A program made the position numbers and the translations under genes. A stretch of 64,000 nucleotides of DNA. It comes from Rubrivivax sp. (GTDB lineage: Bacteria; Pseudomonadota; Gammaproteobacteria; Burkholderiales; Burkholderiaceae_C). This document shows positions 1 to 64,000 of this stretch, in pieces. The stretch is taken from positions 1 to 64,000 of the forward strand of contig JADCGP010000039.1 of the NCBI GenBank assembly GCA_020248915.1, written 5' to 3'. The notes below the pieces were generated by a model. That model was not told the DNA's origin, searched no databases, and saw nothing but the letters and a program-made list of their open reading frames with translations. The number at the start of each line of letters is the position of its first letter. Within the stretch, counting starts at the first letter, position 1.

Positions 1-109
1 GGCCTCGTCCTATCTGAAGCATTACCTCGGCTGGTTCCGCACCCTCGACCTCTCCCGAGCCCCGGCGCTCACCCCGCCGGCGATGCTGGCGCTGGCCGTC
101 GGGGTCTGA
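1..109 (+). CDS. C-terminal fragment of an ORF entering from the left edge, possibly an IS1595-like transposase
   Basis: Frame 2 reads ASSYLKHYLGWFRTLDLSRAPALTPPAMLALAVGV* ending TGA 107-109; the 'YLGWFRTLD' tail resembles IS1595-type transposase ends from memory; partial only. Confidence 0.4.
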   Translation, partial: ASSYLKHYLGWFRTLDLSRAPALTPPAMLALAVGV

Positions 110-172
110 GGGCATCAACACTCAACGCGAATAGCGCCCAATTATGATCCAGCATCGAAGGCTCCAGACCTC

Positions 173-1369
173 ATGAAGGCAGCGCTGCTCTGTTCGGGCC
201 TCGGCCACATCCACCGCGGGCACGAGGTCTTCGCGCGCGACCTGCACACGCTGCTGCGCGGCCGCCTGGACATCACGCTGTTCAAGGGCGGCGGGCCGCC
301 GGCTGCGGGCGAGGTGGTGGTGGACGCGCTGTCGCGGCTGTCGCCGCTGCTGGCCGACGTGCACCTGCCGGTGTCGCCACGCTGGATGGAGGCCGCGCGC
401 GAGCAGGAGCGCATACGCATCGAGGGCGAGACCTTCGCCTACGCCGCGCTGAAGCCGTTGCTCGAGGGCGGCTACGACATCGTCCACTGCCTGGAGCAGG
501 AGGTGTGCAACGTCGTGTTCGACAACCGCCACCTGTTCCGCCGCCCGCCCAAGGTGGTGTTCTCCAATGGCGGCGCGATCCCGGCGGCAGACCTGCCGCG
601 CTGTGACTTCGTGCAGGAGCACACCCCGTACAACCAGCGCCGCAGCGATCGCAGGCGCGCCTTCATGATCCCGCACGGCGTGGACCTGCGGCGCTTCCGT
701 CCGGGGCTGCAGAGCGACTTCCGCGCGCGGCATGGGATACCTGCCGATGCGTTCCTGGCGCTCAGCGTGGGCACCATCTGCCACTGGCACAAGCGCATGG
801 ACCACGTGATCCGCGAGCTCGCGCCGCTGGCCGACGTGCACCTCGCAATCGTCGGCCAGGAAGCGCCCGACTCCGCCGCGATCAAGGCCCTGGGACGCGA
901 GTTGATGGGAGACCGCATCACCTTCACGACCCTGCCGCACGACGATCTTCCGATGGCCTACGCGGCAGCCGACGTGTTCGTGCTCGGCTCGCTGTTCGAG
1001 ACCTTCGGCATCGTCTACATCGAGGCCATGGCGATGGGCCTGCCGGTGGTGTGCACCCGCCACGAGAACCAGCGCTCCATCGTGCAGCAGGGCATCTTCG
1101 TCGACATGGCTTCCCAAGGCGCCCTGACGGCAGCGCTGCGCCAGCGCGATCCAGCGCATCTGGCCCGGCTGGGCGCGCGGGGCAGGCAGATCGTCGAGCG
1201 CGAGTTCGACCTCGCGGGCCTCGCGGACCGGTACCTCGACGCGTACCGGCGCATCGCCGCAGCGCCGTCTTCGCTGCCCGGCTACGGCTGGAAGACGCGC
1301 TTGCGCGCGAACGTGGCCAACGGCTTGCGCAGCGTCTGGCGCACCGGCCGCGGCTGGGTCGCGCGCTGA
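173..1369 (+). CDS. GT4-type glycosyltransferase
   Basis: 398 aa; 'GTICHWHKRMDHVIRELAPL' and 'VFVLGSLFETFGIVYIEAMAMGLPVVCT' GT-B/GT4 motifs. Confidence 0.85.
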   Translation: MKAALLCSGLGHIHRGHEVFARDLHTLLRGRLDITLFKGGGPPAAGEVVVDALSRLSPLLADVHLPVSPRWMEAAREQERIRIEGETFAYAALKPLLEGGYDIVHCLEQEVCNVVFDNRHLFRRPPKVVFSNGGAIPAADLPRCDFVQEHTPYNQRRSDRRRAFMIPHGVDLRRFRPGLQSDFRARHGIPADAFLALSVGTICHWHKRMDHVIRELAPLADVHLAIVGQEAPDSAAIKALGRELMGDRITFTTLPHDDLPMAYAAADVFVLGSLFETFGIVYIEAMAMGLPVVCTRHENQRSIVQQGIFVDMASQGALTAALRQRDPAHLARLGARGRQIVEREFDLAGLADRYLDAYRRIAAAPSSLPGYGWKTRLRANVANGLRSVWRTGRGWVAR

Positions 1370-1376
1370 GTCGTGC

Positions 1377-2333
1377 TCACCGGCCGGCCAGCAGGTTGTG
1401 CGCCAGCTGGGCTCCGAAACCGAGCCGCGTGCGCCGCCATGGCGTGAAGCGCGGCAACTCGTGCCAGGGGCTCGCACTCGTCACCGCGCCAGGGGAGGTC
1501 GAGAACGCAGCCTCGAACCCGAGGCGCCGGACCAGGTCCACGTCGCGTGCGGCATAGTCGCTGCCGGGCTTGCCGTTGGGGTACGCAAACAGCGTGACGG
1601 GTGCGTCCGTCAGCTGTTCCAGTGCGCTGCGGCTGCCTGCGATCTCGTGCCCGGCTGCCGTCTCGTCCAGCGTGCACAGGATGGGATGGGTCTGCGTGTG
1701 CGCACCGATGCCCATGCCGCTGCGGTGCAACGCGCGGACCTGCTCGGAGGTCATCATCAGGTCGGCCGGCAGCTCGGCACGCAGCGCCCGGGCGATGCGC
1801 TCGACGGTCTCGAGCCGCTCACCCGGCGGAAGATACTTCGCGGCCAGCAACAGCCGCGGCAGCGCCGCGCGGCGGGACTCCAGGTCGGCCAGGCCTAGCC
1901 GGCCCGAGAGGCCGGGCAAGGCACCATCGCCCAGGTCGAGTCCGTCCACGCGGGCGCCACGCACCGCCTCGATGAGCGTGTCGTTCCACATCCGGCCGCC
2001 ATCGAGGAAGCCGGTGGCGACGAAGAACGTGGCGCTCAGGCCGTGCCGGCGCAGCACGGGCAGGGCCACGTCGTGGTTGTCGGCGTAGCCGTCGTCGAAC
2101 GTGATGGCCAGCGCCCCGGGTGGCAAGGTCTTCTCGCGAGCGCGACGCAGGGCCTCCTCCAGCGGCAGCACCACGAACCAACGCGCAAGCCAGCCGCAGA
2201 TGGCATCGAAGCGGGCACGGTCCACCTCGCCCGGGAACAGCGGGTCGGGCTGCTGCGTGACCCGGTGGAACATGAGCACGGTCAGACGCGCGGCCGCGCC
2301 GCCGCGGCCGAGCCAGCCAAACAACGGCCTCAT
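1377..2333 (-). CDS. polysaccharide deacetylase family protein
   Basis: MRPLFGWLG... 'LTVLMFHRV', 'ALAITFDDGYADN' NodB motif; ATG overlaps upstream stop. Confidence 0.85.
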   Translation of the reverse strand: MRPLFGWLGRGGAAARLTVLMFHRVTQQPDPLFPGEVDRARFDAICGWLARWFVVLPLEEALRRAREKTLPPGALAITFDDGYADNHDVALPVLRRHGLSATFFVATGFLDGGRMWNDTLIEAVRGARVDGLDLGDGALPGLSGRLGLADLESRRAALPRLLLAAKYLPPGERLETVERIARALRAELPADLMMTSEQVRALHRSGMGIGAHTQTHPILCTLDETAAGHEIAGSRSALEQLTDAPVTLFAYPNGKPGSDYAARDVDLVRRLGFEAAFSTSPGAVTSASPWHELPRFTPWRRTRLGFGAQLAHNLLAGR

Positions 2334-3769
2334 CGGGGGTACCGGGCAGCCTGCTGTGGCGGAGCCGGGTGCCCCGGCAGCGCCGGCTGCGGCCGCGCGG
2401 GTGCCGCGCCAGGCACGTCCCCCGAACCGGCCTCCGGCCCAGCACCCGCCGAGCCCGACGGTGAGCTGGGGCTGGCAGCCCCGAGCCCGATCAGGTTGCG
2501 CCAAACACCGCCACGCGTGGGCTCGGTACGCCACGCCTCTCGCAGCACCCACATCCGGGCCAGCGCCACCAAGACCATCACGTAGTACGGGAAATCGTAG
2601 TAGGCCAGCTGCAGGAACGCACCGCCCACCGCATAGCCGGCGATGGACACCTGAGCCATTCCGCCCAGGTCACCCACCCAGCGGTGCTCGGGGCGGTGTC
2701 GCGCGTGCCGGCGCAGGCCATCCGCACCGAACCAGGTTGCAACCCAGATGCCCGTGAAGAGCGCCAGGCCGATGAAGCCGTGATGCCCGAGCACCTGGAA
2801 CCAGATGCTGTGCGCCACCGGGGTGCCGAAGCGCAGCCCGTAGGGCGAGTACTGCTCGAAGATCGGCGGGTAGGTGATGCTCAGCCCGATGCCGAGCGGA
2901 TGGCTCAGCGCCAGGTTCCACGACACCCACCACGCGCTGAAGCGGCCCAGGGCCGACGCATCCTCGCCGTAGGTTTCGATGGTTTCCATGCGCTGTATCC
3001 AGTGCTCGGGCATCGCGGCAAGCGCCAGCGCCGCCACGACCCCCAGCACCACGCCATCGCGCAGGCGGTTGTTGCCGCGCCACCAGATCACGATCGTCAT
3101 GGCCACGAGGGCCAGCAGCGCGCCGCGCGAATGCGACCCGAGAGCCGAGGCGGCACACAGGGCCATGCCTCCCAGCAGCATCCACGAGAGCCAGCGCTGA
3201 GTCACCTGCAGTTGGAGGAAGCGGAGCAGAGGGATCACCATGATGGTGGCCACCGCGAACTCGTTGTTGCCCTCGACCCACGAACCCGGGGGACCCCAGA
3301 CCCGGTAGTTGCCGGCATTGACCAGGGTGAACGCCCCGCCCTTGATGCTGAGCAACCCGATGGACATCGTCAGCACCCAGGCCAGGCAGAAGATCTGCTC
3401 CTTGGTACGGAACAGCGCCAGGCAGACAAGGACCATCAGGTTGACCTTGACGATCTTCTCCCACTGCGGCAACTGCTCCCAGGGGTCACGACCGGCAAGC
3501 CAGGTGAGCGTCACCCAGGCGGTGAAGATCACGAACAGCGTGACGGCCGGCCCCTTGAAGGGTGACTCCCGCTCGCGCGTGAACAGCACCCCGAGCAACG
3601 TGGCAAGCGCGGCGATCATCGCCACGGGGGCGTCGTACGCAAAGCCGTAGGTGTAGCGGTGCGGGTTCATCAGGCTCACCCACAACCACAGCAGCACGCC
3701 GATCCATGGCCGCCGCAGCGCCACGGCCGCCAGCACCAGAATCACGCTCATCAGGGCTATGTCACGCAT
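2330..3769 (-). CDS. putative O-glycosylation ligase, exosortase A system-associated (Wzy/O-antigen ligase-like)
   Basis: MRDIALMSVILVLAAVALRRPWIGVLLWLWVSLMNPHRYTYGFA... polytopic protein typical of XrtA loci; Pro/Ala-rich tail. Confidence 0.8.
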   Translation of the reverse strand: MRDIALMSVILVLAAVALRRPWIGVLLWLWVSLMNPHRYTYGFAYDAPVAMIAALATLLGVLFTRERESPFKGPAVTLFVIFTAWVTLTWLAGRDPWEQLPQWEKIVKVNLMVLVCLALFRTKEQIFCLAWVLTMSIGLLSIKGGAFTLVNAGNYRVWGPPGSWVEGNNEFAVATIMVIPLLRFLQLQVTQRWLSWMLLGGMALCAASALGSHSRGALLALVAMTIVIWWRGNNRLRDGVVLGVVAALALAAMPEHWIQRMETIETYGEDASALGRFSAWWVSWNLALSHPLGIGLSITYPPIFEQYSPYGLRFGTPVAHSIWFQVLGHHGFIGLALFTGIWVATWFGADGLRRHARHRPEHRWVGDLGGMAQVSIAGYAVGGAFLQLAYYDFPYYVMVLVALARMWVLREAWRTEPTRGGVWRNLIGLGAASPSSPSGSAGAGPEAGSGDVPGAAPARPQPALPGHPAPPQQAARYPR

Positions 3770-5165
3770 GGCACGCCTCGCTCGCCGCTGCTGGCGCAGG
3801 TGCCACGCGGCTGACGACATAACGATACTTGCCGGACCGCTCGGGCTCGATGGCCGCCACAGGCTCGACGACGATGTTCACCTCGGCGCCCAGCCGGCGG
3901 CGGAAGGCCTCGACGATCTCGGCGCGCTGCGCGTCGCCGAACTCCGCCCCCGGCACCACCTGAACGCGCGTGAGCCCCAGACTCTCCTGCTCGATGCGGA
4001 AGCCCTGGATGCCCGGCAGGTCGCGCAGCACGTAGATCAACGCCAGCCCGTGCATCACCGTCCCGTCCGCCGCCACCACGAAATCGGTGCTGCGGCCCTG
4101 GATCTCGGCCAGCATCGGCAGCCCGCGGCCGCAGGGGCAGCGGGCGGTGCTGCGCACGGCCACGTCGCCGGTGCGGTAGCGGATGAACGGGAAGTCGCGC
4201 GTGGCCAGGTGCGTGACGACGATCTCGCCGGGCTCGCCGTCGGGCACCGGGCGGCCGTCGGCGTCGACGAGCTCCACGATCACGTCCTCGGCCGTGAGGT
4301 GCATGCCGCCCTCGGGGCACTCGTGGGCGATGAAGCCGGCGTCGCGCCCGCCGTAGCCGTTGGCCACGCGGCATCCGAACACCCGCTCGATGGCCTGGCG
4401 CTGGTGGTCGTACAGGCGCTCGCTGGTGCAGAAGGCCACGCGGATGCCCAGGTCGTGCACGGGCACGCCGCGCCGCTCGGCGTGCGCCGCGATGTGCGAC
4501 AGCGCCGAGGGGTAGCCGAACAGCATGCGCGGCCGTCGCGCCCGGATGCGCGCCACGAACCCGTCGAGCCTGCTCTCGCTCATCTCGAAGGCGGGCAGCA
4601 GCTCGGTGCGCATCAGCCGGTCGCGCCAGCGGCGCAGCCGGTCCTGCGCGCCCAGCTCGATGGGCGAGCCCCAGACCACGATCTCGGGGTCGCCGATGTC
4701 CACGCCCCACCAGCGCGTGGCACGCCACTTGGCCGCCACGTCGTGGCTGACGCGCTCGGTGCCGATGAAGAACACCAGCGGCTCGCCCGACGAGCCGCCG
4801 GTATTGAAGCGGGCGAGGCCCCGCGCCTGCCGGTGCTTCATCTGCGCGGTGTGGGCGCGGATGTCGGCCTTGGTGAGCAGCGGCAGGGCCTCGAGGTCTT
4901 CGAGGCGCGTCACGGCGCGCGGGTCGAAGCCGAGGCGGCGAAACAGGTCCTGGTAGTAGGGCACGCCGTCGGCGCACTCGGCCAGCAGGCGCCGCAGCCG
5001 ATCGAGCTGCAGGTCGCGCAGGCGCTCGGCCGGCCACCACTGGCTGCGCTCGAGCGCGCGGCGCACGGCCACGGTGTCGTGCCGCTTCAGCCTCTCCTGC
5101 AGCGGAAAGGCCACGCCGGCCACGAAACGGGTGTACGGCCCGCAGGCCGACGCGGCGGCGGTCAT
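3762..5165 (-). CDS. phenylacetate-CoA ligase (PaaK/CapK)-like adenylate-forming protein
   Basis: MTAAASACGPYTR...; 'RFNTGGSSGEPLVFFIG' and 'FIRYRTGDVA' adenylation motifs. Confidence 0.8.
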   Translation of the reverse strand: MTAAASACGPYTRFVAGVAFPLQERLKRHDTVAVRRALERSQWWPAERLRDLQLDRLRRLLAECADGVPYYQDLFRRLGFDPRAVTRLEDLEALPLLTKADIRAHTAQMKHRQARGLARFNTGGSSGEPLVFFIGTERVSHDVAAKWRATRWWGVDIGDPEIVVWGSPIELGAQDRLRRWRDRLMRTELLPAFEMSESRLDGFVARIRARRPRMLFGYPSALSHIAAHAERRGVPVHDLGIRVAFCTSERLYDHQRQAIERVFGCRVANGYGGRDAGFIAHECPEGGMHLTAEDVIVELVDADGRPVPDGEPGEIVVTHLATRDFPFIRYRTGDVAVRSTARCPCGRGLPMLAEIQGRSTDFVVAADGTVMHGLALIYVLRDLPGIQGFRIEQESLGLTRVQVVPGAEFGDAQRAEIVEAFRRRLGAEVNIVVEPVAAIEPERSGKYRYVVSRVAPAPAAASEACHA

Positions 5166-6439
5166 CGCGCCACCTCCTCGTGCAGGGCCGCGGCAGCGCC
5201 CTGCCCCGCGCGCGCCAGCGCAAGGAACTCGGCCTCGAGGTCGTCGATCCGCCGATCCCAGGTGTTGGCCTCGGCGTGGCGGCGCAGCGCGCCGCGGTCC
5301 CATGGGCGCGCCAGCGCCTCGTGCAGGGCCGCCTCGAGGGCCGGCGCGTCGCCGAAGGGCACCACGGTGCCCAGCTCGGGCCGGCACACCACCTCGGCGT
5401 TGCCGCCGACGTCGGTGGCCACCACCGGCAGGCCGCAGGCCATGGCCTCCAGCAGCACGTTGGCCCAGCCCTCGTTGCGCGTGGGCAGCACGAAGACGTC
5501 GGCGGCCGAGAGCACGCCGGCCAGCGCGTCGGGCTCCAGCGGGCCGGTGAAGCGCACGCAGTCCTGCAGGCCCAGCTCGCGCACCTGGGCCTGCAGGCGC
5601 GCGGTCCAGTCGCCTTCGGGGCTGGGGCCGCCCACCACGAGGTAGTGCAGCCCGGGCCAGCGCATGCGCAGCGCGGGCAGCAGCTCGATCACGCGGTGGA
5701 AGCCCTTGCGCTCGACCAGGCCGCCCACGGTGACGAGCACCGGCGCGTCGGCCGGCAGCCCGAGCCGCTCGCGGCAGGCGGCTCGCGGCTGCGGCGCAAA
5801 GCGCAGCAGGTCCACGCCGTTGCCCACCACGCGCGTGCGCTCGGGCGGCACGCCGAGCTGCAGCGCCAGCCGGCGCAGCGAGTCGGAGACGGCGAACACG
5901 CGCTGCACGCCGGCCAGCGCCTGCTGCAGACGCGGACGCAGCACGGGGTCGGCCGCGTGGCGCGCCTCGGTGCCGCGCAGCGTCACCGTCACGGGCACCC
6001 CGAGCCAGCGGCCGAGCAGCATCGCCGCGTGGCCGTCGGGATAGCCGAAGTGCGCGTCGATCACATCCAGCCTGCCGGCGCGGTGCAGCGCGCGCATGCG
6101 CGGCAGCGCGCCCAGCGCCATCAGCAGGCCGTCGAGCCGGCGCAGCACGAGCGGCAGCGAGAAGAAGCGCGGGTACCAGACGTCGAAACCGCGCTGGCGT
6201 TCGTGCCGCGGCGCGCCCGGCCGGCTGCCCGGCCGCAGCCGCCGCAGCAGCGTCTGGCCCGGGAACCAGGGCGTGGGTGCCACCACCGCCAGCGGCAGCC
6301 GCGCGCCGACGCGGAACGCCCGCTCGCGCACGAACAGCCCGGACCCCGGTTGCAGTGCGCTCGGGAACAGGCTCGACAGCACGACGACGTGGGGGCCGTC
6401 GGATGGCGGCCTCGGCGGGGCGGTCACGGCGACAGGCAT
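5162..6439 (-). CDS. GT4-type glycosyltransferase
   Basis: MPVAVTAPPRPPSDGPHVVVLSSLFPSALQPGSGLFVRER...'ADVFVLPTRNEGWANVLLEAMACGLPVVATDVGGNAEVV'. Confidence 0.88.
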   Translation of the reverse strand: MPVAVTAPPRPPSDGPHVVVLSSLFPSALQPGSGLFVRERAFRVGARLPLAVVAPTPWFPGQTLLRRLRPGSRPGAPRHERQRGFDVWYPRFFSLPLVLRRLDGLLMALGALPRMRALHRAGRLDVIDAHFGYPDGHAAMLLGRWLGVPVTVTLRGTEARHAADPVLRPRLQQALAGVQRVFAVSDSLRRLALQLGVPPERTRVVGNGVDLLRFAPQPRAACRERLGLPADAPVLVTVGGLVERKGFHRVIELLPALRMRWPGLHYLVVGGPSPEGDWTARLQAQVRELGLQDCVRFTGPLEPDALAGVLSAADVFVLPTRNEGWANVLLEAMACGLPVVATDVGGNAEVVCRPELGTVVPFGDAPALEAALHEALARPWDRGALRRHAEANTWDRRIDDLEAEFLALARAGQGAAAALHEEVAR

Positions 6440-6447
6440 GGCGGCGC

Positions 6448-7671
6448 TCAGGCGGCAGCCGGCTGCCGCTGCGCAGCCAGACGTTCGAACACGGGCACGT
6501 AGTGCGAAGCCGAGCGGCGCCAGTTGCGCTCTTCCTCGACGAAGCGGCGTCCGGCGGCGCGCACGGCAGGCGCGGCGCCAGGCTGGGACAGCACCTCGGC
6601 CAGCGTGGTGGCCAGCGCCTGCGCGTCGCCGGCCGCGAACAGCCAGCCGGTCTCGCGGTGCCGGATCAGCTCGCGGTGGCCGCCCACGTCGCTGGCCACC
6701 AGCAGCCGCCCCTGCGCCATGGCCTCCAGCGGCTTGAGCGGCGTCACCAGGTCGGTCAGGCGCATCGGGTGGCGCGGGTACGCCAGCACGTCCACCAGGT
6801 CGTAGTAGCGCTGCACCTGATCGTGCGGCACGCGGCCCGTGAACACCACGCGCTCGGCCACGCCCAGGCGCTGCGCCCGGGTCCGCAGCGCTTCGTCCTG
6901 CGGGCCGCCGCCCACCAGCAGCAGGCGCACCTGCGGGCGCATGCGCGCCAGCGCCGGCAGCGCGTCGAGCAGCAGGTCCAGGCCCTCGTAGGCGTAGAAC
7001 GACCCGATGAAACCCACGACCTCGGCACCTTCCAGTCCCAGCCGGCGTTTCAGGTCGGGATCGGCTGCGCCGCCCAGCGTGAAGGCGTCGATGTCCACCG
7101 CGTTCGGGATCACCGTGACGCGGCCGGCGGCGATGCCGCGCTCGACGATGTCGCGCCGCAGCCCCTCGCAGATCGTGAACACGTGGTCGGCCTGGCGCAG
7201 TGCGCGCGTCTCCATCGCGCGCGTCAGCCGGTAGCGCAGGCTGCCCTCGGTGGTGGTGCCGTGGTCGACCGCGGCGTCCTCCCAGAAGGCGCGCACCTCG
7301 TAGACCATCGGGATGCCCAGGCGCCGGGCCACGCGCAGCGCGGGCAGCGCGTCCAGCACCGGCGAGTGGGCGTGGATCAGGTCGGGGCGCACGGCTGCCG
7401 CCACCGACTCGATGCGCGCGGCAAGCTGTCTCATCAGCGCCATCTCGTCGAGCCCCGGCACACGGCGCCCGCCGGGTGCGGCCGGCGTGCGATGGAAGTG
7501 CCAGCCGTCCACCGTCTCCTCCAGCGCCGTGCCGCCGGCAGCGTGCTTGGGGCTGGTCAGGTGGAAGGTCTCCCACCCGAGCGCGCGCTGCTCGCGCAGC
7601 AACGCCAGCGTGCGGAACGTGTACCCGCTGTGCAGCGGGATCGAGTGGTCGAGGACGTGGAGGATGCGCAT
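6448..7671 (-). CDS. PEP-CTERM/XrtA-associated glycosyltransferase (TIGR04063-like)
   Basis: MRILHVLDHSIPLHSGYTFRTLALLREQRALGWETFHLTSPKH signature N-terminus plus GT4 C-terminal motifs. Confidence 0.85.
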   Translation of the reverse strand: MRILHVLDHSIPLHSGYTFRTLALLREQRALGWETFHLTSPKHAAGGTALEETVDGWHFHRTPAAPGGRRVPGLDEMALMRQLAARIESVAAAVRPDLIHAHSPVLDALPALRVARRLGIPMVYEVRAFWEDAAVDHGTTTEGSLRYRLTRAMETRALRQADHVFTICEGLRRDIVERGIAAGRVTVIPNAVDIDAFTLGGAADPDLKRRLGLEGAEVVGFIGSFYAYEGLDLLLDALPALARMRPQVRLLLVGGGPQDEALRTRAQRLGVAERVVFTGRVPHDQVQRYYDLVDVLAYPRHPMRLTDLVTPLKPLEAMAQGRLLVASDVGGHRELIRHRETGWLFAAGDAQALATTLAEVLSQPGAAPAVRAAGRRFVEEERNWRRSASHYVPVFERLAAQRQPAAA

Positions 7672-7828
7672 TCAGCACCGCCCGGCCGGTCCGAAGGTGC
7701 TGAACGCCCCCTCGGGGGGCCGCGAACGAAGTGAGCGTGGGGGCATCATTTCAGCACCGCCCGGCCGTTCCGAAGGTGCTGAATGCCCCCTCGGGGGGCC
7801 GCGAACGAAGTGAGCGTGGGGGCTGCAT
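7671..7828. repeat. two-copy tandem direct repeat, 79-bp period, with inverted repeats in each unit
   Basis: Copy 1 starts 7671, copy 2 starts 7750; each has TTCAGCACC...GGTGCTGAA and GCCCCCTCGGGGGGC followed by CGCGAACGAAGTGAGCGTGGGGGC; only a few differences. Confidence 0.9.
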
Positions 7829-7829
7829 C

Positions 7830-8735
7830 TCAGTCTGCGCGGCGCCGGAACACCAGCCAGAAGCCGAGCCAGGCCAGGTCTTCGTCGTCGAGCGCGCGAA
7901 ACGGCTCGGCCAGCATCGGACGCACCTGCGCCACCTCGGCCGGCGACGCACGCTCGGTGGGCTCGAGCCGGAGCACGTCCACCGGAAGCCGGGCGAGCAG
8001 TTCACGGTAGCGATCGACGCGCCAGCGATTGGGGAAGCCCTTGGCCGAGTACATCAGCTGCCACGTCGGCCGCGACCAGGCCAGGAAGTCGAGGCGGTTA
8101 CCGCGGTGCAGCCCGTGGCTGCGCAGGTCGACCAGGTGGATCGCAAGCGCCCCCGGCTTCATCGCGGCCACCATGTCGGCCAGGCTCGCCTCGAGGTCGT
8201 CCACGTGCTCGAGCACGGCTCGCGAGAAGACCAGGTCGATCTCGTGGCGCAGGCCGCTGGTGCCGCCCGGGCGCACGAGGTAGTCGATGCAGCCGGCACG
8301 CAGGCCGGCCTCGGGGTGGCGAGGGTCGGCGAACACGCCATCCAGGCGCTGCCGGGCCTGCAACGAGAGCCCGGGCCGCAGCGCCTGCATCGCCTCGACG
8401 TTCTTGGGCGAGAGCCGCACCAGCGGAAACCGGTCGATGCAGCGCACCTGCGGGGCTCCCCCGGCGATCATCAGCGCGGCCACGGCCGGCAGGTCGCCTG
8501 GGCCGTACTCGAGCAGGCTCTTGCCGTCGAGAAAGCCCTCGATGGCCGGGCGAGCGATGCCGAGCTTGTCGAAATACTCGTCGTAGCAGCGGTGCGCGTA
8601 CGCGGCGATGTCGGCGGCGCTCTCGGCCTCGCTGCCGCGGCCAGTCTGCCCGGTCAGGCGCACGTAGACGGCCGGCGCCAGCCGGGCCAGCTGGTTGCTG
8701 GCCACGGCCTTGGCGATGCGCACGATCTCAGACAT
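7830..8735 (-). CDS. class I SAM-dependent methyltransferase-like protein
   Basis: MSEIVRIAKAVASNQLARL...; 'LLEYGPGDLPAVAAL', 'DLVFSRAVLEHVDDLEASLADM'. Confidence 0.75.
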   Translation of the reverse strand: MSEIVRIAKAVASNQLARLAPAVYVRLTGQTGRGSEAESAADIAAYAHRCYDEYFDKLGIARPAIEGFLDGKSLLEYGPGDLPAVAALMIAGGAPQVRCIDRFPLVRLSPKNVEAMQALRPGLSLQARQRLDGVFADPRHPEAGLRAGCIDYLVRPGGTSGLRHEIDLVFSRAVLEHVDDLEASLADMVAAMKPGALAIHLVDLRSHGLHRGNRLDFLAWSRPTWQLMYSAKGFPNRWRVDRYRELLARLPVDVLRLEPTERASPAEVAQVRPMLAEPFRALDDEDLAWLGFWLVFRRRAD

Positions 8736-10674
8736 GGGCCAGGCTGGTCTCGGCACCCGCCTCCGGCATCGACGGGGCGCCTTGCTGCTCTGCCGTGCGC
8801 AGGAACGCATCGAACATCAGCAGCGTCCACAGCGGGGCGCTGTGGTCGCGCATGCCGCTCTGGTGGTGGTCGACCAGCTCGCGCAGGTAGCCGGCGTTGA
8901 ACCAGCCGGTGTCGGCGATGCGCTCGCCCAGCACCGCGTCGCGCACGCGCTGCTTCAGCGGGCCGCGGAACCAGCGCGCCAGCGGCACCGAGAAGCCCAT
9001 CTTGGGCCGGTAGAGCACGTCGTTCGGCAGCCGTGGCTCCATCGCCTTCTTCAGCAGCACCTTGCCCTCGCCGCCCCGCACCTTGAGCCCCGCGGGCAGC
9101 GTGGCCAGCCACTCGACGAGCGGGTGGTCCATCAGCGGCTCGCGCACCTCGAGGCTGTGCGCCATGCTGGCGCGGTCGACCTTGGTGTTGATGTCGCCGA
9201 CGAGGTAGGTCTTGATGTCCAGGTACTGGATCAGCGCCAGCGGGTCCGCGGTGCCGGCGCGCGCGGCGTGGCGGCGGAACACGTCGAGCGCGTCGTAGCC
9301 GCCGAGCTCGCGGCGCAGCGCCGGACTGAACAGACGCGCCCGCATCGGCGCGCGCAGGATGCTCACCGAGTGGAAATAGGCCTCGACCGAGTCGCGCGCC
9401 ATGCCCTCGAAGGTGGTCTTGGCGCGCAGCACGCGCGGCGCCCAGTCGGCCTTGGGGTAGACGCGCCCGAGCAGGCCGAACAGCGGCTGGCGGATGCCGG
9501 CCGGCAGCGTGCCGCGCATCCGCTCCTCCATCAGGTGCATGCGGTAGCGGCGGTAGCCGCCGAACATCTCGTCGCCGCCGTCGCCCGACAGCGCCACCGT
9601 CACGTGGCGCCGCGCGAGCTCGCTCACGCGGTAGGTGGGGATGGCCGAGCTGTCGGCGTAGGGCTCGTCGTACAGGCGCGCCAGCGTGTCCACCAGGTCG
9701 TAGTCGTCGCTCACCACCGTCTCGACGCGGTGGCGGGTGGCGTAGCGGTCGGCCACCATCTGCGCGAAGGCGCTCTCGTTGAAGCGCGGGTCGTCGAAGG
9801 CGATGCTGCAGGTGTTGACGGGCCCGTCCGACAGGCCGGCCATGGCCTGCACGACGGCGCTCGAGTCCACGCCGCCCGACAGGAAGGCACCCAGCGGCAC
9901 CTCGGCGATCATGCGCAGGCGCACGCTATCCTTGAGGCGCTCGGTGAGCTCGGCGCAGGCGTCGGCCTCGGAGATAGGGTTGTCGAGCGTGAAGCGCACG
10001 TCCCAGTACTCGCGCGGCGCCGGCACCGGCTGGCCGCGGCGCACCGTGAGCGTGTGCGCGGGCGGCAGCTTCAGCGCGCCCTTGAAGATGGTGCGCGGCT
10101 CGGCCACGTAGCCGAGCGCGAAGTACTCCTCCAGCGCCAGCGGATCGATCGTGCGCGCCAGGCGCGGGTGCTGCAGCACCGACTTGAGCTCGCTGCCGAA
10201 CAGCAGCGTGCCGTCGTCCAGCAGCGCGTAGTGCATCGGCTTGACGCCGAGCCGGTCGCGCGCGAGGAACAGCGTCTGGCGGTTGCGGTCCCAGATCGCG
10301 AAGGCGAACATGCCGCGCAGGCGCTTCACGCAGTCCTCGCCCCAGCTCTCCCAGGCGTGGACGATGACCTCGGTGTCGCTCTTCGTGCGGAAGCGGTGGC
10401 CCAGTGCCTCGAGCTCGGGCACCAGCTCCTGGAAGTTGTAGATCTCGCCGTTGAAGACGATGACGACCGAGCCGTCCTCGTTGAAGAGCGGCTGCTGGCC
10501 GGTGGCGATGTCGATGATGCTCAGCCGCCGGTGGCCGAAGCCGACGCCGGGCTCGACGTGCAGGCTGCCCTCGTCGGGCCCGCGGTGGTGCTGGCTGTCG
10601 TTCATGCGCGCGAGCAGCGCGCGGTCGACCTCGCCCGCGGCGCGGGTGTGGAAGAGGCCGGTGATGCCGCACAT
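8728..10674 (-). CDS. XrtA/PEP-CTERM system amidotransferase (asparagine synthetase, glutamine-hydrolysing)
   Basis: MCGITGLFHT... Cys2 class II amidotransferase; 'LGAFLSGGVDSSAVV' PP-loop. Confidence 0.92.
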   Translation of the reverse strand: MCGITGLFHTRAAGEVDRALLARMNDSQHHRGPDEGSLHVEPGVGFGHRRLSIIDIATGQQPLFNEDGSVVIVFNGEIYNFQELVPELEALGHRFRTKSDTEVIVHAWESWGEDCVKRLRGMFAFAIWDRNRQTLFLARDRLGVKPMHYALLDDGTLLFGSELKSVLQHPRLARTIDPLALEEYFALGYVAEPRTIFKGALKLPPAHTLTVRRGQPVPAPREYWDVRFTLDNPISEADACAELTERLKDSVRLRMIAEVPLGAFLSGGVDSSAVVQAMAGLSDGPVNTCSIAFDDPRFNESAFAQMVADRYATRHRVETVVSDDYDLVDTLARLYDEPYADSSAIPTYRVSELARRHVTVALSGDGGDEMFGGYRRYRMHLMEERMRGTLPAGIRQPLFGLLGRVYPKADWAPRVLRAKTTFEGMARDSVEAYFHSVSILRAPMRARLFSPALRRELGGYDALDVFRRHAARAGTADPLALIQYLDIKTYLVGDINTKVDRASMAHSLEVREPLMDHPLVEWLATLPAGLKVRGGEGKVLLKKAMEPRLPNDVLYRPKMGFSVPLARWFRGPLKQRVRDAVLGERIADTGWFNAGYLRELVDHHQSGMRDHSAPLWTLLMFDAFLRTAEQQGAPSMPEAGAETSLAHV

Positions 10675-10708
10675 CGCTCGTTCGCTCCTGTCGTCGGGGC
10701 CGCGGCGC

Positions 10709-11890
10709 TCAGGCGGCGGCCGGCTCGCCGAGCACCTCGCGGTACACGGCCTCGTAGGCTGCCACCATGGCCGGCAGGCTGAACCGCTCCAGAACGCGGG
10801 AGCGCCCGGCCCGGCCCATCGCGCGCGCGCGGTCGGGGTCGGCCGCCTCGGCCGCGATCGCGGCCGCAAGCGCCTCCACGTCGCCCGGCGGAACGATGCG
10901 GCCGGTCTCGCCCGCGGCCACCAGGTCGGAATTGCCGCCGACATCGGTGGCAATCACCGGCAGGCCGCTGGCCATGGCTTCGAGGATGGTATTGGAGATG
11001 CCCTCGGCCAGCGAGGGCAGCACGAAGCAATCGAGGCCGCGCATGACATCCGGCACGTCGGCGCGCTCGCCGGCCAGCCACGCTAGGTCGGAGGCCCCGG
11101 CCCGGGCGAGCAGCGCTTCACACTCCGCGCGCAGCGGGCCGTCGCCCGCGAGCACCAGGCGCAGCCGCGGGCGCAGTGCCGGGGCGATCTCGAGCGCGCG
11201 CAGGAACGCGCGCACCAGCAGCGGCTGCGCCTTCACGGTCTGCATGCGGCCGACGGTTCCCATGATCCATGCCTCGGAGAGGTCGTTGAAGGGGCTTCCG
11301 GCAACGGCCGCCCGCCCCCCGGCGGCAGGCGCAAAGCGTTCGGTGTCGACGCCGTTGTAGATCTGCTCGATGCGGTCGGCGGGCAGACCTACCGTGTTCC
11401 GCAGGTAGCTCGCGAGATCGCGCGACAACGCCACGTAGCGCTGCACGAACGGGCGGTACGCACGCCGCATCCACACGTGGCGGCGGTTGGCGCCGTGGAG
11501 ATCATCGGCGTCGCGGCCGTGCTCGCCGTGCACGCGTGCGCGCACGCCCGCCGCCCAGGCCGGCGCCTGGGCCTCCAGCGCAGCCAGGTTGCGGGTGTGC
11601 ACCAGCGCGGGCTGCAGGTGGGCGAAGGTGCGGCGCAGCTTGGGCCATTGCCAGAAGCCCTGGCCCGGCGGCTTGTGTAGCGCGATGCACGGCACGTCGT
11701 CGCGCCGGATGCGGGCGGCGAAGGACGGGTCGACTTCGGTGAGCGACACCACGGCGTGGCGCCAGCGGTCGTGCGGCATGCGGTTGATCAGGTTCACGAC
11801 ACCGTTCTCGAGGCCGCCGACGGCGAAGCGGTAGACCACGTGGGCCACGAGCGGCCGCGGGTCGGGGGCGTCACCGGCCGCGCGGGCCAT
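10709..11890 (-). CDS. PEP-CTERM/XrtA-associated glycosyltransferase (TIGR03088-like)
   Basis: 'PLVAHVVYRFAVGGLENGVVNLINRMP' and 'EGISNTILEAMASGLPVIATDVGGN'. Confidence 0.88.
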   Translation of the reverse strand: MARAAGDAPDPRPLVAHVVYRFAVGGLENGVVNLINRMPHDRWRHAVVSLTEVDPSFAARIRRDDVPCIALHKPPGQGFWQWPKLRRTFAHLQPALVHTRNLAALEAQAPAWAAGVRARVHGEHGRDADDLHGANRRHVWMRRAYRPFVQRYVALSRDLASYLRNTVGLPADRIEQIYNGVDTERFAPAAGGRAAVAGSPFNDLSEAWIMGTVGRMQTVKAQPLLVRAFLRALEIAPALRPRLRLVLAGDGPLRAECEALLARAGASDLAWLAGERADVPDVMRGLDCFVLPSLAEGISNTILEAMASGLPVIATDVGGNSDLVAAGETGRIVPPGDVEALAAAIAAEAADPDRARAMGRAGRSRVLERFSLPAMVAAYEAVYREVLGEPAAA

Positions 11891-11897
11891 CGCCGGC

Positions 11898-13178
<1,281 letters not shown>

Positions 13179-13234
13179 GGTCGTTGGAATCGCGGGGCGG
13201 GAAAGTGGGCCGTGCGGGTGGGCGGCCGGAGTGG

Positions 13235-14824
13235 TCAGCGCGCGGCGCCAGCGCCGCGGGCGGCGTCCAGCGCGGCGAGCATGGCGCCGGCGTGGCGCGC
13301 CACCTCGGCATCCAGCGCCGCGGCGGTGGCGGCGGCGTCGCCGCCGCGCAGCATGAAGATCACCGAGGCCGCGTCGTCGCCGCGCCCGAGCAGCCGGTTG
13401 CGCAGGCCGAGCAGCAGGGCGTGCGTGCGGTTCGAGGTGAGCTCGCCGCCCACCCAGAAGGTCTGCCGCACGTGCACGCGCTCAGCCGACGAGGTGGCCA
13501 TCAACGTGCCGCCGCGCAGCTGCGCGGTGCGCACCGGCACCTGGCGGCTGCCGGCCGTGATGCGGCCCTCGCCCTGCGAGACATAGGCCCACGCGTGGTC
13601 GTCGGAGCGGACGAGCTGGTTCTGCGAGTTGGCCAGCTTGTTCTCGTAGCCCTGGTGCCGGTAGTAGGCCACGTGCACGAACAGCGGGCCCGCCCCAGTG
13701 GCCAGCACGGTGCGCGCCTCGGCGGCCGGCCGCACGAAGCTGGGCACCGGAAACCGCTTGTCCTCCGCCGTGGCAGTGGCGGCAGGCAGCTGCAGCACGA
13801 GCGCCGCGGCGTCGTGCCCGTCCAGCTGGCGTGCGGCCCAGGGCGGCAGCGCGGCCACCGCCAGCGTGGCGGCCGTGGCGGCCACCCAGCCCTTCCAGGC
13901 GGCGGCCGGTGCGGCCGACACCGGGGCGCCGGCAGTGGCCACGGGCGCTGCGGGGCCCGCGGGGCCGGCCACGGCCGCATCCTCCGGGTCGGACCACTTT
14001 GCCCCGATCCAGAACATCAGCATGATCACCACGCCGAAGAACACCCAGCCGTAGATCAGGTGGTCCACGCCGACGGCGAGGCGGTTTCCCGAGTAGTGGC
14101 CCAGCAGCACGATCATGATCGCGCGCAGCCAGTTGGCCACTATCGGCACCAGCAGCGACACCAGGCCGAAGACCAGCCGCTTGCGCGGCGACGAGTAGTT
14201 CAGGTAGGCGAACAGCGTGCCCACCATGAACGACGCGATCAGGTAGCGCACGCCGCTGCAGGCCTCGACCACGCTCCAGGTGCCGCTCGGGATGACGAAC
14301 TGCAGCCCCTCGCGGTACACCGGGATGCCGATGGCGCGGATGAAGGCCACCGTCACGTCGGCCGTCCACTCCATCATCCTTGGCTGGGTGAACTCACCGA
14401 TCGGGACCATGAAGAGCAGGAAGGCGAGCGGGAACGTGATCGCGCGCGCGAAGGTCACGCCCAGCAGGGCCGGCACCGCCAGCACCAGCAGCGTGGTGGC
14501 GGCCAGCTGTGCCGCCGCATGCACACCCGCACGGTCGGCCAGCAGCCACAGCAGCGCCGCAGCGGCCATCGGCAGCAGCACCCAGGGCGAAGGGCGCGGC
14601 ACGATGCGCGCCAGCCGCGCGCGCAGCCGCCAGACGAGCCAGCCCGAGATCGGCGCGACGAGGAAGCCGTGCGCGAAGGTGTCGGAGCGCGACCACACCT
14701 GCACCATCGAGGCGAAGGTGGGACCGTACAGCAGCAGCAGCGCCGCGAACAGCGCCAAGGCCACCGGCAGCGCGATGCGCCAGGGGCCGGCGCCCGCGGG
14801 TGCGGCGGGGAGCACGGCGCTCAT
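13235..14824 (-). CDS. xrtA: exosortase A fused to C-terminal EpsI-like domain
   Basis: MSAVLPAAPAG...; 'VVEACSGVRYLIASFMVGTLFAYLNY' (exosortase Cys), 'PIVANWLRAIMIVLLGHYS' (Arg) and 'VDHLIYGWVFF' (His); ~200-aa EpsI-like tail. Confidence 0.93.
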   Translation of the reverse strand: MSAVLPAAPAGAGPWRIALPVALALFAALLLLYGPTFASMVQVWSRSDTFAHGFLVAPISGWLVWRLRARLARIVPRPSPWVLLPMAAAALLWLLADRAGVHAAAQLAATTLLVLAVPALLGVTFARAITFPLAFLLFMVPIGEFTQPRMMEWTADVTVAFIRAIGIPVYREGLQFVIPSGTWSVVEACSGVRYLIASFMVGTLFAYLNYSSPRKRLVFGLVSLLVPIVANWLRAIMIVLLGHYSGNRLAVGVDHLIYGWVFFGVVIMLMFWIGAKWSDPEDAAVAGPAGPAAPVATAGAPVSAAPAAAWKGWVAATAATLAVAALPPWAARQLDGHDAAALVLQLPAATATAEDKRFPVPSFVRPAAEARTVLATGAGPLFVHVAYYRHQGYENKLANSQNQLVRSDDHAWAYVSQGEGRITAGSRQVPVRTAQLRGGTLMATSSAERVHVRQTFWVGGELTSNRTHALLLGLRNRLLGRGDDAASVIFMLRGGDAAATAAALDAEVARHAGAMLAALDAARGAGAAR

Positions 14825-16134
14825 CGCATGGCTCCGCCGGTGAGTGCGGCGGCGGCCGGGCCCGCCGGTGCCGGGGCGGCGGCAGGCGCGGCGCCAGCGG
14901 GCATGCCCGCGGCCGGCGGTGCCCCGTGCGCCAGGCCGGCCAGGTGGCGGTCCAGCCGCGCGAGGTGGGCGTCCCAGCTGTAGTGCTCGCGCACGCACCG
15001 ACGCGCCGCCGCGCCCAGCGTCGCGGCTTCGGCCGGGTGGTCGAGCAGCCGCTCCATGGCCTGCAGGTACTGCTGCGGCTCGGCGGCGGCGAGCAGGTCG
15101 CGCCCGTCGAGCGCGTGCATGGCCTCCACGCAGGACGCGGCCGCGACCACCGGGCGTGCCATCGCCATCGCCTCGAGGATCTTGTTCTGGATGCCGCGCG
15201 CCAGCCGCAGCGGCGCCACCACCACGCCGGCATGCCGCAGGTAGGGGCGCACGTCGGGCACGGTGCCGGTCACCACCACGCCGGCGCCGGGGTCGGCTGC
15301 GAGCTCGCGCACCGCCGGCGCCGGGTGCCGGCCCACGATCCACAGACGCAGCTGCGGGCGGCGGCGGCGCAGCGCCGGCAGCACCTCGCGCGCGAACCAG
15401 GCCACCGCGTCGACGTTGGGCCAGTAGTCCATCGCGCCGGTGAACACCAGCGGCGGCGGCTCGTCGCCGAACGGCGACGCAAAGGCAAGCGCCGGGTCGA
15501 AGTGCTCGGCGTCGACGCCGTTGTCGAAGGAATCGACGCGCTCGCGCGACTCGGGCGCCAGGCCGCGGAACAGCTCGGCCTCCTTCGCGGTGGCAAAGAA
15601 CGACATCCGCGCGCGCTGCGCGATGCGCCGCTCGGCGGCCAGCAGCGTGCGGCCCTCGCGCCGGTACAGCCAGCCCAGCGGCCAGCGGTGGCGCGGCGCG
15701 TAGGCGGCCCACTTGGCCGAATCGACGTCGACGAAGTCCACCAGCATCGGCAGCCCGGGGTGCGGCTCGAGGTATTGCGCCATGGCCGACGAGAACACCA
15801 GCGCGGCGTCGATCTGCTGCTCGCACACCGTGCGCGCCACCCAGTCGGCGAGCGCGGCGCTGCGGTAGTAGTGCATCGTCAGCGGCCCGCCCGCAGCCAG
15901 CGCGCCCAGGCTGGCCACGCGCGCGGCGGCCGGCCGCAACCGCTCGGCGTGCAGCCCGGCGCACGCAGCGCGCAGCGCGGGCAGGTGCGCCTCGTCGGCC
16001 AGATCGTCGACGAAGGTGCCCACGAAGACGCGGTGGCGCCGCGCCAGGTGCCGCAGCAGGTGGTGCGAGCGCACCTTGTCGCCCTTGTCGGGCGGGTAGG
16101 GCATGCGGTGCGGCAGGAACAGCAGGCTGGCCAC
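14821..16134 (-). CDS. PEP-CTERM/XrtA-associated glycosyltransferase (TIGR03087-like)
   Basis: MASLLFLPHRMPYPPDKGDKVRSHHLLRHLARRHRVFVGTFVDD; 4-bp overlap with xrtA. Confidence 0.9.
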   Translation of the reverse strand: MASLLFLPHRMPYPPDKGDKVRSHHLLRHLARRHRVFVGTFVDDLADEAHLPALRAACAGLHAERLRPAAARVASLGALAAGGPLTMHYYRSAALADWVARTVCEQQIDAALVFSSAMAQYLEPHPGLPMLVDFVDVDSAKWAAYAPRHRWPLGWLYRREGRTLLAAERRIAQRARMSFFATAKEAELFRGLAPESRERVDSFDNGVDAEHFDPALAFASPFGDEPPPLVFTGAMDYWPNVDAVAWFAREVLPALRRRRPQLRLWIVGRHPAPAVRELAADPGAGVVVTGTVPDVRPYLRHAGVVVAPLRLARGIQNKILEAMAMARPVVAAASCVEAMHALDGRDLLAAAEPQQYLQAMERLLDHPAEAATLGAAARRCVREHYSWDAHLARLDRHLAGLAHGAPPAAGMPAGAAPAAAPAPAGPAAAALTGGAMR

Positions 16135-16142
16135 CGCGACTC

Positions 16143-17180
16143 CTAGCCGAGCGAGCGCACCACGTAGGGCCCGAGCCGGTTCGCGAAGGCGAGCGGCAGC
16201 CGCCGCCAGGCCTCGATCAGCAGCCGGTACTTCGCGTTGGCGGGGTTGTTCTGCGGCACCGAGTCGCGGCGCAGCAGCCGGTACTCGTAGTGCAGCGGCT
16301 GCGGCTCGAAGCCCCAGTTCTTCTTGAAGGCGTACGGGCCGGTGCCGACCTTGCTGCGGCCGTAGTCGAACAGCGTGCTGCCGCGGGCGCAGGCGCGCCG
16401 CATCAGTTCCCAGTACTTGAAGTCGTTGGCCGCGAGCTCGCGGGCCGCGACGTCGTCGCCGGCGTAGCAGGGCAGCACCTCGTTGCGGAAGTGGAAGCTC
16501 AGCACGCTCGACAGCGCCCGGCCGTCGGGCGCGGCCACGGTGAGCACCTCGCAGTCGGGGCCGAACTCGCGCCGCAGCGCCTCGAAGAAGCGGCGCGGCA
16601 GGGCCGGCGTGCCGTGCCGGTGCACGTTGTCGGCGTAGAGGTCGAAGAAGCGCCCGACGCCGTCGTCGAGGCGGCTCGACAGGCCGCCCTTGATGCCCTT
16701 GCGCACCATCGCGCGCTGCTTGCGCGGGATGGCCAGCATGTTGGCCTCCTCGTCGGGCAGGATGGCCTTGCGGAAGGTGACGTAGAGCTCCTGGCGCGGC
16801 CAGCCTTCGTGCCGCCGCTCGAGCTGGCGCAGCTCCAGGTGCTGCACCCGCAGCCGCTGCGCCAGCGCCTCGGCCTCGCGCTCGAGCGCCGCGGCGCTGG
16901 CCTCGTCCTCGGCGGCCACGCCGCCGTAGGCGGCGAAGGGCAGGCTGGAGAGCGCGTTGCCGAACAGCACGCTGCGCACGTGCGCCAGCGGCAGCACGCC
17001 GCGGATGCGGTTGCCCTCCACGGCGAAGAGGTAGTGCGTGTCGTGCCCGAACACGCCGCCGAGCACTCGCTGCCAGCCCGCGCGGTGGAAGAACGTGGCC
17101 TCCGGGCAGCCCTGGACGAACTCGTCCCAGCGCGCGGCGGTGGCCGCGTCGGCTGCATCCAGACGCTCGATGCGCGGCAT
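16143..17180 (-). CDS. FemAB-like GNAT protein, PEP-CTERM/XrtA-associated
   Basis: MPRIERLDAADAATAARWDEFVQGCPEATFFHRAGW...'FDYGRSKVGTGPYAFKKNWGFEPQPLHYEY'. Confidence 0.88.
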   Translation of the reverse strand: MPRIERLDAADAATAARWDEFVQGCPEATFFHRAGWQRVLGGVFGHDTHYLFAVEGNRIRGVLPLAHVRSVLFGNALSSLPFAAYGGVAAEDEASAAALEREAEALAQRLRVQHLELRQLERRHEGWPRQELYVTFRKAILPDEEANMLAIPRKQRAMVRKGIKGGLSSRLDDGVGRFFDLYADNVHRHGTPALPRRFFEALRREFGPDCEVLTVAAPDGRALSSVLSFHFRNEVLPCYAGDDVAARELAANDFKYWELMRRACARGSTLFDYGRSKVGTGPYAFKKNWGFEPQPLHYEYRLLRRDSVPQNNPANAKYRLLIEAWRRLPLAFANRLGPYVVRSLG

Positions 17181-17188
17181 CGCGGCGC

Positions 17189-18124
17189 TCAGGACGCCTG
17201 GGCCTGCGCCTGGGCGGGCTCGCGTCGCGGCGCGGCCGCGCCGGGGGCAGCCGCGCGTGCGGCAGCGGCAGGTGCCTGCGCCTGCACCTGCGGCAGGAAG
17301 ATGCGGTCCATGCGGCCCCAGCGGAAGTCGGCGAGCAGGCGCCGCAGCCGGCCCTCGACGCGGCCGATGTTCACGTAATGCCGGAAGCGGGTCTTGGCGT
17401 CGATGCCGCGCACGCGCGGCTGGTCGGCGTCGATCTCCCAGGGGTGGAAGTAGAAGACCGCGGGCTGCCGCTCGCGCGTGTTGACACGCCCGATGGCCCA
17501 GCGCGTCACCGCGTAGGGCAGCAGCCGGAACCAGCCGCCGCCGCTGGCCGGGAGGTTGCGGTCGAGCAGGCGCACGGTGCTCACCGGCACCTCGACCAGC
17601 CCGCCCGGCAGCGTGTAGGCGAAGCGCGGCGAATCGGGCATGCCGTAGTGGTCGTGGCGGATCGGGTAGACGCTCGAGCTGTAGCGGTAGCCGGCCGCGG
17701 CCAGCGCGTCGAAGGCCCAGAGGTTGCCGCTGCCGATCGAGAAGCTGGGCGCTCGGTAGCCGATCACCGCGGTGCCCGAGATGTCCTCGAGCAGCCGGCG
17801 CGCGCCCAGCACGTCGGCGGCGAAGGCCTCGCGGCCGAGCTCGCTGACGCGCTGGTGCCCGTAGCCGTGGCTGGCCAGCTCGTGGCCGGCGTCGACGATG
17901 CGCCGCACGAGCTGCGGGTGCCTCTCGGCGATCCAGCCGAGCGTGAAGAAGGTGGCGTGCACGCGGTGCGCCTCGAGCAGCGCGAGCACGCGCTCGACGT
18001 TGCGCTCCACGCGGCACTCGCGGGTGTCCCACTCGTCGCGGCGGATGTACGGTGCGAAGGCCGAGACCTGGAAGTAGTCCTCGACGTCGATCGTCATCGC
18101 GTTGGTGATGGCACCTGCGTTCAC
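17189..18124 (-). CDS. XrtA system polysaccharide deacetylase (DUF3473-type C-terminus)
   Basis: MTIDVEDYFQVSAFAPYI...'HATFFTLGWIAERHPQLVRRIVDAGHELASHGYGH'; GTG start at 18124 overlaps upstream TGA; alternative ATG at 18097. Confidence 0.9.
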   Translation of the reverse strand: MNAGAITNAMTIDVEDYFQVSAFAPYIRRDEWDTRECRVERNVERVLALLEAHRVHATFFTLGWIAERHPQLVRRIVDAGHELASHGYGHQRVSELGREAFAADVLGARRLLEDISGTAVIGYRAPSFSIGSGNLWAFDALAAAGYRYSSSVYPIRHDHYGMPDSPRFAYTLPGGLVEVPVSTVRLLDRNLPASGGGWFRLLPYAVTRWAIGRVNTRERQPAVFYFHPWEIDADQPRVRGIDAKTRFRHYVNIGRVEGRLRRLLADFRWGRMDRIFLPQVQAQAPAAAARAAAPGAAAPRREPAQAQAQAS

Positions 18125-19284
18125 CGCGCGCCCTCCTTGCCCTCGTCGGCCGACGCCTTCTCGGCGCCCGGCTTGCGGCGCGACAGCGCGGACACCAGCT
18201 GCTGCAGCAGCGTCAGCACCTGCAGGTTGCTGCGCTCCAGGCGCAGCAGGCTCTTCTCGAGCCGCTGCAGCTGGTCGCCGCGCTGGTCGGCGGCCAGCTG
18301 CACCAGCTGCTGCTGCGCGCCGCGCGCGGCGTCGGCGTCCAGCGCCGCGTCGCCCAGGTCGAGGTCGAGCACCGCGCCGGCCAGGCCGCCGGGCATCACC
18401 GGCTCCACGCCGGGGGCCCCGGGCACGGCGGCCGCGGCCGGCACGGCCGGCGCCGCGCTGCGCTGCGGCACGGTGTTCTCTTCCTCGAACTCGCGCACCA
18501 CCTCGGCCACGTCGGCGGGGGTGAGGTGCGAGCGCCCGGACAGAAAGCCGGCCAGCAGCAGCCGGTCGCAGATGGCATTGATGCGCCGCGGGATGCCGCC
18601 GCTGGCCGCGCGCACGGCCTCGAAGACGCCGGCCTCGAAGCTCGGCTTGTCGGTGGCGCCGGCGCACTTGAGCCGGTGCTCGACGTAGCCGCGGGTCTCG
18701 TCGGTGCTGAGCGGCCCGATGTGGCAGGTGGCCGCCACGCGCTGGCGGAACTGCTCCATCTCGGGCCGCTGTAGGATCTCGCGGAACTCGGGCTGCCCGA
18801 CCAGGAAGCTCTGCAGCAGCGCCTGGTTGCCGAACTGGAAGTTCGACAGCATGCGCAGCTCCTCCACCGCGCGCGGCGTGAGGTTCTGCGCCTCGTCCAC
18901 CACCAGCAGGCAGCGCTTGCCCTTGCTGGCCTGGCTGATCAGGAAGGCCTCGAGCGTGATCAGCAGCTCGCTCTTGGGCACGTCCTTGACGCGGAAGCCG
19001 AACGCGGCGCCCACCATGCGCAGCGTGTCCTCGGCGCCGAGCTGCGTGGTGACCAGGTGGCCGGTCACGACGTTGCTGCCGTGCAGGCCCTCGATCAGCG
19101 AGCGCAGCACCATCGTCTTGCCGGCGCCGATCTCGCCGGTGATGACGATGAAGCCCTCGTTGCGCGAGACGCCGTACTCGAGGTAGGCCTTGGCGCGCCG
19201 GTGCTGCTTGCTGGCGAAGTAGAACGCCGGGTCAGGGTTGAGCTGGAAAGGCTTGCTCTTCAGCCCGTAGAACTGCTCGTACAT
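18121..19284 (-). CDS. XrtA/PEP-CTERM-associated ExeA-like AAA ATPase
   Basis: MYEQFYGLKSKPFQLNPDPAFYFASKQHRRAKAYLEYGV; 'TGEIGAGKTM' Walker A; 'CLLVVDEAQNL' Walker B. Confidence 0.93.
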   Translation of the reverse strand: MYEQFYGLKSKPFQLNPDPAFYFASKQHRRAKAYLEYGVSRNEGFIVITGEIGAGKTMVLRSLIEGLHGSNVVTGHLVTTQLGAEDTLRMVGAAFGFRVKDVPKSELLITLEAFLISQASKGKRCLLVVDEAQNLTPRAVEELRMLSNFQFGNQALLQSFLVGQPEFREILQRPEMEQFRQRVAATCHIGPLSTDETRGYVEHRLKCAGATDKPSFEAGVFEAVRAASGGIPRRINAICDRLLLAGFLSGRSHLTPADVAEVVREFEEENTVPQRSAAPAVPAAAAVPGAPGVEPVMPGGLAGAVLDLDLGDAALDADAARGAQQQLVQLAADQRGDQLQRLEKSLLRLERSNLQVLTLLQQLVSALSRRKPGAEKASADEGKEGAR

Positions 19285-19292
19285 GGCGTGCG

Positions 19293-20810
19293 TCAGAACG
19301 TGAGGCTGAGCGTGGCCGCCAGCGAGGTCTCGCGCGACGGGTCGTTGTTGCCGTCGAAGCGCGTGTAGCCGGCGCGCACGCCGGCGCTGGCGCGCGGGCC
19401 CAGCCGCTCGGTCAGGCCGATGCCCACCGAGGTGGTGGAGGTGCCGCCGCCCACCGACTCGCTGCGCGTGCTCTGGCGCGAGGCGTCCAGCGCCACGCTG
19501 GCGGTGGGCGTGAGGCGGTGCGAGAAGCCGGCCGAGTAGCCGTACTGCGTGGAGTCGGGCGTGAGGATGGGCCGCAGCGTGGAGGCGTCGGCCAGCTGCC
19601 GCACCTGCGAGCGCGAGGCCTGCAGGCTGAACGCGCTGCGCGGCGAGGTCCAGAACACGGCCAGGTCCTGGCGCCGCTGCACGATCAGGCTCGACAGCAG
19701 CGAGCCCACCAGCAGCCGCTCGTTGCCGGTGCGCCCGAGGGCGCGCAGTTCCTGCTGCACCAGCAGGTCGCGCAGCACCGGGTCGGGCTCGCGCGAGGCG
19801 AACTGCTGGAACAGCACGCTGTACAGCGTGGCCGTCTCGCCGATGCCGAGCACGCCGCTGCCGTCGTTGACGTCGCGCACGTCGGCGTAGGTCCAGAGCG
19901 TGCGCGGGGTGCGGTAGCTCAGGTTCACGCGGTGCGCGCGGCCGAAGTAGCGCTCCTCGGCGCCCACCTCGGCCAGCGTGCGCGGCGACGGCGTCCAGCG
20001 CACCGAGAGGCCGTAGGTGTCGAAATCGCGCCGCACCGGGCTGCCGAAGTCGCTGCGCTCGATGCCGGCCGACGCCGACACGGCGAGATCGGGCTCGGGG
20101 CGGGCGGTGAGCGTGCCGTTGACGCGCTGGTTCTGGATCGGCAGCGACGCGGTGGAGAACGACGCGCGCTGCGTGCTGGCCAGCAGGCTCCAGCCCAGCA
20201 AGCCGGGGCGCGCGCTGGCCATCGTCAGCTGCGCCAGGGCCGACTTGGAGTCGGCGGTGGCCGGATCGCGGCTGGCGGAGAGGGTGCCTGTGACCCGCGC
20301 CTCGTAGCGCGCCACACCGCCGAGCTCGCCCCGCAGGTAGGGCGAGAGCGACACCGTCGACACTTCGGTGCGGTTGCGGTTGAAGGCGCTGCCGTCGCCG
20401 ACGGGCCGGCCGAAGGCCGAGATCGCCTGCTGCGAGATGCTGGCCCGCCCGTCGACGTAGGCCTGGCCGCGCACCAGCTCGGCGAGCAGGTTGCCGTCGA
20501 GCGTGTTCTGGATCTCGCCGCCGGCCGACTGTTCGCGGCCGGTGCGGTAGATGCCCGCCAGCGTGTAGTTGAGGCTGCCGCTCAGGCCGCCGCTGCGGCC
20601 GGTGACGCGCAGCGAGGGCGCCACGCGCGTGACCGCCTCGGTGCCATTGCTACCGTCTGCGCGCCCGCTCACGTCCACCAGCGACTGGCCGAGCTCGGCA
20701 GCCGTGGCGATGCGCAGGCCCGAGCCCTGGGCCTGGGCCTGGGCATGCGCGGACACGGCGGCCACCGCGCACAGCGCCGGGCCGAGGGCGGCGGGAAACC
20801 GGCGTCGCAT
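19293..20810 (-). CDS. PEP-CTERM system-associated outer-membrane beta-barrel protein (TIGR03016-like)
   Basis: MRRRFPAALGPALCAVAAVSAHAQA signal peptide; alternating beta pattern; ends '...SLAATLSLTF' terminal Phe. Confidence 0.85.
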   Translation of the reverse strand: MRRRFPAALGPALCAVAAVSAHAQAQAQGSGLRIATAAELGQSLVDVSGRADGSNGTEAVTRVAPSLRVTGRSGGLSGSLNYTLAGIYRTGREQSAGGEIQNTLDGNLLAELVRGQAYVDGRASISQQAISAFGRPVGDGSAFNRNRTEVSTVSLSPYLRGELGGVARYEARVTGTLSASRDPATADSKSALAQLTMASARPGLLGWSLLASTQRASFSTASLPIQNQRVNGTLTARPEPDLAVSASAGIERSDFGSPVRRDFDTYGLSVRWTPSPRTLAEVGAEERYFGRAHRVNLSYRTPRTLWTYADVRDVNDGSGVLGIGETATLYSVLFQQFASREPDPVLRDLLVQQELRALGRTGNERLLVGSLLSSLIVQRRQDLAVFWTSPRSAFSLQASRSQVRQLADASTLRPILTPDSTQYGYSAGFSHRLTPTASVALDASRQSTRSESVGGGTSTTSVGIGLTERLGPRASAGVRAGYTRFDGNNDPSRETSLAATLSLTF

Positions 20811-20847
20811 GGGGCGTTGCGGGGCGCGGGCGACGGCCACGGGCGCG

Positions 20848-21888
20848 TCAGGCGCTGCCGACGGGGCTGGCGGGAGCAGCGGCCGGAGCGGCCGGGGCGG
20901 TGGCCGAGGGCGCAGCCGGTCCGGCCGCACCGCCTTGCGCGCCCGGTCCGCCGGCCGGATTGCCCGGGTGGTAGCCGTAACCGTAGCCGTAACCGTAACC
21001 GTAGCCGTAGCCGTAGCCGTAGCTGTAGGCACCGGCGGCGTCGCTTCGCGCCCGATTGAGCACGGTCATCTTCACCGGGCACTGCTCGATCGTGGACAGC
21101 GCCTCGCGCACCGCCGACTGCTGGGTGCGGTCGGCATGCACGACGACGACGATCTGCCCCATGTGCGTGGCCAGCACGCGCGACTCGGTGGTCAGCAGCA
21201 GCGGCGGCGAGTCGAAGATGATGATCCGGTCGGGGTAGCGGGTGGCCATGTCCTGGAGCAGCTGCTCCATCGATTCGCTGGCCAGCAGCTCGGTAGCCTT
21301 GGGGTGCGGCGTGCCGCTGGGCAGCAGGGCCAGCTTGTCGACGTTGGTTCGCATCAGCACGTCGCTCATCGTCGCCTTGCCCTCGAGCAGCTCCAGCAGC
21401 CCGGGGCCGGGCGGCAGGCCCAGCACGCGCAGCACCGAGGGCCGCGCCACGTCGGCATCGACCAGCATCACCGTATGGTCGAACTCGGCCGCGATGCTCA
21501 TGGCCAGGTTGATGGCGGTGAAGCTCTTGCCCTCGCCGGCCAGCGCACTGGTCACCATGATCAGGTTGGCGTGCTTGATCGTGGCGGCGCCACGGCCCAT
21601 GGCGTTGGCGATCAGCGGGCGCTTGATGACGCGGTACTGGTCGGCCAGCCTCGAGCGCGGGGCGTTGGGCGTGACGAAGCCGTTGGCCGCCAGCCTGGCA
21701 AGGTCGATCTCGATCTTGCGCGACTGCGGGCCGGGGTCGGCGGGCGCGAGGGCCGGCGCGGCGGCGGCTGCGGCCAGCGGCGCCGGCGCCGTGGCCACCG
21801 CGTCGGCCGCCCCCTCGCCCGGAATGTCGATGCCGGCCTGGCGCAGCTGCTCCAGGCGTTGTGCTGCTTGCTCGATCAGGCTGCTCAT
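20848..21888 (-). CDS. XrtA-associated tyrosine autokinase (BY-kinase, CpsD/CapB family)
   Basis: 'MVTSALAGEGKSFTAINLAMSIA' Walker A, 'TVMLVDADVARPSV' Walker A', C-terminal tyrosine cluster. Confidence 0.92.
   Translation of the reverse strand: MSSLIEQAAQRLEQLRQAGIDIPGEGAADAVATAPAPLAAAAAAPALAPADPGPQSRKIEIDLARLAANGFVTPNAPRSRLADQYRVIKRPLIANAMGRGAATIKHANLIMVTSALAGEGKSFTAINLAMSIAAEFDHTVMLVDADVARPSVLRVLGLPPGPGLLELLEGKATMSDVLMRTNVDKLALLPSGTPHPKATELLASESMEQLLQDMATRYPDRIIIFDSPPLLLTTESRVLATHMGQIVVVVHADRTQQSAVREALSTIEQCPVKMTVLNRARSDAAGAYSYGYGYGYGYGYGYGYGYHPGNPAGGPGAQGGAAGPAAPSATAPAAPAAAPASPVGSA
20971..21027 (-). repeat. 6-bp microsatellite-like repeat encoding (GY)n tail of the tyrosine autokinase
   Basis: gtagcc/gtaacc hexamers; minus strand encodes YSYGYGYGYGYGYGYGYGY (10 Tyr in 19 codons). 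Confidence 0.9.
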
Positions 21889-21891
21889 GGC

Positions 21892-23481
21892 TCAGGCCCC
21901 GTAGCGGTTGAGGGCCACCAGCGCGATCATCCCGGCGGCGAACAGGCCGACGAGGCTGCCGAAGGCGGCCACGAAGCGGAACATGCTGGCGCGCTCGCGC
22001 CGGCGCTCGACGTCCGACACCACGGCCGACACCACGCCCAGCAGCGGCAATCCGGTGCCGGCGCGCAGGTCGTCGGGATGGCCGAAGGTGGGGCGCAGCT
22101 GGCTGGCCGCGAACGCGAAGGCCGCGCCTGCGCCCAGTGCCACCACGAAGGCGAGCGGGAACAGCACCAGACGGTTGGGCGCCACCGCCTTGGGCGAGAC
22201 GCGCGGCGGGTCGATCAGGCGGAAGTCGGCCACGCCCGAGGCCACGTCGAGCTCGCCGGACATCACCGCCGCCTGCCGGCGCGCGACGAGGTCCTGGTAG
22301 TTCTTCTTGGTGACCTCGTAGTCGCGGTTGAGCTGGGCCGCCTCGGCCTCGAGTTGCGGCGCGGTCTTCAGCGAGTTGCGGGCCATGGCCAGGCGGCCGC
22401 CGTACTCGTTGACGCGCGCGCGCAGCGCGGCCACCTGCACCTCGGAGGCGGCCACCATGCGCTGCAGCTCCTGTTGCGCCAGCGAGGCCGCCGGGCCGGC
22501 AGCGGGGCCGGTGCCCGCAGCGCGGGCGATGGCGGTCTTGCGCAACTCGACCACCTCGCGCGCTTTCTGGGCCTCGAGCTCCGCCAGCAGGCGGCGCGTC
22601 TGCACCACGTCGGGGTGCTGGTCGGTGTAGCGCTGCAGCAGCCCGTCGAGGTTGCGCTTCTGCAGCTCGATGCGGGCGTCGATCTCCGGCGTGGCCACCG
22701 ACACCTCCGACTCCTGCAGCAGGCTGCGCACGGCGAGGCTCTGCGTCTGGCCCGACTCCTCGGCCAGCTGCTTCTTGGCGGCATCGCGCGCGTTCTCGGC
22801 CTCGCGCAACAGCAGCTGCGCCTGCTGAAACTGCTGCGTCAGCTCGGCCACGCGGGTGGCGGCGTCCCGGCCGTCGGCACCCGAGGCCTCGATGTTGCGC
22901 AGCCGGAACTCCTTCATCCGCGCCTCGGACTCCTCAAGCTTGGCCTCGAACTGCTTGATCTGCTCGGCCAGGAAGGTCTTGGCGGAGTCGGTGTCCTTGC
23001 GGCTCGCGCCCAGGCCCGATTCGACGAAGATCGACACCAGCGACTGCACCACGCGTTTGGCCTTCTCGGGCTCGGTGTCGCGGTAGCTCATCGAGTACAG
23101 GTTCAGGCCGCCGGCGGTCTGCAGCTTGATGTCCTTCTGCAGTCGCTCGACCAGGGCCTCCTGGTCGGCCTTGGACTGGTTCTTCAGGTCCAGATCGGCC
23201 ATCCGGATCAGCTTCTCGAGGTTGGGGCGGCTGATCAGGGTGCGGCTGAGCATCGAGATCTGCTGCTCCACGTTGGGCTGCACCGCCAGGCCGCTCATCA
23301 GCGGCTTGAGGATCGAGTCGGTGTCGACATAGATGCGCGCGGTGGCCTCATACTGGTCGGGTATCCGCCAGACCACGACGACGGCGAGTACCGCCACGAT
23401 CCAGGCTGCGATCAGGCCCGGCCAGCGGAACTTCCACATGCCGCGCAGCGCGGCGGCGATCTGGTTGACGAGGTCTTGCAT
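21892..23481 (-). CDS. XrtA system polysaccharide chain-length determinant (Wzz/GumC-like)
   Basis: MQDLVNQIAAALRGMWKFRWPGLIAAWIVAVLAVVVVWRIPDQYEATARIYVDTDSILKPLM; long coiled coil, second TM. Confidence 0.92.
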   Translation of the reverse strand: MQDLVNQIAAALRGMWKFRWPGLIAAWIVAVLAVVVVWRIPDQYEATARIYVDTDSILKPLMSGLAVQPNVEQQISMLSRTLISRPNLEKLIRMADLDLKNQSKADQEALVERLQKDIKLQTAGGLNLYSMSYRDTEPEKAKRVVQSLVSIFVESGLGASRKDTDSAKTFLAEQIKQFEAKLEESEARMKEFRLRNIEASGADGRDAATRVAELTQQFQQAQLLLREAENARDAAKKQLAEESGQTQSLAVRSLLQESEVSVATPEIDARIELQKRNLDGLLQRYTDQHPDVVQTRRLLAELEAQKAREVVELRKTAIARAAGTGPAAGPAASLAQQELQRMVAASEVQVAALRARVNEYGGRLAMARNSLKTAPQLEAEAAQLNRDYEVTKKNYQDLVARRQAAVMSGELDVASGVADFRLIDPPRVSPKAVAPNRLVLFPLAFVVALGAGAAFAFAASQLRPTFGHPDDLRAGTGLPLLGVVSAVVSDVERRRERASMFRFVAAFGSLVGLFAAGMIALVALNRYGA

Positions 23482-23605
23482 CGTGGTGCGGCGCCGCGGG
23501 GCGTCGTGGTCGGCGTGATCGGCGTGGTCGACGGGGTCGGCACGGGGTCGCGGAAGCGCGGCCCCGGCGGCGCGCAAGGGCGCCGCCAGGCCGCCACCGC
23601 CGCGG

Positions 23606-24247
23606 TCAGAAGAAGCTCTGCGGGATGATCAGGATGTCGCCCGGGCGCATCTCGACGTTGGCCGAGACGTCGCCGCGGCGGATCAGGTCGCGCAGGCGCA
23701 CCGAGTACTGCTTGTTGCCCTCGGCGGTGCGCAGGATCGTGGCACCGTTGCCGTCGGCGAAGTCGGTCAGGCCGCCGACGGCGATCATGACGTCGAGCAC
23801 CGTCATCTTTTGCCGGAACGGCAGCGCCTGCGGGCGGGCGGCCTCGCCGACGACGCGCACCTGCTCGCTGAACGGGCCGACGAAACCGGTGACGATGACG
23901 GTGACCACGGGGTCGCGGACGTAGGTGGCCAAGCGCTTCTCGACCTCGCGCGCGATCTGCACCGAGGTCTTGCCCTGGGCCACCAGCTCGTCGACCAGCG
24001 GCGCCGAGATCTTGCCGTCGGGCCGCACCGGGTAGGAACCGGACAGCTCGGGGTTGCGCCAGACGATGATATTGAGTGAGTCGCCGGCGCCGACGATGTA
24101 GCTGTAGTCGCCGGTGCCGGCGGTGGCGGGCGCCGCCGGCAGGTCGCGCGGGCCGCTGGCGCAGCCGCCGAGGGCGAGGAAGACGAGCGCGGCAACGAGC
24201 CAGCGCCAGGCGCCGCCGGCGCCACGGTGGAACACGCGATTGGGCAT
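23606..24247 (-). CDS. XrtA system polysaccharide export lipoprotein (Wza/SLBB)
   Basis: MPNRVFHRG...'LVFLALGGCASG' lipobox; 'YIVGAGDSLNIIVWRNPELSGSYPVRPDGKISAPLV'. Confidence 0.92.
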   Translation of the reverse strand: MPNRVFHRGAGGAWRWLVAALVFLALGGCASGPRDLPAAPATAGTGDYSYIVGAGDSLNIIVWRNPELSGSYPVRPDGKISAPLVDELVAQGKTSVQIAREVEKRLATYVRDPVVTVIVTGFVGPFSEQVRVVGEAARPQALPFRQKMTVLDVMIAVGGLTDFADGNGATILRTAEGNKQYSVRLRDLIRRGDVSANVEMRPGDILIIPQSFF

Positions 24248-24361
24248 CAGATCCTCTCCTGCTCGTTTGGCCACGCCCCGCGACCGAGGGCCGGTTCCGC
24301 ACCCCGCCGGGGCGCGTGCCCGCATCTTGAAGCCGGAGCGATGATCGCACGCCCGGGCGGT

Positions 24362-24402
24362 CTGCCCAGGGGTGGCCCCCGCTCCTGCGGGGGGTCGGGC
24401 AG
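24362..24402. other. GC-rich hairpin in the leader of the export-gene operon
   Basis: CTGCCC(24362-24367)...CCCCCGC TCCT GCGGGGG...GGGCAG(24397-24402). Confidence 0.5.
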
Positions 24403-24540
24403 CGGCAGTATTGCGCACTGCGGCCGGCTGCCTGAGCGGTGGCCGGGGCGCGGGGCTGGCTCGGCGCGTCGGGGCGCCGAGGGCACGGTCGGGCAGTCGG
24501 GCGGGCGTTCCGGCGGCGCGGGGTCCCCGCGGCCACAGGA

Positions 24541-24572
24541 AGAAAAAAGGGGTGGCCGAGCCACCCCTTCTT
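24541..24572 (-). terminator. intrinsic terminator downstream of the PEP-CTERM gene
   Basis: Minus strand AAGGGGTGGC TCG GCCACCCCTT followed by TTTTCTT; 10-bp perfect stem, 3-nt loop, U-tract. Confidence 0.92.
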
Positions 24573-24609
24573 GAATAGCCGGACCTGGACCCGGCAAAGC
24601 CCGAGAAAC

Positions 24610-25341
24610 TCAGGTCGCGCTGCGCCGGCGCAGCGCGCCGATACCCAAGAGACCCAGGCCCATCAGGGCGATCGTGCCTGGAGCCGAGACGCGGTTGAGC
24701 GACTCGACCTTGACCACCATGTCGTTGAAGTCGTTGTCGCCGCCGTCCTCGAAACCGAAGATCCAGTTCGTGGCGCCGTCGGTGTAGGACATGAACCGGG
24801 TCTCGCCGTTGATCATGTCGAGTGAGTAGCCAGTGGTGTTCCCGCTCCGGAAATAGAACCCAAAGTTACCCGTCGAAATCCGGGCATCGGTAATGCCCGA
24901 AACACCCGTGCAGTTGATCGCCGTACCGCAGAACCCGGTGAAGCCACCGACAAACATTGTGTTGCCGCTGATGAACAGAGAGGCTGCTGCGCCGGGGTTC
25001 CCAGAAGTGGATGACCCGAGGATGAGGTCGTACTCCAGCAGATTCGTCGTGTCCGTACCGAACCAAATGCCGAACATCTGCGTGCTCGCCCCGCTCGTCT
25101 GCTCGAGCAGCAGCGTCGGGATCGTGGAAAGAGGAGACCCAGTAGCCGAACCCCAGATTCCGGCAGCGCTCTGGCCAGTGGCCTTGTTGACGCCGCCGAG
25201 ATTGCTATTCAGGATTGTCTGGATGTCGGTTTCGCCGGAAGCATTGTTGATCGGCTTCGGGCGCATGTTGTTGTCGAGGATCGGCGCCGCCATGACGCTC
25301 GCCGCACCCAGGGCCACCGCCGCAGCCACCACAGTCTTCAT
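24610..25341 (-). CDS. PEP-CTERM-type sorting-domain protein with DUF4114-like motif
   Basis: MKTVVAAAVALGAASVMAA signal peptide; 'FGFEDGGDNDFNDMVVKVESL' DUF4114-like; C-terminal 'SAPGTIALMGLGLLGIGALRRRSAT' sorting signal. Confidence 0.85.
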   Translation of the reverse strand: MKTVVAAAVALGAASVMAAPILDNNMRPKPINNASGETDIQTILNSNLGGVNKATGQSAAGIWGSATGSPLSTIPTLLLEQTSGASTQMFGIWFGTDTTNLLEYDLILGSSTSGNPGAAASLFISGNTMFVGGFTGFCGTAINCTGVSGITDARISTGNFGFYFRSGNTTGYSLDMINGETRFMSYTDGATNWIFGFEDGGDNDFNDMVVKVESLNRVSAPGTIALMGLGLLGIGALRRRSAT

Positions 25342-25394
25342 CAAGTTCACGCTGGTTCTCCCGTAGAGTTGATTCACCTGCACACTCCACCATG

Positions 25395-25410
25395 AGCATT
25401 CGGTGTGCCA
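25395..25410 (-). promoter_or_regulatory. sigma-54 (RpoN) -24/-12 promoter for the PEP-CTERM gene
   Basis: Minus strand TGGCACACCGAATGCT vs TGGCACG-N4-TTGCW; GG and GC invariant with correct spacing; predicted TSS about 40 nt before the ATG at 25341. Confidence 0.75.
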
Positions 25411-25652
25411 GCCAATGAAATCAATCACTTGCCCACTCCCGGCCTCCGAGGCGTAAAGTTTTCCGACACTTCGCGCCCTGACCCTCCCCCTCCGCGTCTG
25501 GCGGTTTCCCCCAGCGCCCGGCGCGATCTGCGGGTTTCTGCGGGGTCGCAGCCCGCCGGGCCGTCGCGGGCCGGCCGTCGAAGCGCCTGCCGCCAGCCGG
25601 CGGCCCCTCGAGCGCCGCGGCGCGGGATCCCCCGACCCGGGGGTGACCTGCC

Positions 25653-25683
25653 TTGCCGGTGCTCAGGGGGGCAGTCCTAGAAT
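25653..25683 (+). promoter_or_regulatory. possible sigma-70 promoter for the HPr-rel-A cassette
   Basis: TTGCCG - 19 bp - TAGAAT upstream of AAGGGAG RBS and ATG 25716. Confidence 0.3.
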
Positions 25684-25715
25684 GAATCGGACTTCGCCGC
25701 AAGGGAGCAGACATC

Positions 25716-26348
25716 ATGACAGACGACTCCGGCCACGGAGCGAACGGCTCCGGCCCGCAGGCAACGCCGAGCGGCGATGCGCCACCATCGGCAGGCCGCC
25801 GTACGGTGCTGCGCCGGGCACTGCTCACGGGCGCGCCGATACTGGTCACCCTGCACAGCGGGCCGGTCGCGGCCAAGCAGATCACGGGCACCTGCATCAA
25901 GGCCTCCGGGTTCATCTCGGTGGCCACGTTCCGCAGCCGAAACCCGACGGCGAGCACGATCTGCTCGTCGCGCGCGCTCAACGAGTGGATCTCCCTTGCC
26001 CAGGGCACGGTGACCCCTACCGCCGCCGAGGCGGTTGAACTGGCCAAGCTGCTGACGGCGTACGCGCCGGGGTTGACGCTGACCTCCTACTTCAGCAGCA
26101 AGACCGTCGCCGATGTGCTCAAGGATTCCAGCGCCAGCGCCGACGTGATGGTCCTGAAGCGCATCGTCGCGATGCTGCTGAACCTGCAGTTCGGCTATGC
26201 CCCGAACGGCGATTTCAGCTCGGGCTACCTGGTCGGCGTCTGGAACAACTTCGCTTCCAACGGCGGCAACTACGTGGTCTCGGGCATGACGTGGAACGGC
26301 ATGACCACCGCGCAGTGGCTCGATTACCTGATGAGCGTCAACGCCTGA
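25716..26348 (+). CDS. uncharacterised exported protein with Tat/Sec-like leader, first gene of HPr-rel-A cassette
   Basis: 'GRRTVLRRALLTGAPILVTLHSGPVAAK' leader; no domain recognised in the ~150-aa mature part; strong SD. Confidence 0.75.
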   Translation: MTDDSGHGANGSGPQATPSGDAPPSAGRRTVLRRALLTGAPILVTLHSGPVAAKQITGTCIKASGFISVATFRSRNPTASTICSSRALNEWISLAQGTVTPTAAEAVELAKLLTAYAPGLTLTSYFSSKTVADVLKDSSASADVMVLKRIVAMLLNLQFGYAPNGDFSSGYLVGVWNNFASNGGNYVVSGMTWNGMTTAQWLDYLMSVNA

Positions 26349-26365
26349 GCACGCCGCCGGCAGGG

Positions 26366-26710
26366 ATGCAGGCTCAGGGGCGCGGCCTGCTGGTGGTCGC
26401 GCCGATGGTCATCCGGGACTGGGGCGAAGCCAACGCCGTGGTCTACGCGCTGGACGACGCACGCACACACCTGCTGCCCGCGGCAGGTGCCGAGTTGCTG
26501 CGCTGGCTGGCGGCCGCGCCCGAAGGCGCGGAGCGCGACGAGATCATCGCCGCGTGGTCTGCAACCGACGGGGGCGGGCCGGACGGTGAGCCGGCCGACG
26601 CCGCGCACGACGCCGCGCTGCTCGCGCAGCGTGTGGACGAGCTGATCGACCGCCTGCTCGCCGCCGGGCTGCTGCGCGCGGCGGCCGGCGCCCAGCAGGC
26701 GCGGCCGTGA
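26366..26710 (+). CDS. PqqD-like (HPr-rel-A system) protein
   Basis: 'VYALDDARTHLLPAAGAELLRWLAAAPEGAERDEIIAAW...LLAQRVDELIDRLLAAGLL' PqqD/RRE-like pattern. Confidence 0.75.
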   Translation: MQAQGRGLLVVAPMVIRDWGEANAVVYALDDARTHLLPAAGAELLRWLAAAPEGAERDEIIAAWSATDGGGPDGEPADAAHDAALLAQRVDELIDRLLAAGLLRAAAGAQQARP

Positions 26711-27603
26711 GCGGCCTTCCCGCCACGGCGGCGCCCCGGCGCTTTCGCGTCGGCGCCTATGCCATCGAGGTCGGGCAGGCTCCGGCCGACGTGCTGCGCA
26801 GCATCGACCACCTGTACGGCCGCTACCCGCGCGTGGCGCCGGGCGAGTTCGTCGACTTCTCGGTGGGCGTGCGGCGCCGCCGGCTGCCGCGTCCCTGGGT
26901 GCCGCAGTCGGTGTTCGTCGTGGAGGGCGAGGAGCCGTTCAATCCGCTGCCCGGCAACCAGGGCTTCCCGCTGCTCGAGTGGGGGCTGAACTGGTGCATC
27001 TACGGGCTGTGCCATCAGCACCTGACGATCCATGCGGCGGTGCTGGAGCGCGGCGGCCGCGCCATCGTCATCCCGGCGCCTTCGGGCTCGGGCAAGAGCA
27101 CGCTGTGCGCCGGGCTGCTGTTCCGCGGCTGGCGGCTGCTGTCCGACGAGTTCGCGCTGGTGTGCCCGCGCAGCGGCGAGCTGATCCCGAACCCGCGGCC
27201 GGTGAGCCTGAAGAACGAGTCGATCGAGGTGGTGCGGCGCTTCGCCCCCGAGGCGGAGTTCGGCTCGCTGGTGCGCGACACCGTGAAGGGCGTGGTCGGC
27301 CACTTCCGCGTGCCCGACGAGGCGCTGCAGCGGGCGCGGGAGCGCGCGGCCCCGGGCTGGATCGTCGTGCCGCGCTTCACGCCCGGCCAACCGCCGACGC
27401 TGCGGCGCATGGACCGCGCGCTCGCCTTCATGCGGCTGGTGGAAAATGCCTTTGACTACGCCGTGTTCGGCCGCCAGGGCTTCGAGATGCTCGGCGCGCT
27501 GGTCGATCGCAGCCAATGCTTCACCTTCGAGTACGGCGACCTGGGCGCCGCCACCGAGTTGTTCGACCGCCTGTCGCGCGGCGACCCCGACGTCTGCGGC
27601 TGA
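26707..27603 (+). CDS. HprK-related kinase A
   Basis: 'TIHAAVLERGGRAIVIPAPSGSGKSTLCAGLLFRGWRLLSDEFALV' HprK-like P-loop; GTG start overlaps PqqD-like stop. Confidence 0.85.
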   Translation: MSGLPATAAPRRFRVGAYAIEVGQAPADVLRSIDHLYGRYPRVAPGEFVDFSVGVRRRRLPRPWVPQSVFVVEGEEPFNPLPGNQGFPLLEWGLNWCIYGLCHQHLTIHAAVLERGGRAIVIPAPSGSGKSTLCAGLLFRGWRLLSDEFALVCPRSGELIPNPRPVSLKNESIEVVRRFAPEAEFGSLVRDTVKGVVGHFRVPDEALQRARERAAPGWIVVPRFTPGQPPTLRRMDRALAFMRLVENAFDYAVFGRQGFEMLGALVDRSQCFTFEYGDLGAATELFDRLSRGDPDVCG

Positions 27604-27619
27604 CGGGCGGCGGGGTGCG

Positions 27620-28891
27620 GTGCGCCCCGCGGTGAACGGCCACCCGGCCGACCTGGTGCAGGCGGCCCTGGCCGGGGGGCCCGCGGCCCTGCCGCGCGAC
27701 GCGGCAGGCTGGTCGCTGCTGGTGGCGCAGGCCCGCACCGCCGGCCTGCTGGCCCGCGTGGCGACGCTTGCCGGCGCCACCCTCGAAGAGGACGTGGCGA
27801 CGCTTGTCGGCGCCACCCTCGAAGAGGGCGTGGCGACGCTTGTCGGCGCCACCCTCGAAGAGGGCGTGGCGACGCTTGTCGGCGCCACCCTCGAAGAGGG
27901 CGTGGCGACGCTTGTCGGCGCCACGCCCTCCCCCTCCGCCCCCTGGCCCGCCGCCGCGGCGGGCCACCTCGAGTCGGCGCTGCGCGTGGTGCGGGCGCAG
28001 CGTGCGGAGGTGGAGCGCGAACTTGGCCACCTGCGGCAGGCGCTCGCGCCGCTGGGCGCGCCGGTGGTGCTGCTCAAGGGTGCGGCCTACGTCGCTGCAG
28101 GGCTGCCGCCGGCGCGGGCCCGGGTGTTCTCGGACATCGACCTGCTGGTGCCGCAGGAGCGCCTGGGCGACGCCGAGCAGCTGCTCGGGCTGGCCGGCTG
28201 GCGCAGCACCCACCTCGACGCCTACGACCAGCGCTACTACCGCGAGTGGATGCACGAGCTGCCGCCGATGGAGCACGCGCAGCGCGGCACCACGCTCGAC
28301 GTGCATCACGCGATCCTGCCGCGCACGTCGCGCCTGGGCTCGCCCGGGGCGGCGCTGTTCGAGGCGGCAGTGCCGCTGCCGGCGCATCCCGGCCTGAGCG
28401 TGCTCGGGCCCGAGGACATGGTGCTGCACGCGATGACGCACCTGTTCGTCAACGACGACGTGTCGCACGCGCTGCGCGACCTGTCCGACCTCGACCTCCT
28501 GCTGCGGCATTTCGGGGCCCGCCCGGGCTTCTGGGACGCCCTGCCCGGCCGCGCGGCACGGCTCGGCCTGCAGCGGCCGCTGCACTTCGGGCTGCGGCAC
28601 TGCGCAGCCCTGCTGGGCACGCCGGCGCCGGCGCCGGCCGCGGCGGCGGCAGCTGCGTTCGGGCCGGCACCGCCGGTGGCCGCGGCGGCCGACTGGATGT
28701 GGCGCCGGGCGCTGCGCCCGCAGCACCCGTCCACGCGCCTGGGCGGCCAGGGCCTGGCGCTCGCAGCGCTGTACCTGCGCGGGCACTGGCTGCGCATGCC
28801 GCTGCCGCTGCTGCTGCGGCACCTGACCGTCAAGTCGCTCAAGCGGCTGGGCGAAGCACGCGGCGACGACGCCCAGGGGGGCCGGGGCTGA
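27620..28891 (+). CDS. nucleotidyltransferase family protein (NTP_transf_5-like) with N-terminal tandem repeat
   Basis: 'VVLLKGAAYVAAGLPPARARVFSDIDLLVP' (KG...D-D nucleotidyltransferase motif), 'DVHHAILP'; GTG start at 27620 or 27632. Confidence 0.8.
   Translation: MRPAVNGHPADLVQAALAGGPAALPRDAAGWSLLVAQARTAGLLARVATLAGATLEEDVATLVGATLEEGVATLVGATLEEGVATLVGATLEEGVATLVGATPSPSAPWPAAAAGHLESALRVVRAQRAEVERELGHLRQALAPLGAPVVLLKGAAYVAAGLPPARARVFSDIDLLVPQERLGDAEQLLGLAGWRSTHLDAYDQRYYREWMHELPPMEHAQRGTTLDVHHAILPRTSRLGSPGAALFEAAVPLPAHPGLSVLGPEDMVLHAMTHLFVNDDVSHALRDLSDLDLLLRHFGARPGFWDALPGRAARLGLQRPLHFGLRHCAALLGTPAPAPAAAAAAAFGPAPPVAAAADWMWRRALRPQHPSTRLGGQGLALAALYLRGHWLRMPLPLLLRHLTVKSLKRLGEARGDDAQGGRG
27758..27925 (+). 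repeat. 36-bp in-frame tandem repeat, 4 full units + 24 bp
   Basis: GTGGCGACGCTTGTCGGCGCCACCCTCGAAGAGGGC units at 27758, 27794, 27830, 27866, partial 27902; encodes VATLVGATLEEG. Confidence 0.95.
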
Positions 28892-29009
28892 GCCCCGCCG
28901 CACCCCGCCGGGCCGGCGCTGCCGCCCCGGCCGCGGCCGCTGACGGGTCCGGCCGGCGTGACAAAGGCCCCTCGGGCATGCCGGGTGCTGCACCGGCCCC
29001 CTCAAGGCG

Positions 29010-29033
29010 GGGGTTGCGACCCCATGCAACCCC
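29010..29033. promoter_or_regulatory. 8-bp perfect inverted repeat upstream of sugar transferase gene
   Basis: GGGGTTGC - 8 nt - GCAACCCC in the intergenic region before 29173. Confidence 0.35.
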
Positions 29034-29172
29034 TCCCTACAGTGCCCTTGGACCCTGCGGACAGGGACGCGCACCGGCCAGGCCCGGCCGCCCCGCCCCG
29101 CCGCCGGAACCCCGCCCGCATCGGGCGTCGCCGGCTGAGCCGGCCGCGCGTCGAGGCTTCACCTGCGAAGCG

Positions 29173-30555
29173 ATGGTCCGCATCTTCCGCCACTACGTGC
29201 ACCGCGCCTCGTTGAGCAGCATGCTGTTCGACGTGGCCCTGATGATCCTGCTCGCGCTGGGGGCCGTCACGCTCCAGGTGGGCAGCCTCGACCTCGCCGT
29301 GCCGCTGGCCAGCGGGCCGGTGGCCTCCTACGCCGCCTGCATGATGCTGATCGGCAGCGCGGCCGGCCTGTACGACCCGGCGTCCGGGGCACCGCTCGGG
29401 CGCTCGGTGGCGCGGGTGCTGGCGGTGCTGTGCGTGGCGCTGCCGCTGGCGTGGCTGGTGTTCGGCCTGCTGCCAGCGGGCGTGGCCAGCCCCGGGGCCG
29501 TGCAGTTCACGGTGATGAGCGGCGTGGCCGCGCTCGTCACGCGCCGCGTGTACGTGTCGCACCGTGGCGCGGCCGCCGGCCGCCGCGCGCGGGTGCTGGT
29601 GTTCGGCACCGGCGCGGCGGCGCAGGCGGTGGGCTCCACGCTGCGCTCGGCCGACCCGTCGGCGCACATCATCGGCTACGTGCCAGGCCCCAACGAGTCG
29701 GAGCCCATGGTGGCCGCCGACGAGATCGTCGCGCTGCGCGGCACGCTCACCGAGACCGCGGGCAGGCTCGGCGTCGACGAGATCGTGGTCGCGCTCACCG
29801 AGCGCCGTGCCGGCAGCATGCCGCTGCGCGAGCTGCTCGACTGCAAGCTGGCCGGCATCCGCGTCTGGGACCTGAACAGCCACTTCGAGAAGACACTCGG
29901 CCAGATCCGCATCGACTACCTGAATGCAAGCTGGCTGATCTTCGGCGACGGCTTCAACCAGGGCGCCCTGCGCACCTTCGTCAAGCGCGCGTTCGACCTG
30001 CTCTCGGCGGGCGCCCTGCTGGTGCTGACCGCGCCGCTGATGCTGATCACTGCGCTGCTGATCCGGCTGGACAGCCGCGGCCCGGTGTTCTACCGCCAGG
30101 AGCGCGTGGGCCTGAACGGCCGCACGTTCGAGGTGACCAAGTTCCGCAGCATGCGCACCGACGCCGAGTGCGACGGCAAGCCGCGCTGGGCGAGCGCCAA
30201 CGACGACCGCGTCACGCGCGTGGGCGCGGTGATCCGCCGGTTGCGCATCGACGAGCTGCCGCAGCTGTTCAACGTGCTGCGCGGCGAGATGAGTCTGGTC
30301 GGGCCGCGCCCCGAGCGACCCTACTTCGTCGATCAGCTGACGCAGCAGATCCCGTTCTACGCCGTGCGCCACAGCGTCAAGCCGGGCGTCACGGGCTGGG
30401 CGCAGGTGCGCTACGCCTACGGCGCCACGGTCGAGGACTCGCAGCAGAAGCTGCAGTACGACCTGTACTACGTGAAGAACCACACCCTGTTCCTGGACCT
30501 GCTGGTCCTGTTCGAGACGGTGGGGGTGGTCCTGACCGGCAAGGGCGCACGCTGA
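29173..30555 (+). CDS. PEP-CTERM/XrtA polyprenyl-phosphate sugar transferase (TIGR03013-like)
   Basis: MVRIFRHYVHRASLSSMLFDVALMILLAL... N-terminal TMs, CoA-binding-like domain, 'KRAFDLLSAGALLVLTAPLMLITALLIRLDSRGPVFYRQERVG' and 'LRIDELPQLFNVLRGEMSLVGPRPERP'. Confidence 0.93.
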   Translation: MVRIFRHYVHRASLSSMLFDVALMILLALGAVTLQVGSLDLAVPLASGPVASYAACMMLIGSAAGLYDPASGAPLGRSVARVLAVLCVALPLAWLVFGLLPAGVASPGAVQFTVMSGVAALVTRRVYVSHRGAAAGRRARVLVFGTGAAAQAVGSTLRSADPSAHIIGYVPGPNESEPMVAADEIVALRGTLTETAGRLGVDEIVVALTERRAGSMPLRELLDCKLAGIRVWDLNSHFEKTLGQIRIDYLNASWLIFGDGFNQGALRTFVKRAFDLLSAGALLVLTAPLMLITALLIRLDSRGPVFYRQERVGLNGRTFEVTKFRSMRTDAECDGKPRWASANDDRVTRVGAVIRRLRIDELPQLFNVLRGEMSLVGPRPERPYFVDQLTQQIPFYAVRHSVKPGVTGWAQVRYAYGATVEDSQQKLQYDLYYVKNHTLFLDLLVLFETVGVVLTGKGAR

Positions 30556-30714
30556 GCGTGGCGGTCCCGGCGGCGGCCGCCGGCGATCGGGTTACGCTCC
30601 GGGGTTCGCGGTGGCCGCCGCTGGCAGCCCGCCGGGCGGCCGCGAGGCACCCGCCGCACCCGCCCCGGCGTCCGCCGCGGCGTACCGCAACCCCTGACAG
30701 GCCCCGAGTCCGCC

Positions 30715-32843
30715 ATGAGCACCGCCGTCTACGGCCTGGCGACGCTGGTTCACCTGCTGTTCGCCTGGTACCTGTGGCGGGCGCGCCGCAGCGGCGTGCC
30801 GGCGCCCCGGCCGGCCGGGCCCGGCGATACGGAGGCGCCGGCGGGCGCGGCGGCCGCCCCAGGCGAACTGCTGTTCCGCGGCGCCGTGCTGGCCACGGCG
30901 CTGTGGTGCGGGCTAGAGGCCGCCCGCGAGCTGACCACCGACCTCGCGTGGCTGGTGACGGCCGAGCTCGCCGACTGGCTGCGCTACGCCTCGTGGCTGC
31001 TGCTGCTGCTGGTGCTCAACGGCAGCGCGCGGCGCGGCGCGCCCGGGCCGGGCATCCGCTGGGGCGTCGGCCTGGTGCTGGCTGCAGCGCTGGCGCCGAT
31101 CGTGCTGCGCGCCGCGCTGGGCCACGTCGAGACGCCACCCGGGCAGCCGCAGCTGGTGGCGCAGCTGGCGCTGCCGCTGTTCGGGCTGTTCCTGGTGGAG
31201 CGGATGTTCCGCAGCCTGGGCGACGACTCGCGCTGGCACGCCAAGCCGATGTGCCTGGGGCTGGCGATCGTGTTCGCCTACGACGTGTTCCGGGTCTCGG
31301 AGGCGCTGATGTTCGGGGCCTGGGACGCCGACACGCGGGTGGCCCGCGGCGCGGTGCACATGCTTGCGGTGCCGGTGCTGCTGGCCGGCGCACGGCGCCG
31401 GCGCGACTGGATCCAGCGGCTGCAGGTCTCGCGGGCAGCCGCCTTCCACTCGGTGACGATGGTGCTGGCAGGGGCCTACCTGCTGCTGCTGTCGGCCTTC
31501 GGCTACTACGTGCGCTACGCCGGAGGCAGCTGGGGCCGCGCGCTGCAGATCAGCCTGGTGTGCGCGGCGCTGGCGCTGTTCGCGGCCGTGGTGCTGTCGG
31601 GCTCGCTTCGCTCGCGGCTGCGGGTCTTCGTCGGCAAGCACTTCTTCAGTTACCGCTACGACTACCGCGAGGAGTGGCTGCGCTTCACCGCGATGCTGTC
31701 GGCCGGCGGCGCCCCGCCCGAGGTGGCGCAGCGCGTGGTCCGGGGGCTGGCGAGCATGGTGGAGTGCCCGGGCGGGGCGCTGTGGCTGCGCTCGGAGGCG
31801 GGCGCGCCCTACACGCAGGTGGCGCGCTGGAACGCGGGGCGCACCGAAGAGGCCGAGCCCCCCGCGTCGGCCTTCTGCCGCTTCCTGCACGAGCGCGGCT
31901 GGGTGGTCGACCTCGACGAGTTCCGCAGCTCGCCGGCCCGCTACGACGGACTGGCGCTGCCGCACTGGCTGCTGGCCTCCTCCAACGCCTGGTTGGTGGT
32001 GCCGCTGCAGGCGGCCGACGAGCTGCTGGGCTTCGTCGTGCTGGCACGGCCGCGCACGCCGATCGACCTGAACTGGGAGGTGCTGGACCTGCTGAAGACG
32101 GCCAGCCGCCAGGCGGCCGGCCACCTGGCGCAGATGCAGGCCACCGAGGCGCTGCTGGAGGCCCGCAAGTTCGACGCCTTCAACCGCATGTCGGCCTTCG
32201 TGGTGCACGACCTGAAGAACATCGTCACCCAGCTGTCGCTGATGCTGAAGAACGCGGAACGTCTGCACGACAACCCCGAGTTTCAGCGCGACATGCTGTT
32301 GACCGTGGAGAGCTCGCTGGACAAGATGAGGCGGCTGATGCTGCAGCTGCGCGAAGGCGCGCCGCCGCCCGGTGGCGCGCGGGGCGTCGAGCTCGAGCCC
32401 CTGGTGCAGCGCCTGCAGGCGCTGGCGCGCAGCCAGGGGCGCGCGCTCGAGACGCCGGCGCTGGAGCGGCTGGCCACCCGCGGCCACGAGGACCGGCTCG
32501 AGCGCGTGCTGGGCCACCTGGTGCAGAACGCGCTCGACGCGACGCCCGCTTCGGGCCGGGTGTGGGTGAAGGTGCAGCGCGCGGGCGGCCAGGTCGGCAT
32601 CGAGATCGGGGACACGGGATCGGGGATGACGGAGGAGTTCGTGCAGACCAGGCTGTTCAAGCCCTTCAGCAGCACCAAGGGCAGCGGCATGGGCGTGGGC
32701 TCGTACGAGAGCGCGCAGTACGTGCGCGAGCTCGGCGGCTCGATCCAGGTGGCCAGCCGACCCGGCGAGGGCACGGTGCTGACCGTGACGCTGCCGCTGT
32801 TCGAGGCGCACGGGCGCGCCGAGCTGATGCGGGTGGACGCCGG

Positions 32844-32847
<4 letters not shown>
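30715..32847 (+). CDS. prsK: XrtA/PEP-CTERM system histidine kinase PrsK
   Basis: N-terminal multi-TM, GAF-like region, 'AFVVHDLKNIVTQLSLMLKNAERH-like' H-box, 'HLVQNALDATP', 'GDTGSGM' ATPase. Confidence 0.92.
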
Positions 32848-34217
<1,370 letters not shown>

Positions 34218-34263
34218 CCACGAACATCGCCGGCCCACCGGGACCGGCGAGGGAGGCCAGGAC

Positions 34264-37053
34264 GTGAAGACCAGACACTGGGCCCACGGGCTCCTCGCGG
34301 CGACGGCGGCCGCCGCGCTGATCGGGCTCGGCGGCTGCGACGACCGCAGCCCGGCCGGGTACGTCGAGCGCGCCAAGGAGCACATCCAGAAGCGCGACCT
34401 GCCTGCGGCCACCGTGCTGCTGAAGGCGGCGCTGCAAGGCGGAGTGGACACGGCAGAGGTCCGCTTCCTGCTCGGCAGCACGCTGCTGGCCAGCGGCGAC
34501 GCCAGCAGCGCCGCCGTGGAATTGGACAAGGCGCTGCAGGGGGGCTACTCGAAGGACGCCGTCGTGCCCGAGCTGGTGCGCGCGCTGGTGCTGAGCGGCC
34601 AGGGCAAGCGCGCGGTGCACGAATTCGACGCGCTGACGTTGAAGGACCCGAAGGCCCAGGCGACACTGCGCCACCAGATGGCAGCCGCGTGGGCGCAGCT
34701 CGGCGACCGCGCGCGCACCGAGGCCGCGCTGGAAGCGGCGCTGCAGGCCGACCCGAACTTCGGCCCGGCGATCGCGCTGAAGTCGCGCATCGTGGCCGGC
34801 GGCGGCGACGTCGATCGGGCTCTGGGCATGCTCGAGGCGGTGCTGGCACGCGACCCGGGTCACGCCGAGACCTGGCACCTGAAGGGCGAGATGCTGTTCC
34901 GCGGCCGCAACGACGTGGCCGGCGCGGAGAAGGCGTTCCGCCAGGCGCTGGCGGTCGACCCGGGCTACTCCGGCGCATGGGCGTCGCTGTTCCGCATGCC
35001 GTTCGCGCGCGGCGACCTGCAGGCGGCGTCGGCGGTGCTGGCCGAGATGCGACGCTCGATGCCGGAGCACCCGCGCACGCTGCTGATGGAAGGGCAGCTC
35101 GCGCTGGCCAAGAACGACTTCAAGACGGCGCGCGACCGCTCCCTGACGCTGCTGAAGGTCGGCTCGGGCAACACGAGCGTGCTGATGCTGGCGGGCATGG
35201 TGGAAGCCCGCGCCGGCTCGCCCACCATCGCGCTGACTCGGTTCGGCCGGGTCATCCACCTCGAGCCCGAGAACGCCATGGCCCGGCGCGAGATGGCGCG
35301 CGTGCACCTGCGGCTGGGGCAGGCGGCCAAGGCCCTGGCGGTGGTGGAGCCGATCGCCGGCGAGGGTTCGCGCGACGCCGAGGCGGTGGCGCTGGCGGGC
35401 CTGGCGTCGGCCCAGCTCGGCAAGGCTGGCGAGGCCGAGGCGCGTCTGGCCACCGCGGCGAGCCTGGAGCCCGACAACGCCCGGCTCGGCACGATGCTGG
35501 CTTCGCTGCGCGCCGACCGCGGGGACGACAGCGCGTGGGAGGAGCTGGCGCGCCTGACCAAGGGCGCCGACGCGAACAACGCCTCGATGGCGCAGGTGGC
35601 CGGCCACCTGCGCCGCGGCCGGCTCGACGAGGCGCAGGCGGCGGCCGATGCCTGGGCCGCGCGCATGCCCGGCGACGCGCTGGCGCACGAGACGCGCGGG
35701 CGCATCCAGTTCCTGCGCCGTCAGCTCGCGCCGGCGCGGGCATCCTTCGAGAAGGCCCTCGCGATCGACCCCGCGATGCTGGCCGCCACGCTCGGACTGG
35801 CGGCGGTGGACGTTGCCGAACGCAAGCCCGAACGGGCCAGGGAACGCGTGCTCGAGGCCACCCGCAGCCAGCCCGACAACGACCAGGCGCGACTCGCGCT
35901 CGCGCGGCTGCTCGAGCAGAGCGGCGAGACCCCGGAGCAGGTGCGCGCCGCCTACCGCGACGCGATCGACGCGGCACCGCAGCAGGCCGCGCCGCGCCTG
36001 GGCCTGATCGAGTTCCTGATCGGCAAGAAGCGCTACGGCGAGGCGCAGGAGGTGGCGCAGGCCGCGACGGCTGCGATCCCCGACGACCTGAACCTGCTCG
36101 ATGCCCTTGGCCGCGCCCAGGCTCTGCAGGGCGACGCGCAGCAGGCGCTGAGCACCTTCCGCAAGGTGGCCAACATCGATCCCAACCGGCCGGTCGCCCA
36201 CATGCGCCTGGCCACCCTGATGCGCGCGCAGGGCAACCGCAGCGCGGCGCTCGGCCACCTGCGGCGCGCGGTGGAGGCCGACCCCGACTACGCCGAGGCG
36301 CGCGTCGCGCTGGCAGCCATGCTGACCGCCGAGGGACGCACCAACGAGGCGCTGGCGATGGCGCGCGAGCTGCAGCGCCGCGCGAGCCGCTCGCCCGGTG
36401 GCTTCCTGCTGGAAGCGGAGGTGCACGGGCACGCCAAGAACCCCAGGGCCGCGCTGGCCGCGCTGCGCGCCGGCACCGTGCAGCAGCCCGACAGTGCGCT
36501 GCTTCACCTCGTGCTGTTCCGTGCGCTCAGCGCCAGCGGCGACCACGGGCAGGCGCTGGCCGTGGCGGAGGACTGGAACAGGCGCCACCCGGCCGACGCC
36601 GCGATGTCGGCCGCGGTCGGCGATGCGGCCATGGCCCGCGGCGACCACGCGCTGGCCGAGCGCCACTACCGGGCTTCGCTCGACAAGGTGCCCGACCAGC
36701 TGACAGCGCTGAACAACCTGGCCTGGATCGTCGCGTCCAGCGGCAGGCCGGGGGCGCTGCCGCTGGCGCAGCGCGCCGTCGAGCTGTCGCCGAACCGGCC
36801 CGACGTGCTGGACACGCTGGCGCTGGCCCAGGCCGCCGAGCGCGACTTCGCCGGTGCGCTGAAGACCCAGCGCAAGGCCGTCGAGCTGGCGCCGGGAGAC
36901 CCGCTGTTACGGCTGGGGCTGGCCCGCATCGCGATCCAGGCCGGCGACGTGGCCCTGGCGCGCACCGAACTCGAGCGGCTGTCCCGCCTGGGCAGCCGCT
37001 TCAAGGAACAGGCCGAGGCGCAGCGGCTGCTGAAGGGCCTGCCGCCCGCCTGA
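34264..37053 (+). CDS. prsT: XrtA/PEP-CTERM system TPR lipoprotein PrsT (copy 1)
   Basis: 929 aa, 'AALIGLGGCDD' lipobox, TPR array. Confidence 0.88.
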   Translation: MKTRHWAHGLLAATAAAALIGLGGCDDRSPAGYVERAKEHIQKRDLPAATVLLKAALQGGVDTAEVRFLLGSTLLASGDASSAAVELDKALQGGYSKDAVVPELVRALVLSGQGKRAVHEFDALTLKDPKAQATLRHQMAAAWAQLGDRARTEAALEAALQADPNFGPAIALKSRIVAGGGDVDRALGMLEAVLARDPGHAETWHLKGEMLFRGRNDVAGAEKAFRQALAVDPGYSGAWASLFRMPFARGDLQAASAVLAEMRRSMPEHPRTLLMEGQLALAKNDFKTARDRSLTLLKVGSGNTSVLMLAGMVEARAGSPTIALTRFGRVIHLEPENAMARREMARVHLRLGQAAKALAVVEPIAGEGSRDAEAVALAGLASAQLGKAGEAEARLATAASLEPDNARLGTMLASLRADRGDDSAWEELARLTKGADANNASMAQVAGHLRRGRLDEAQAAADAWAARMPGDALAHETRGRIQFLRRQLAPARASFEKALAIDPAMLAATLGLAAVDVAERKPERARERVLEATRSQPDNDQARLALARLLEQSGETPEQVRAAYRDAIDAAPQQAAPRLGLIEFLIGKKRYGEAQEVAQAATAAIPDDLNLLDALGRAQALQGDAQQALSTFRKVANIDPNRPVAHMRLATLMRAQGNRSAALGHLRRAVEADPDYAEARVALAAMLTAEGRTNEALAMARELQRRASRSPGGFLLEAEVHGHAKNPRAALAALRAGTVQQPDSALLHLVLFRALSASGDHGQALAVAEDWNRRHPADAAMSAAVGDAAMARGDHALAERHYRASLDKVPDQLTALNNLAWIVASSGRPGALPLAQRAVELSPNRPDVLDTLALAQAAERDFAGALKTQRKAVELAPGDPLLRLGLARIAIQAGDVALARTELERLSRLGSRFKEQAEAQRLLKGLPPA

Positions 37054-37067
37054 GGAGAAAGAGGTCC

Positions 37068-39854
37068 ATGACCCATACCGCCACGCACCGCCTTGCCGCG
37101 GCCGCACTCGCCGCCGCGCTGGCGCTGGCCGGCGCCGGCTGCTCGAAGCTGCAGTCCGACGACGACATCGTCGCCTCGGCACAGGCCTACCTGGACCAGA
37201 ACGACGTCAACGCGGCCACGATCCAGCTCAAGGCGTTGCTGCAGCGCAGCCCCGACTCCGGCCCGGGCCGGCTGCTGCTCGGACGCGCCCTGCTCGCCGC
37301 GGGCGACCCGGTCGCGGCGGTGGTCGAGCTCGCCAAGGCGCGCGAGCTCGGCGTGCCCGACGCCAAGGTGCTGCCGCCGCTGGCGCGCGGGCTGCTGGCC
37401 ACCGGCGAGCACGTCCGCGTGACGTCCGACTACGCGCAGGTGCAGCTCCCGGAGCCGCAGGCGGCGGCCGACCTGCTGACCAGTGTCGCGACGGCGTACG
37501 CGCGGCAGGGCGAGCTGGAGCAGGCCGCGCGCTACGCGGCCGCGGCGCTGCAGGTGCAGCCGGGCTACGCGATGGCGGTCATCGTGCAGGCGCAGCTGAA
37601 GGCGAGCGAGCGCGACGTCGACGGCGCGCTGCTGCTGGTGGAGGACGTGCTCGCGCTCGAGCCCGGCCACGAGCGGGCCGGCGTGCTGAAGGGCGAGCTG
37701 CTGCAGCACGGCAAGCGCGACCGCGCCGGCGCGCTGGCGGCGTACCGCAAGGTGGTCGAGGCACACCCGAAGAGCGTGCCGGCCCGGGTGGCCGTCATCA
37801 CGCTGCTTCGCCTCGAGGGCGAGGCCGACGAGGCGAAGGCCCAGGTCGAGGCGCTGCGCCAGGCGGCGCCGAACCACCCCGAGACGGTGCTGCAGGAGAC
37901 GCAGCAGGCGCTGCTGGAGGGCGACAGCGCCAAGGCGCGCGACCTCGCCGGCCGGCTGCTGAAGGCGGTGCCGGACCACCCGGGCGTGCTGTTCCTCGCC
38001 GGGCTGGCCGAGTTCCGGCTGCGCTCCTACGCGATGGCCGAGGCCCACCTGTCGAAGGCGCTGAAGAGCGCGCCGGGCTACCTGATGGCGCGGCAGTTGC
38101 TGGCCCAGACCTACCTGCGCTCGGGCCAGCCGGGCAAGACGCTCGAGACGCTGGCGCCCGTGCTGCAGGGCAGCGGTGCCGACGGCGGCAGCCTCGCGCT
38201 GGCCGGCGAGGCCCACCTGGCGCTGGGCGACATGCGGCAGGCCGACGAGGCCTTCAAGCGCGCCGGCCAGGCCTCACCCGACGACCCGCGCGTGCGGGTC
38301 GCCGTGGCGCTGTCGCAGGTGGCGCGCGGCAACCCGGGCGCCGCGGTGGCCGACCTCGAGGCGGTGGCCGCCACCGACAAGGGCACGCGCGCCGACCTGG
38401 CGCTGATCACCGCGCGCATGCGCAGCGGCGACCTGCCCGGCGCGCTGAAGGCGGTGGAATCGCTGCGCACCAAGATGCCCGACCGGGCCCTGCCCGATCT
38501 GCTTCAGGGCCGCGTGCTCCAGGCGCGCAACGACGTCGCCGGGGCGCGCGCCGCCTACGAGGCGGCCGTGAAGAAGGACCCCAAGTTCTTCCCTGCGGTG
38601 GCGGCGCTGGCCGGCCTGGACGTGCAGGGCGGCCAGCCGGCCGACGCCCGCAAGCGCCTGACGGCGCTGGTGGAGGCCGACCCCGGGTCGAGCGCGGCGC
38701 ACATCGCGCTGGCCGAGCTGACCTCGCGCCAGGGCGGCACGGCGGCCGAGGTGGCCAGGCAGCTCGAGGAGGCGATCAAGGCCAGCCCCGGCCAGGCCCG
38801 GCCTCGGCTGGTGCTGGTGCAGCACTGGCTGAGCGCCGGCGACGCGAAGGCCGCGCTGGCGGCCGCGCAGGCGGGCGCGGCGGCGCTGCCGTCCGACCTG
38901 TCGATCCAGGAGGCGCTCGGCCGCGCGCAGATGGCCAGCGGCGACGCGCGGCAGGCGCAGGCCACCTTCACGCAGCTGGTGGCGCGGCAGCCGGGCAACC
39001 CGGTGGCGCTGGTGCGGCTGGCCGAGGCGCAGACGCTCGGCAGCGACTTCGAGGGCGCGGGCAAGTCGCTGCGCAAGGCGCTCGAGATCCAACCCACGCT
39101 CGCCCCGGCCAAGCGCGCGCTGGCGGCGGTGTACGTGGCGCAGGGCAAGCCGGCGGAGGCGCTCACGCTGGCGCGCGAGCTGCAGCGCAGCGACCCGAAG
39201 GATGCCCTCGGCTTCGTGATCGCCGGCGACGTCGAGCGGCTGCAGCGCAACTGGCCCGCGGCCATCGCGGCGATGCGCACGGCGCTGGCCAACGAGCGCA
39301 GCACGCAGAACGCGGTGCGCCTGCACCAGACGCTGCTGGCGGCGGGCAAGCCGGCCGACGCGGAACTGGCGGCGCAGGCCTGGCTGCGCGACTCGCCGCA
39401 GGACGCGGCCTTCCGCTTCTACCTCGGCGACATCGCGCTGGCGCAGCGCCAGTGGGCGCAGGCGGAGCAGCACTACCGCTCGGTGATGCAGCTGCAGCCG
39501 GGCAACGGGCTGGCGGTCAACAACGTGGCCTGGCTGATGCTGCAGCAGGGCAAGCCCGGCGCAGTGGCGGTTGCCAGGCAGGCCAACGAGCTGCTGCCGG
39601 GCCGGCCGGCGCTGATGGACACGCTGGCCAGCGCCCTGGCCGCCGAGGGCCAGCTGCCCAAGGCGATCGAGCTGCAGAAGGAGGCGCTGGCCCGCGCACC
39701 GCAGGACCCGAAGCTGCGCCTCAACCTGGCGCGGCTGCTGATCCAGGCCGGCGACAAGCCGCAGGCCCGCGCCGAGCTGGAGGACATCGCCCGGCTGGGC
39801 GACCGATTCGCCGGCCAGGACGAGGTCGAGCGGCTGCTGAAAGGCGTGCGCTGA
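37068..39854 (+). CDS. prsT: XrtA/PEP-CTERM system TPR lipoprotein PrsT-like (copy 2)
   Basis: 928 aa, '[12 protein letters not shown]' lipobox, TPR array colinear with copy 1. Confidence 0.85.
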
Positions 39855-40753
39855 AGCCTTCGCGGCGCGCGGCGCTGGGCCTGCTGGCGGGTGCCGGCGC
39901 CCGTGCGGTCGGGACGGCCGGGGCCGGGGCCGCGGCCGCCGCCTGGGCGGCGCTCGCGACCGCGTCGCCAGCCCGGGCGTCGGGGCTGCCGGAGGTGATC
40001 GCGGCGCTGCGGCCCTCGGTGCTGCCGGTGGGCACCTTCGGCGCCACCGACAACCCGCGCTTCGGCTTCCGCGGCACCGGCTTCGTCGTGGGCGACGGCA
40101 CGCTGGTGGCGACCAACCACCACGTGCTGCCCACGGGCGGCGAGGCCCCGGCGGGCCGCCGCCTGGTGGTGATGGCCGGCCGGCGCGCGCAGGGCCCGGG
40201 CAGCGAGGTGGGCGAGCTGCGCACGGCCACCGTCGTGGCCACCGAGCCGGCGCGCGACCTGGCGCTGCTGCGCATCGAGGGCCCGCCTCTGGCGCCGCTG
40301 ACGCTGGCGGCCGACGGCGCGGCGCGCGAAGGCCAGTCGATCGCGCTGATGGGCTACCCGATCGCCGGCGCGCTGGGCTTCGCGCCCGTCACGCACGCGG
40401 GGATCGTGGCCTCGATCACCACCGTGGCGCTGCCCGCGCCGACAGCCGCGCAGCTGGACCCGCGTGCGATCGCGCGGCTGCGCGAGGGCAACTTCGAGGT
40501 GCTGCAGCTCGACGCCATCGCCTACCCGGGCAACAGCGGCGGGCCGCTGTTCGATGCCGCGACCGGCCAGGTGCTGGGCGTGGTGAACATGGTGCTGGTG
40601 AAGGGCAGCCGCGAGAGCGCGATCGCCAGCCCGACCGGCATCAGCTACGCGATCCCGGTGCGCTACCTGCGGGCGCTGCTCGAGGAGCACGCCGCCGGCG
40701 CGGACGGCCGCTCGGCACGGCCCGCGCCGCCCACGCCCGAGCAGCGCCGCTGA
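39851..40753 (+). CDS. trypsin-like serine protease (S1/DegP-like catalytic domain) with Tat-like leader; apparent CTG start
   Basis: '[20 protein letters not shown]...ASPARASG' leader; 'VATNHHVLP' (His), 'ARDLALLRIE' (Asp), 'YPGNSGGPLFD' (Ser). Confidence 0.8.
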   Translation: MKPSRRAALGLLAGAGARAVGTAGAGAAAAAWAALATASPARASGLPEVIAALRPSVLPVGTFGATDNPRFGFRGTGFVVGDGTLVATNHHVLPTGGEAPAGRRLVVMAGRRAQGPGSEVGELRTATVVATEPARDLALLRIEGPPLAPLTLAADGAAREGQSIALMGYPIAGALGFAPVTHAGIVASITTVALPAPTAAQLDPRAIARLREGNFEVLQLDAIAYPGNSGGPLFDAATGQVLGVVNMVLVKGSRESAIASPTGISYAIPVRYLRALLEEHAAGADGRSARPAPPTPEQRR

Positions 40754-40825
40754 GGAGCGTCGCCGGGCCACGCCGCCGGGGGCGCCCGGCGGGTGCGCCG
40801 GAACGCCCCGCGGGCCCTCGCGCCC

Positions 40826-41833
40826 TCACACGCGGTAGTAGCCGCGGTACCAGTCGACGAAGCGGCCGATGCCGGTGCGGATGTCGGTGGCCGGGGCGAA
40901 GCCGACCCAGTCGCGCAGCGCGTCGACGTCGGCGTAGGTGGCGGGCACGTCGCCGTCCTGCAGCGGCAGCAGCAGCTTGTCGGCCTTGCGGCCGAGCGCG
41001 TCCTCGATGCAGCCGATGAACTCCAGCAGCGGCACCGGGTCGTGGTTGCCGATGTTGAACACGCGGTAGGGCGCGCTGCTGGTGGCGGGGTCGGGGCGGT
41101 CGGCGCGGAAGGCCGGGTCGGGGGCGGCGGTCTTGTCGAGCACGCGCACCACGCCCTCGACGATGTCATCGACGTAGGTGAAGTCGCGCTGCATGCGGCC
41201 GTGGTTGAAGACCTCGATCGGCCGGCCCTCCAGGATCGCCTTCGTGAACAGGAACAGCGCCATGTCGGGCCGGCCCCAGGGCCCGTAGACGGTGAAGAAG
41301 CGCAGCCCGGTGGTCGGCAGCCCGTACAGGTGGCTGTAGGTGTGGGCCATCAGCTCGTTGGCCTTCTTGGTGGCCGCATACATGCTGACCGGATGGTCGA
41401 CGCTGTCGTGCTCGGAGAACGGCATCTTCGTGTTGCCGCCGTAGACGCTGGAGCTCGAGGCGTACACGAGGTGCTGCACGCGGTGGTGGCGGCAGCCCTC
41501 GAGCACGTTCATGAAGCCGACCAGGTTGGCCTCGACGTAGGCGTGCGGGTTCTTCAGCGAGTAGCGCACGCCGGCCTGCGCGGCCAGGTGGATCACGCGG
41601 TCGAAGCCCTCGGCGGCGAACAGGCGCGCCATGCCCTCGCGGTCGGCCACATCCAGCCGCACGAAACGGAAGCCGGCCTGCGGCAGCAGGCGCGCGAGCC
41701 GGTCCTCCTTCAGGCGGACGTCGTAGTAGTCGTTCAGGTTGTCCAGGCCGACCACCTCGTCGCCGCGCGCGAGCAGCCGGTGCGCCGTCGTGCTGCCGAT
41801 GAAGCCGGCGGCGCCGGTGAGAAGCACTTTCAT
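40826..41833 (-). CDS. NAD-dependent epimerase, UDP-glucuronate 4-epimerase-like
   Basis: [51 protein letters not shown] catalytic motif; '[14 protein letters not shown]'. Confidence 0.92.
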
Positions 41834-41870
41834 GGGCGCGGATTGTCCCATCGGCGCGCCGGGGGCCGGC

Positions 41871-44585
41871 TCACCGGGTCCAGGGCGGCTGCCCGGGCGC
41901 CGCGGCATCCGCCACGTCGAGCGCAGCCCGCACGAGCTCCGGCGCGACCCGGCCCTGGCGCGCCAGCGCGTCGAGCGCGGCCAGCACCACGTGCTCGCGG
42001 TCGACCTCGAAGAAGCGCCGCACGTCGGCGCGCGTGCCGCTGCGGCCGAAGCCGTCGGTGCCCAGCGTGACGAAGGGGGCGCCGACGTACTCGGCCACCA
42101 GCTGCGGCACGGCACGCACGTAGTCGGTGGCTGCCACCACCGGCAGCGCGCCGCCCAGGCAGCGCTCGACGCGGCTCGCGGCGCGCGCGGCCGGCTGCTG
42201 CAGCCGGTTGGCGCGCTGCACCTCGCGCGCCTCGCGGGCGAGCTCGGTGAAGCTGGTCGCGCTCCAGACCTCGGCCTCGATGCCGTGGCGCTCGCGCAGC
42301 AGCGCGGCGGCGGCGATCACCTCGCGCAGGATCGATCCGCTGCCCACCAGGCGCAGCTGCGGCTCGCGGCACGCCGGCACCAGCGGCCCGGGCAGCCGGT
42401 ACAGGCCGGCGACGATGTCCTCCGCGCCCACGCCGGCGGGCAGCGCCGGCTGGGCGAAGTTCTCGTTCATCACCGTGAGGTAGTAGAACTCGTCGGCCTG
42501 CTCGTGGACGAGGCGGCGCACGCCGTGGGCCACGATGGCCGCGAGCTCGTAGCCGAAGGCCGGGTCGTAGGCGCGGCAGTTCGGGATCGTGCTCGCGGCC
42601 AGGTGGCTGGTGCCGTCCTGGTGCTGCAGGCCCTCGCCGCTGAGCGTGGTGCGGCCGGCGGTGGCGCCGACCAGGAAGCCGCGCGCGCGGCTGTCGGCGG
42701 CGCAGAAGATCAGGTCGCCCACGCGCTGGAAGCCGAAGCAGGAGTAGAAGATGTAGAAGGGCAGCATCGGCACGCCGTGCGTGCTGTAGCTTGTGGCCGC
42801 GGCGATCCAGCTGCCCATCGCGCCGGCCTCGCTGATGCCCTCCTCCAGGATCTGGCCGGTGCGGCTCTCCTTGTAGAACAGCAGCTCGTCCCTGTCCTCG
42901 GGCTCGTAGAGCTGGCCCTGGGCGGCGTAGATCGCGACCTCGCGGAACAGGCTCTGCATGCCGAAGGTGCGCGCCTCGTCGGCGACGATGGGCACGACGT
43001 GCCGGCCGAGCGCCTTGTCGCGCAGCAGCGCGGTGAGCTGCTGCACGAAGACCATCGTCGTGCTCTGCTCGCGCCCGGCCTGGCGCTCGACCAGCCGTGC
43101 GGTGTCGGCCGCCTCGGGCGCGGGCAGCCGCGGCGCGGCCGCGCTGCGTGCCGGCACGTAGCCGCCCAGCGCGCGACGGCGCGCGTGCAGGTAGCGCAGC
43201 TCGGGGCTGTCGGCGTCGGGCAGGTGGAACTCCAGCGCGCGCACCTGCTCGTCCTTCAGCGGCAGCGCGAAGCGGTCGCGGAAGGCGAGCAGCGCCTCGT
43301 CGTCGAGCTTCTTCTGCTGGTGCGAGCCCATCTTGCCCTGGCCCCAGTGGCCCATGCCGTAGCCCTTCTTGGTCTGGGCCAGGATCACGGTGGGGCGGCC
43401 GCGGGTCGTCACCGCGGCGCGGTAGGCGGCGTAGATCTTGAGCGGGTCGTGGCCGCCGCGCTTCAGGCGGTCGATGTCGTCGTCGGACAGGTGCGCGACC
43501 AGGCGCTGCAGCTCCGGGTACTTGTTGAAGAAGTGCTCGCGGTTGAAGCGGCCGTCGGTGGCGGCGTACTTCTGGAACTCGCCGTCCACGGTCTCGTGCA
43601 GGCGGCGCAGCAGCACGCCGTCGGTGTCGGCGGCGAACAGCGGGTCCCAGTCCGAGCCCCACAGCAGTTTGACCACGTTCCAGCCGGCCCCGGCGAACAG
43701 GCCCTCGAGCTCCTGCACGATCGAGCCGTTGCCGCGCACCGGCCCGTCGAGGCGCTGCAGGTTGCAGTTGACGACGAAGACCAGGTTGTCCAGGCCCTCG
43801 CGCGCGGCCAGCGACAGGCCGGCCAGCGACTCGGGCTCGTCCATCTCGCCGTCGCCGACGAAGGCCCAGACGCGGCGCTCGCGCGCCGACGCGGCGTCGA
43901 GCAGGTCGCGGTCGGCCATGTAGCGCAGGAAGCGCGCCTGGTAGATGGCCGTCAGCGGGCCGAGGCCCATCGAGCCGGTGGGGAACTGCCAGAAGTCGGG
44001 CATCAGCCACGGGTGGCAGTAGGAGCTGAGGCCCGCGCCGGCAACGGTGCCGGTCTCCTGGCGGAAGTTCAGCAGCCGTTCGCGCGGCAGGCGTCCCTCG
44101 AGGAAGGCGCGCGCATACACGCCCGGCGAGGCGTGGGGCTGGAAGAACACGAGGTCGCCCGCCTGCCCGGCGCGGAAGAAGTGGTTGAAGCCGACCTCGA
44201 ACAGGTCGGCGATCGACGCGTAGGTGGCGATGTGGCCGCCGAGCTCGGCCGAGTGCTGGTTGCTGCGCACCACCATCGCCAGCGCGTTCCAGCGCACGAT
44301 GGCCGAGATCCGGGCCTCCAGCACCAGGTCGCCGGGGTACGGCGGCTGGCGGTCGAGCGTCACGGTGTTGACGTAGGGCGTGTTCAGCACCGGCGGCAGC
44401 GGCACCTGCTGAGCGCGCGCCGCGTCGAGCAGCCGCCGCAGCAGGTAGGTGCCGCGCTCGCGGCCCTCGCGCGCCACCAGCGACTGGAAAGCCTCCAGCC
44501 ACTCGCGGGTCTCCTGCGGGTCGGCGTCGGGCGGGATCACGCGCCACAGCGCCTGCAGCTGCAGCGGGTCGGGGTTCGGGGACAT
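41871..44585 (-). CDS. aceE: AceE-type homodimeric pyruvate/2-oxoacid dehydrogenase E1
   Basis: 904 aa; '[11 protein letters not shown]', '[48 protein letters not shown]' TPP motif. Confidence 0.9.
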
Positions 44586-44587
44586 GG

Positions 44588-45583
44588 TCAGAGCTCCAGC
44601 GTGAGCACGCCGCCGCGGGCGCGCGAGCAGCACAGCGCGATCTCGTGCCCGCGCTGCACGGGCGAGAGGCAGAAGTCGCGGTGCTCGGGTGTCGCCTGGC
44701 CGGGCGCCGCGCGCCAGCGCACGACGCAGGTGCCGCACACGCCCTGCTCGCACGACACCGCGATGTCGATGCCCACCTCGTGCAGCGCCTGCACCGCGGT
44801 CTGGTCGGCCGCCACCGGCACGCGCGCCTCGCTGCGCGCCAGGTGCAGCACGAAGGGTTCGTCGCCGGCGGCGCCGGCGGCAGTCTCGGGCGGGGCGAAG
44901 TACTCGAGGTGCAGCGCGTCGTCGGGCCGGCCGGCGGCGCGCGCGTGCCCGAGCGCCGCCCGCATGAAGCCGGCCGGGCCGCACAGGTACAGCTGCGTGC
45001 CGGGGGCGGCGGAGGCGATCAGCGCGGCGAGGTCGATCTTCTGCGGCGCCGCCGCGTCGTCGAAGTGCAGCCGCACCGCGGCACCGAGCCGGGCCAGCGC
45101 GTCGCCGAACGCCAGGTGCGCGCGGCTGCGTGCGAACACCGCGAGCGTGAACGCGCGCCCCTCGCGCGCCAGCTGCTCCGCCATCGCCAGCAGCGGCGTC
45201 AGGCCGATGCCGCCGGCCAGCAGCAATGCCGGCGCCGGCCCGTCGTGCAGCGGGAAGGCGTTGCGCGGGCTGCCGATGGCGAGCAGGTCGCCCTCGGCCA
45301 CCAGGGCGTGCAGCGCGGCGCTGCCGCCACGGCTGGCAGGCTCGCGCTTGACGCCGATACGATAGCGCCGCGGCGGCCCGTCCGGAGGCGGCGCCTCGGC
45401 CAGCGAGTAGGTGCGCACGAAGCCGCCGGGCGTGTGCACGTCGACGTGGGCGCCGGGCGTGTAGCCGGGCAGCGGCAGGCCGCGCGGGTGCACGAGGTCG
45501 AGCACGCGCACGTCGGGCGTGGCCTGCTCGACGCGCGCCACGCGCAGCGTCAGCGTGCGGGCGGGTGCCGCAGCGGGGGTCAT
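44588..45583 (-). CDS. PDR/VanB-family oxidoreductase (FNR + C-terminal 2Fe-2S ferredoxin)
   Basis: 'RTYSLAEAPP', 'LLLAGGIGLTPLLAMAEQL', 'SCEQGVCGTCVVRW...DFCLSP' plant-type 2Fe-2S. Confidence 0.9.
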   Translation of the reverse strand: MTPAAAPARTLTLRVARVEQATPDVRVLDLVHPRGLPLPGYTPGAHVDVHTPGGFVRTYSLAEAPPPDGPPRRYRIGVKREPASRGGSAALHALVAEGDLLAIGSPRNAFPLHDGPAPALLLAGGIGLTPLLAMAEQLAREGRAFTLAVFARSRAHLAFGDALARLGAAVRLHFDDAAAPQKIDLAALIASAAPGTQLYLCGPAGFMRAALGHARAAGRPDDALHLEYFAPPETAAGAAGDEPFVLHLARSEARVPVAADQTAVQALHEVGIDIAVSCEQGVCGTCVVRWRAAPGQATPEHRDFCLSPVQRGHEIALCCSRARGGVLTLEL

Positions 45584-45633
45584 CTCAGCGCCGCCTCGGG
45601 GGGCACCGGCGAAGCGGGCGTCGGGACGTCACG

Positions 45634-46086
45634 TCAGCGCGGGCCCGGGATGAAGGCCGTGCCCTCGACCTCGATGCGCACCTGGCGGCTGGGCAGCATG
45701 CCGCTCACCTCGACCACCGTGCTCACCGGCGGCTCGCCGGGATAGAACAGGCGCCGCACGCGGGCGTACAGCGGGTAGTCGCGCAGGTCGGTGAAGTACT
45801 GCACCAGCTTGAACACGTCGGCCATGCTCCCGCCGTGCTGCTCGGCCAGCTGCCGGATGCGGTCGAGCACGACCCAGCTCTGCACCAGCGCCGGGGCCTG
45901 GAAGACGTCGATCGACATCTCGCCGGTCTCGCCGAGCTGCGAGCTGACCGCGGCGGGCAGCTGGTCGAAGCGCTCGATCACGTCGCGCGTGACCGGGTCG
46001 ACGGCGATCACGCCGGAGAAGTAGACGAAGTCGCCGATGCGCCTGGCGGCGGCGTAGCGCGCCAGCGGCTGTCCTGAAGTGCTCAC
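45634..46086 (-). CDS. RidA family protein
   Basis: 'LARYAAARRIGDFVYFSGVIAVDP' and 'STVVEVSGMLPSRQVRIEVEGTAFIP'. Confidence 0.85.
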   Translation of the reverse strand: MSTSGQPLARYAAARRIGDFVYFSGVIAVDPVTRDVIERFDQLPAAVSSQLGETGEMSIDVFQAPALVQSWVVLDRIRQLAEQHGGSMADVFKLVQYFTDLRDYPLYARVRRLFYPGEPPVSTVVEVSGMLPSRQVRIEVEGTAFIPGPR

Positions 46087-46096
46087 CCCGTCCTCC

Positions 46097-47545
46097 TCAT
46101 GCGGTGCGCGCCATCGCCGGCGTCCAGCCGCGCGTCTTGCCCGGGTTCATCAGGCCGAGCGGGTCGGCCTCGCGCTTGAACTCGATCTGCGCCTGGTCGA
46201 TGGTCTTCATGCCGCCGTCCTCGATCGTGACGACGTGCGGGTTGAAGATCGTGCAGCCGTCGCGCTCGATGCTGTCGATCAGCTCGTACTGGCGCGCGGC
46301 GCCGCCCCAGCGCACCAGCAGCAGGCCGAAGGTGGCCGGCTGCCCGTACATCTGCGCGAACTCCTGGTGCTGCAGCACCTCGTCGCCGAAGCGCCCGAGC
46401 TGGCGCAGCACGACCGCCGGGTCGAAGGGCTGCGGGTAGGCCACCTGCAGGTAGGTCCACCGCCGCCCGGGGTCGCGCTCGGCCTTCAGCGCCTGCAGCG
46501 TGGTGTGGTTGTAGGCGCAGTCGCTGGCCGGCGGTAGGCCGGCGGCATCGAGCTCGGGCTCGGTCATCGCCAGCGCCAGCGTGCCGCCCTCGGCCTCGAC
46601 GATGGCGCGGAAGGCGTCGAGGGCCGGCGGCGCCACCATCGCGAACAGCGCGTGGCGGTCGGCCGGGAAGCGGCCGCCCAGCATCGGGTAGAAGCGCGCG
46701 AAGCGGGCCTCGACGCAGCTCATCAGCGCGGCGTCCAGCGCCGGCCTGGCCGGCGGCCGGCCCGCGCCGCTCGCCTCGCCCGCCGCCGCGAGCACCTGCG
46801 CGTAGTGCGGGAACAGCGCGATGCAGTGCACCCAGTCGGCCGCCGGCCGCAGCGCCAGCGTGACCTCGGTGATGATGCCGTTGGTGCCGTAGGCGTGATG
46901 CACCTTCTGGATGTCCGCGCCTTCCAGCACGATCACGCGCGGCTCGGGCTCCACCGTCACGACGCGGCACGAGCGCAGGTTGTCGACGTCGCGCAGCACG
47001 CCGTGCGCGGTGGAGCCGATGCCGCCGAAGCCGCCGGCGATGAAGCCGGCCACGGTGGCCACGCGCCAGGTGCTGGGCCAGATGCGCAGGCTCTGGCCGG
47101 TCTCGCGCGCGGCCTGGTCGACGTCCCACAGCCGGGCGCCGCCCTGCACGCGGGCGAAGCCGTCGCCGATGTCGAGCACGCGCTGCATCTCGGTGGCGTC
47201 GAGCACCAGCCCGCCGGCCAGCGGCACGCACTGGCCGTAGTTGCCGGTGCCGCCGCCGCGCACCGTGAGCGGCGCACGGTGGCGCGCGGCCACGGCCGCG
47301 ATGCGCAGCACCTCGGCCTCGGTGCTGGGCTTGACCACCAGGTCGGCCACGCAGCCGGCGAGCTCGGCCTCGAGGATGGGGCTGTACCAGTGGAAGTCGC
47401 GCGACAGCGCCTTGCGCTGGCGCGGCGCGGTGACCAGGTTCAGGCCCTGCAGCTCGCGCGCGACGGCCGCCCAGTCCACCAGCGGCGGCAGGCCATGGGC
47501 GGCCGGCCCGTGCGGCGGCGGCGTCGGGATCGGCGCCGCGCTCAC
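46097..47545 (-). CDS. FAD-binding (PCMH-type) oxidoreductase
   Basis: 'LVVKPSTEAEVLRIAAVAARHRAPLTVRGGGTGNYGQCVPLAGGLVLDATEM'; GTG start overlapping upstream TGA. Confidence 0.88.
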   Translation of the reverse strand: MSAAPIPTPPPHGPAAHGLPPLVDWAAVARELQGLNLVTAPRQRKALSRDFHWYSPILEAELAGCVADLVVKPSTEAEVLRIAAVAARHRAPLTVRGGGTGNYGQCVPLAGGLVLDATEMQRVLDIGDGFARVQGGARLWDVDQAARETGQSLRIWPSTWRVATVAGFIAGGFGGIGSTAHGVLRDVDNLRSCRVVTVEPEPRVIVLEGADIQKVHHAYGTNGIITEVTLALRPAADWVHCIALFPHYAQVLAAAGEASGAGRPPARPALDAALMSCVEARFARFYPMLGGRFPADRHALFAMVAPPALDAFRAIVEAEGGTLALAMTEPELDAAGLPPASDCAYNHTTLQALKAERDPGRRWTYLQVAYPQPFDPAVVLRQLGRFGDEVLQHQEFAQMYGQPATFGLLLVRWGGAARQYELIDSIERDGCTIFNPHVVTIEDGGMKTIDQAQIEFKREADPLGLMNPGKTRGWTPAMARTA

Positions 47546-48369
47546 GACCACGCCGGGTCGTTGGCCAGCCGCTCCAGCGGGTAGGCGTCGACCTCGCGCA
47601 GCAGCTCGACGAAGCGGTCGGACACGTGGTCGAGCACCGCGCGGCCCTTGTCGGCGGTGGCGCGGGTGGCGTCGCCGCAGGCACCGCGCGGGTTCAGGTC
47701 CTGCGTCTGCCAGCCGACCTTGCCGCGCGGCGAGATGCTGAGGTAGGCGTTGTCGCGCTCGAGCGTCTCCGTCAGGGAGCGGAAGTTCTCGCGGCGCTCG
47801 GCACGCACGTCCTGCGGCGCGAGCGCCATCATCAGCGAGGTCTCGACGTCGCCGCCATGGATGCCGTGGCGCAGCTCGTGCTCGTCGAACATGCCCGGCG
47901 GCAGCCCGAGCGCGTACCAGTTGCTCGCGATGACCAGGATGCCGTGCTTCTCGCGCAGGTCGCGGGCGACGATGTCCATCGCGTTCATCTGACCGCCGTG
48001 GCTGTTGAAGAAGACGAGCTTCTTCACGCCGCTGCGGGCGACGCTGGCGCCGAGGTCCATCCAGTACGCGATCAGCGTCGTGATCGACAGCGTCAGCGTG
48101 CCCGGGTAGCGCGAGTGCTCGTTGCTCTTGCCCACCGCCGCGGTGGGCAGGAACAGCACCGGCAGCGCGGCGTCGGGCCCGCGCTGCAGCTTGGGCACCG
48201 TGGCGCGCACGACGCCGTCGACGATCGCGGTGTCGGTCGACAGCGGCAGGTGCGGCCCGTGCTGCTCCGTCGCGGCCACCGGCAGCACCGCGATCAGGCG
48301 GTCGCGGTCCATCGCGGCGATCGACTCGGTGGTGTGGTCGGCCCAGTAGCGGCTGTGCAGGGGAGGCAT
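47542..48369 (-). CDS. creatininase family amidohydrolase
   Basis: 'IAVLPVAATEQHGPHLPLSTDTAIVDGVV', 'FFNSHGGQMNAMDIVARDLR'. Confidence 0.9.
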   Translation of the reverse strand: MPPLHSRYWADHTTESIAAMDRDRLIAVLPVAATEQHGPHLPLSTDTAIVDGVVRATVPKLQRGPDAALPVLFLPTAAVGKSNEHSRYPGTLTLSITTLIAYWMDLGASVARSGVKKLVFFNSHGGQMNAMDIVARDLREKHGILVIASNWYALGLPPGMFDEHELRHGIHGGDVETSLMMALAPQDVRAERRENFRSLTETLERDNAYLSISPRGKVGWQTQDLNPRGACGDATRATADKGRAVLDHVSDRFVELLREVDAYPLERLANDPAWS

Positions 48370-48549
48370 CGGCAGGCTCGGCGTGGATCGGTCCGCCGCA
48401 GTCTACGCGGCGCGCGCGACCCTCGCCGGGCGGTGGTCGGCGCCGCGGGGCGCCGGACCTGCGCGCTGCCCCGGGGGGCGGCGCCGCGAGGCGCGGGAAC
48501 ATGCGGGCGGGGAGGCCCTGTCCCGCGCGCGCTGCTAGACGGCCATCAG

Positions 48550-50139
48550 CTAGAAGGCCACCAGTTCGACCGCCACGCCACGCGCCTGCAGGTGCGAGCG
48601 CACCCGCTCGGCGCTGCGGCGGTCGGGGAACGGCCAGCTGACGCCGCGGAAGTCGGCCCCGGAGGGCAGCACCTCGAAGCGCAGCGCGGCGTCGGGCGGC
48701 CCGAGCCGCTGGGCGACGTCGCGCATGGCCACGAGCACCTGCTCGGACTCGAACCGGGTGCGCGTGACGCGGGTGGACAGGGCCCAGACGGTGTCGGCCG
48801 CGGTCGGCGGCGCGGCGAGGCCGGCCGTCGCGGCGTCGGCGGCCGGCGCTGCCGCCGACGGTGCAGGTCCGGGCGTGGTGCCCTGGGCGCTGCCGGGCCC
48901 GGCAGCAGCGACGGCATCGGGGTCCTTGGCGCGCCGCTCGGCCAGTGCGCGTCGCGCCTCGGCGCCGGCGGCGCGGGCTGCGGCGCGGGAGCCCTCGTCG
49001 AGCACCGGCACGATGCGTGCGCCAGGCTTGCCGCCGGCCACGGCCGCGTCGGCCAGGTGCGGACGGATCGACGGCGCCGCGGAGGCCGGGCGCGCCGCGG
49101 CGCGGGCCGGATCGGGCGCCGGCACCGCAGCGACGGCCGGGCGCGGCGGCGCCTCGCGGGCCAGGGCGACGGGCCCGGGAGCGACCGCCGCCGGCGGCGC
49201 GGCGGGGACCGCTGCCGAGGTCGCGGCAACCGTCGCCATCAGAGTCGCCGGACCGGTGGCCGTGGCAGCGGCCGGCGGCGGCGGCGCGGTCGGCGGCGCG
49301 GTCGTCGATGCAACCGCCGACCGGGCGGCTGTCTCGGCGGACACGCTCGCGGCCGGCGCTTCCGCCGCTTGGGCCGCGACGGCAGTCGCGGGGACGGACG
49401 TGCCAACGGGTTCGGGCGCGACGGCGGGCGCAGGGTTGGCAGCGGCCACCGCCAAGGCAGCGGGCGCGGCCGCGGAAGCCGGGCGCGGCGCTGGCTGCAC
49501 CTTGCCCGCCACCACGCCAGGCAATGGCGCCCGCGCAACATCCTCGGAGCCGTCGGGCAGGACCCGGGGCACCAGGGCTGCCGCGCCAAGCGTTGCGGTC
49601 AGCATCGCGGCGGCCGCGGCGCTGCGGCCCGGCGCCCAGACGCGGCTGCCGAGCACGGCTCGGCCGTCGGGCGCGACCAGCAGACGCCGCACCCTGTTTC
49701 CGGTCTTCAGGCGCGCCGTCTGCAGCCACAGCACGACGGTGGTGGTGCCGGTCAGGTCGCCGCCGGCACGGCCGGCGTCGATGACGACCTCGCGCACCCG
49801 CAGCGCGCCACCGGGCGGACGGCTGGCGCTGCCGTGCCGCAGCGCCCAGCGGGCCAGCCGGGCCGGGGACAAGCCGTCCACCAGGCGCTCGTCGAAGGCG
49901 CGGCGCCAGCCACGGCGGGCGGTCGCCGGCGTGTCGGCTCTGCCGCCCTCGGCGACCGAGGACTCGGCAGGTACGACGAAGGGCACGGCCACCAGGCCGA
50001 TCGAGTCGACCTCGTGCGGAAGCAGGCGCGCCGCCAGCGGGTGCCTGTGCTGCCAGTCGAGCACGTGCTCGACGAGTTCCGCGCGCTGGTCCGGATCGAG
50101 CTGCGACGGCTGCACCGAGGGCTGCTGCGTGGCTCCCAT
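48550..50139 (-). CDS. uncharacterised protein: N-terminal domain, one TM, long Ala/Pro-rich linker, SPOR-like C-terminus
   Basis: 'SAAAAAMLTATLGAAALVPRVL' TM; low-complexity middle; 'DRRSAERVRSHLQARGVAVELVAF' C-terminus. Confidence 0.6.
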   Translation of the reverse strand: MGATQQPSVQPSQLDPDQRAELVEHVLDWQHRHPLAARLLPHEVDSIGLVAVPFVVPAESSVAEGGRADTPATARRGWRRAFDERLVDGLSPARLARWALRHGSASRPPGGALRVREVVIDAGRAGGDLTGTTTVVLWLQTARLKTGNRVRRLLVAPDGRAVLGSRVWAPGRSAAAAAMLTATLGAAALVPRVLPDGSEDVARAPLPGVVAGKVQPAPRPASAAAPAALAVAAANPAPAVAPEPVGTSVPATAVAAQAAEAPAASVSAETAARSAVASTTAPPTAPPPPAAATATGPATLMATVAATSAAVPAAPPAAVAPGPVALAREAPPRPAVAAVPAPDPARAAARPASAAPSIRPHLADAAVAGGKPGARIVPVLDEGSRAAARAAGAEARRALAERRAKDPDAVAAAGPGSAQGTTPGPAPSAAAPAADAATAGLAAPPTAADTVWALSTRVTRTRFESEQVLVAMRDVAQRLGPPDAALRFEVLPSGADFRGVSWPFPDRRSAERVRSHLQARGVAVELVAF

Positions 50140-50322
50140 AGTGCGCCGGATTGTTCCGGGCCCGCGTCCGGCCGGGCGTGCGAATTGCCGGGTGGAGCCG
50201 GACCTTTCCGCGGATTTGTCCCCATCGCCCCCAATTGCGGCGGGGGGGGGATGGGACCCGGGGCCGACCGGGGCCGCCGCGGGCGGGAGCGGGATCCCGC
50301 GGCCGGGGCCGGGCAGGCCCGC

Positions 50323-51642
50323 TCAGCGGCCGGCGTGCGCCGGCAGCACCCGGCCCTCGACGCTGCCCAACGCGATGCGCGCCGCGCCCGGCCCCTCGCA
50401 CCAGGCCGACAACACCACGAGGTCGTCGTCCTCGAGGAAGGTGCGGGTCTCGCCGCCGGGCAGCGCCAGCGGCTCGCGCCCGCCGCGGGTGAGTTCCAGC
50501 AGGCAGCCGCCCTGGTCGCGCCCGGGCCCGGACAGCGTTCCCGTGCCCAGCAGGTCGCCGCGCTGGAGGTTGCAGCCGTTGCTGGTGTGGTGGGCGACCA
50601 GTTGGGCCGGGGTCCAGTACATGTCGAGCGCGCTGCTGTGCGAGATGCGCACCGGCGCGATGCCGGCGGCGCGCATGCGCGGCGTCTGCAGCCGGACCTC
50701 GAGGCGGATGTCGATCGAGCCGCGCGCGCGGTTGGATTCGCTGTCGAGGTAGGGCAGCGGCTGCGGCTCGTCGGCAGCGCGCACGAAGGGCCGCCGGAAC
50801 GGCTCCAGCGCCTCCATCGTGACGATCCACGGCGAGATGCTGGTGGCGAAGCTCTTGGACAGGAAGGGGCCCAGCGGCTGGTACTCCCAGGTCTGGATGT
50901 CGCGCGCCGACCAGTCGTTGAGCGGCGTGACGCCGAACAGCGCGTCCTCGGCATGCTCGATGGGCACCGGGCGGCCGAGCTCGTTGGCCGCGCCGATCCA
51001 CAGGCCGAGCTCGAGCTCGTGGTCGAGGCGGCGGCTCGGGCCGAACGTCGGCTCGGCCGCATCGCCGGCGCGCGACTGGCCGCAGGGCCGCCGGATGCCG
51101 CTGCCGTCGAGCACCACCGAAGAGGCCCGACCGTGATAGCCGATCGGCACCCAGCGGTAGTTGGGCAGCAGCGGCGCGTCGGGCCGCAGCAGCGAGCCCA
51201 CCGTGCGCGCGTGGTGGATGCCGGCGTAGAAGTCGGTGTAGTCGCCGATGCGGCACGGCAGTGCGTACTCGACCGCGGAGCGCGGCAGCAGGCACGGCTC
51301 GAGGAACGGCGCCTGCTCGCTGCCCTCGGCCAGCGCGGCCGACAGCGCCGCCCGCATGGCCTTCCAGGCCGGCCGGCCGAGCGCCATGAAGCCGGCGAGG
51401 TCGCCCACGGCCAGCGGCTGCAGCAGCGGCTCGACGTCGTCGGGCCAGGGTACCTGGCCGGCGGCCGCGGCGAGGTCGAGCACCTGAGCACCGATCGCGA
51501 CGCCGATCCGCCAGGGCTCGTCGCCGCCGCGCGGGCGCAGCCGCGCGTACGGCAGGTTCTGGATCGGGAAGTCGCAGCCGGCGTCGTTGGCTCCGGGCAC
51601 CCAGCTCTTCAGCGCCGGGTCGTGGGTGGCATCGATGGGCAC
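50323..51642 (-). CDS. fahA: fumarylacetoacetase
   Basis: 'DFYAGIHHARTVGSLLRPDAPLLPNYRWVPIGYHGRASSVV', 'NDWSARDIQTWEYQPLGPFLSKSFATSISPWIV'. Confidence 0.95.
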   Translation of the reverse strand: MPIDATHDPALKSWVPGANDAGCDFPIQNLPYARLRPRGGDEPWRIGVAIGAQVLDLAAAAGQVPWPDDVEPLLQPLAVGDLAGFMALGRPAWKAMRAALSAALAEGSEQAPFLEPCLLPRSAVEYALPCRIGDYTDFYAGIHHARTVGSLLRPDAPLLPNYRWVPIGYHGRASSVVLDGSGIRRPCGQSRAGDAAEPTFGPSRRLDHELELGLWIGAANELGRPVPIEHAEDALFGVTPLNDWSARDIQTWEYQPLGPFLSKSFATSISPWIVTMEALEPFRRPFVRAADEPQPLPYLDSESNRARGSIDIRLEVRLQTPRMRAAGIAPVRISHSSALDMYWTPAQLVAHHTSNGCNLQRGDLLGTGTLSGPGRDQGGCLLELTRGGREPLALPGGETRTFLEDDDLVVLSAWCEGPGAARIALGSVEGRVLPAHAGR

Positions 51643-51684
51643 GGGGCGGTCCTCGGTTGGGGGCGGGGCGTCAGGGGCGGCGTG

Positions 51685-52992
51685 TCAGGGGCGGTCCGAA
51701 GGCACGAAGCCGTCGCGCAGGCCGGCCCAGCAGCCGGCGTAGGCGCGGTCGAGCGGCGCCTCGGCCAGCGCCCAGGCCGTGGGCTTGAAGCGCCAGCGGC
51801 TCTCGAACATGAAGGCGAGCGTGGCCTCGAGCTTGTGCGGCTTCAGCTCGACCGCGCTGGCCTTGTCGAAGGCCTCGGTGTCGGGCCCGTGCGGCACCAT
51901 GCAGTCGTGCAGGCTCATGCCGCCGGGGCGGAAGCCCTCGGGCTTGGCGTCGTACTGGCCGTAGACCAGGCCCATGAACTCGCTCATCACGTTGCGGTGG
52001 TACCAGGGCGGCCGGAAGGTGTCCTCGGCCACCATCCAGCGCGGCGGGAAGACGACGAAGTCGCAGTTGGCCGTGCCCGGCGTGTCGCTCGGGCTGGTGA
52101 GCACGGTGAAGATGCTCGGGTCCGGGTGGTCGAAGCTGACGGTGCCGATGGCCATGAAGCGGCGCGTGTCGTACTTGCAAGGCACCAGGTTGCCATGCCA
52201 GCCCACGACGTCGAACGGCGTGGCCGGGTGCGTGGCGCGCCACAGCCGGCCGCCGAACTTGCGCACCACCTCCGTGGGGCCCGCCGGCTGTTCGAAGGCG
52301 GCCTGCGGGGCGATGAAGTCGCGCGGGTTGGCCAGGCCGTTGCTGCCGATCGGCCCGAGCTCGGGCAGGCGGAACGGGGCGCCGTAGTTCTCGGCCACGT
52401 AGATGCGCGTCGGCCCGGCGACGCCGACCTTGAACGCCATGCCGCGCGGCACGAGCGCGATCTCGCCCGGCTCGACCTCGAGCACGCCGAGCTCGGTGAC
52501 GAGCACGATCGGGCCCTGCTGCGGCACGAGCAGCAGCTCGCCGTCGGCGTCGACGCACGCGCGGTCCATCGAGCGGTTGCACAGCACCAGGTGCGCGGCC
52601 ATGCCGGTCTGCAGGTCGGCGTCGCCGTTGACGACGACGGTGCGCACGCCGTCGATGAAGTCGACCGGCTCCTGCGGCACCGGCGCCGGGTGCCAGCGCA
52701 GCGGGTCGGGCGGCATCGGCTCGCCGTCGGCCGCGCCGGTCTTCCAGTGCGGCTGCGCATAGGCCTCGAACGGGCCGGTGACGACGCTCGGCCGGCGCCG
52801 GTACATCCAGGTGCGCCGGTTGTCGTGGCGCGGCGCGGTGAAGGCGCTGCCCGACAGCAGCTCGGCGTACAGGCCGAGCGGCGCGCGCTGCGGGCTGTTG
52901 CGGCCCACCGGCAGCGCGCCGGTCACGGCCTCGCTCTGGAACTGGTTGCCGAACCCGGTGAGCAGGCCGGCCTCGCTGCGCACCTCAGCCAT
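51685..52992 (-). CDS. hmgA: homogentisate 1,2-dioxygenase
   Basis: '[44 protein letters not shown]', '[21 protein letters not shown]', '[12 protein letters not shown]'. Confidence 0.97.
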
Positions 52993-53233
52993 CCTGCGGC
53001 TCCATGGAGATGCCGGCGCGCGCCGCCGCGATCGCCTGGCGCAGCACGCCGAGGTCGCCCACGTGGTTGGCCAGCAGCAGCACGAGGCGCGCGTTCATCA
53101 GTTCGCTCGCCTCGTCGCCGAGGCCGCGGTGGGCCTCGATCAGCATCTCGTAGAACTCGTCGCCGGGCGCGTAGGCGTGACGGTAGCGCACGCCGGGCAG
53201 GCCGAGGTTGGGCTGGGTGTTGAGCTCGGACAT
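52985..53233 (-). CDS. DUF2783 small protein
   Basis: 82 aa [60 protein letters not shown]; overlaps hmgA start. Confidence 0.85.
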
Positions 53234-53325
53234 GGCGGTGACCTGGGCTGCGGGGGGGTCGGACGGTCGGAAGGGAGATCGACGGCGGGGAGGGGTCGAG
53301 GCGGGGCGCGCTCGCGGGCAGCCGC

Positions 53326-55050
53326 TCAGGACTGGCCGGTCGCCCGGGCCAGCGCGGCCCGGGCGGCACCCGACTCCAGGCGACGCCAGCGCGCGGCGAC
53401 GTGCTGGTCGGGGCGCATCAGGTAGGCGGTGCCGGGGCTGGCGTCGTAGCGGCGTGCCGCGAGGCCGCCCGGGTCGACCAGCAGCGTGCGCACCGGCACT
53501 GTCGCGCCGGCCAGCTCGTCGATCACCTCGCGCTCGGCCTCGGTCGGCAGGTCGCGGAACAGCATCAGCACGAAGCCGCTGCCGCCCTCGCCGAGGCGGT
53601 GCAGGCGCTCGAGCAGCCAGCCGCCGCCGTCGTCGGCCGGCCACGGCGCGTCCTCGGCCGGGGCGCCGGGCGCGGTCCAGCCGGCGAACTCGTCGCCGGC
53701 CCGGGTGCGGTCGGGCGTGGACAGCGGCGAGTCGACGTAGCTGGTGGGCACCGACAGCCGCCCCGAATTGACGAGGCCGCGCGCGAACGGGTGCTCCGCG
53801 GCCAGCGTCAGCACCGCGCGCCGGAAGTTGCGCGAGACGCGGCTCTTGGGCGTGATGAAGTCGGTGGCGCGCGTCGAGTTGAGGATGTTCTCGTCGGCCG
53901 CCTGCTCGCGCTCGCGCGCGTAGCTGTCGAGCAGCCGCTCCGGCGCCGCGCCCTGCATCACCAGCGCGAGCTTCCACATCAGGTTGTCGCTGTCCTGCAG
54001 CCCGCTGTTGGCGCCGCGGGCGCCGAACGGGCTGACCTGGTGCGCGGCGTCGCCGGTGAACAGCACCCGGCCGTGGCGGAAGGCCTTCATGCGCCGGCAC
54101 TGGAAGGTGTAGACGCTGACCCACTCGAGCTCGAAGTCGACGTGGCCGTAGCCCTGCTGGTCGAGCAGCGCGCGGATGCGCGGGATCACGCGCTCGGGCT
54201 GCTTCTCGGCCTCGGCGTCCCGGGGGTCGGGGTTCCAGCCGAGCTGGAAGTCGATGCGCCAGACGTCGTCGGCCTCGCGGTGCAGCAGCACGCTGGTGCC
54301 GGCCTGCGTGCCTTGGCTGGCAGGCACGCCCGGGCCGCCATGGAACGGCGGGTCGAACCAGAACCATCGCTCGGTGCGGTCGACCGGGAACAGCTCGCCC
54401 TTCATCACCACGTCGGCGATCAGGAAGCGGTCCTGGAACACCTTGCCCTCGATGTCCAGGCCGAGCATGCGCCGGATCGGGCTGCGCGCGCCGTCGGCCA
54501 CCACCAGCCAGTCGGCCTGCAGCGTGTAGCGGCCGTCGGGGGTCTCGACGTCGATCTCGGTCGCGCCGGCCTCGCCCTGGCCCGGCCGCACGCCGACGAC
54601 GCGGTTCTTCCAGCGCAGCTCGACGCCGGGCAGTACGGCGGCGCGCTCGACCAGGAACTGCTCGAGCCAGTACTGCTGCAGGTTGACCATGCCCGGCCGG
54701 CGGTGACCGCTCTCGGGCAGCAGGTCGAAGCGGAACACCTCGCGCTCGTGGTGGAAGGTGCGGCCGACGTTCCAGGTCACGCCCTTGGCGACGACGCGGT
54801 CGCCGACGCCCAGGCGGTCGAGGACCTCGAGCGCGCGCTTGGCGTAGCACAGGCCGCGCGAACCGACGCTGACGGTGTCGTCCTCGTCAAGCAGCAGCAC
54901 CGGCACCCCGCGCTGCGCCCCGTCGATGGCCGCGGCCAGGCCGACCGGGCCGGCACCGACGACGACCAGCGGCACGCGCCGCAACGGCGCCGCGCCGATC
55001 TCGGGCGGGCGCCGGTAGGCGTACTTGGGGTAGGTGTAGGTGGACAGCAT
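53326..55050 (-). CDS. FAD-dependent aromatic monooxygenase (MhpA/UbiH-type; MhaA-like)
   Basis: 574 aa; 'VPLVVVGAGPVGLAAAIDGAQRGVPVLLLDE' GxGxxG, 'RVLFTGDAAHQVSPFGARGANSGLQDSDNLMWKLALV' GD motif. Confidence 0.88.
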   Translation of the reverse strand: MLSTYTYPKYAYRRPPEIGAAPLRRVPLVVVGAGPVGLAAAIDGAQRGVPVLLLDEDDTVSVGSRGLCYAKRALEVLDRLGVGDRVVAKGVTWNVGRTFHHEREVFRFDLLPESGHRRPGMVNLQQYWLEQFLVERAAVLPGVELRWKNRVVGVRPGQGEAGATEIDVETPDGRYTLQADWLVVADGARSPIRRMLGLDIEGKVFQDRFLIADVVMKGELFPVDRTERWFWFDPPFHGGPGVPASQGTQAGTSVLLHREADDVWRIDFQLGWNPDPRDAEAEKQPERVIPRIRALLDQQGYGHVDFELEWVSVYTFQCRRMKAFRHGRVLFTGDAAHQVSPFGARGANSGLQDSDNLMWKLALVMQGAAPERLLDSYAREREQAADENILNSTRATDFITPKSRVSRNFRRAVLTLAAEHPFARGLVNSGRLSVPTSYVDSPLSTPDRTRAGDEFAGWTAPGAPAEDAPWPADDGGGWLLERLHRLGEGGSGFVLMLFRDLPTEAEREVIDELAGATVPVRTLLVDPGGLAARRYDASPGTAYLMRPDQHVAARWRRLESGAARAALARATGQS

Positions 55051-55166
55051 CGGTGGCCTCCGGTGGGCCCGCGCGGTCGCGGGCCGGCGATCGAGGGGCG
55101 CTTGCGGCTCGCTTGCGGCTCCCGGGCGGCTCGCTGGCGACTCGCGGCCCGGCCCGTGCCCCGGGC

Positions 55167-56120
55167 TCAGCCCTCCAGCGCCTTCCACATCTCGACGTCG
55201 CGCTCGGCGGTCCAGATGCGCGGGTCGCGGTGCGAGGTGGCCTCGTCGTAGGCGCGCGTGACGTCGAAGGGCATGCAGTGGTCGAAGATGACCCAGTGGC
55301 CGTACCTGGGCCGCACGGCCGCCACGGTCTCGGCGTAGACCGTCCTCAGGTCCTTGCCGGCGGCGGCGCCCGCCTTCACGCTGGCGAACACGTCGCGGAT
55401 GAAGTCGCGCGTGCCGGCCAGGCCCGCGGCCACCTGCTGCTCGGTCTGCAGCGCCGGGCCGCGGCCGGGCACCAGCTTGGCCGGCTTCAGCGCGGCCAGG
55501 TTGTCCAGCGTGGCGGGCCAGTCGGTGAAGTAGGCGTCGCCGGCGTAGGGCGTGGCGTCGTACTCGACCAGGTCGCCGCTGAACAGGATGCGCTCGGCCG
55601 GCAGCCAGACCACGGTGTCGCCCTTGGTGTGGCCGCGGCCGAGCTGCAGCAGCTGCACCTCGAGCTTGCCGAGCCGGATCGTCATGCGGCCGCTGAACGT
55701 GATCGTCGGCCAGGTCAGCCCCGGCGGCACGCTCTCGACGTTGCGGAACAGGCGTGGGAAGCGGCCGATCTCGCTCGCCTTGTCCTGCTCGCCGCGCTCG
55801 CGGATCAGGCCCAGCGTGTCCTCGCTGGCGATCACGTGCTCGGGCGCGTAGGCGCTGGCACCGAGCACGCGCACCGCGTGGTAGTGGCTCAGCACGACGT
55901 ACTTGATCGGCTTGTCGGTGACCTCGCGGATGCGGCGGATCACGTCCTGCGCCATCACCGGCGTGGCCTGGGTGTCGATGACCATCACCGCGTCGTCGCC
56001 GATCACGACGCCAGTGTTGGGGTCGCCCTCGGCGGTGTAGGCGTAGGCGTGCTCGGACAGCTTGGTGAAGCTGACCTGCTTCTCGGCCAGGTCGGCCTGG
56101 CTGGCGAAGGCCTTGGACAT
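55167..56120 (-). CDS. MBL-fold metallo-hydrolase
   Basis: 'VLSHYHAVRVLGASAY', 'LGRGHTKGDTVVWLPAERILFSGDLV'; cluster location. Confidence 0.85.
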   Translation of the reverse strand: MSKAFASQADLAEKQVSFTKLSEHAYAYTAEGDPNTGVVIGDDAVMVIDTQATPVMAQDVIRRIREVTDKPIKYVVLSHYHAVRVLGASAYAPEHVIASEDTLGLIRERGEQDKASEIGRFPRLFRNVESVPPGLTWPTITFSGRMTIRLGKLEVQLLQLGRGHTKGDTVVWLPAERILFSGDLVEYDATPYAGDAYFTDWPATLDNLAALKPAKLVPGRGPALQTEQQVAAGLAGTRDFIRDVFASVKAGAAAGKDLRTVYAETVAAVRPRYGHWVIFDHCMPFDVTRAYDEATSHRDPRIWTAERDVEMWKALEG

Positions 56121-56196
56121 CGGGCGGTTCTCCTGCGGGGACGGGGCGGGCGTTGCCCGGAGCAACCTCCATGATAGGGCACGGATTCGCTATTGT

Positions 56197-56208
56197 CGAA
56201 TCGATTCG
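56197..56208. promoter_or_regulatory. 12-bp perfect palindrome, candidate IclR operator
   Basis: CGAATCGATTCG in the 107-bp divergent intergenic region between MBL hydrolase and IclR gene. Confidence 0.5.
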
Positions 56209-56227
56209 TTTTAGTCAAACTAACGCC

Positions 56228-57004
56228 ATGGCCCGGGCAAGCGCGCAGCGCGGCATCCAGAGCATCGAGGTCGGCGGCGCGCTGCTGCGGGCGCTGGCCC
56301 ACCACGGGCGCGCGCTGGCGCTGAAGGACCTGGCCGCCGAGGCCGGCATGACGCCCGCCAAGGCCCACCCCTACCTCGTCAGCTTCGGCAAGCTCGGACT
56401 GATCGAGCAGGACGCGGCCAGCGGCCGCTACGGCCTCGGCCCGCTGGCCGTGCAGCTGGGCCTGATCAGCCTGCAGCAGCTCGACCCGGTGGCGCTGGCC
56501 GACGCCGAACTCGAGGGCCTGGCCGCGGCCACGGGCCACACGGTGGGCATCGCCGTGTGGGGCAGCCGCGGCGCGACGATCGTGCGGCTGGCGCGGCCGC
56601 CGGGCGCGGTCTATGTCTCGATGCGGCTGGGCACCGTGATGAGCCTGCGCGGCACGGCCTCCGGGCTGCTGTTCGCGGCCCACCTGCCGCGCGCGCAGGT
56701 GCATGCGGTGCTGAAGGCCGAGGCGGCCGGCGGCACCGGCCCGGCCCGCCTCGACGCCGCGCTCGGCGCCGCGCTCGCCCGGGTGCGCAGCGAGGGCATG
56801 GCGCGCGCGCAGGACCTGTCGCTGCCCGGCATCAGCGCGGTCGCGCTGCCCGTCTTCGACGGCCGCGGCACGCTGGCGCTGTCGCTGACGGCGATCGGGC
56901 CGAGCGCGAGCTTCGACGCCCGCGGCGACGGCCCGGTGGCCGCGGCGCTGCGGCGCGCGGCCGGCGCGCTGTCGCAGCGGCTCGGACACCGCGCAGCGGC
57001 CTGA
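56228..57004 (+). CDS. IclR family transcriptional regulator
   Basis: 'IQSIEVGGALLRALAHHGRALALKDLAAEAGMTPAKAHPYLVSFGKLGLIEQD' wHTH; IclR effector domain. Confidence 0.92.
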   Translation: MARASAQRGIQSIEVGGALLRALAHHGRALALKDLAAEAGMTPAKAHPYLVSFGKLGLIEQDAASGRYGLGPLAVQLGLISLQQLDPVALADAELEGLAAATGHTVGIAVWGSRGATIVRLARPPGAVYVSMRLGTVMSLRGTASGLLFAAHLPRAQVHAVLKAEAAGGTGPARLDAALGAALARVRSEGMARAQDLSLPGISAVALPVFDGRGTLALSLTAIGPSASFDARGDGPVAAALRRAAGALSQRLGHRAAA

Positions 57005-57048
57005 GGGCCGTCGGCGCGGCGGCCGCGCGGCGCGCCGGCCCGCCGGAC

Positions 57049-57315
57049 TCAGCGGCGCGAGCGCTCGACGCCGATCTTGGTGACGAGGATCGTCGCCGCC
57101 AGCGCCAGCGTCACCGCGTTGGCGATGATGATGGGCCACTGGCCGAGCGCGATGCCGTAGGCCAGCCACAGCGCCACGCCGGCCGTGAAGGCGGCGTACA
57201 TCGCCAGCGAGATGCCGCTCACGTCGCGCGTGCGCAGCGTGTGCACCGCCTGCGGCAGGAACGAACCCGTGGTCAGCGTGGCAGCGGCGTAGCCGAGGAA
57301 TTCCTGCAGCGTCAT
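57049..57315 (-). CDS. SemiSWEET family transporter
   Basis: 88 aa; 'LGYAAATLTTGSFLPQAVHTLRTRDVSGISLAMYAAFTAGVALWLAYG'. Confidence 0.92.
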   Translation of the reverse strand: MTLQEFLGYAAATLTTGSFLPQAVHTLRTRDVSGISLAMYAAFTAGVALWLAYGIALGQWPIIIANAVTLALAATILVTKIGVERSRR

Positions 57316-58931
57316 GGGGGGTTGCCGGCGCGGGCCGGTCGTTCGGCCGTGGCGAGCGTGCCCGCGACCGTGGCCTGCACCAGGGCCTCGATCGCCGGCC
57401 GCGCGGCGTTGGCGTTGGAGTGGTTGATCAGCGCGACCAGCACCAGGCGGCGGCCGGCGGAAGGGCCCTGCTGCGGCAGCACGTAGCCGGCGACGCCGGC
57501 CACGTCGCGCAAGGACCCGGTCTTCAGGTGCGCGCGGCCGCTGCCGGCGCGCATGCGGCGCAGCGTGCCGTCGCTGCCGCTCACCGGCAGCGACGCGGCA
57601 AGCTCGGGCATCACCGGGCCCGCGAACATCGCCGCCAGCAGCTGCGCCAGCAGCCGCGCGCTCAGCCGGTTGTCGCGCGACAGGCCCGAGCCGTTGTGCA
57701 CCACGACCTCGGGCCCGGGCTCCGCGCCCAGCCGCTCGCCGAGCCAGCGCCGCAGCTGCTCGCGCGCGGCCTCGGGCGTGGCCGGCACGCCGGGGCGCGC
57801 CTGCGCGGCCAGCGTCAGGAACAGCTGCTCGGCCATCACGTTGTTGCTGAACTTGTTGATGTCGCGCACCACCTCGGCCAGCGGCGGCGAACGGTGCTCG
57901 AAGCTCGGCGGCGCATCCGGCGCGCGGCCCTCGCGCACGCGGCCGGTGAGCGTGCCGCCCATCTCGCGCCACAGCCCCTCGAGCAGCCGCGCGTCGTAGC
58001 TGGCCGGGTGCGCGTCGGCCACCGGCCAGGTGTTCTCGCCGCAGGCCGCTGCATACGTGCCGGCGAAGCGGGTGCGCGTGCCCGCGCCGGCGCCGCTGCC
58101 TTCGGCCGCGAAGCCCGGCTGCAGCGCGCCGCGCCAGTCGCCGCAGGCGGTGCCCGCGGGCGCCAGCGGCACCGTGCGGTCCACCGGCGAGCGCGCCAGC
58201 GGCGGCTCCACGACGACGCGCGCGACGCCGGCCGCCGGGTCGGGCACGAAGCCGTACAGCACCGAGCGGTAGTTGAGCAGCAGCGCGCCGGGCCGCGCGT
58301 TGTAGGGACGCAGCGCCTCGCCGTCGAAGTCGCCGGGCGGCGTCTCGGGCACGGCGAAGGCGCTGCCGTCGAGCACGATGCCGCCGCGGATCTCGCGCAC
58401 GCCGAGCTGCTGCACGCGGCGCAGCAGCAGCCACAGCCGCTCGAGCACGAGCCGCGGGTCGCCGCTGCCGCGGATGTGCAGCGAGCCGTCGAGCACGCCG
58501 TCGCGCACCGGGCCGGCCAGCCACACCGGCGTGCTCCAGGTGAAGGCCGGTCCAAGCCGCTCGAGCGCGGCGCCGGTGGTCAGCAGCTTCTGCAGCGAGG
58601 CCGGGTTCATCGGCTGCTCGGCGTTGAGCGCGTACAGCGGCCGCCCGCTGGCGGCGTCGAGCACCGCCACCGCAACGGCCGACTGCGGCACGCCCGCACG
58701 CTCGAGCGCGGCGCGCACGTCGGCCGGCAACGCGGCGCCAGCGGCCGGCCGCGGCAGCGCGACCAGGACCGCGCACGCGGTCGGCGCGGCCAGCGCAGCC
58801 AGCGCCCGGAGCAACCCGGTTGCCCCCGGCAAGCGCGACGCAGGACTCGCGCGCGCGGCACGCCCGGCCGCGGCGCTCGCGGCATGCAGCGCCGCGGTCG
58901 GGGCTGCGAACGGAACGGGCAGCCGGCGCAT
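57312..58931 (-). CDS. dacB: D-alanyl-D-alanine carboxypeptidase/endopeptidase (PBP4)
   Basis: 'MNPASLQKLLTTGAALERLGP' (SxxK), 'NKFSNNVMAEQLF' (SxN), 'AHLKTGSLRDVAGVAGYV' (KTG). Confidence 0.93.
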   Translation of the reverse strand: MRRLPVPFAAPTAALHAASAAAGRAARASPASRLPGATGLLRALAALAAPTACAVLVALPRPAAGAALPADVRAALERAGVPQSAVAVAVLDAASGRPLYALNAEQPMNPASLQKLLTTGAALERLGPAFTWSTPVWLAGPVRDGVLDGSLHIRGSGDPRLVLERLWLLLRRVQQLGVREIRGGIVLDGSAFAVPETPPGDFDGEALRPYNARPGALLLNYRSVLYGFVPDPAAGVARVVVEPPLARSPVDRTVPLAPAGTACGDWRGALQPGFAAEGSGAGAGTRTRFAGTYAAACGENTWPVADAHPASYDARLLEGLWREMGGTLTGRVREGRAPDAPPSFEHRSPPLAEVVRDINKFSNNVMAEQLFLTLAAQARPGVPATPEAAREQLRRWLGERLGAEPGPEVVVHNGSGLSRDNRLSARLLAQLLAAMFAGPVMPELAASLPVSGSDGTLRRMRAGSGRAHLKTGSLRDVAGVAGYVLPQQGPSAGRRLVLVALINHSNANAARPAIEALVQATVAGTLATAERPARAGNPP

Positions 58932-59075
58932 CGGGGCGCGATGATCGCACGGCTACACTGCCCGGCACGCCGGCTCGAGGCGCAGGCGACGGCGGGTCCG
59001 TCCCGCATGGCCTCGCGGCGCGACCGTCCGGCGCCCCGGCACGGCCGCCGACGCCGGCTGCACACGAACGCAGTC

Positions 59076-59849
59076 ATGGTGCGCCTGCTCGCCTTCGACA
59101 CCTCCACCGAGACGATGGTGGCGGCCGCCCTCGGCCCGCGCGGCCGCAGCGGCGCCGCCGCGCCGGGCGGGCCGGCGGCCTCGTCCGGGCTGTTGCCGCT
59201 GCTGGAGTCGCAGCTCGAGGCGGCGGGCCTTGCCTACGCCGATCTGGATTCCATCGCCTTCGGTCGCGGCCCGGGCGCCTTCACCGGGCTGCGCACGAGC
59301 TGCGCCGTGGCCCAGGGGCTCGGATTCGGGCTCGGGCGCCCGCTGCTGGCGCTGGACAGCCTGCTGCTCGTGGCCGAGGACGCGCGCGCGGCCTGCGGCC
59401 TGGGCGCCGGCGAGGTGGTGGCGGTTGCGATGGACGCGCGCATGGACGAGGTCTACGCCGCGCGCTATGCCTGGCAGCCCCCGCGCTGGGTGGTGCTGGA
59501 TGCGCCGGCGCTGTACACCCTGGCGGCGCTGCAGGCGGCCTGGGGCACGCAGCCGGCGACGCTGCGCGCCGGCAACGCGACGGCCGCGTTCGGCGCGCGG
59601 CTGGCGTGCCCGCCCGGCGCCCGCGACGCCGGCCCCGAGCACGACCGCGCCGCCGCACTGCTGCGCCTAGCCGAGGCCGGCTGGACGGCTGGCGACGCGG
59701 TCGACCCGGCCCAGGCGCTGCCGCTGTACCTGCGCGACAAGGTCGCGCTCACCACCGACGAGCGCGCGGCCGCTCGCGCCGCCACCGCCATGGGCGCCGT
59801 GGACGCGCCGGGCGCCTCGGCCCCCACGGGCGCTGCAACCCCACCATGA
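59076..59849 (+). CDS. tsaB: tRNA threonylcarbamoyladenosine biosynthesis protein TsaB
   Basis: 'RLLAFDTSTETMVAAL', 'DSIAFGRGPGAFTGLRTSCAVAQGLGFGLGRPLLALDSL'. Confidence 0.95.
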   Translation: MVRLLAFDTSTETMVAAALGPRGRSGAAAPGGPAASSGLLPLLESQLEAAGLAYADLDSIAFGRGPGAFTGLRTSCAVAQGLGFGLGRPLLALDSLLLVAEDARAACGLGAGEVVAVAMDARMDEVYAARYAWQPPRWVVLDAPALYTLAALQAAWGTQPATLRAGNATAAFGARLACPPGARDAGPEHDRAAALLRLAEAGWTAGDAVDPAQALPLYLRDKVALTTDERAAARAATAMGAVDAPGASAPTGAATPP

Positions 59850-60343
59850 GCGCGCTGCCCGAGCCGCAGCTGCGGCTGCGCCCGATGACGCTGTCGGACC
59901 TCGACGCCGTGGCGGCCATCGAGGCGCAGGCCTACGCCTTCCCCTGGAGCCGCGGCAACTTCGTCGACTCCCTGGCCGCAGGCTACTGGTGCACGCTGCT
60001 GGAGGCCGACGGCGAGGCGCTCGGCTACACCATCGCGCAACCGGGCGTCGACGAGCTGCACCTGCTCAATGTCACGGTCGCACCGTCGCAGCAGGGCCGC
60101 GGCCGCGGCTCGCGGCTGCTCGGCGCGCTGGAGGCCGCTGCAAGCGCGCACGACCTGGAGGGCGTGTGGCTCGAGGTGCGGCAGAGCAACCTGCGCGCGC
60201 AGTCGCTGTACCGGCGCCGCGGCTACCGGGAAGCCGGCCGCCGGCGCCGCTACTACCCCGCCCCCGGCGGGCGCGAGGACGCGATCCTGATGACGCTGGC
60301 GCTGCCGGGCGCGCGACGCGGGACGGGCGATGACCTGGACTGA
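59846..60343 (+). CDS. rimI: ribosomal protein S18-alanine N-acetyltransferase
   Basis: GNAT; 'LHLLNVTVAPSQQGRGRGSRLLGALEAAA', 'WLEVRQSNLRAQSLYRRRGYREAGRRRRYYPAPGGREDAILM'. Confidence 0.94.
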   Translation: MSALPEPQLRLRPMTLSDLDAVAAIEAQAYAFPWSRGNFVDSLAAGYWCTLLEADGEALGYTIAQPGVDELHLLNVTVAPSQQGRGRGSRLLGALEAAASAHDLEGVWLEVRQSNLRAQSLYRRRGYREAGRRRRYYPAPGGREDAILMTLALPGARRGTGDDLD

Positions 60344-61310
60344 GCGCCAGCGCGCGATGCTGCGCGCGATCGGGCTGCGGGTGGACTGGCGCGGCGGACC
60401 CGGCGCGGCGCCGGTGGGCGCACCCGGCGCAGCGCCGGTAGGCGCACCCGGCACGGCTTCCGCCGGGGCAGGTGCAGCCGCATCCGGTGCCGCGAGGGTT
60501 GCGGCGACGGGTGCAAGGTCCGTGGCCGCATCTGCGGCCACGGCGCCCACGACGCCCACGACGCAGTCTGCGCCCCCGGCGCCATCGACGCCCCCTGCCC
60601 CGCTCTCCAGCACGGCCATCGTGTCGTCGGCCCCCGCCGGCAGCGGCGCACTGTCGCGCCTGGGCTGGGACGAACTGCGCGCGGCGGTGGCCGACTGCCG
60701 CGCCTGCGGGCTGTGCGAGAGCCGCACGCAGACCGTGTTCGGCGTCGGTCACCTGCGTGCCCACTGGATGATCGTCGGCGAGGCCCCCGGGGCACAGGAG
60801 GACGCGCAGGGCGAGCCCTTCGTGGGCGCTGCCGGCCAGCTGCTCGACGCGATGCTGCGCGCACTGGCCCTCACGCGCGAGGCCGACGGCGACCCGGCGC
60901 GCCGCGCCTACATCGCCAACACGCTGAAGTGCAGGCCGCCGGGGAACCGCAACCCGCAGGCCGACGAACTCGCGCAGTGCGAGCCCTTCCTGCTGCGGCA
61001 GATCGAGCTCGTGCAGCCGCGGCTGATCCTGGCGATGGGCCGCTTCGCCGTGCAGGCCCTGCTGCGCAGCAACGAGCCGATCGGCCGGCTTCGCGGCCGC
61101 GTGCACCGCTACCAGGGCGTGCCCCTGGTCGTGACTTACCACCCGGCCTACCTGCTGCGCAACCTGCCCGACAAGGCCAAGGCTTGGGAAGACCTGTGCC
61201 TCGCGGCCGACGTGGCGGAGTCCGGCGCTGCGCCGGGCGAGGAGTCCGCCCGGGCCGCAACGGGTGCGCCGGGTGCGTCGTCGGGCCCCGACGCGCAGCC
61301 CGTCCCATGA
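60330..61310 (+). CDS. family 4 (4Fe-4S) uracil-DNA glycosylase
   Basis: 'CRACGLCESRTQTVFGVGHLRAHWMIVGEAPGAQEDAQGEPFVGAAGQLLDAML', 'TYHPAYLLRN'; low-complexity N-terminal extension. Confidence 0.93.
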   Translation: MTWTERQRAMLRAIGLRVDWRGGPGAAPVGAPGAAPVGAPGTASAGAGAAASGAARVAATGARSVAASAATAPTTPTTQSAPPAPSTPPAPLSSTAIVSSAPAGSGALSRLGWDELRAAVADCRACGLCESRTQTVFGVGHLRAHWMIVGEAPGAQEDAQGEPFVGAAGQLLDAMLRALALTREADGDPARRAYIANTLKCRPPGNRNPQADELAQCEPFLLRQIELVQPRLILAMGRFAVQALLRSNEPIGRLRGRVHRYQGVPLVVTYHPAYLLRNLPDKAKAWEDLCLAADVAESGAAPGEESARAATGAPGASSGPDAQPVP

Positions 61311-62650
61311 CCACCGCGCGCGCCACCTGCGGCGCATTGGTGCTGTGGGTCATCCCCGCGGTCTACTTCGTCTTCATCACCGCCGAGTTCGGCGCGATGA
61401 CGCACGCGGCGCTCGAGCTCACGGCGGCCGGCCGGCCCGCGCTCGAGGTGGGCGCGCTCGCGACCGCGCTGTGGGGCGGCATCCTGATGGCCAGCAGCAG
61501 CGCCCACCGGCTGGTGCAGCGCCTCGGGCACGCGCGCACCTTCGTTGCGGCCACCGCGCTGGCCACGGTGGCGCTGGCCTCGATGCCCTGGCACGCGCGC
61601 TACCCGGGCTGGCTCGCGGCCGCGTGGGCGATGGGGCTGGGCGGCGGCTGGGTCTGGGTGGCGGGCGAGGCCTGGCTGGCCGAGGCGGCCCCGCGCGAAC
61701 GGCGCGGTTTCTATGTCGGCCTGTTCGAGACGATGGTGGGCCTGGGCCTGATGGCCGGCCCGGCGCTGGTGCCGCTGACGCGCTGGCTCGCGCTGCCCAC
61801 GCTGGCGGTGGCGGCGGCGGTGATGGCGCTGGCGTGGATCGCGAGCCTGTGGCTGCTGCGCCAGCCGGCCCCGGGCGACGACGAGGACGCCGCGGCCGCG
61901 CCGGCGCCCGGTGCGGCGAGCGCGCGCGCGCTGGTGCTGCCCGTCATGGCGGTGGCCGCCACCAGCGGGCTGATGGAGAGCGGCGTCTCGGCGCTGCTGC
62001 CCTCGATCTCGATGCGGCTGGGCGCCAGCATCGAGGCGGCCGCCCTGCTCGGCACCGTCATAGGCGCCGGCAGCGCGCTGCTGCAGCCGCCGGCCGGCCT
62101 CCTGGCCGACCGCATCGGCACGCGCACCGTGCTGCTGGGTGCGTGGGCCGTGGTGCTGGTGGCCAACGCGCTGCTGCTCGCGCTGGCGGGCGACCCGGGC
62201 GCGGCCCTGTGGGGCGTCGGATTCGCGCTCGGCGGCGCCGGCGGCGCGGTCTACACCCTGCTCGTCATCGAGCTCGGACACCGCCTCGCCGGCGCGGCGC
62301 TGGTGCGCGCAGTGGCGGCACTGGTGACGAGCTACTCCGTGGGTACCGCGCTCGGGCCGGTGCTGGGCGGCTCGCTGTTCGACGGCTTCGGCCTGGCAGG
62401 CCTGGCCGCCGCGCTCGCCGCTGCCAGCGCGCTCGGCCTCGCGCTGACGCTGCGGCTGCTGCGGCCGCAGGACCCGGGGCCGCCACCGGGCGGTCGGTCA
62501 GGCGCTCAGCCGGGTGCTCAGCCGGGTGCTCAGCCGGGTGCTCAGCCGGGTGCTCAGCCGGGTGCTCAGCCGGGTGCTCAGCCGGGTGCTCAGCCGGGTG
62601 CTCAGCCGGGCGCTCAGCCGGGTGCTCAGCCTGGTTGGGGCCCGTCGTAG
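61307..62650 (+). CDS. MFS transporter with C-terminal (GAQP)n tail
   Basis: 12-TM pattern; C-terminus GAQP x11. Confidence 0.85.
   Translation: MTTARATCGALVLWVIPAVYFVFITAEFGAMTHAALELTAAGRPALEVGALATALWGGILMASSSAHRLVQRLGHARTFVAATALATVALASMPWHARYPGWLAAAWAMGLGGGWVWVAGEAWLAEAAPRERRGFYVGLFETMVGLGLMAGPALVPLTRWLALPTLAVAAAVMALAWIASLWLLRQPAPGDDEDAAAAPAPGAASARALVLPVMAVAATSGLMESGVSALLPSISMRLGASIEAAALLGTVIGAGSALLQPPAGLLADRIGTRTVLLGAWAVVLVANALLLALAGDPGAALWGVGFALGGAGGAVYTLLVIELGHRLAGAALVRAVAALVTSYSVGTALGPVLGGSLFDGFGLAGLAAALAAASALGLALTLRLLRPQDPGPPPGGRSGAQPGAQPGAQPGAQPGAQPGAQPGAQPGAQPGAQPGAQPGAQPGWGPS
62503..62634 (+). repeat. 12-bp tandem repeat, 11 copies of GCTCAGCCGGGT-type unit
   Basis: Counted 11 gctcag-initiated 12-mers with 2-3 sequence variants; encodes GAQP. 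Confidence 0.93.
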
Positions 62651-62931
62651 CCCTCGACGATGACCAGGTCGCTCACCGCCACGCCGTCGCGCAGCGCCTT
62701 CGCCTGTTGGTACGCCGGCGTGCGATAGCACTCGAGCGCCGCCTGGTAGCTGGGGAACTCGATCACCACGTTGCGGCCGCGGCCTGTTCCCTCGACCACC
62801 GCGTGCGCGCCGGCGCGCACCAGGAAGCGCGCGCCGAAGGCGGCGAGGGCCGGGCCGTTGGCGGCCACGTAGCGCTTGTACTGCTCGGGATCGGCGACGT
62901 CGACTCGCGCCACCCAGTAGCCCTTGGTCAT
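62626..62931 (-). CDS. DUF1330 domain protein
   Basis: 'MTKGYWVARVDVADPEQYKRYVAANGPALAAFGARFLVRAG...VVIEFPSYQAALECYRTPAYQQA'. Confidence 0.92.
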   Translation of the reverse strand: MTKGYWVARVDVADPEQYKRYVAANGPALAAFGARFLVRAGAHAVVEGTGRGRNVVIEFPSYQAALECYRTPAYQQAKALRDGVAVSDLVIVEGYDGPQPG

Positions 62932-62933
62932 CG

Positions 62934-63320
62934 GTGAACCTCCGTGCGGATGCGACAGGCTGCAGTGTCGCGCGCCCGGCGAGGCTCGGTTGCAGATGCC
63001 GCGGCGCCAGCCCGGGCCAGCCTGCAGCCGCGGGCCAGGATGCGCTCGACACTGCGCTGGGGCCGTTGCACCGCCGCTGGACCCTGCGCATCCTCTGCGA
63101 CCTGCGCGAGGCCGGCACCGTCCTGAGCCGTCGCGCGTTGCAGGCCGCCTGCGGTGACCTGTCCGCGTCGGTGCTGGAGCAGCGCCTCACCGGGCTGCGC
63201 GAGGCGCCGCGGGTGGAGCACGACGGCGCGATCGGCTGCGCGCTGGCGCCGCAGGCGCCGCGCGCTGATGGTGGCGATCGCTGCGCTGCTGCGGTGGGCG
63301 CCGGACTGGGCGGCGGCGCG
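62934..63320 (+). pseudogene. HxlR-like winged-helix regulator, frameshifted
   Basis: Frame 0: 'LGPLHRRWTLRILCDLREAGTVLSRRALQAACGDLSASVLEQRLTGLREAPRVEHDGAIGCALAPQ'; then frame +1: 'RALMVAIAALLRWAPDWAAARER'; shift near 63250-63265. Confidence 0.6.
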
Positions 63321-63367
63321 CGAGCGATCGTCGTTGCGCCTGACTCGGCCGAAGCGCGCCGTGCAGC

Positions 63368-64000
63368 CTAGCCGCCGAGCAGGCGCTCCAGGAACTCGAT
63401 GTCGTCGTAGTTGTCGGTCTGGCTGACCGGCGCGTGCCGGATCACGGTCAGCCCGAGCGACGGGATCACGTACAGGCGCTGTCCGTAGGCGCCTGCGGCC
63501 ATCACGAAGTCGCCCGGCACCTTCGGGCTTTCGATGATCGGCTTGATCTGCCGCGTGAACTGGCTCTTGTTGTTGGCGTCGATGGTGGCCGCGAGGCTGG
63601 CCGGGACGGGCTTCTTCAGCCACCAGTAGAAACCGTAGGCGGGGTGCGCCGGGTTACCGGCGAGGACCTGGTCGAAGAAGGTCTTCGAGAGCAAGGTCGG
63701 CCCGCTCCAGGTGCCGTCCAGCGTGCGACGGATGAATTCGCCGAACTTGGCCCAGTCGCGCGCGGTCACGTAGGCGCCGCCGGACAGCTGCGGGTGGCCG
63801 TCCGCGAAGTTGGTGCCCCACTTCAACGAGGTGATGCCCAGCGGCTGGAGCAAGCGGCGCTCGAAGTAGTCGACGACCTGCTCGCCGCCGAGCCGCCGCT
63901 CCAGGGCCAGGCCGAAGATGTTCGGGTCCCCGCTGTAGATGAAGGTGCTTCCGCCGGGATAGTCCACCGGCTGCGCAAGGTAGTCGAGCCAGCCGGACGC
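63368..64000 (-). CDS. serine hydrolase (beta-lactamase/class C PBP family), N-terminus beyond window
   Basis: 'FIYSGDPNIFGLALERRLGGEQVVDYFERRLLQPLGI', 'GGAYVTARDWAKFGEFI'; ORF open to right edge. Confidence 0.85.
   Translation of the reverse strand, partial: ASGWLDYLAQPVDYPGGSTFIYSGDPNIFGLALERRLGGEQVVDYFERRLLQPLGITSLKWGTNFADGHPQLSGGAYVTARDWAKFGEFIRRTLDGTWSGPTLLSKTFFDQVLAGNPAHPAYGFYWWLKKPVPASLAATIDANNKSQFTRQIKPIIESPKVPGDFVMAAGAYGQRLYVIPSLGLTVIRHAPVSQTDNYDDIEFLERLLGG

Follow-up and report, generated by a model that had tools for sequence, protein, structure and literature searches.

A four-gene cassette in the XrtA locus of a Rubrivivax strain, with a predicted Tat-exported protein as the proposed substrate of a putative RRE-guided modification system

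The window, a stretch of 64,000 nucleotides from Rubrivivax sp. (contig JADCGP010000039.1), holds a full XrtA exopolysaccharide (EPS) locus, and within it lies a compact run of four plus-strand genes in the order A-B1-K-N. A (25716..26348) encodes a 210-aa protein that is predicted to be exported and is the proposed substrate of the system; B1 (26366..26710) encodes a discrete RRE/PqqD-family protein of 114 aa, K (26707..27603) an HprK-related kinase A of 298 aa, and N (27620..28891) a protein of the NTP_transf_5 nucleotidyltransferase fold. The tight spacing described in an earlier note on this DNA is borne out by the open reading frames, with a 4-bp overlap (GTGA) between the stop of B1 and the start of K and a 16-nt gap between K and N, except that the gap between A and B1 is 17 nt and not 18. 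The K-N gap is counted from a GTG start at 27620, and the start of N is uncertain.

On its 5' side the cassette is preceded by genes for a TIGR03088 glycosyltransferase, a nucleotide-sugar dehydrogenase, XrtA, a FemAB protein, an ATPase and an outer-membrane protein, and also, in this order, for a tyrosine autokinase, a chain-length protein, an export protein and a PEP-CTERM protein. The embedding in the XrtA locus that had been proposed is evident from the closest neighbours. These are a divergent gene for a DUF4114 PEP-CTERM surface protein (24610..25341, minus strand; PF13448, TIGR02595), which has a sigma-54 -24/-12-like site, TGGCACACCGAATGC, at 25396..25410 on the minus strand, and, directly 3' of the cassette, EpsB_2, PrsK and PrsR (29173..34217, plus strand).

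The enzymes are readily placed in families. TIGR04352 covers the whole of K with a score of 342 bits (cut-off 200, E 2e-102), and the residues H109, GxGKST, D147-E148, K169 and K194-G195 are essentially invariant among 121 sequences. Its core can be aligned to that of HPrK/P (1jb1) around the His, the Walker A motif and the Asp (59 columns, E 0.003). N matches PF14907 (E 3e-50) and carries the complete polymerase-beta-type set of Lys-Gly, Asp-x-Asp and Asp residues, as K153-G154, D172-x-D174 and D227, which is invariant in 113 of 113 sequences. The kinase and nucleotidyltransferase signatures reported earlier are thus both confirmed. In Deinococcus, the PF14907 domain is found fused to a lasso B2 protease, close to PqqD and HprK-like genes.

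The PqqD-like assignment of B1 stands with a reservation, since B1 aligns with the whole TIGR04353 (PqqD_rel_X) profile but scores 26.1 bits, below the cut-off of 35. Its AlphaFold2 model (pLDDT 82) has the topology of an RRE, and the best match of the model in the PDB is the lasso RRE TbiB1 in a structure with the leader bound (5v1v; probability 1.00, TMt 0.77, E 2.5e-3). On profile and model, B1 is best described as a discrete RRE/PqqD protein.

Ahead of its catalytic domain, N contains an in-frame tandem repeat, VATLVGATLEEG, of 36 bp in about 4.7 copies with 97% match (TRF; 27756..27924, plus strand), which is likely to be length-variable. A search across the genome found no further copies, and a dispersed element was rejected on that basis. 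Elsewhere in the window, a 12-bp unit is repeated in tandem in 11 copies (62504-62635, 97% match) and a 79-bp unit occurs about twice head to tail (7671-7823, 97% match).

A is the least familiar member of the cassette. Neither the A protein of the window nor 50 relatives gave a Pfam, NCBIfam or PDB sequence match beyond chance, and membership of a known family was rejected for this reason. The AlphaFold2 model of its mature domain has a partly confident fold (pLDDT 76), and a fold search of the PDB with this model gave no match below E 2.5. What is conserved is the leader. In the window it comprises R28-A53, RRTVLRRALLTGAPILVTLHSGPVAA (25797..25874, plus strand), and is the proposed binding site for B1 as well as a predicted Tat signal. 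The twin arginine is present in 112 of 113 relatives, the sole relative without it being cut by a contig end, and in nearly all it is followed by a hydrophobic stretch; an AxA-like signal peptidase site follows in 107 of 112 leaders. A thus has a twin-arginine motif, a hydrophobic h-region and a signal peptidase site, as expected of a Tat substrate, and TatC is encoded in the genome, so that export by this route is predicted. The [YW]xxP motif associated with RRE binding is found in just 3 of 112 A leaders.

Beyond the leader the A proteins are diverse, and their serine motifs vary between classes. Shortly after the leader in the window A, a class 1 member, is a near-invariant C60-x3-S64-x3-S68 motif (25893..25919, plus strand), whose serines S64 and S68 are candidate phospho-acceptors. 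Among 74 class 1 sequences the two serine columns are 97% and 99% Ser and the cysteine column 93% Cys, with S64 invariant in alignment A2, and in most members the motif is followed by an SPGYWK...WP...LNA domain. Class 2 proteins have another short domain that ends in S-C-W-x-S-F, and their membership rests on leader and position, since they were recruited mainly through the leader. Class 3 proteins, from one alphaproteobacterial family that includes Sphingomonas, end in TCFASL, TCYASL or similar, so that classes 2 and 3 have in common a C-terminal [ST]-C-hydrophobic-x-S. Neither simple serine pattern is matched exactly by 23 of the 113 proteins. Otherwise dissimilar, the classes have one leader type in common. 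Several A copies sit apart from the K locus, with the leader and the C-terminal SC-x2-S motif kept, and two loci (L125 and L118) have two tandem A copies downstream of N and not upstream of B1.

Joint conservation of the four genes had been named beforehand as one of two points on which the idea of a system could fail, the other being matches to the HprK-like and PqqD-like models, which were obtained as described above. Across Pseudomonadota the joint conservation held. Of 120 homologous loci, 80 came from a scan of one-per-species genomes and 40 from further genomes. K and N are both present in 112 and are almost always adjacent; no N was found close to K in the remaining 8. Searches with iterated profiles located B1 in 105 of the loci and A in 109, in nearly all cases directly upstream of K on the same strand. 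Chance does not account for these frequencies, and the cassette is to be regarded as real. One clade has a TPR-sulfotransferase between K and N in three loci; in some of the related loci this gene comes after K and no N was detected nearby. The sulfotransferase (PF13469) is directly 3' of K at L037 4389-6620, L042 7392-9113 and L046 9921-11648, in class 2 clades.

The link between A and K extends to their distribution among genomes. In a set of 399, K exceeds the cut-off in 61, and two A profiles find matches in 49 of these, compared with 2 of the 338 others. Both of the K-negative matches cover the downstream domain only and lack the leader; leader-bearing A proteins were found in 0 of the 338. 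The other 12 K-positive genomes gave no A-profile match; the majority are from the alphaproteobacterial family in which the sampled loci have class 3 A. Fisher values for the co-inheritance fall as low as 1e-48, but overstate its significance because the genomes are related and do not provide independent evidence. In two K-negative genomes, at L179 3490-4386 and L180 1312-3591, the downstream domain of class 1 occurs with no leader ahead of it, and its distribution is therefore wider than that of the cassette.

The association with XrtA is pronounced but not exclusive. K is present in 25 of 35 XrtA-positive genomes, as against 36 of 364 XrtA-negative ones, and 22 of the 120 loci have EpsB2 or PrsK no more than about 10 kb away. 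The 36 K-positive genomes without XrtA above the cut-off led to rejection of a strict dependence on XrtA, and the cassette system is not confined to XrtA genomes. A sigma-54 -24/-12-like site is found upstream of A in 41 of 111 relatives, whereas randomly drawn stretches of these loci give a background of 5%; a search upstream of the window's own A detected none. In an Aquincola strain, a PEP-CTERM gene has been shown to depend on RpoN (PMC9850573). The co-occurrence with XrtA and the sigma-54 sites in relatives would connect the cassette to EPS physiology. Other settings exist. In a Sphingomonas locus (L213 1-8493) the cassette adjoins a histidine-kinase-like gene and pst genes for phosphate transport, and similar kinase-like matches flank it in four further loci (L058, L060, L062 and L063). 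Neighbours of these two kinds make a link to phosphate regulation possible.

The earlier note had proposed that an exported substrate is modified in connection with exosortase and EPS physiology, and the tendency of both A and XrtA to occur with K supports this, with the chemistry itself inferred. With moderate confidence in the mechanism as a whole, we favour an RRE-guided post-translational modification system for Tat-exported proteins. In this scheme A would carry a specialised Tat signal that also serves as a leader. B1 would grip this leader in the cytoplasm and recruit K, which would phosphorylate, and perhaps polyphosphorylate, a conserved serine. In class 1 proteins the target would be S64 or S68, just past the leader, and in the other two classes the serine of the C-terminal [ST]-C-hydrophobic-x-S. 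By analogy, N probably elaborates the phosphate within the cassette, most likely with a hexose or a nucleotidyl group, as has been inferred for PsmN. The modified A would then exit through Tat, with the leader cut off by signal peptidase, and in XrtA bacteria the cassette would operate within the sigma-54/exosortase exopolysaccharide programme. Several findings weigh against this reading: [YW]xxP is almost missing from the A leaders, 8 loci showed no N near K, the mature A domains and the serine motifs vary, and the search upstream of the window's own A found no sigma-54 site.

By the NCBIfam definitions, K is a member and B1 a near-member of the HPr-rel-A system (TIGR04352, TIGR04353), for which the libraries searched hold system-named models of the kinase and the PqqD protein only, leaving the A family uncovered. 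K is also weakly similar to ScmC of the SynChlorMet system (TIGR04249; 31.5 bits against a cut-off of 125). Scm clusters contain radical SAM enzymes, whereas no such enzyme was identified at the cassette. With HprK itself (1jb1) K has in common the catalytic core of His, Walker A and Asp; only this core aligns, and the substrate and the N-terminal half of HprK are unlike those of K.

Close functional parallels with experimental data do exist, in the linear polyphosphorylated peptides (LPP; PMC13381572) and in pseudomycoidin (PMC9266682). The LPP clusters of Bacillota (lppAKBSDN) encode a precursor, a discrete RRE, an HprK-like kinase, an NTP transferase, an SpI peptidase and an exporter, and are located in capsule loci; LppK adds several phosphates to Ser3 of the LppA core (PMC13381572). 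The cassette resembles them in its leader-bearing precursor, discrete RRE, kinase and NTP transferase, in the absence of cyclisation, in its polysaccharide-locus setting and in precursor size, LPP precursors reaching 200 aa. The target Ser3 lies close after the leader, as do the near-invariant candidates S64 and S68. The differences are that LPP, like paeninodins, are described as confined to Bacillota (PMC13381572) whereas the cassette is in Pseudomonadota, that the A leader is twin-arginine and lacks the LPP leader motif YxxPxVL, and that sigma-54 sites occur in relatives. Archaeal-type signal peptidase I (SpI/LppS, TIGR02228) is absent from the genome, and the cassette flanks that were identified are EPS/XrtA genes with no MsbA-like or other ABC exporter among them.

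In pseudomycoidin, PsmK phosphorylates the C-terminal Ser and PsmN is required for the addition of one or two hexoses to the phosphate, though PsmN may instead be a true nucleotidyltransferase (PMC9266682, PMC8498205). Paeninodin-type clusters have a tailoring set of RRE, HprK-like kinase, NTP_transf_5 and sulfotransferase (PMC8498205). These lasso systems (PsmK/PsmN, PadeK) and the cassette have in common an HprK-like kinase acting, in the cassette presumptively, on Ser, a partner of a nucleotidyltransferase family, a B1-type RRE and, in some clusters, a sulfotransferase; the substrate differs, being a short lasso core in the one and, as proposed here, a large exported protein in the other. 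LppN had no detectable activity in its heterologous host (PMC13381572) and PsmN may transfer either a hexose or a nucleotide, so that the reaction of N is weakly constrained.

Such kinship raises the question of whether the cassette is a true RiPP cluster that yields a small bioactive peptide, of lasso or LPP type, from part of A. The RRE, HprK-like kinase, NTP_transf_5 protein and, in one clade, sulfotransferase do amount to the paeninodin-type tailoring set (PMC8498205). However, the lasso B2 transglutaminase-like leader peptidase (PF13471) is absent from the genome, as is the archaeal-type SpI. Neither an asparagine-synthetase-like macrolactam cyclase nor a dedicated transporter was found among the identified genes that flank the cassette, and A itself is 210 aa long, with a domain whose predicted fold is partly confident. 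Release of a peptide is accordingly very improbable, and plain membership of the LPP or lasso systems was rejected on the absence of both peptidases.

Two further explanations keep the enzymes but change their roles, and both are unlikely. The leader may be a Tat signal only, with N nucleotidylating (AMPylating) A and K regulating or reversing this as an HPr kinase/phosphorylase-like switch. The invariance of the polymerase-beta-type residues in 113 sequences suits an active N, and published work on pseudomycoidin leaves room for nucleotidyl transfer by PsmN (PMC9266682), but all relatives that have been studied use the HprK-like kinase as their primary Ser kinase, and deletion of the N homologue lppN caused no detectable change. 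A shade less probable still is that K and N act on some other substrate, such as a polysaccharide precursor, a lipid carrier or an HPr-like protein, with A as a co-regulated secreted receptor or effector. This would fit the frequent EPS/XrtA setting (22 of 120 loci) and the sigma-54 sites, which are common to PEP-CTERM regulons. It leaves unexplained the RRE, whose known role is to bind peptide leaders, the single leader type of dissimilar A classes, and the displaced A copies, in which leader and serine motif are retained and which are confined to K-positive genomes.

What is new here is most likely the Tat-exported protein family as a proposed substrate, since the set of RRE, HprK-like kinase and NTP transferase is known already. 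A literature search found no account of a Tat-substrate version of this set, and the HPr-rel-A system neither named nor given a target in the papers it covered; the NCBI notes to TIGR04352 and TIGR04353 may mention part of the gene neighbourhood. Through the NCBI family names, the 'HPr-rel-A system' label spans many environmental Pseudomonadota, and it can now be given a proposed substrate family, a leader, candidate acceptor serines and a mechanistic precedent, enough for a direct test. A more speculative thought, which we hold only tentatively, is that bacteria have a general phosphoglycosylation of whole secreted proteins in which an RRE uses the Tat signal peptide as its leader and guides a serine kinase and a phosphate-dependent glycosyl/nucleotidyl transferase to the exported proteins. 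Were this so, the modified proteins might be attached to, or tuned for, the exopolysaccharide matrix, and secreted proteins as a class would join small peptides among the targets of RRE-guided modification. If the favoured mechanism is correct, RRE-guided phosphorylation would reach Tat-exported proteins, and the enzymology of RiPPs would be joined to the biology of exosortases, flocs and EPS.
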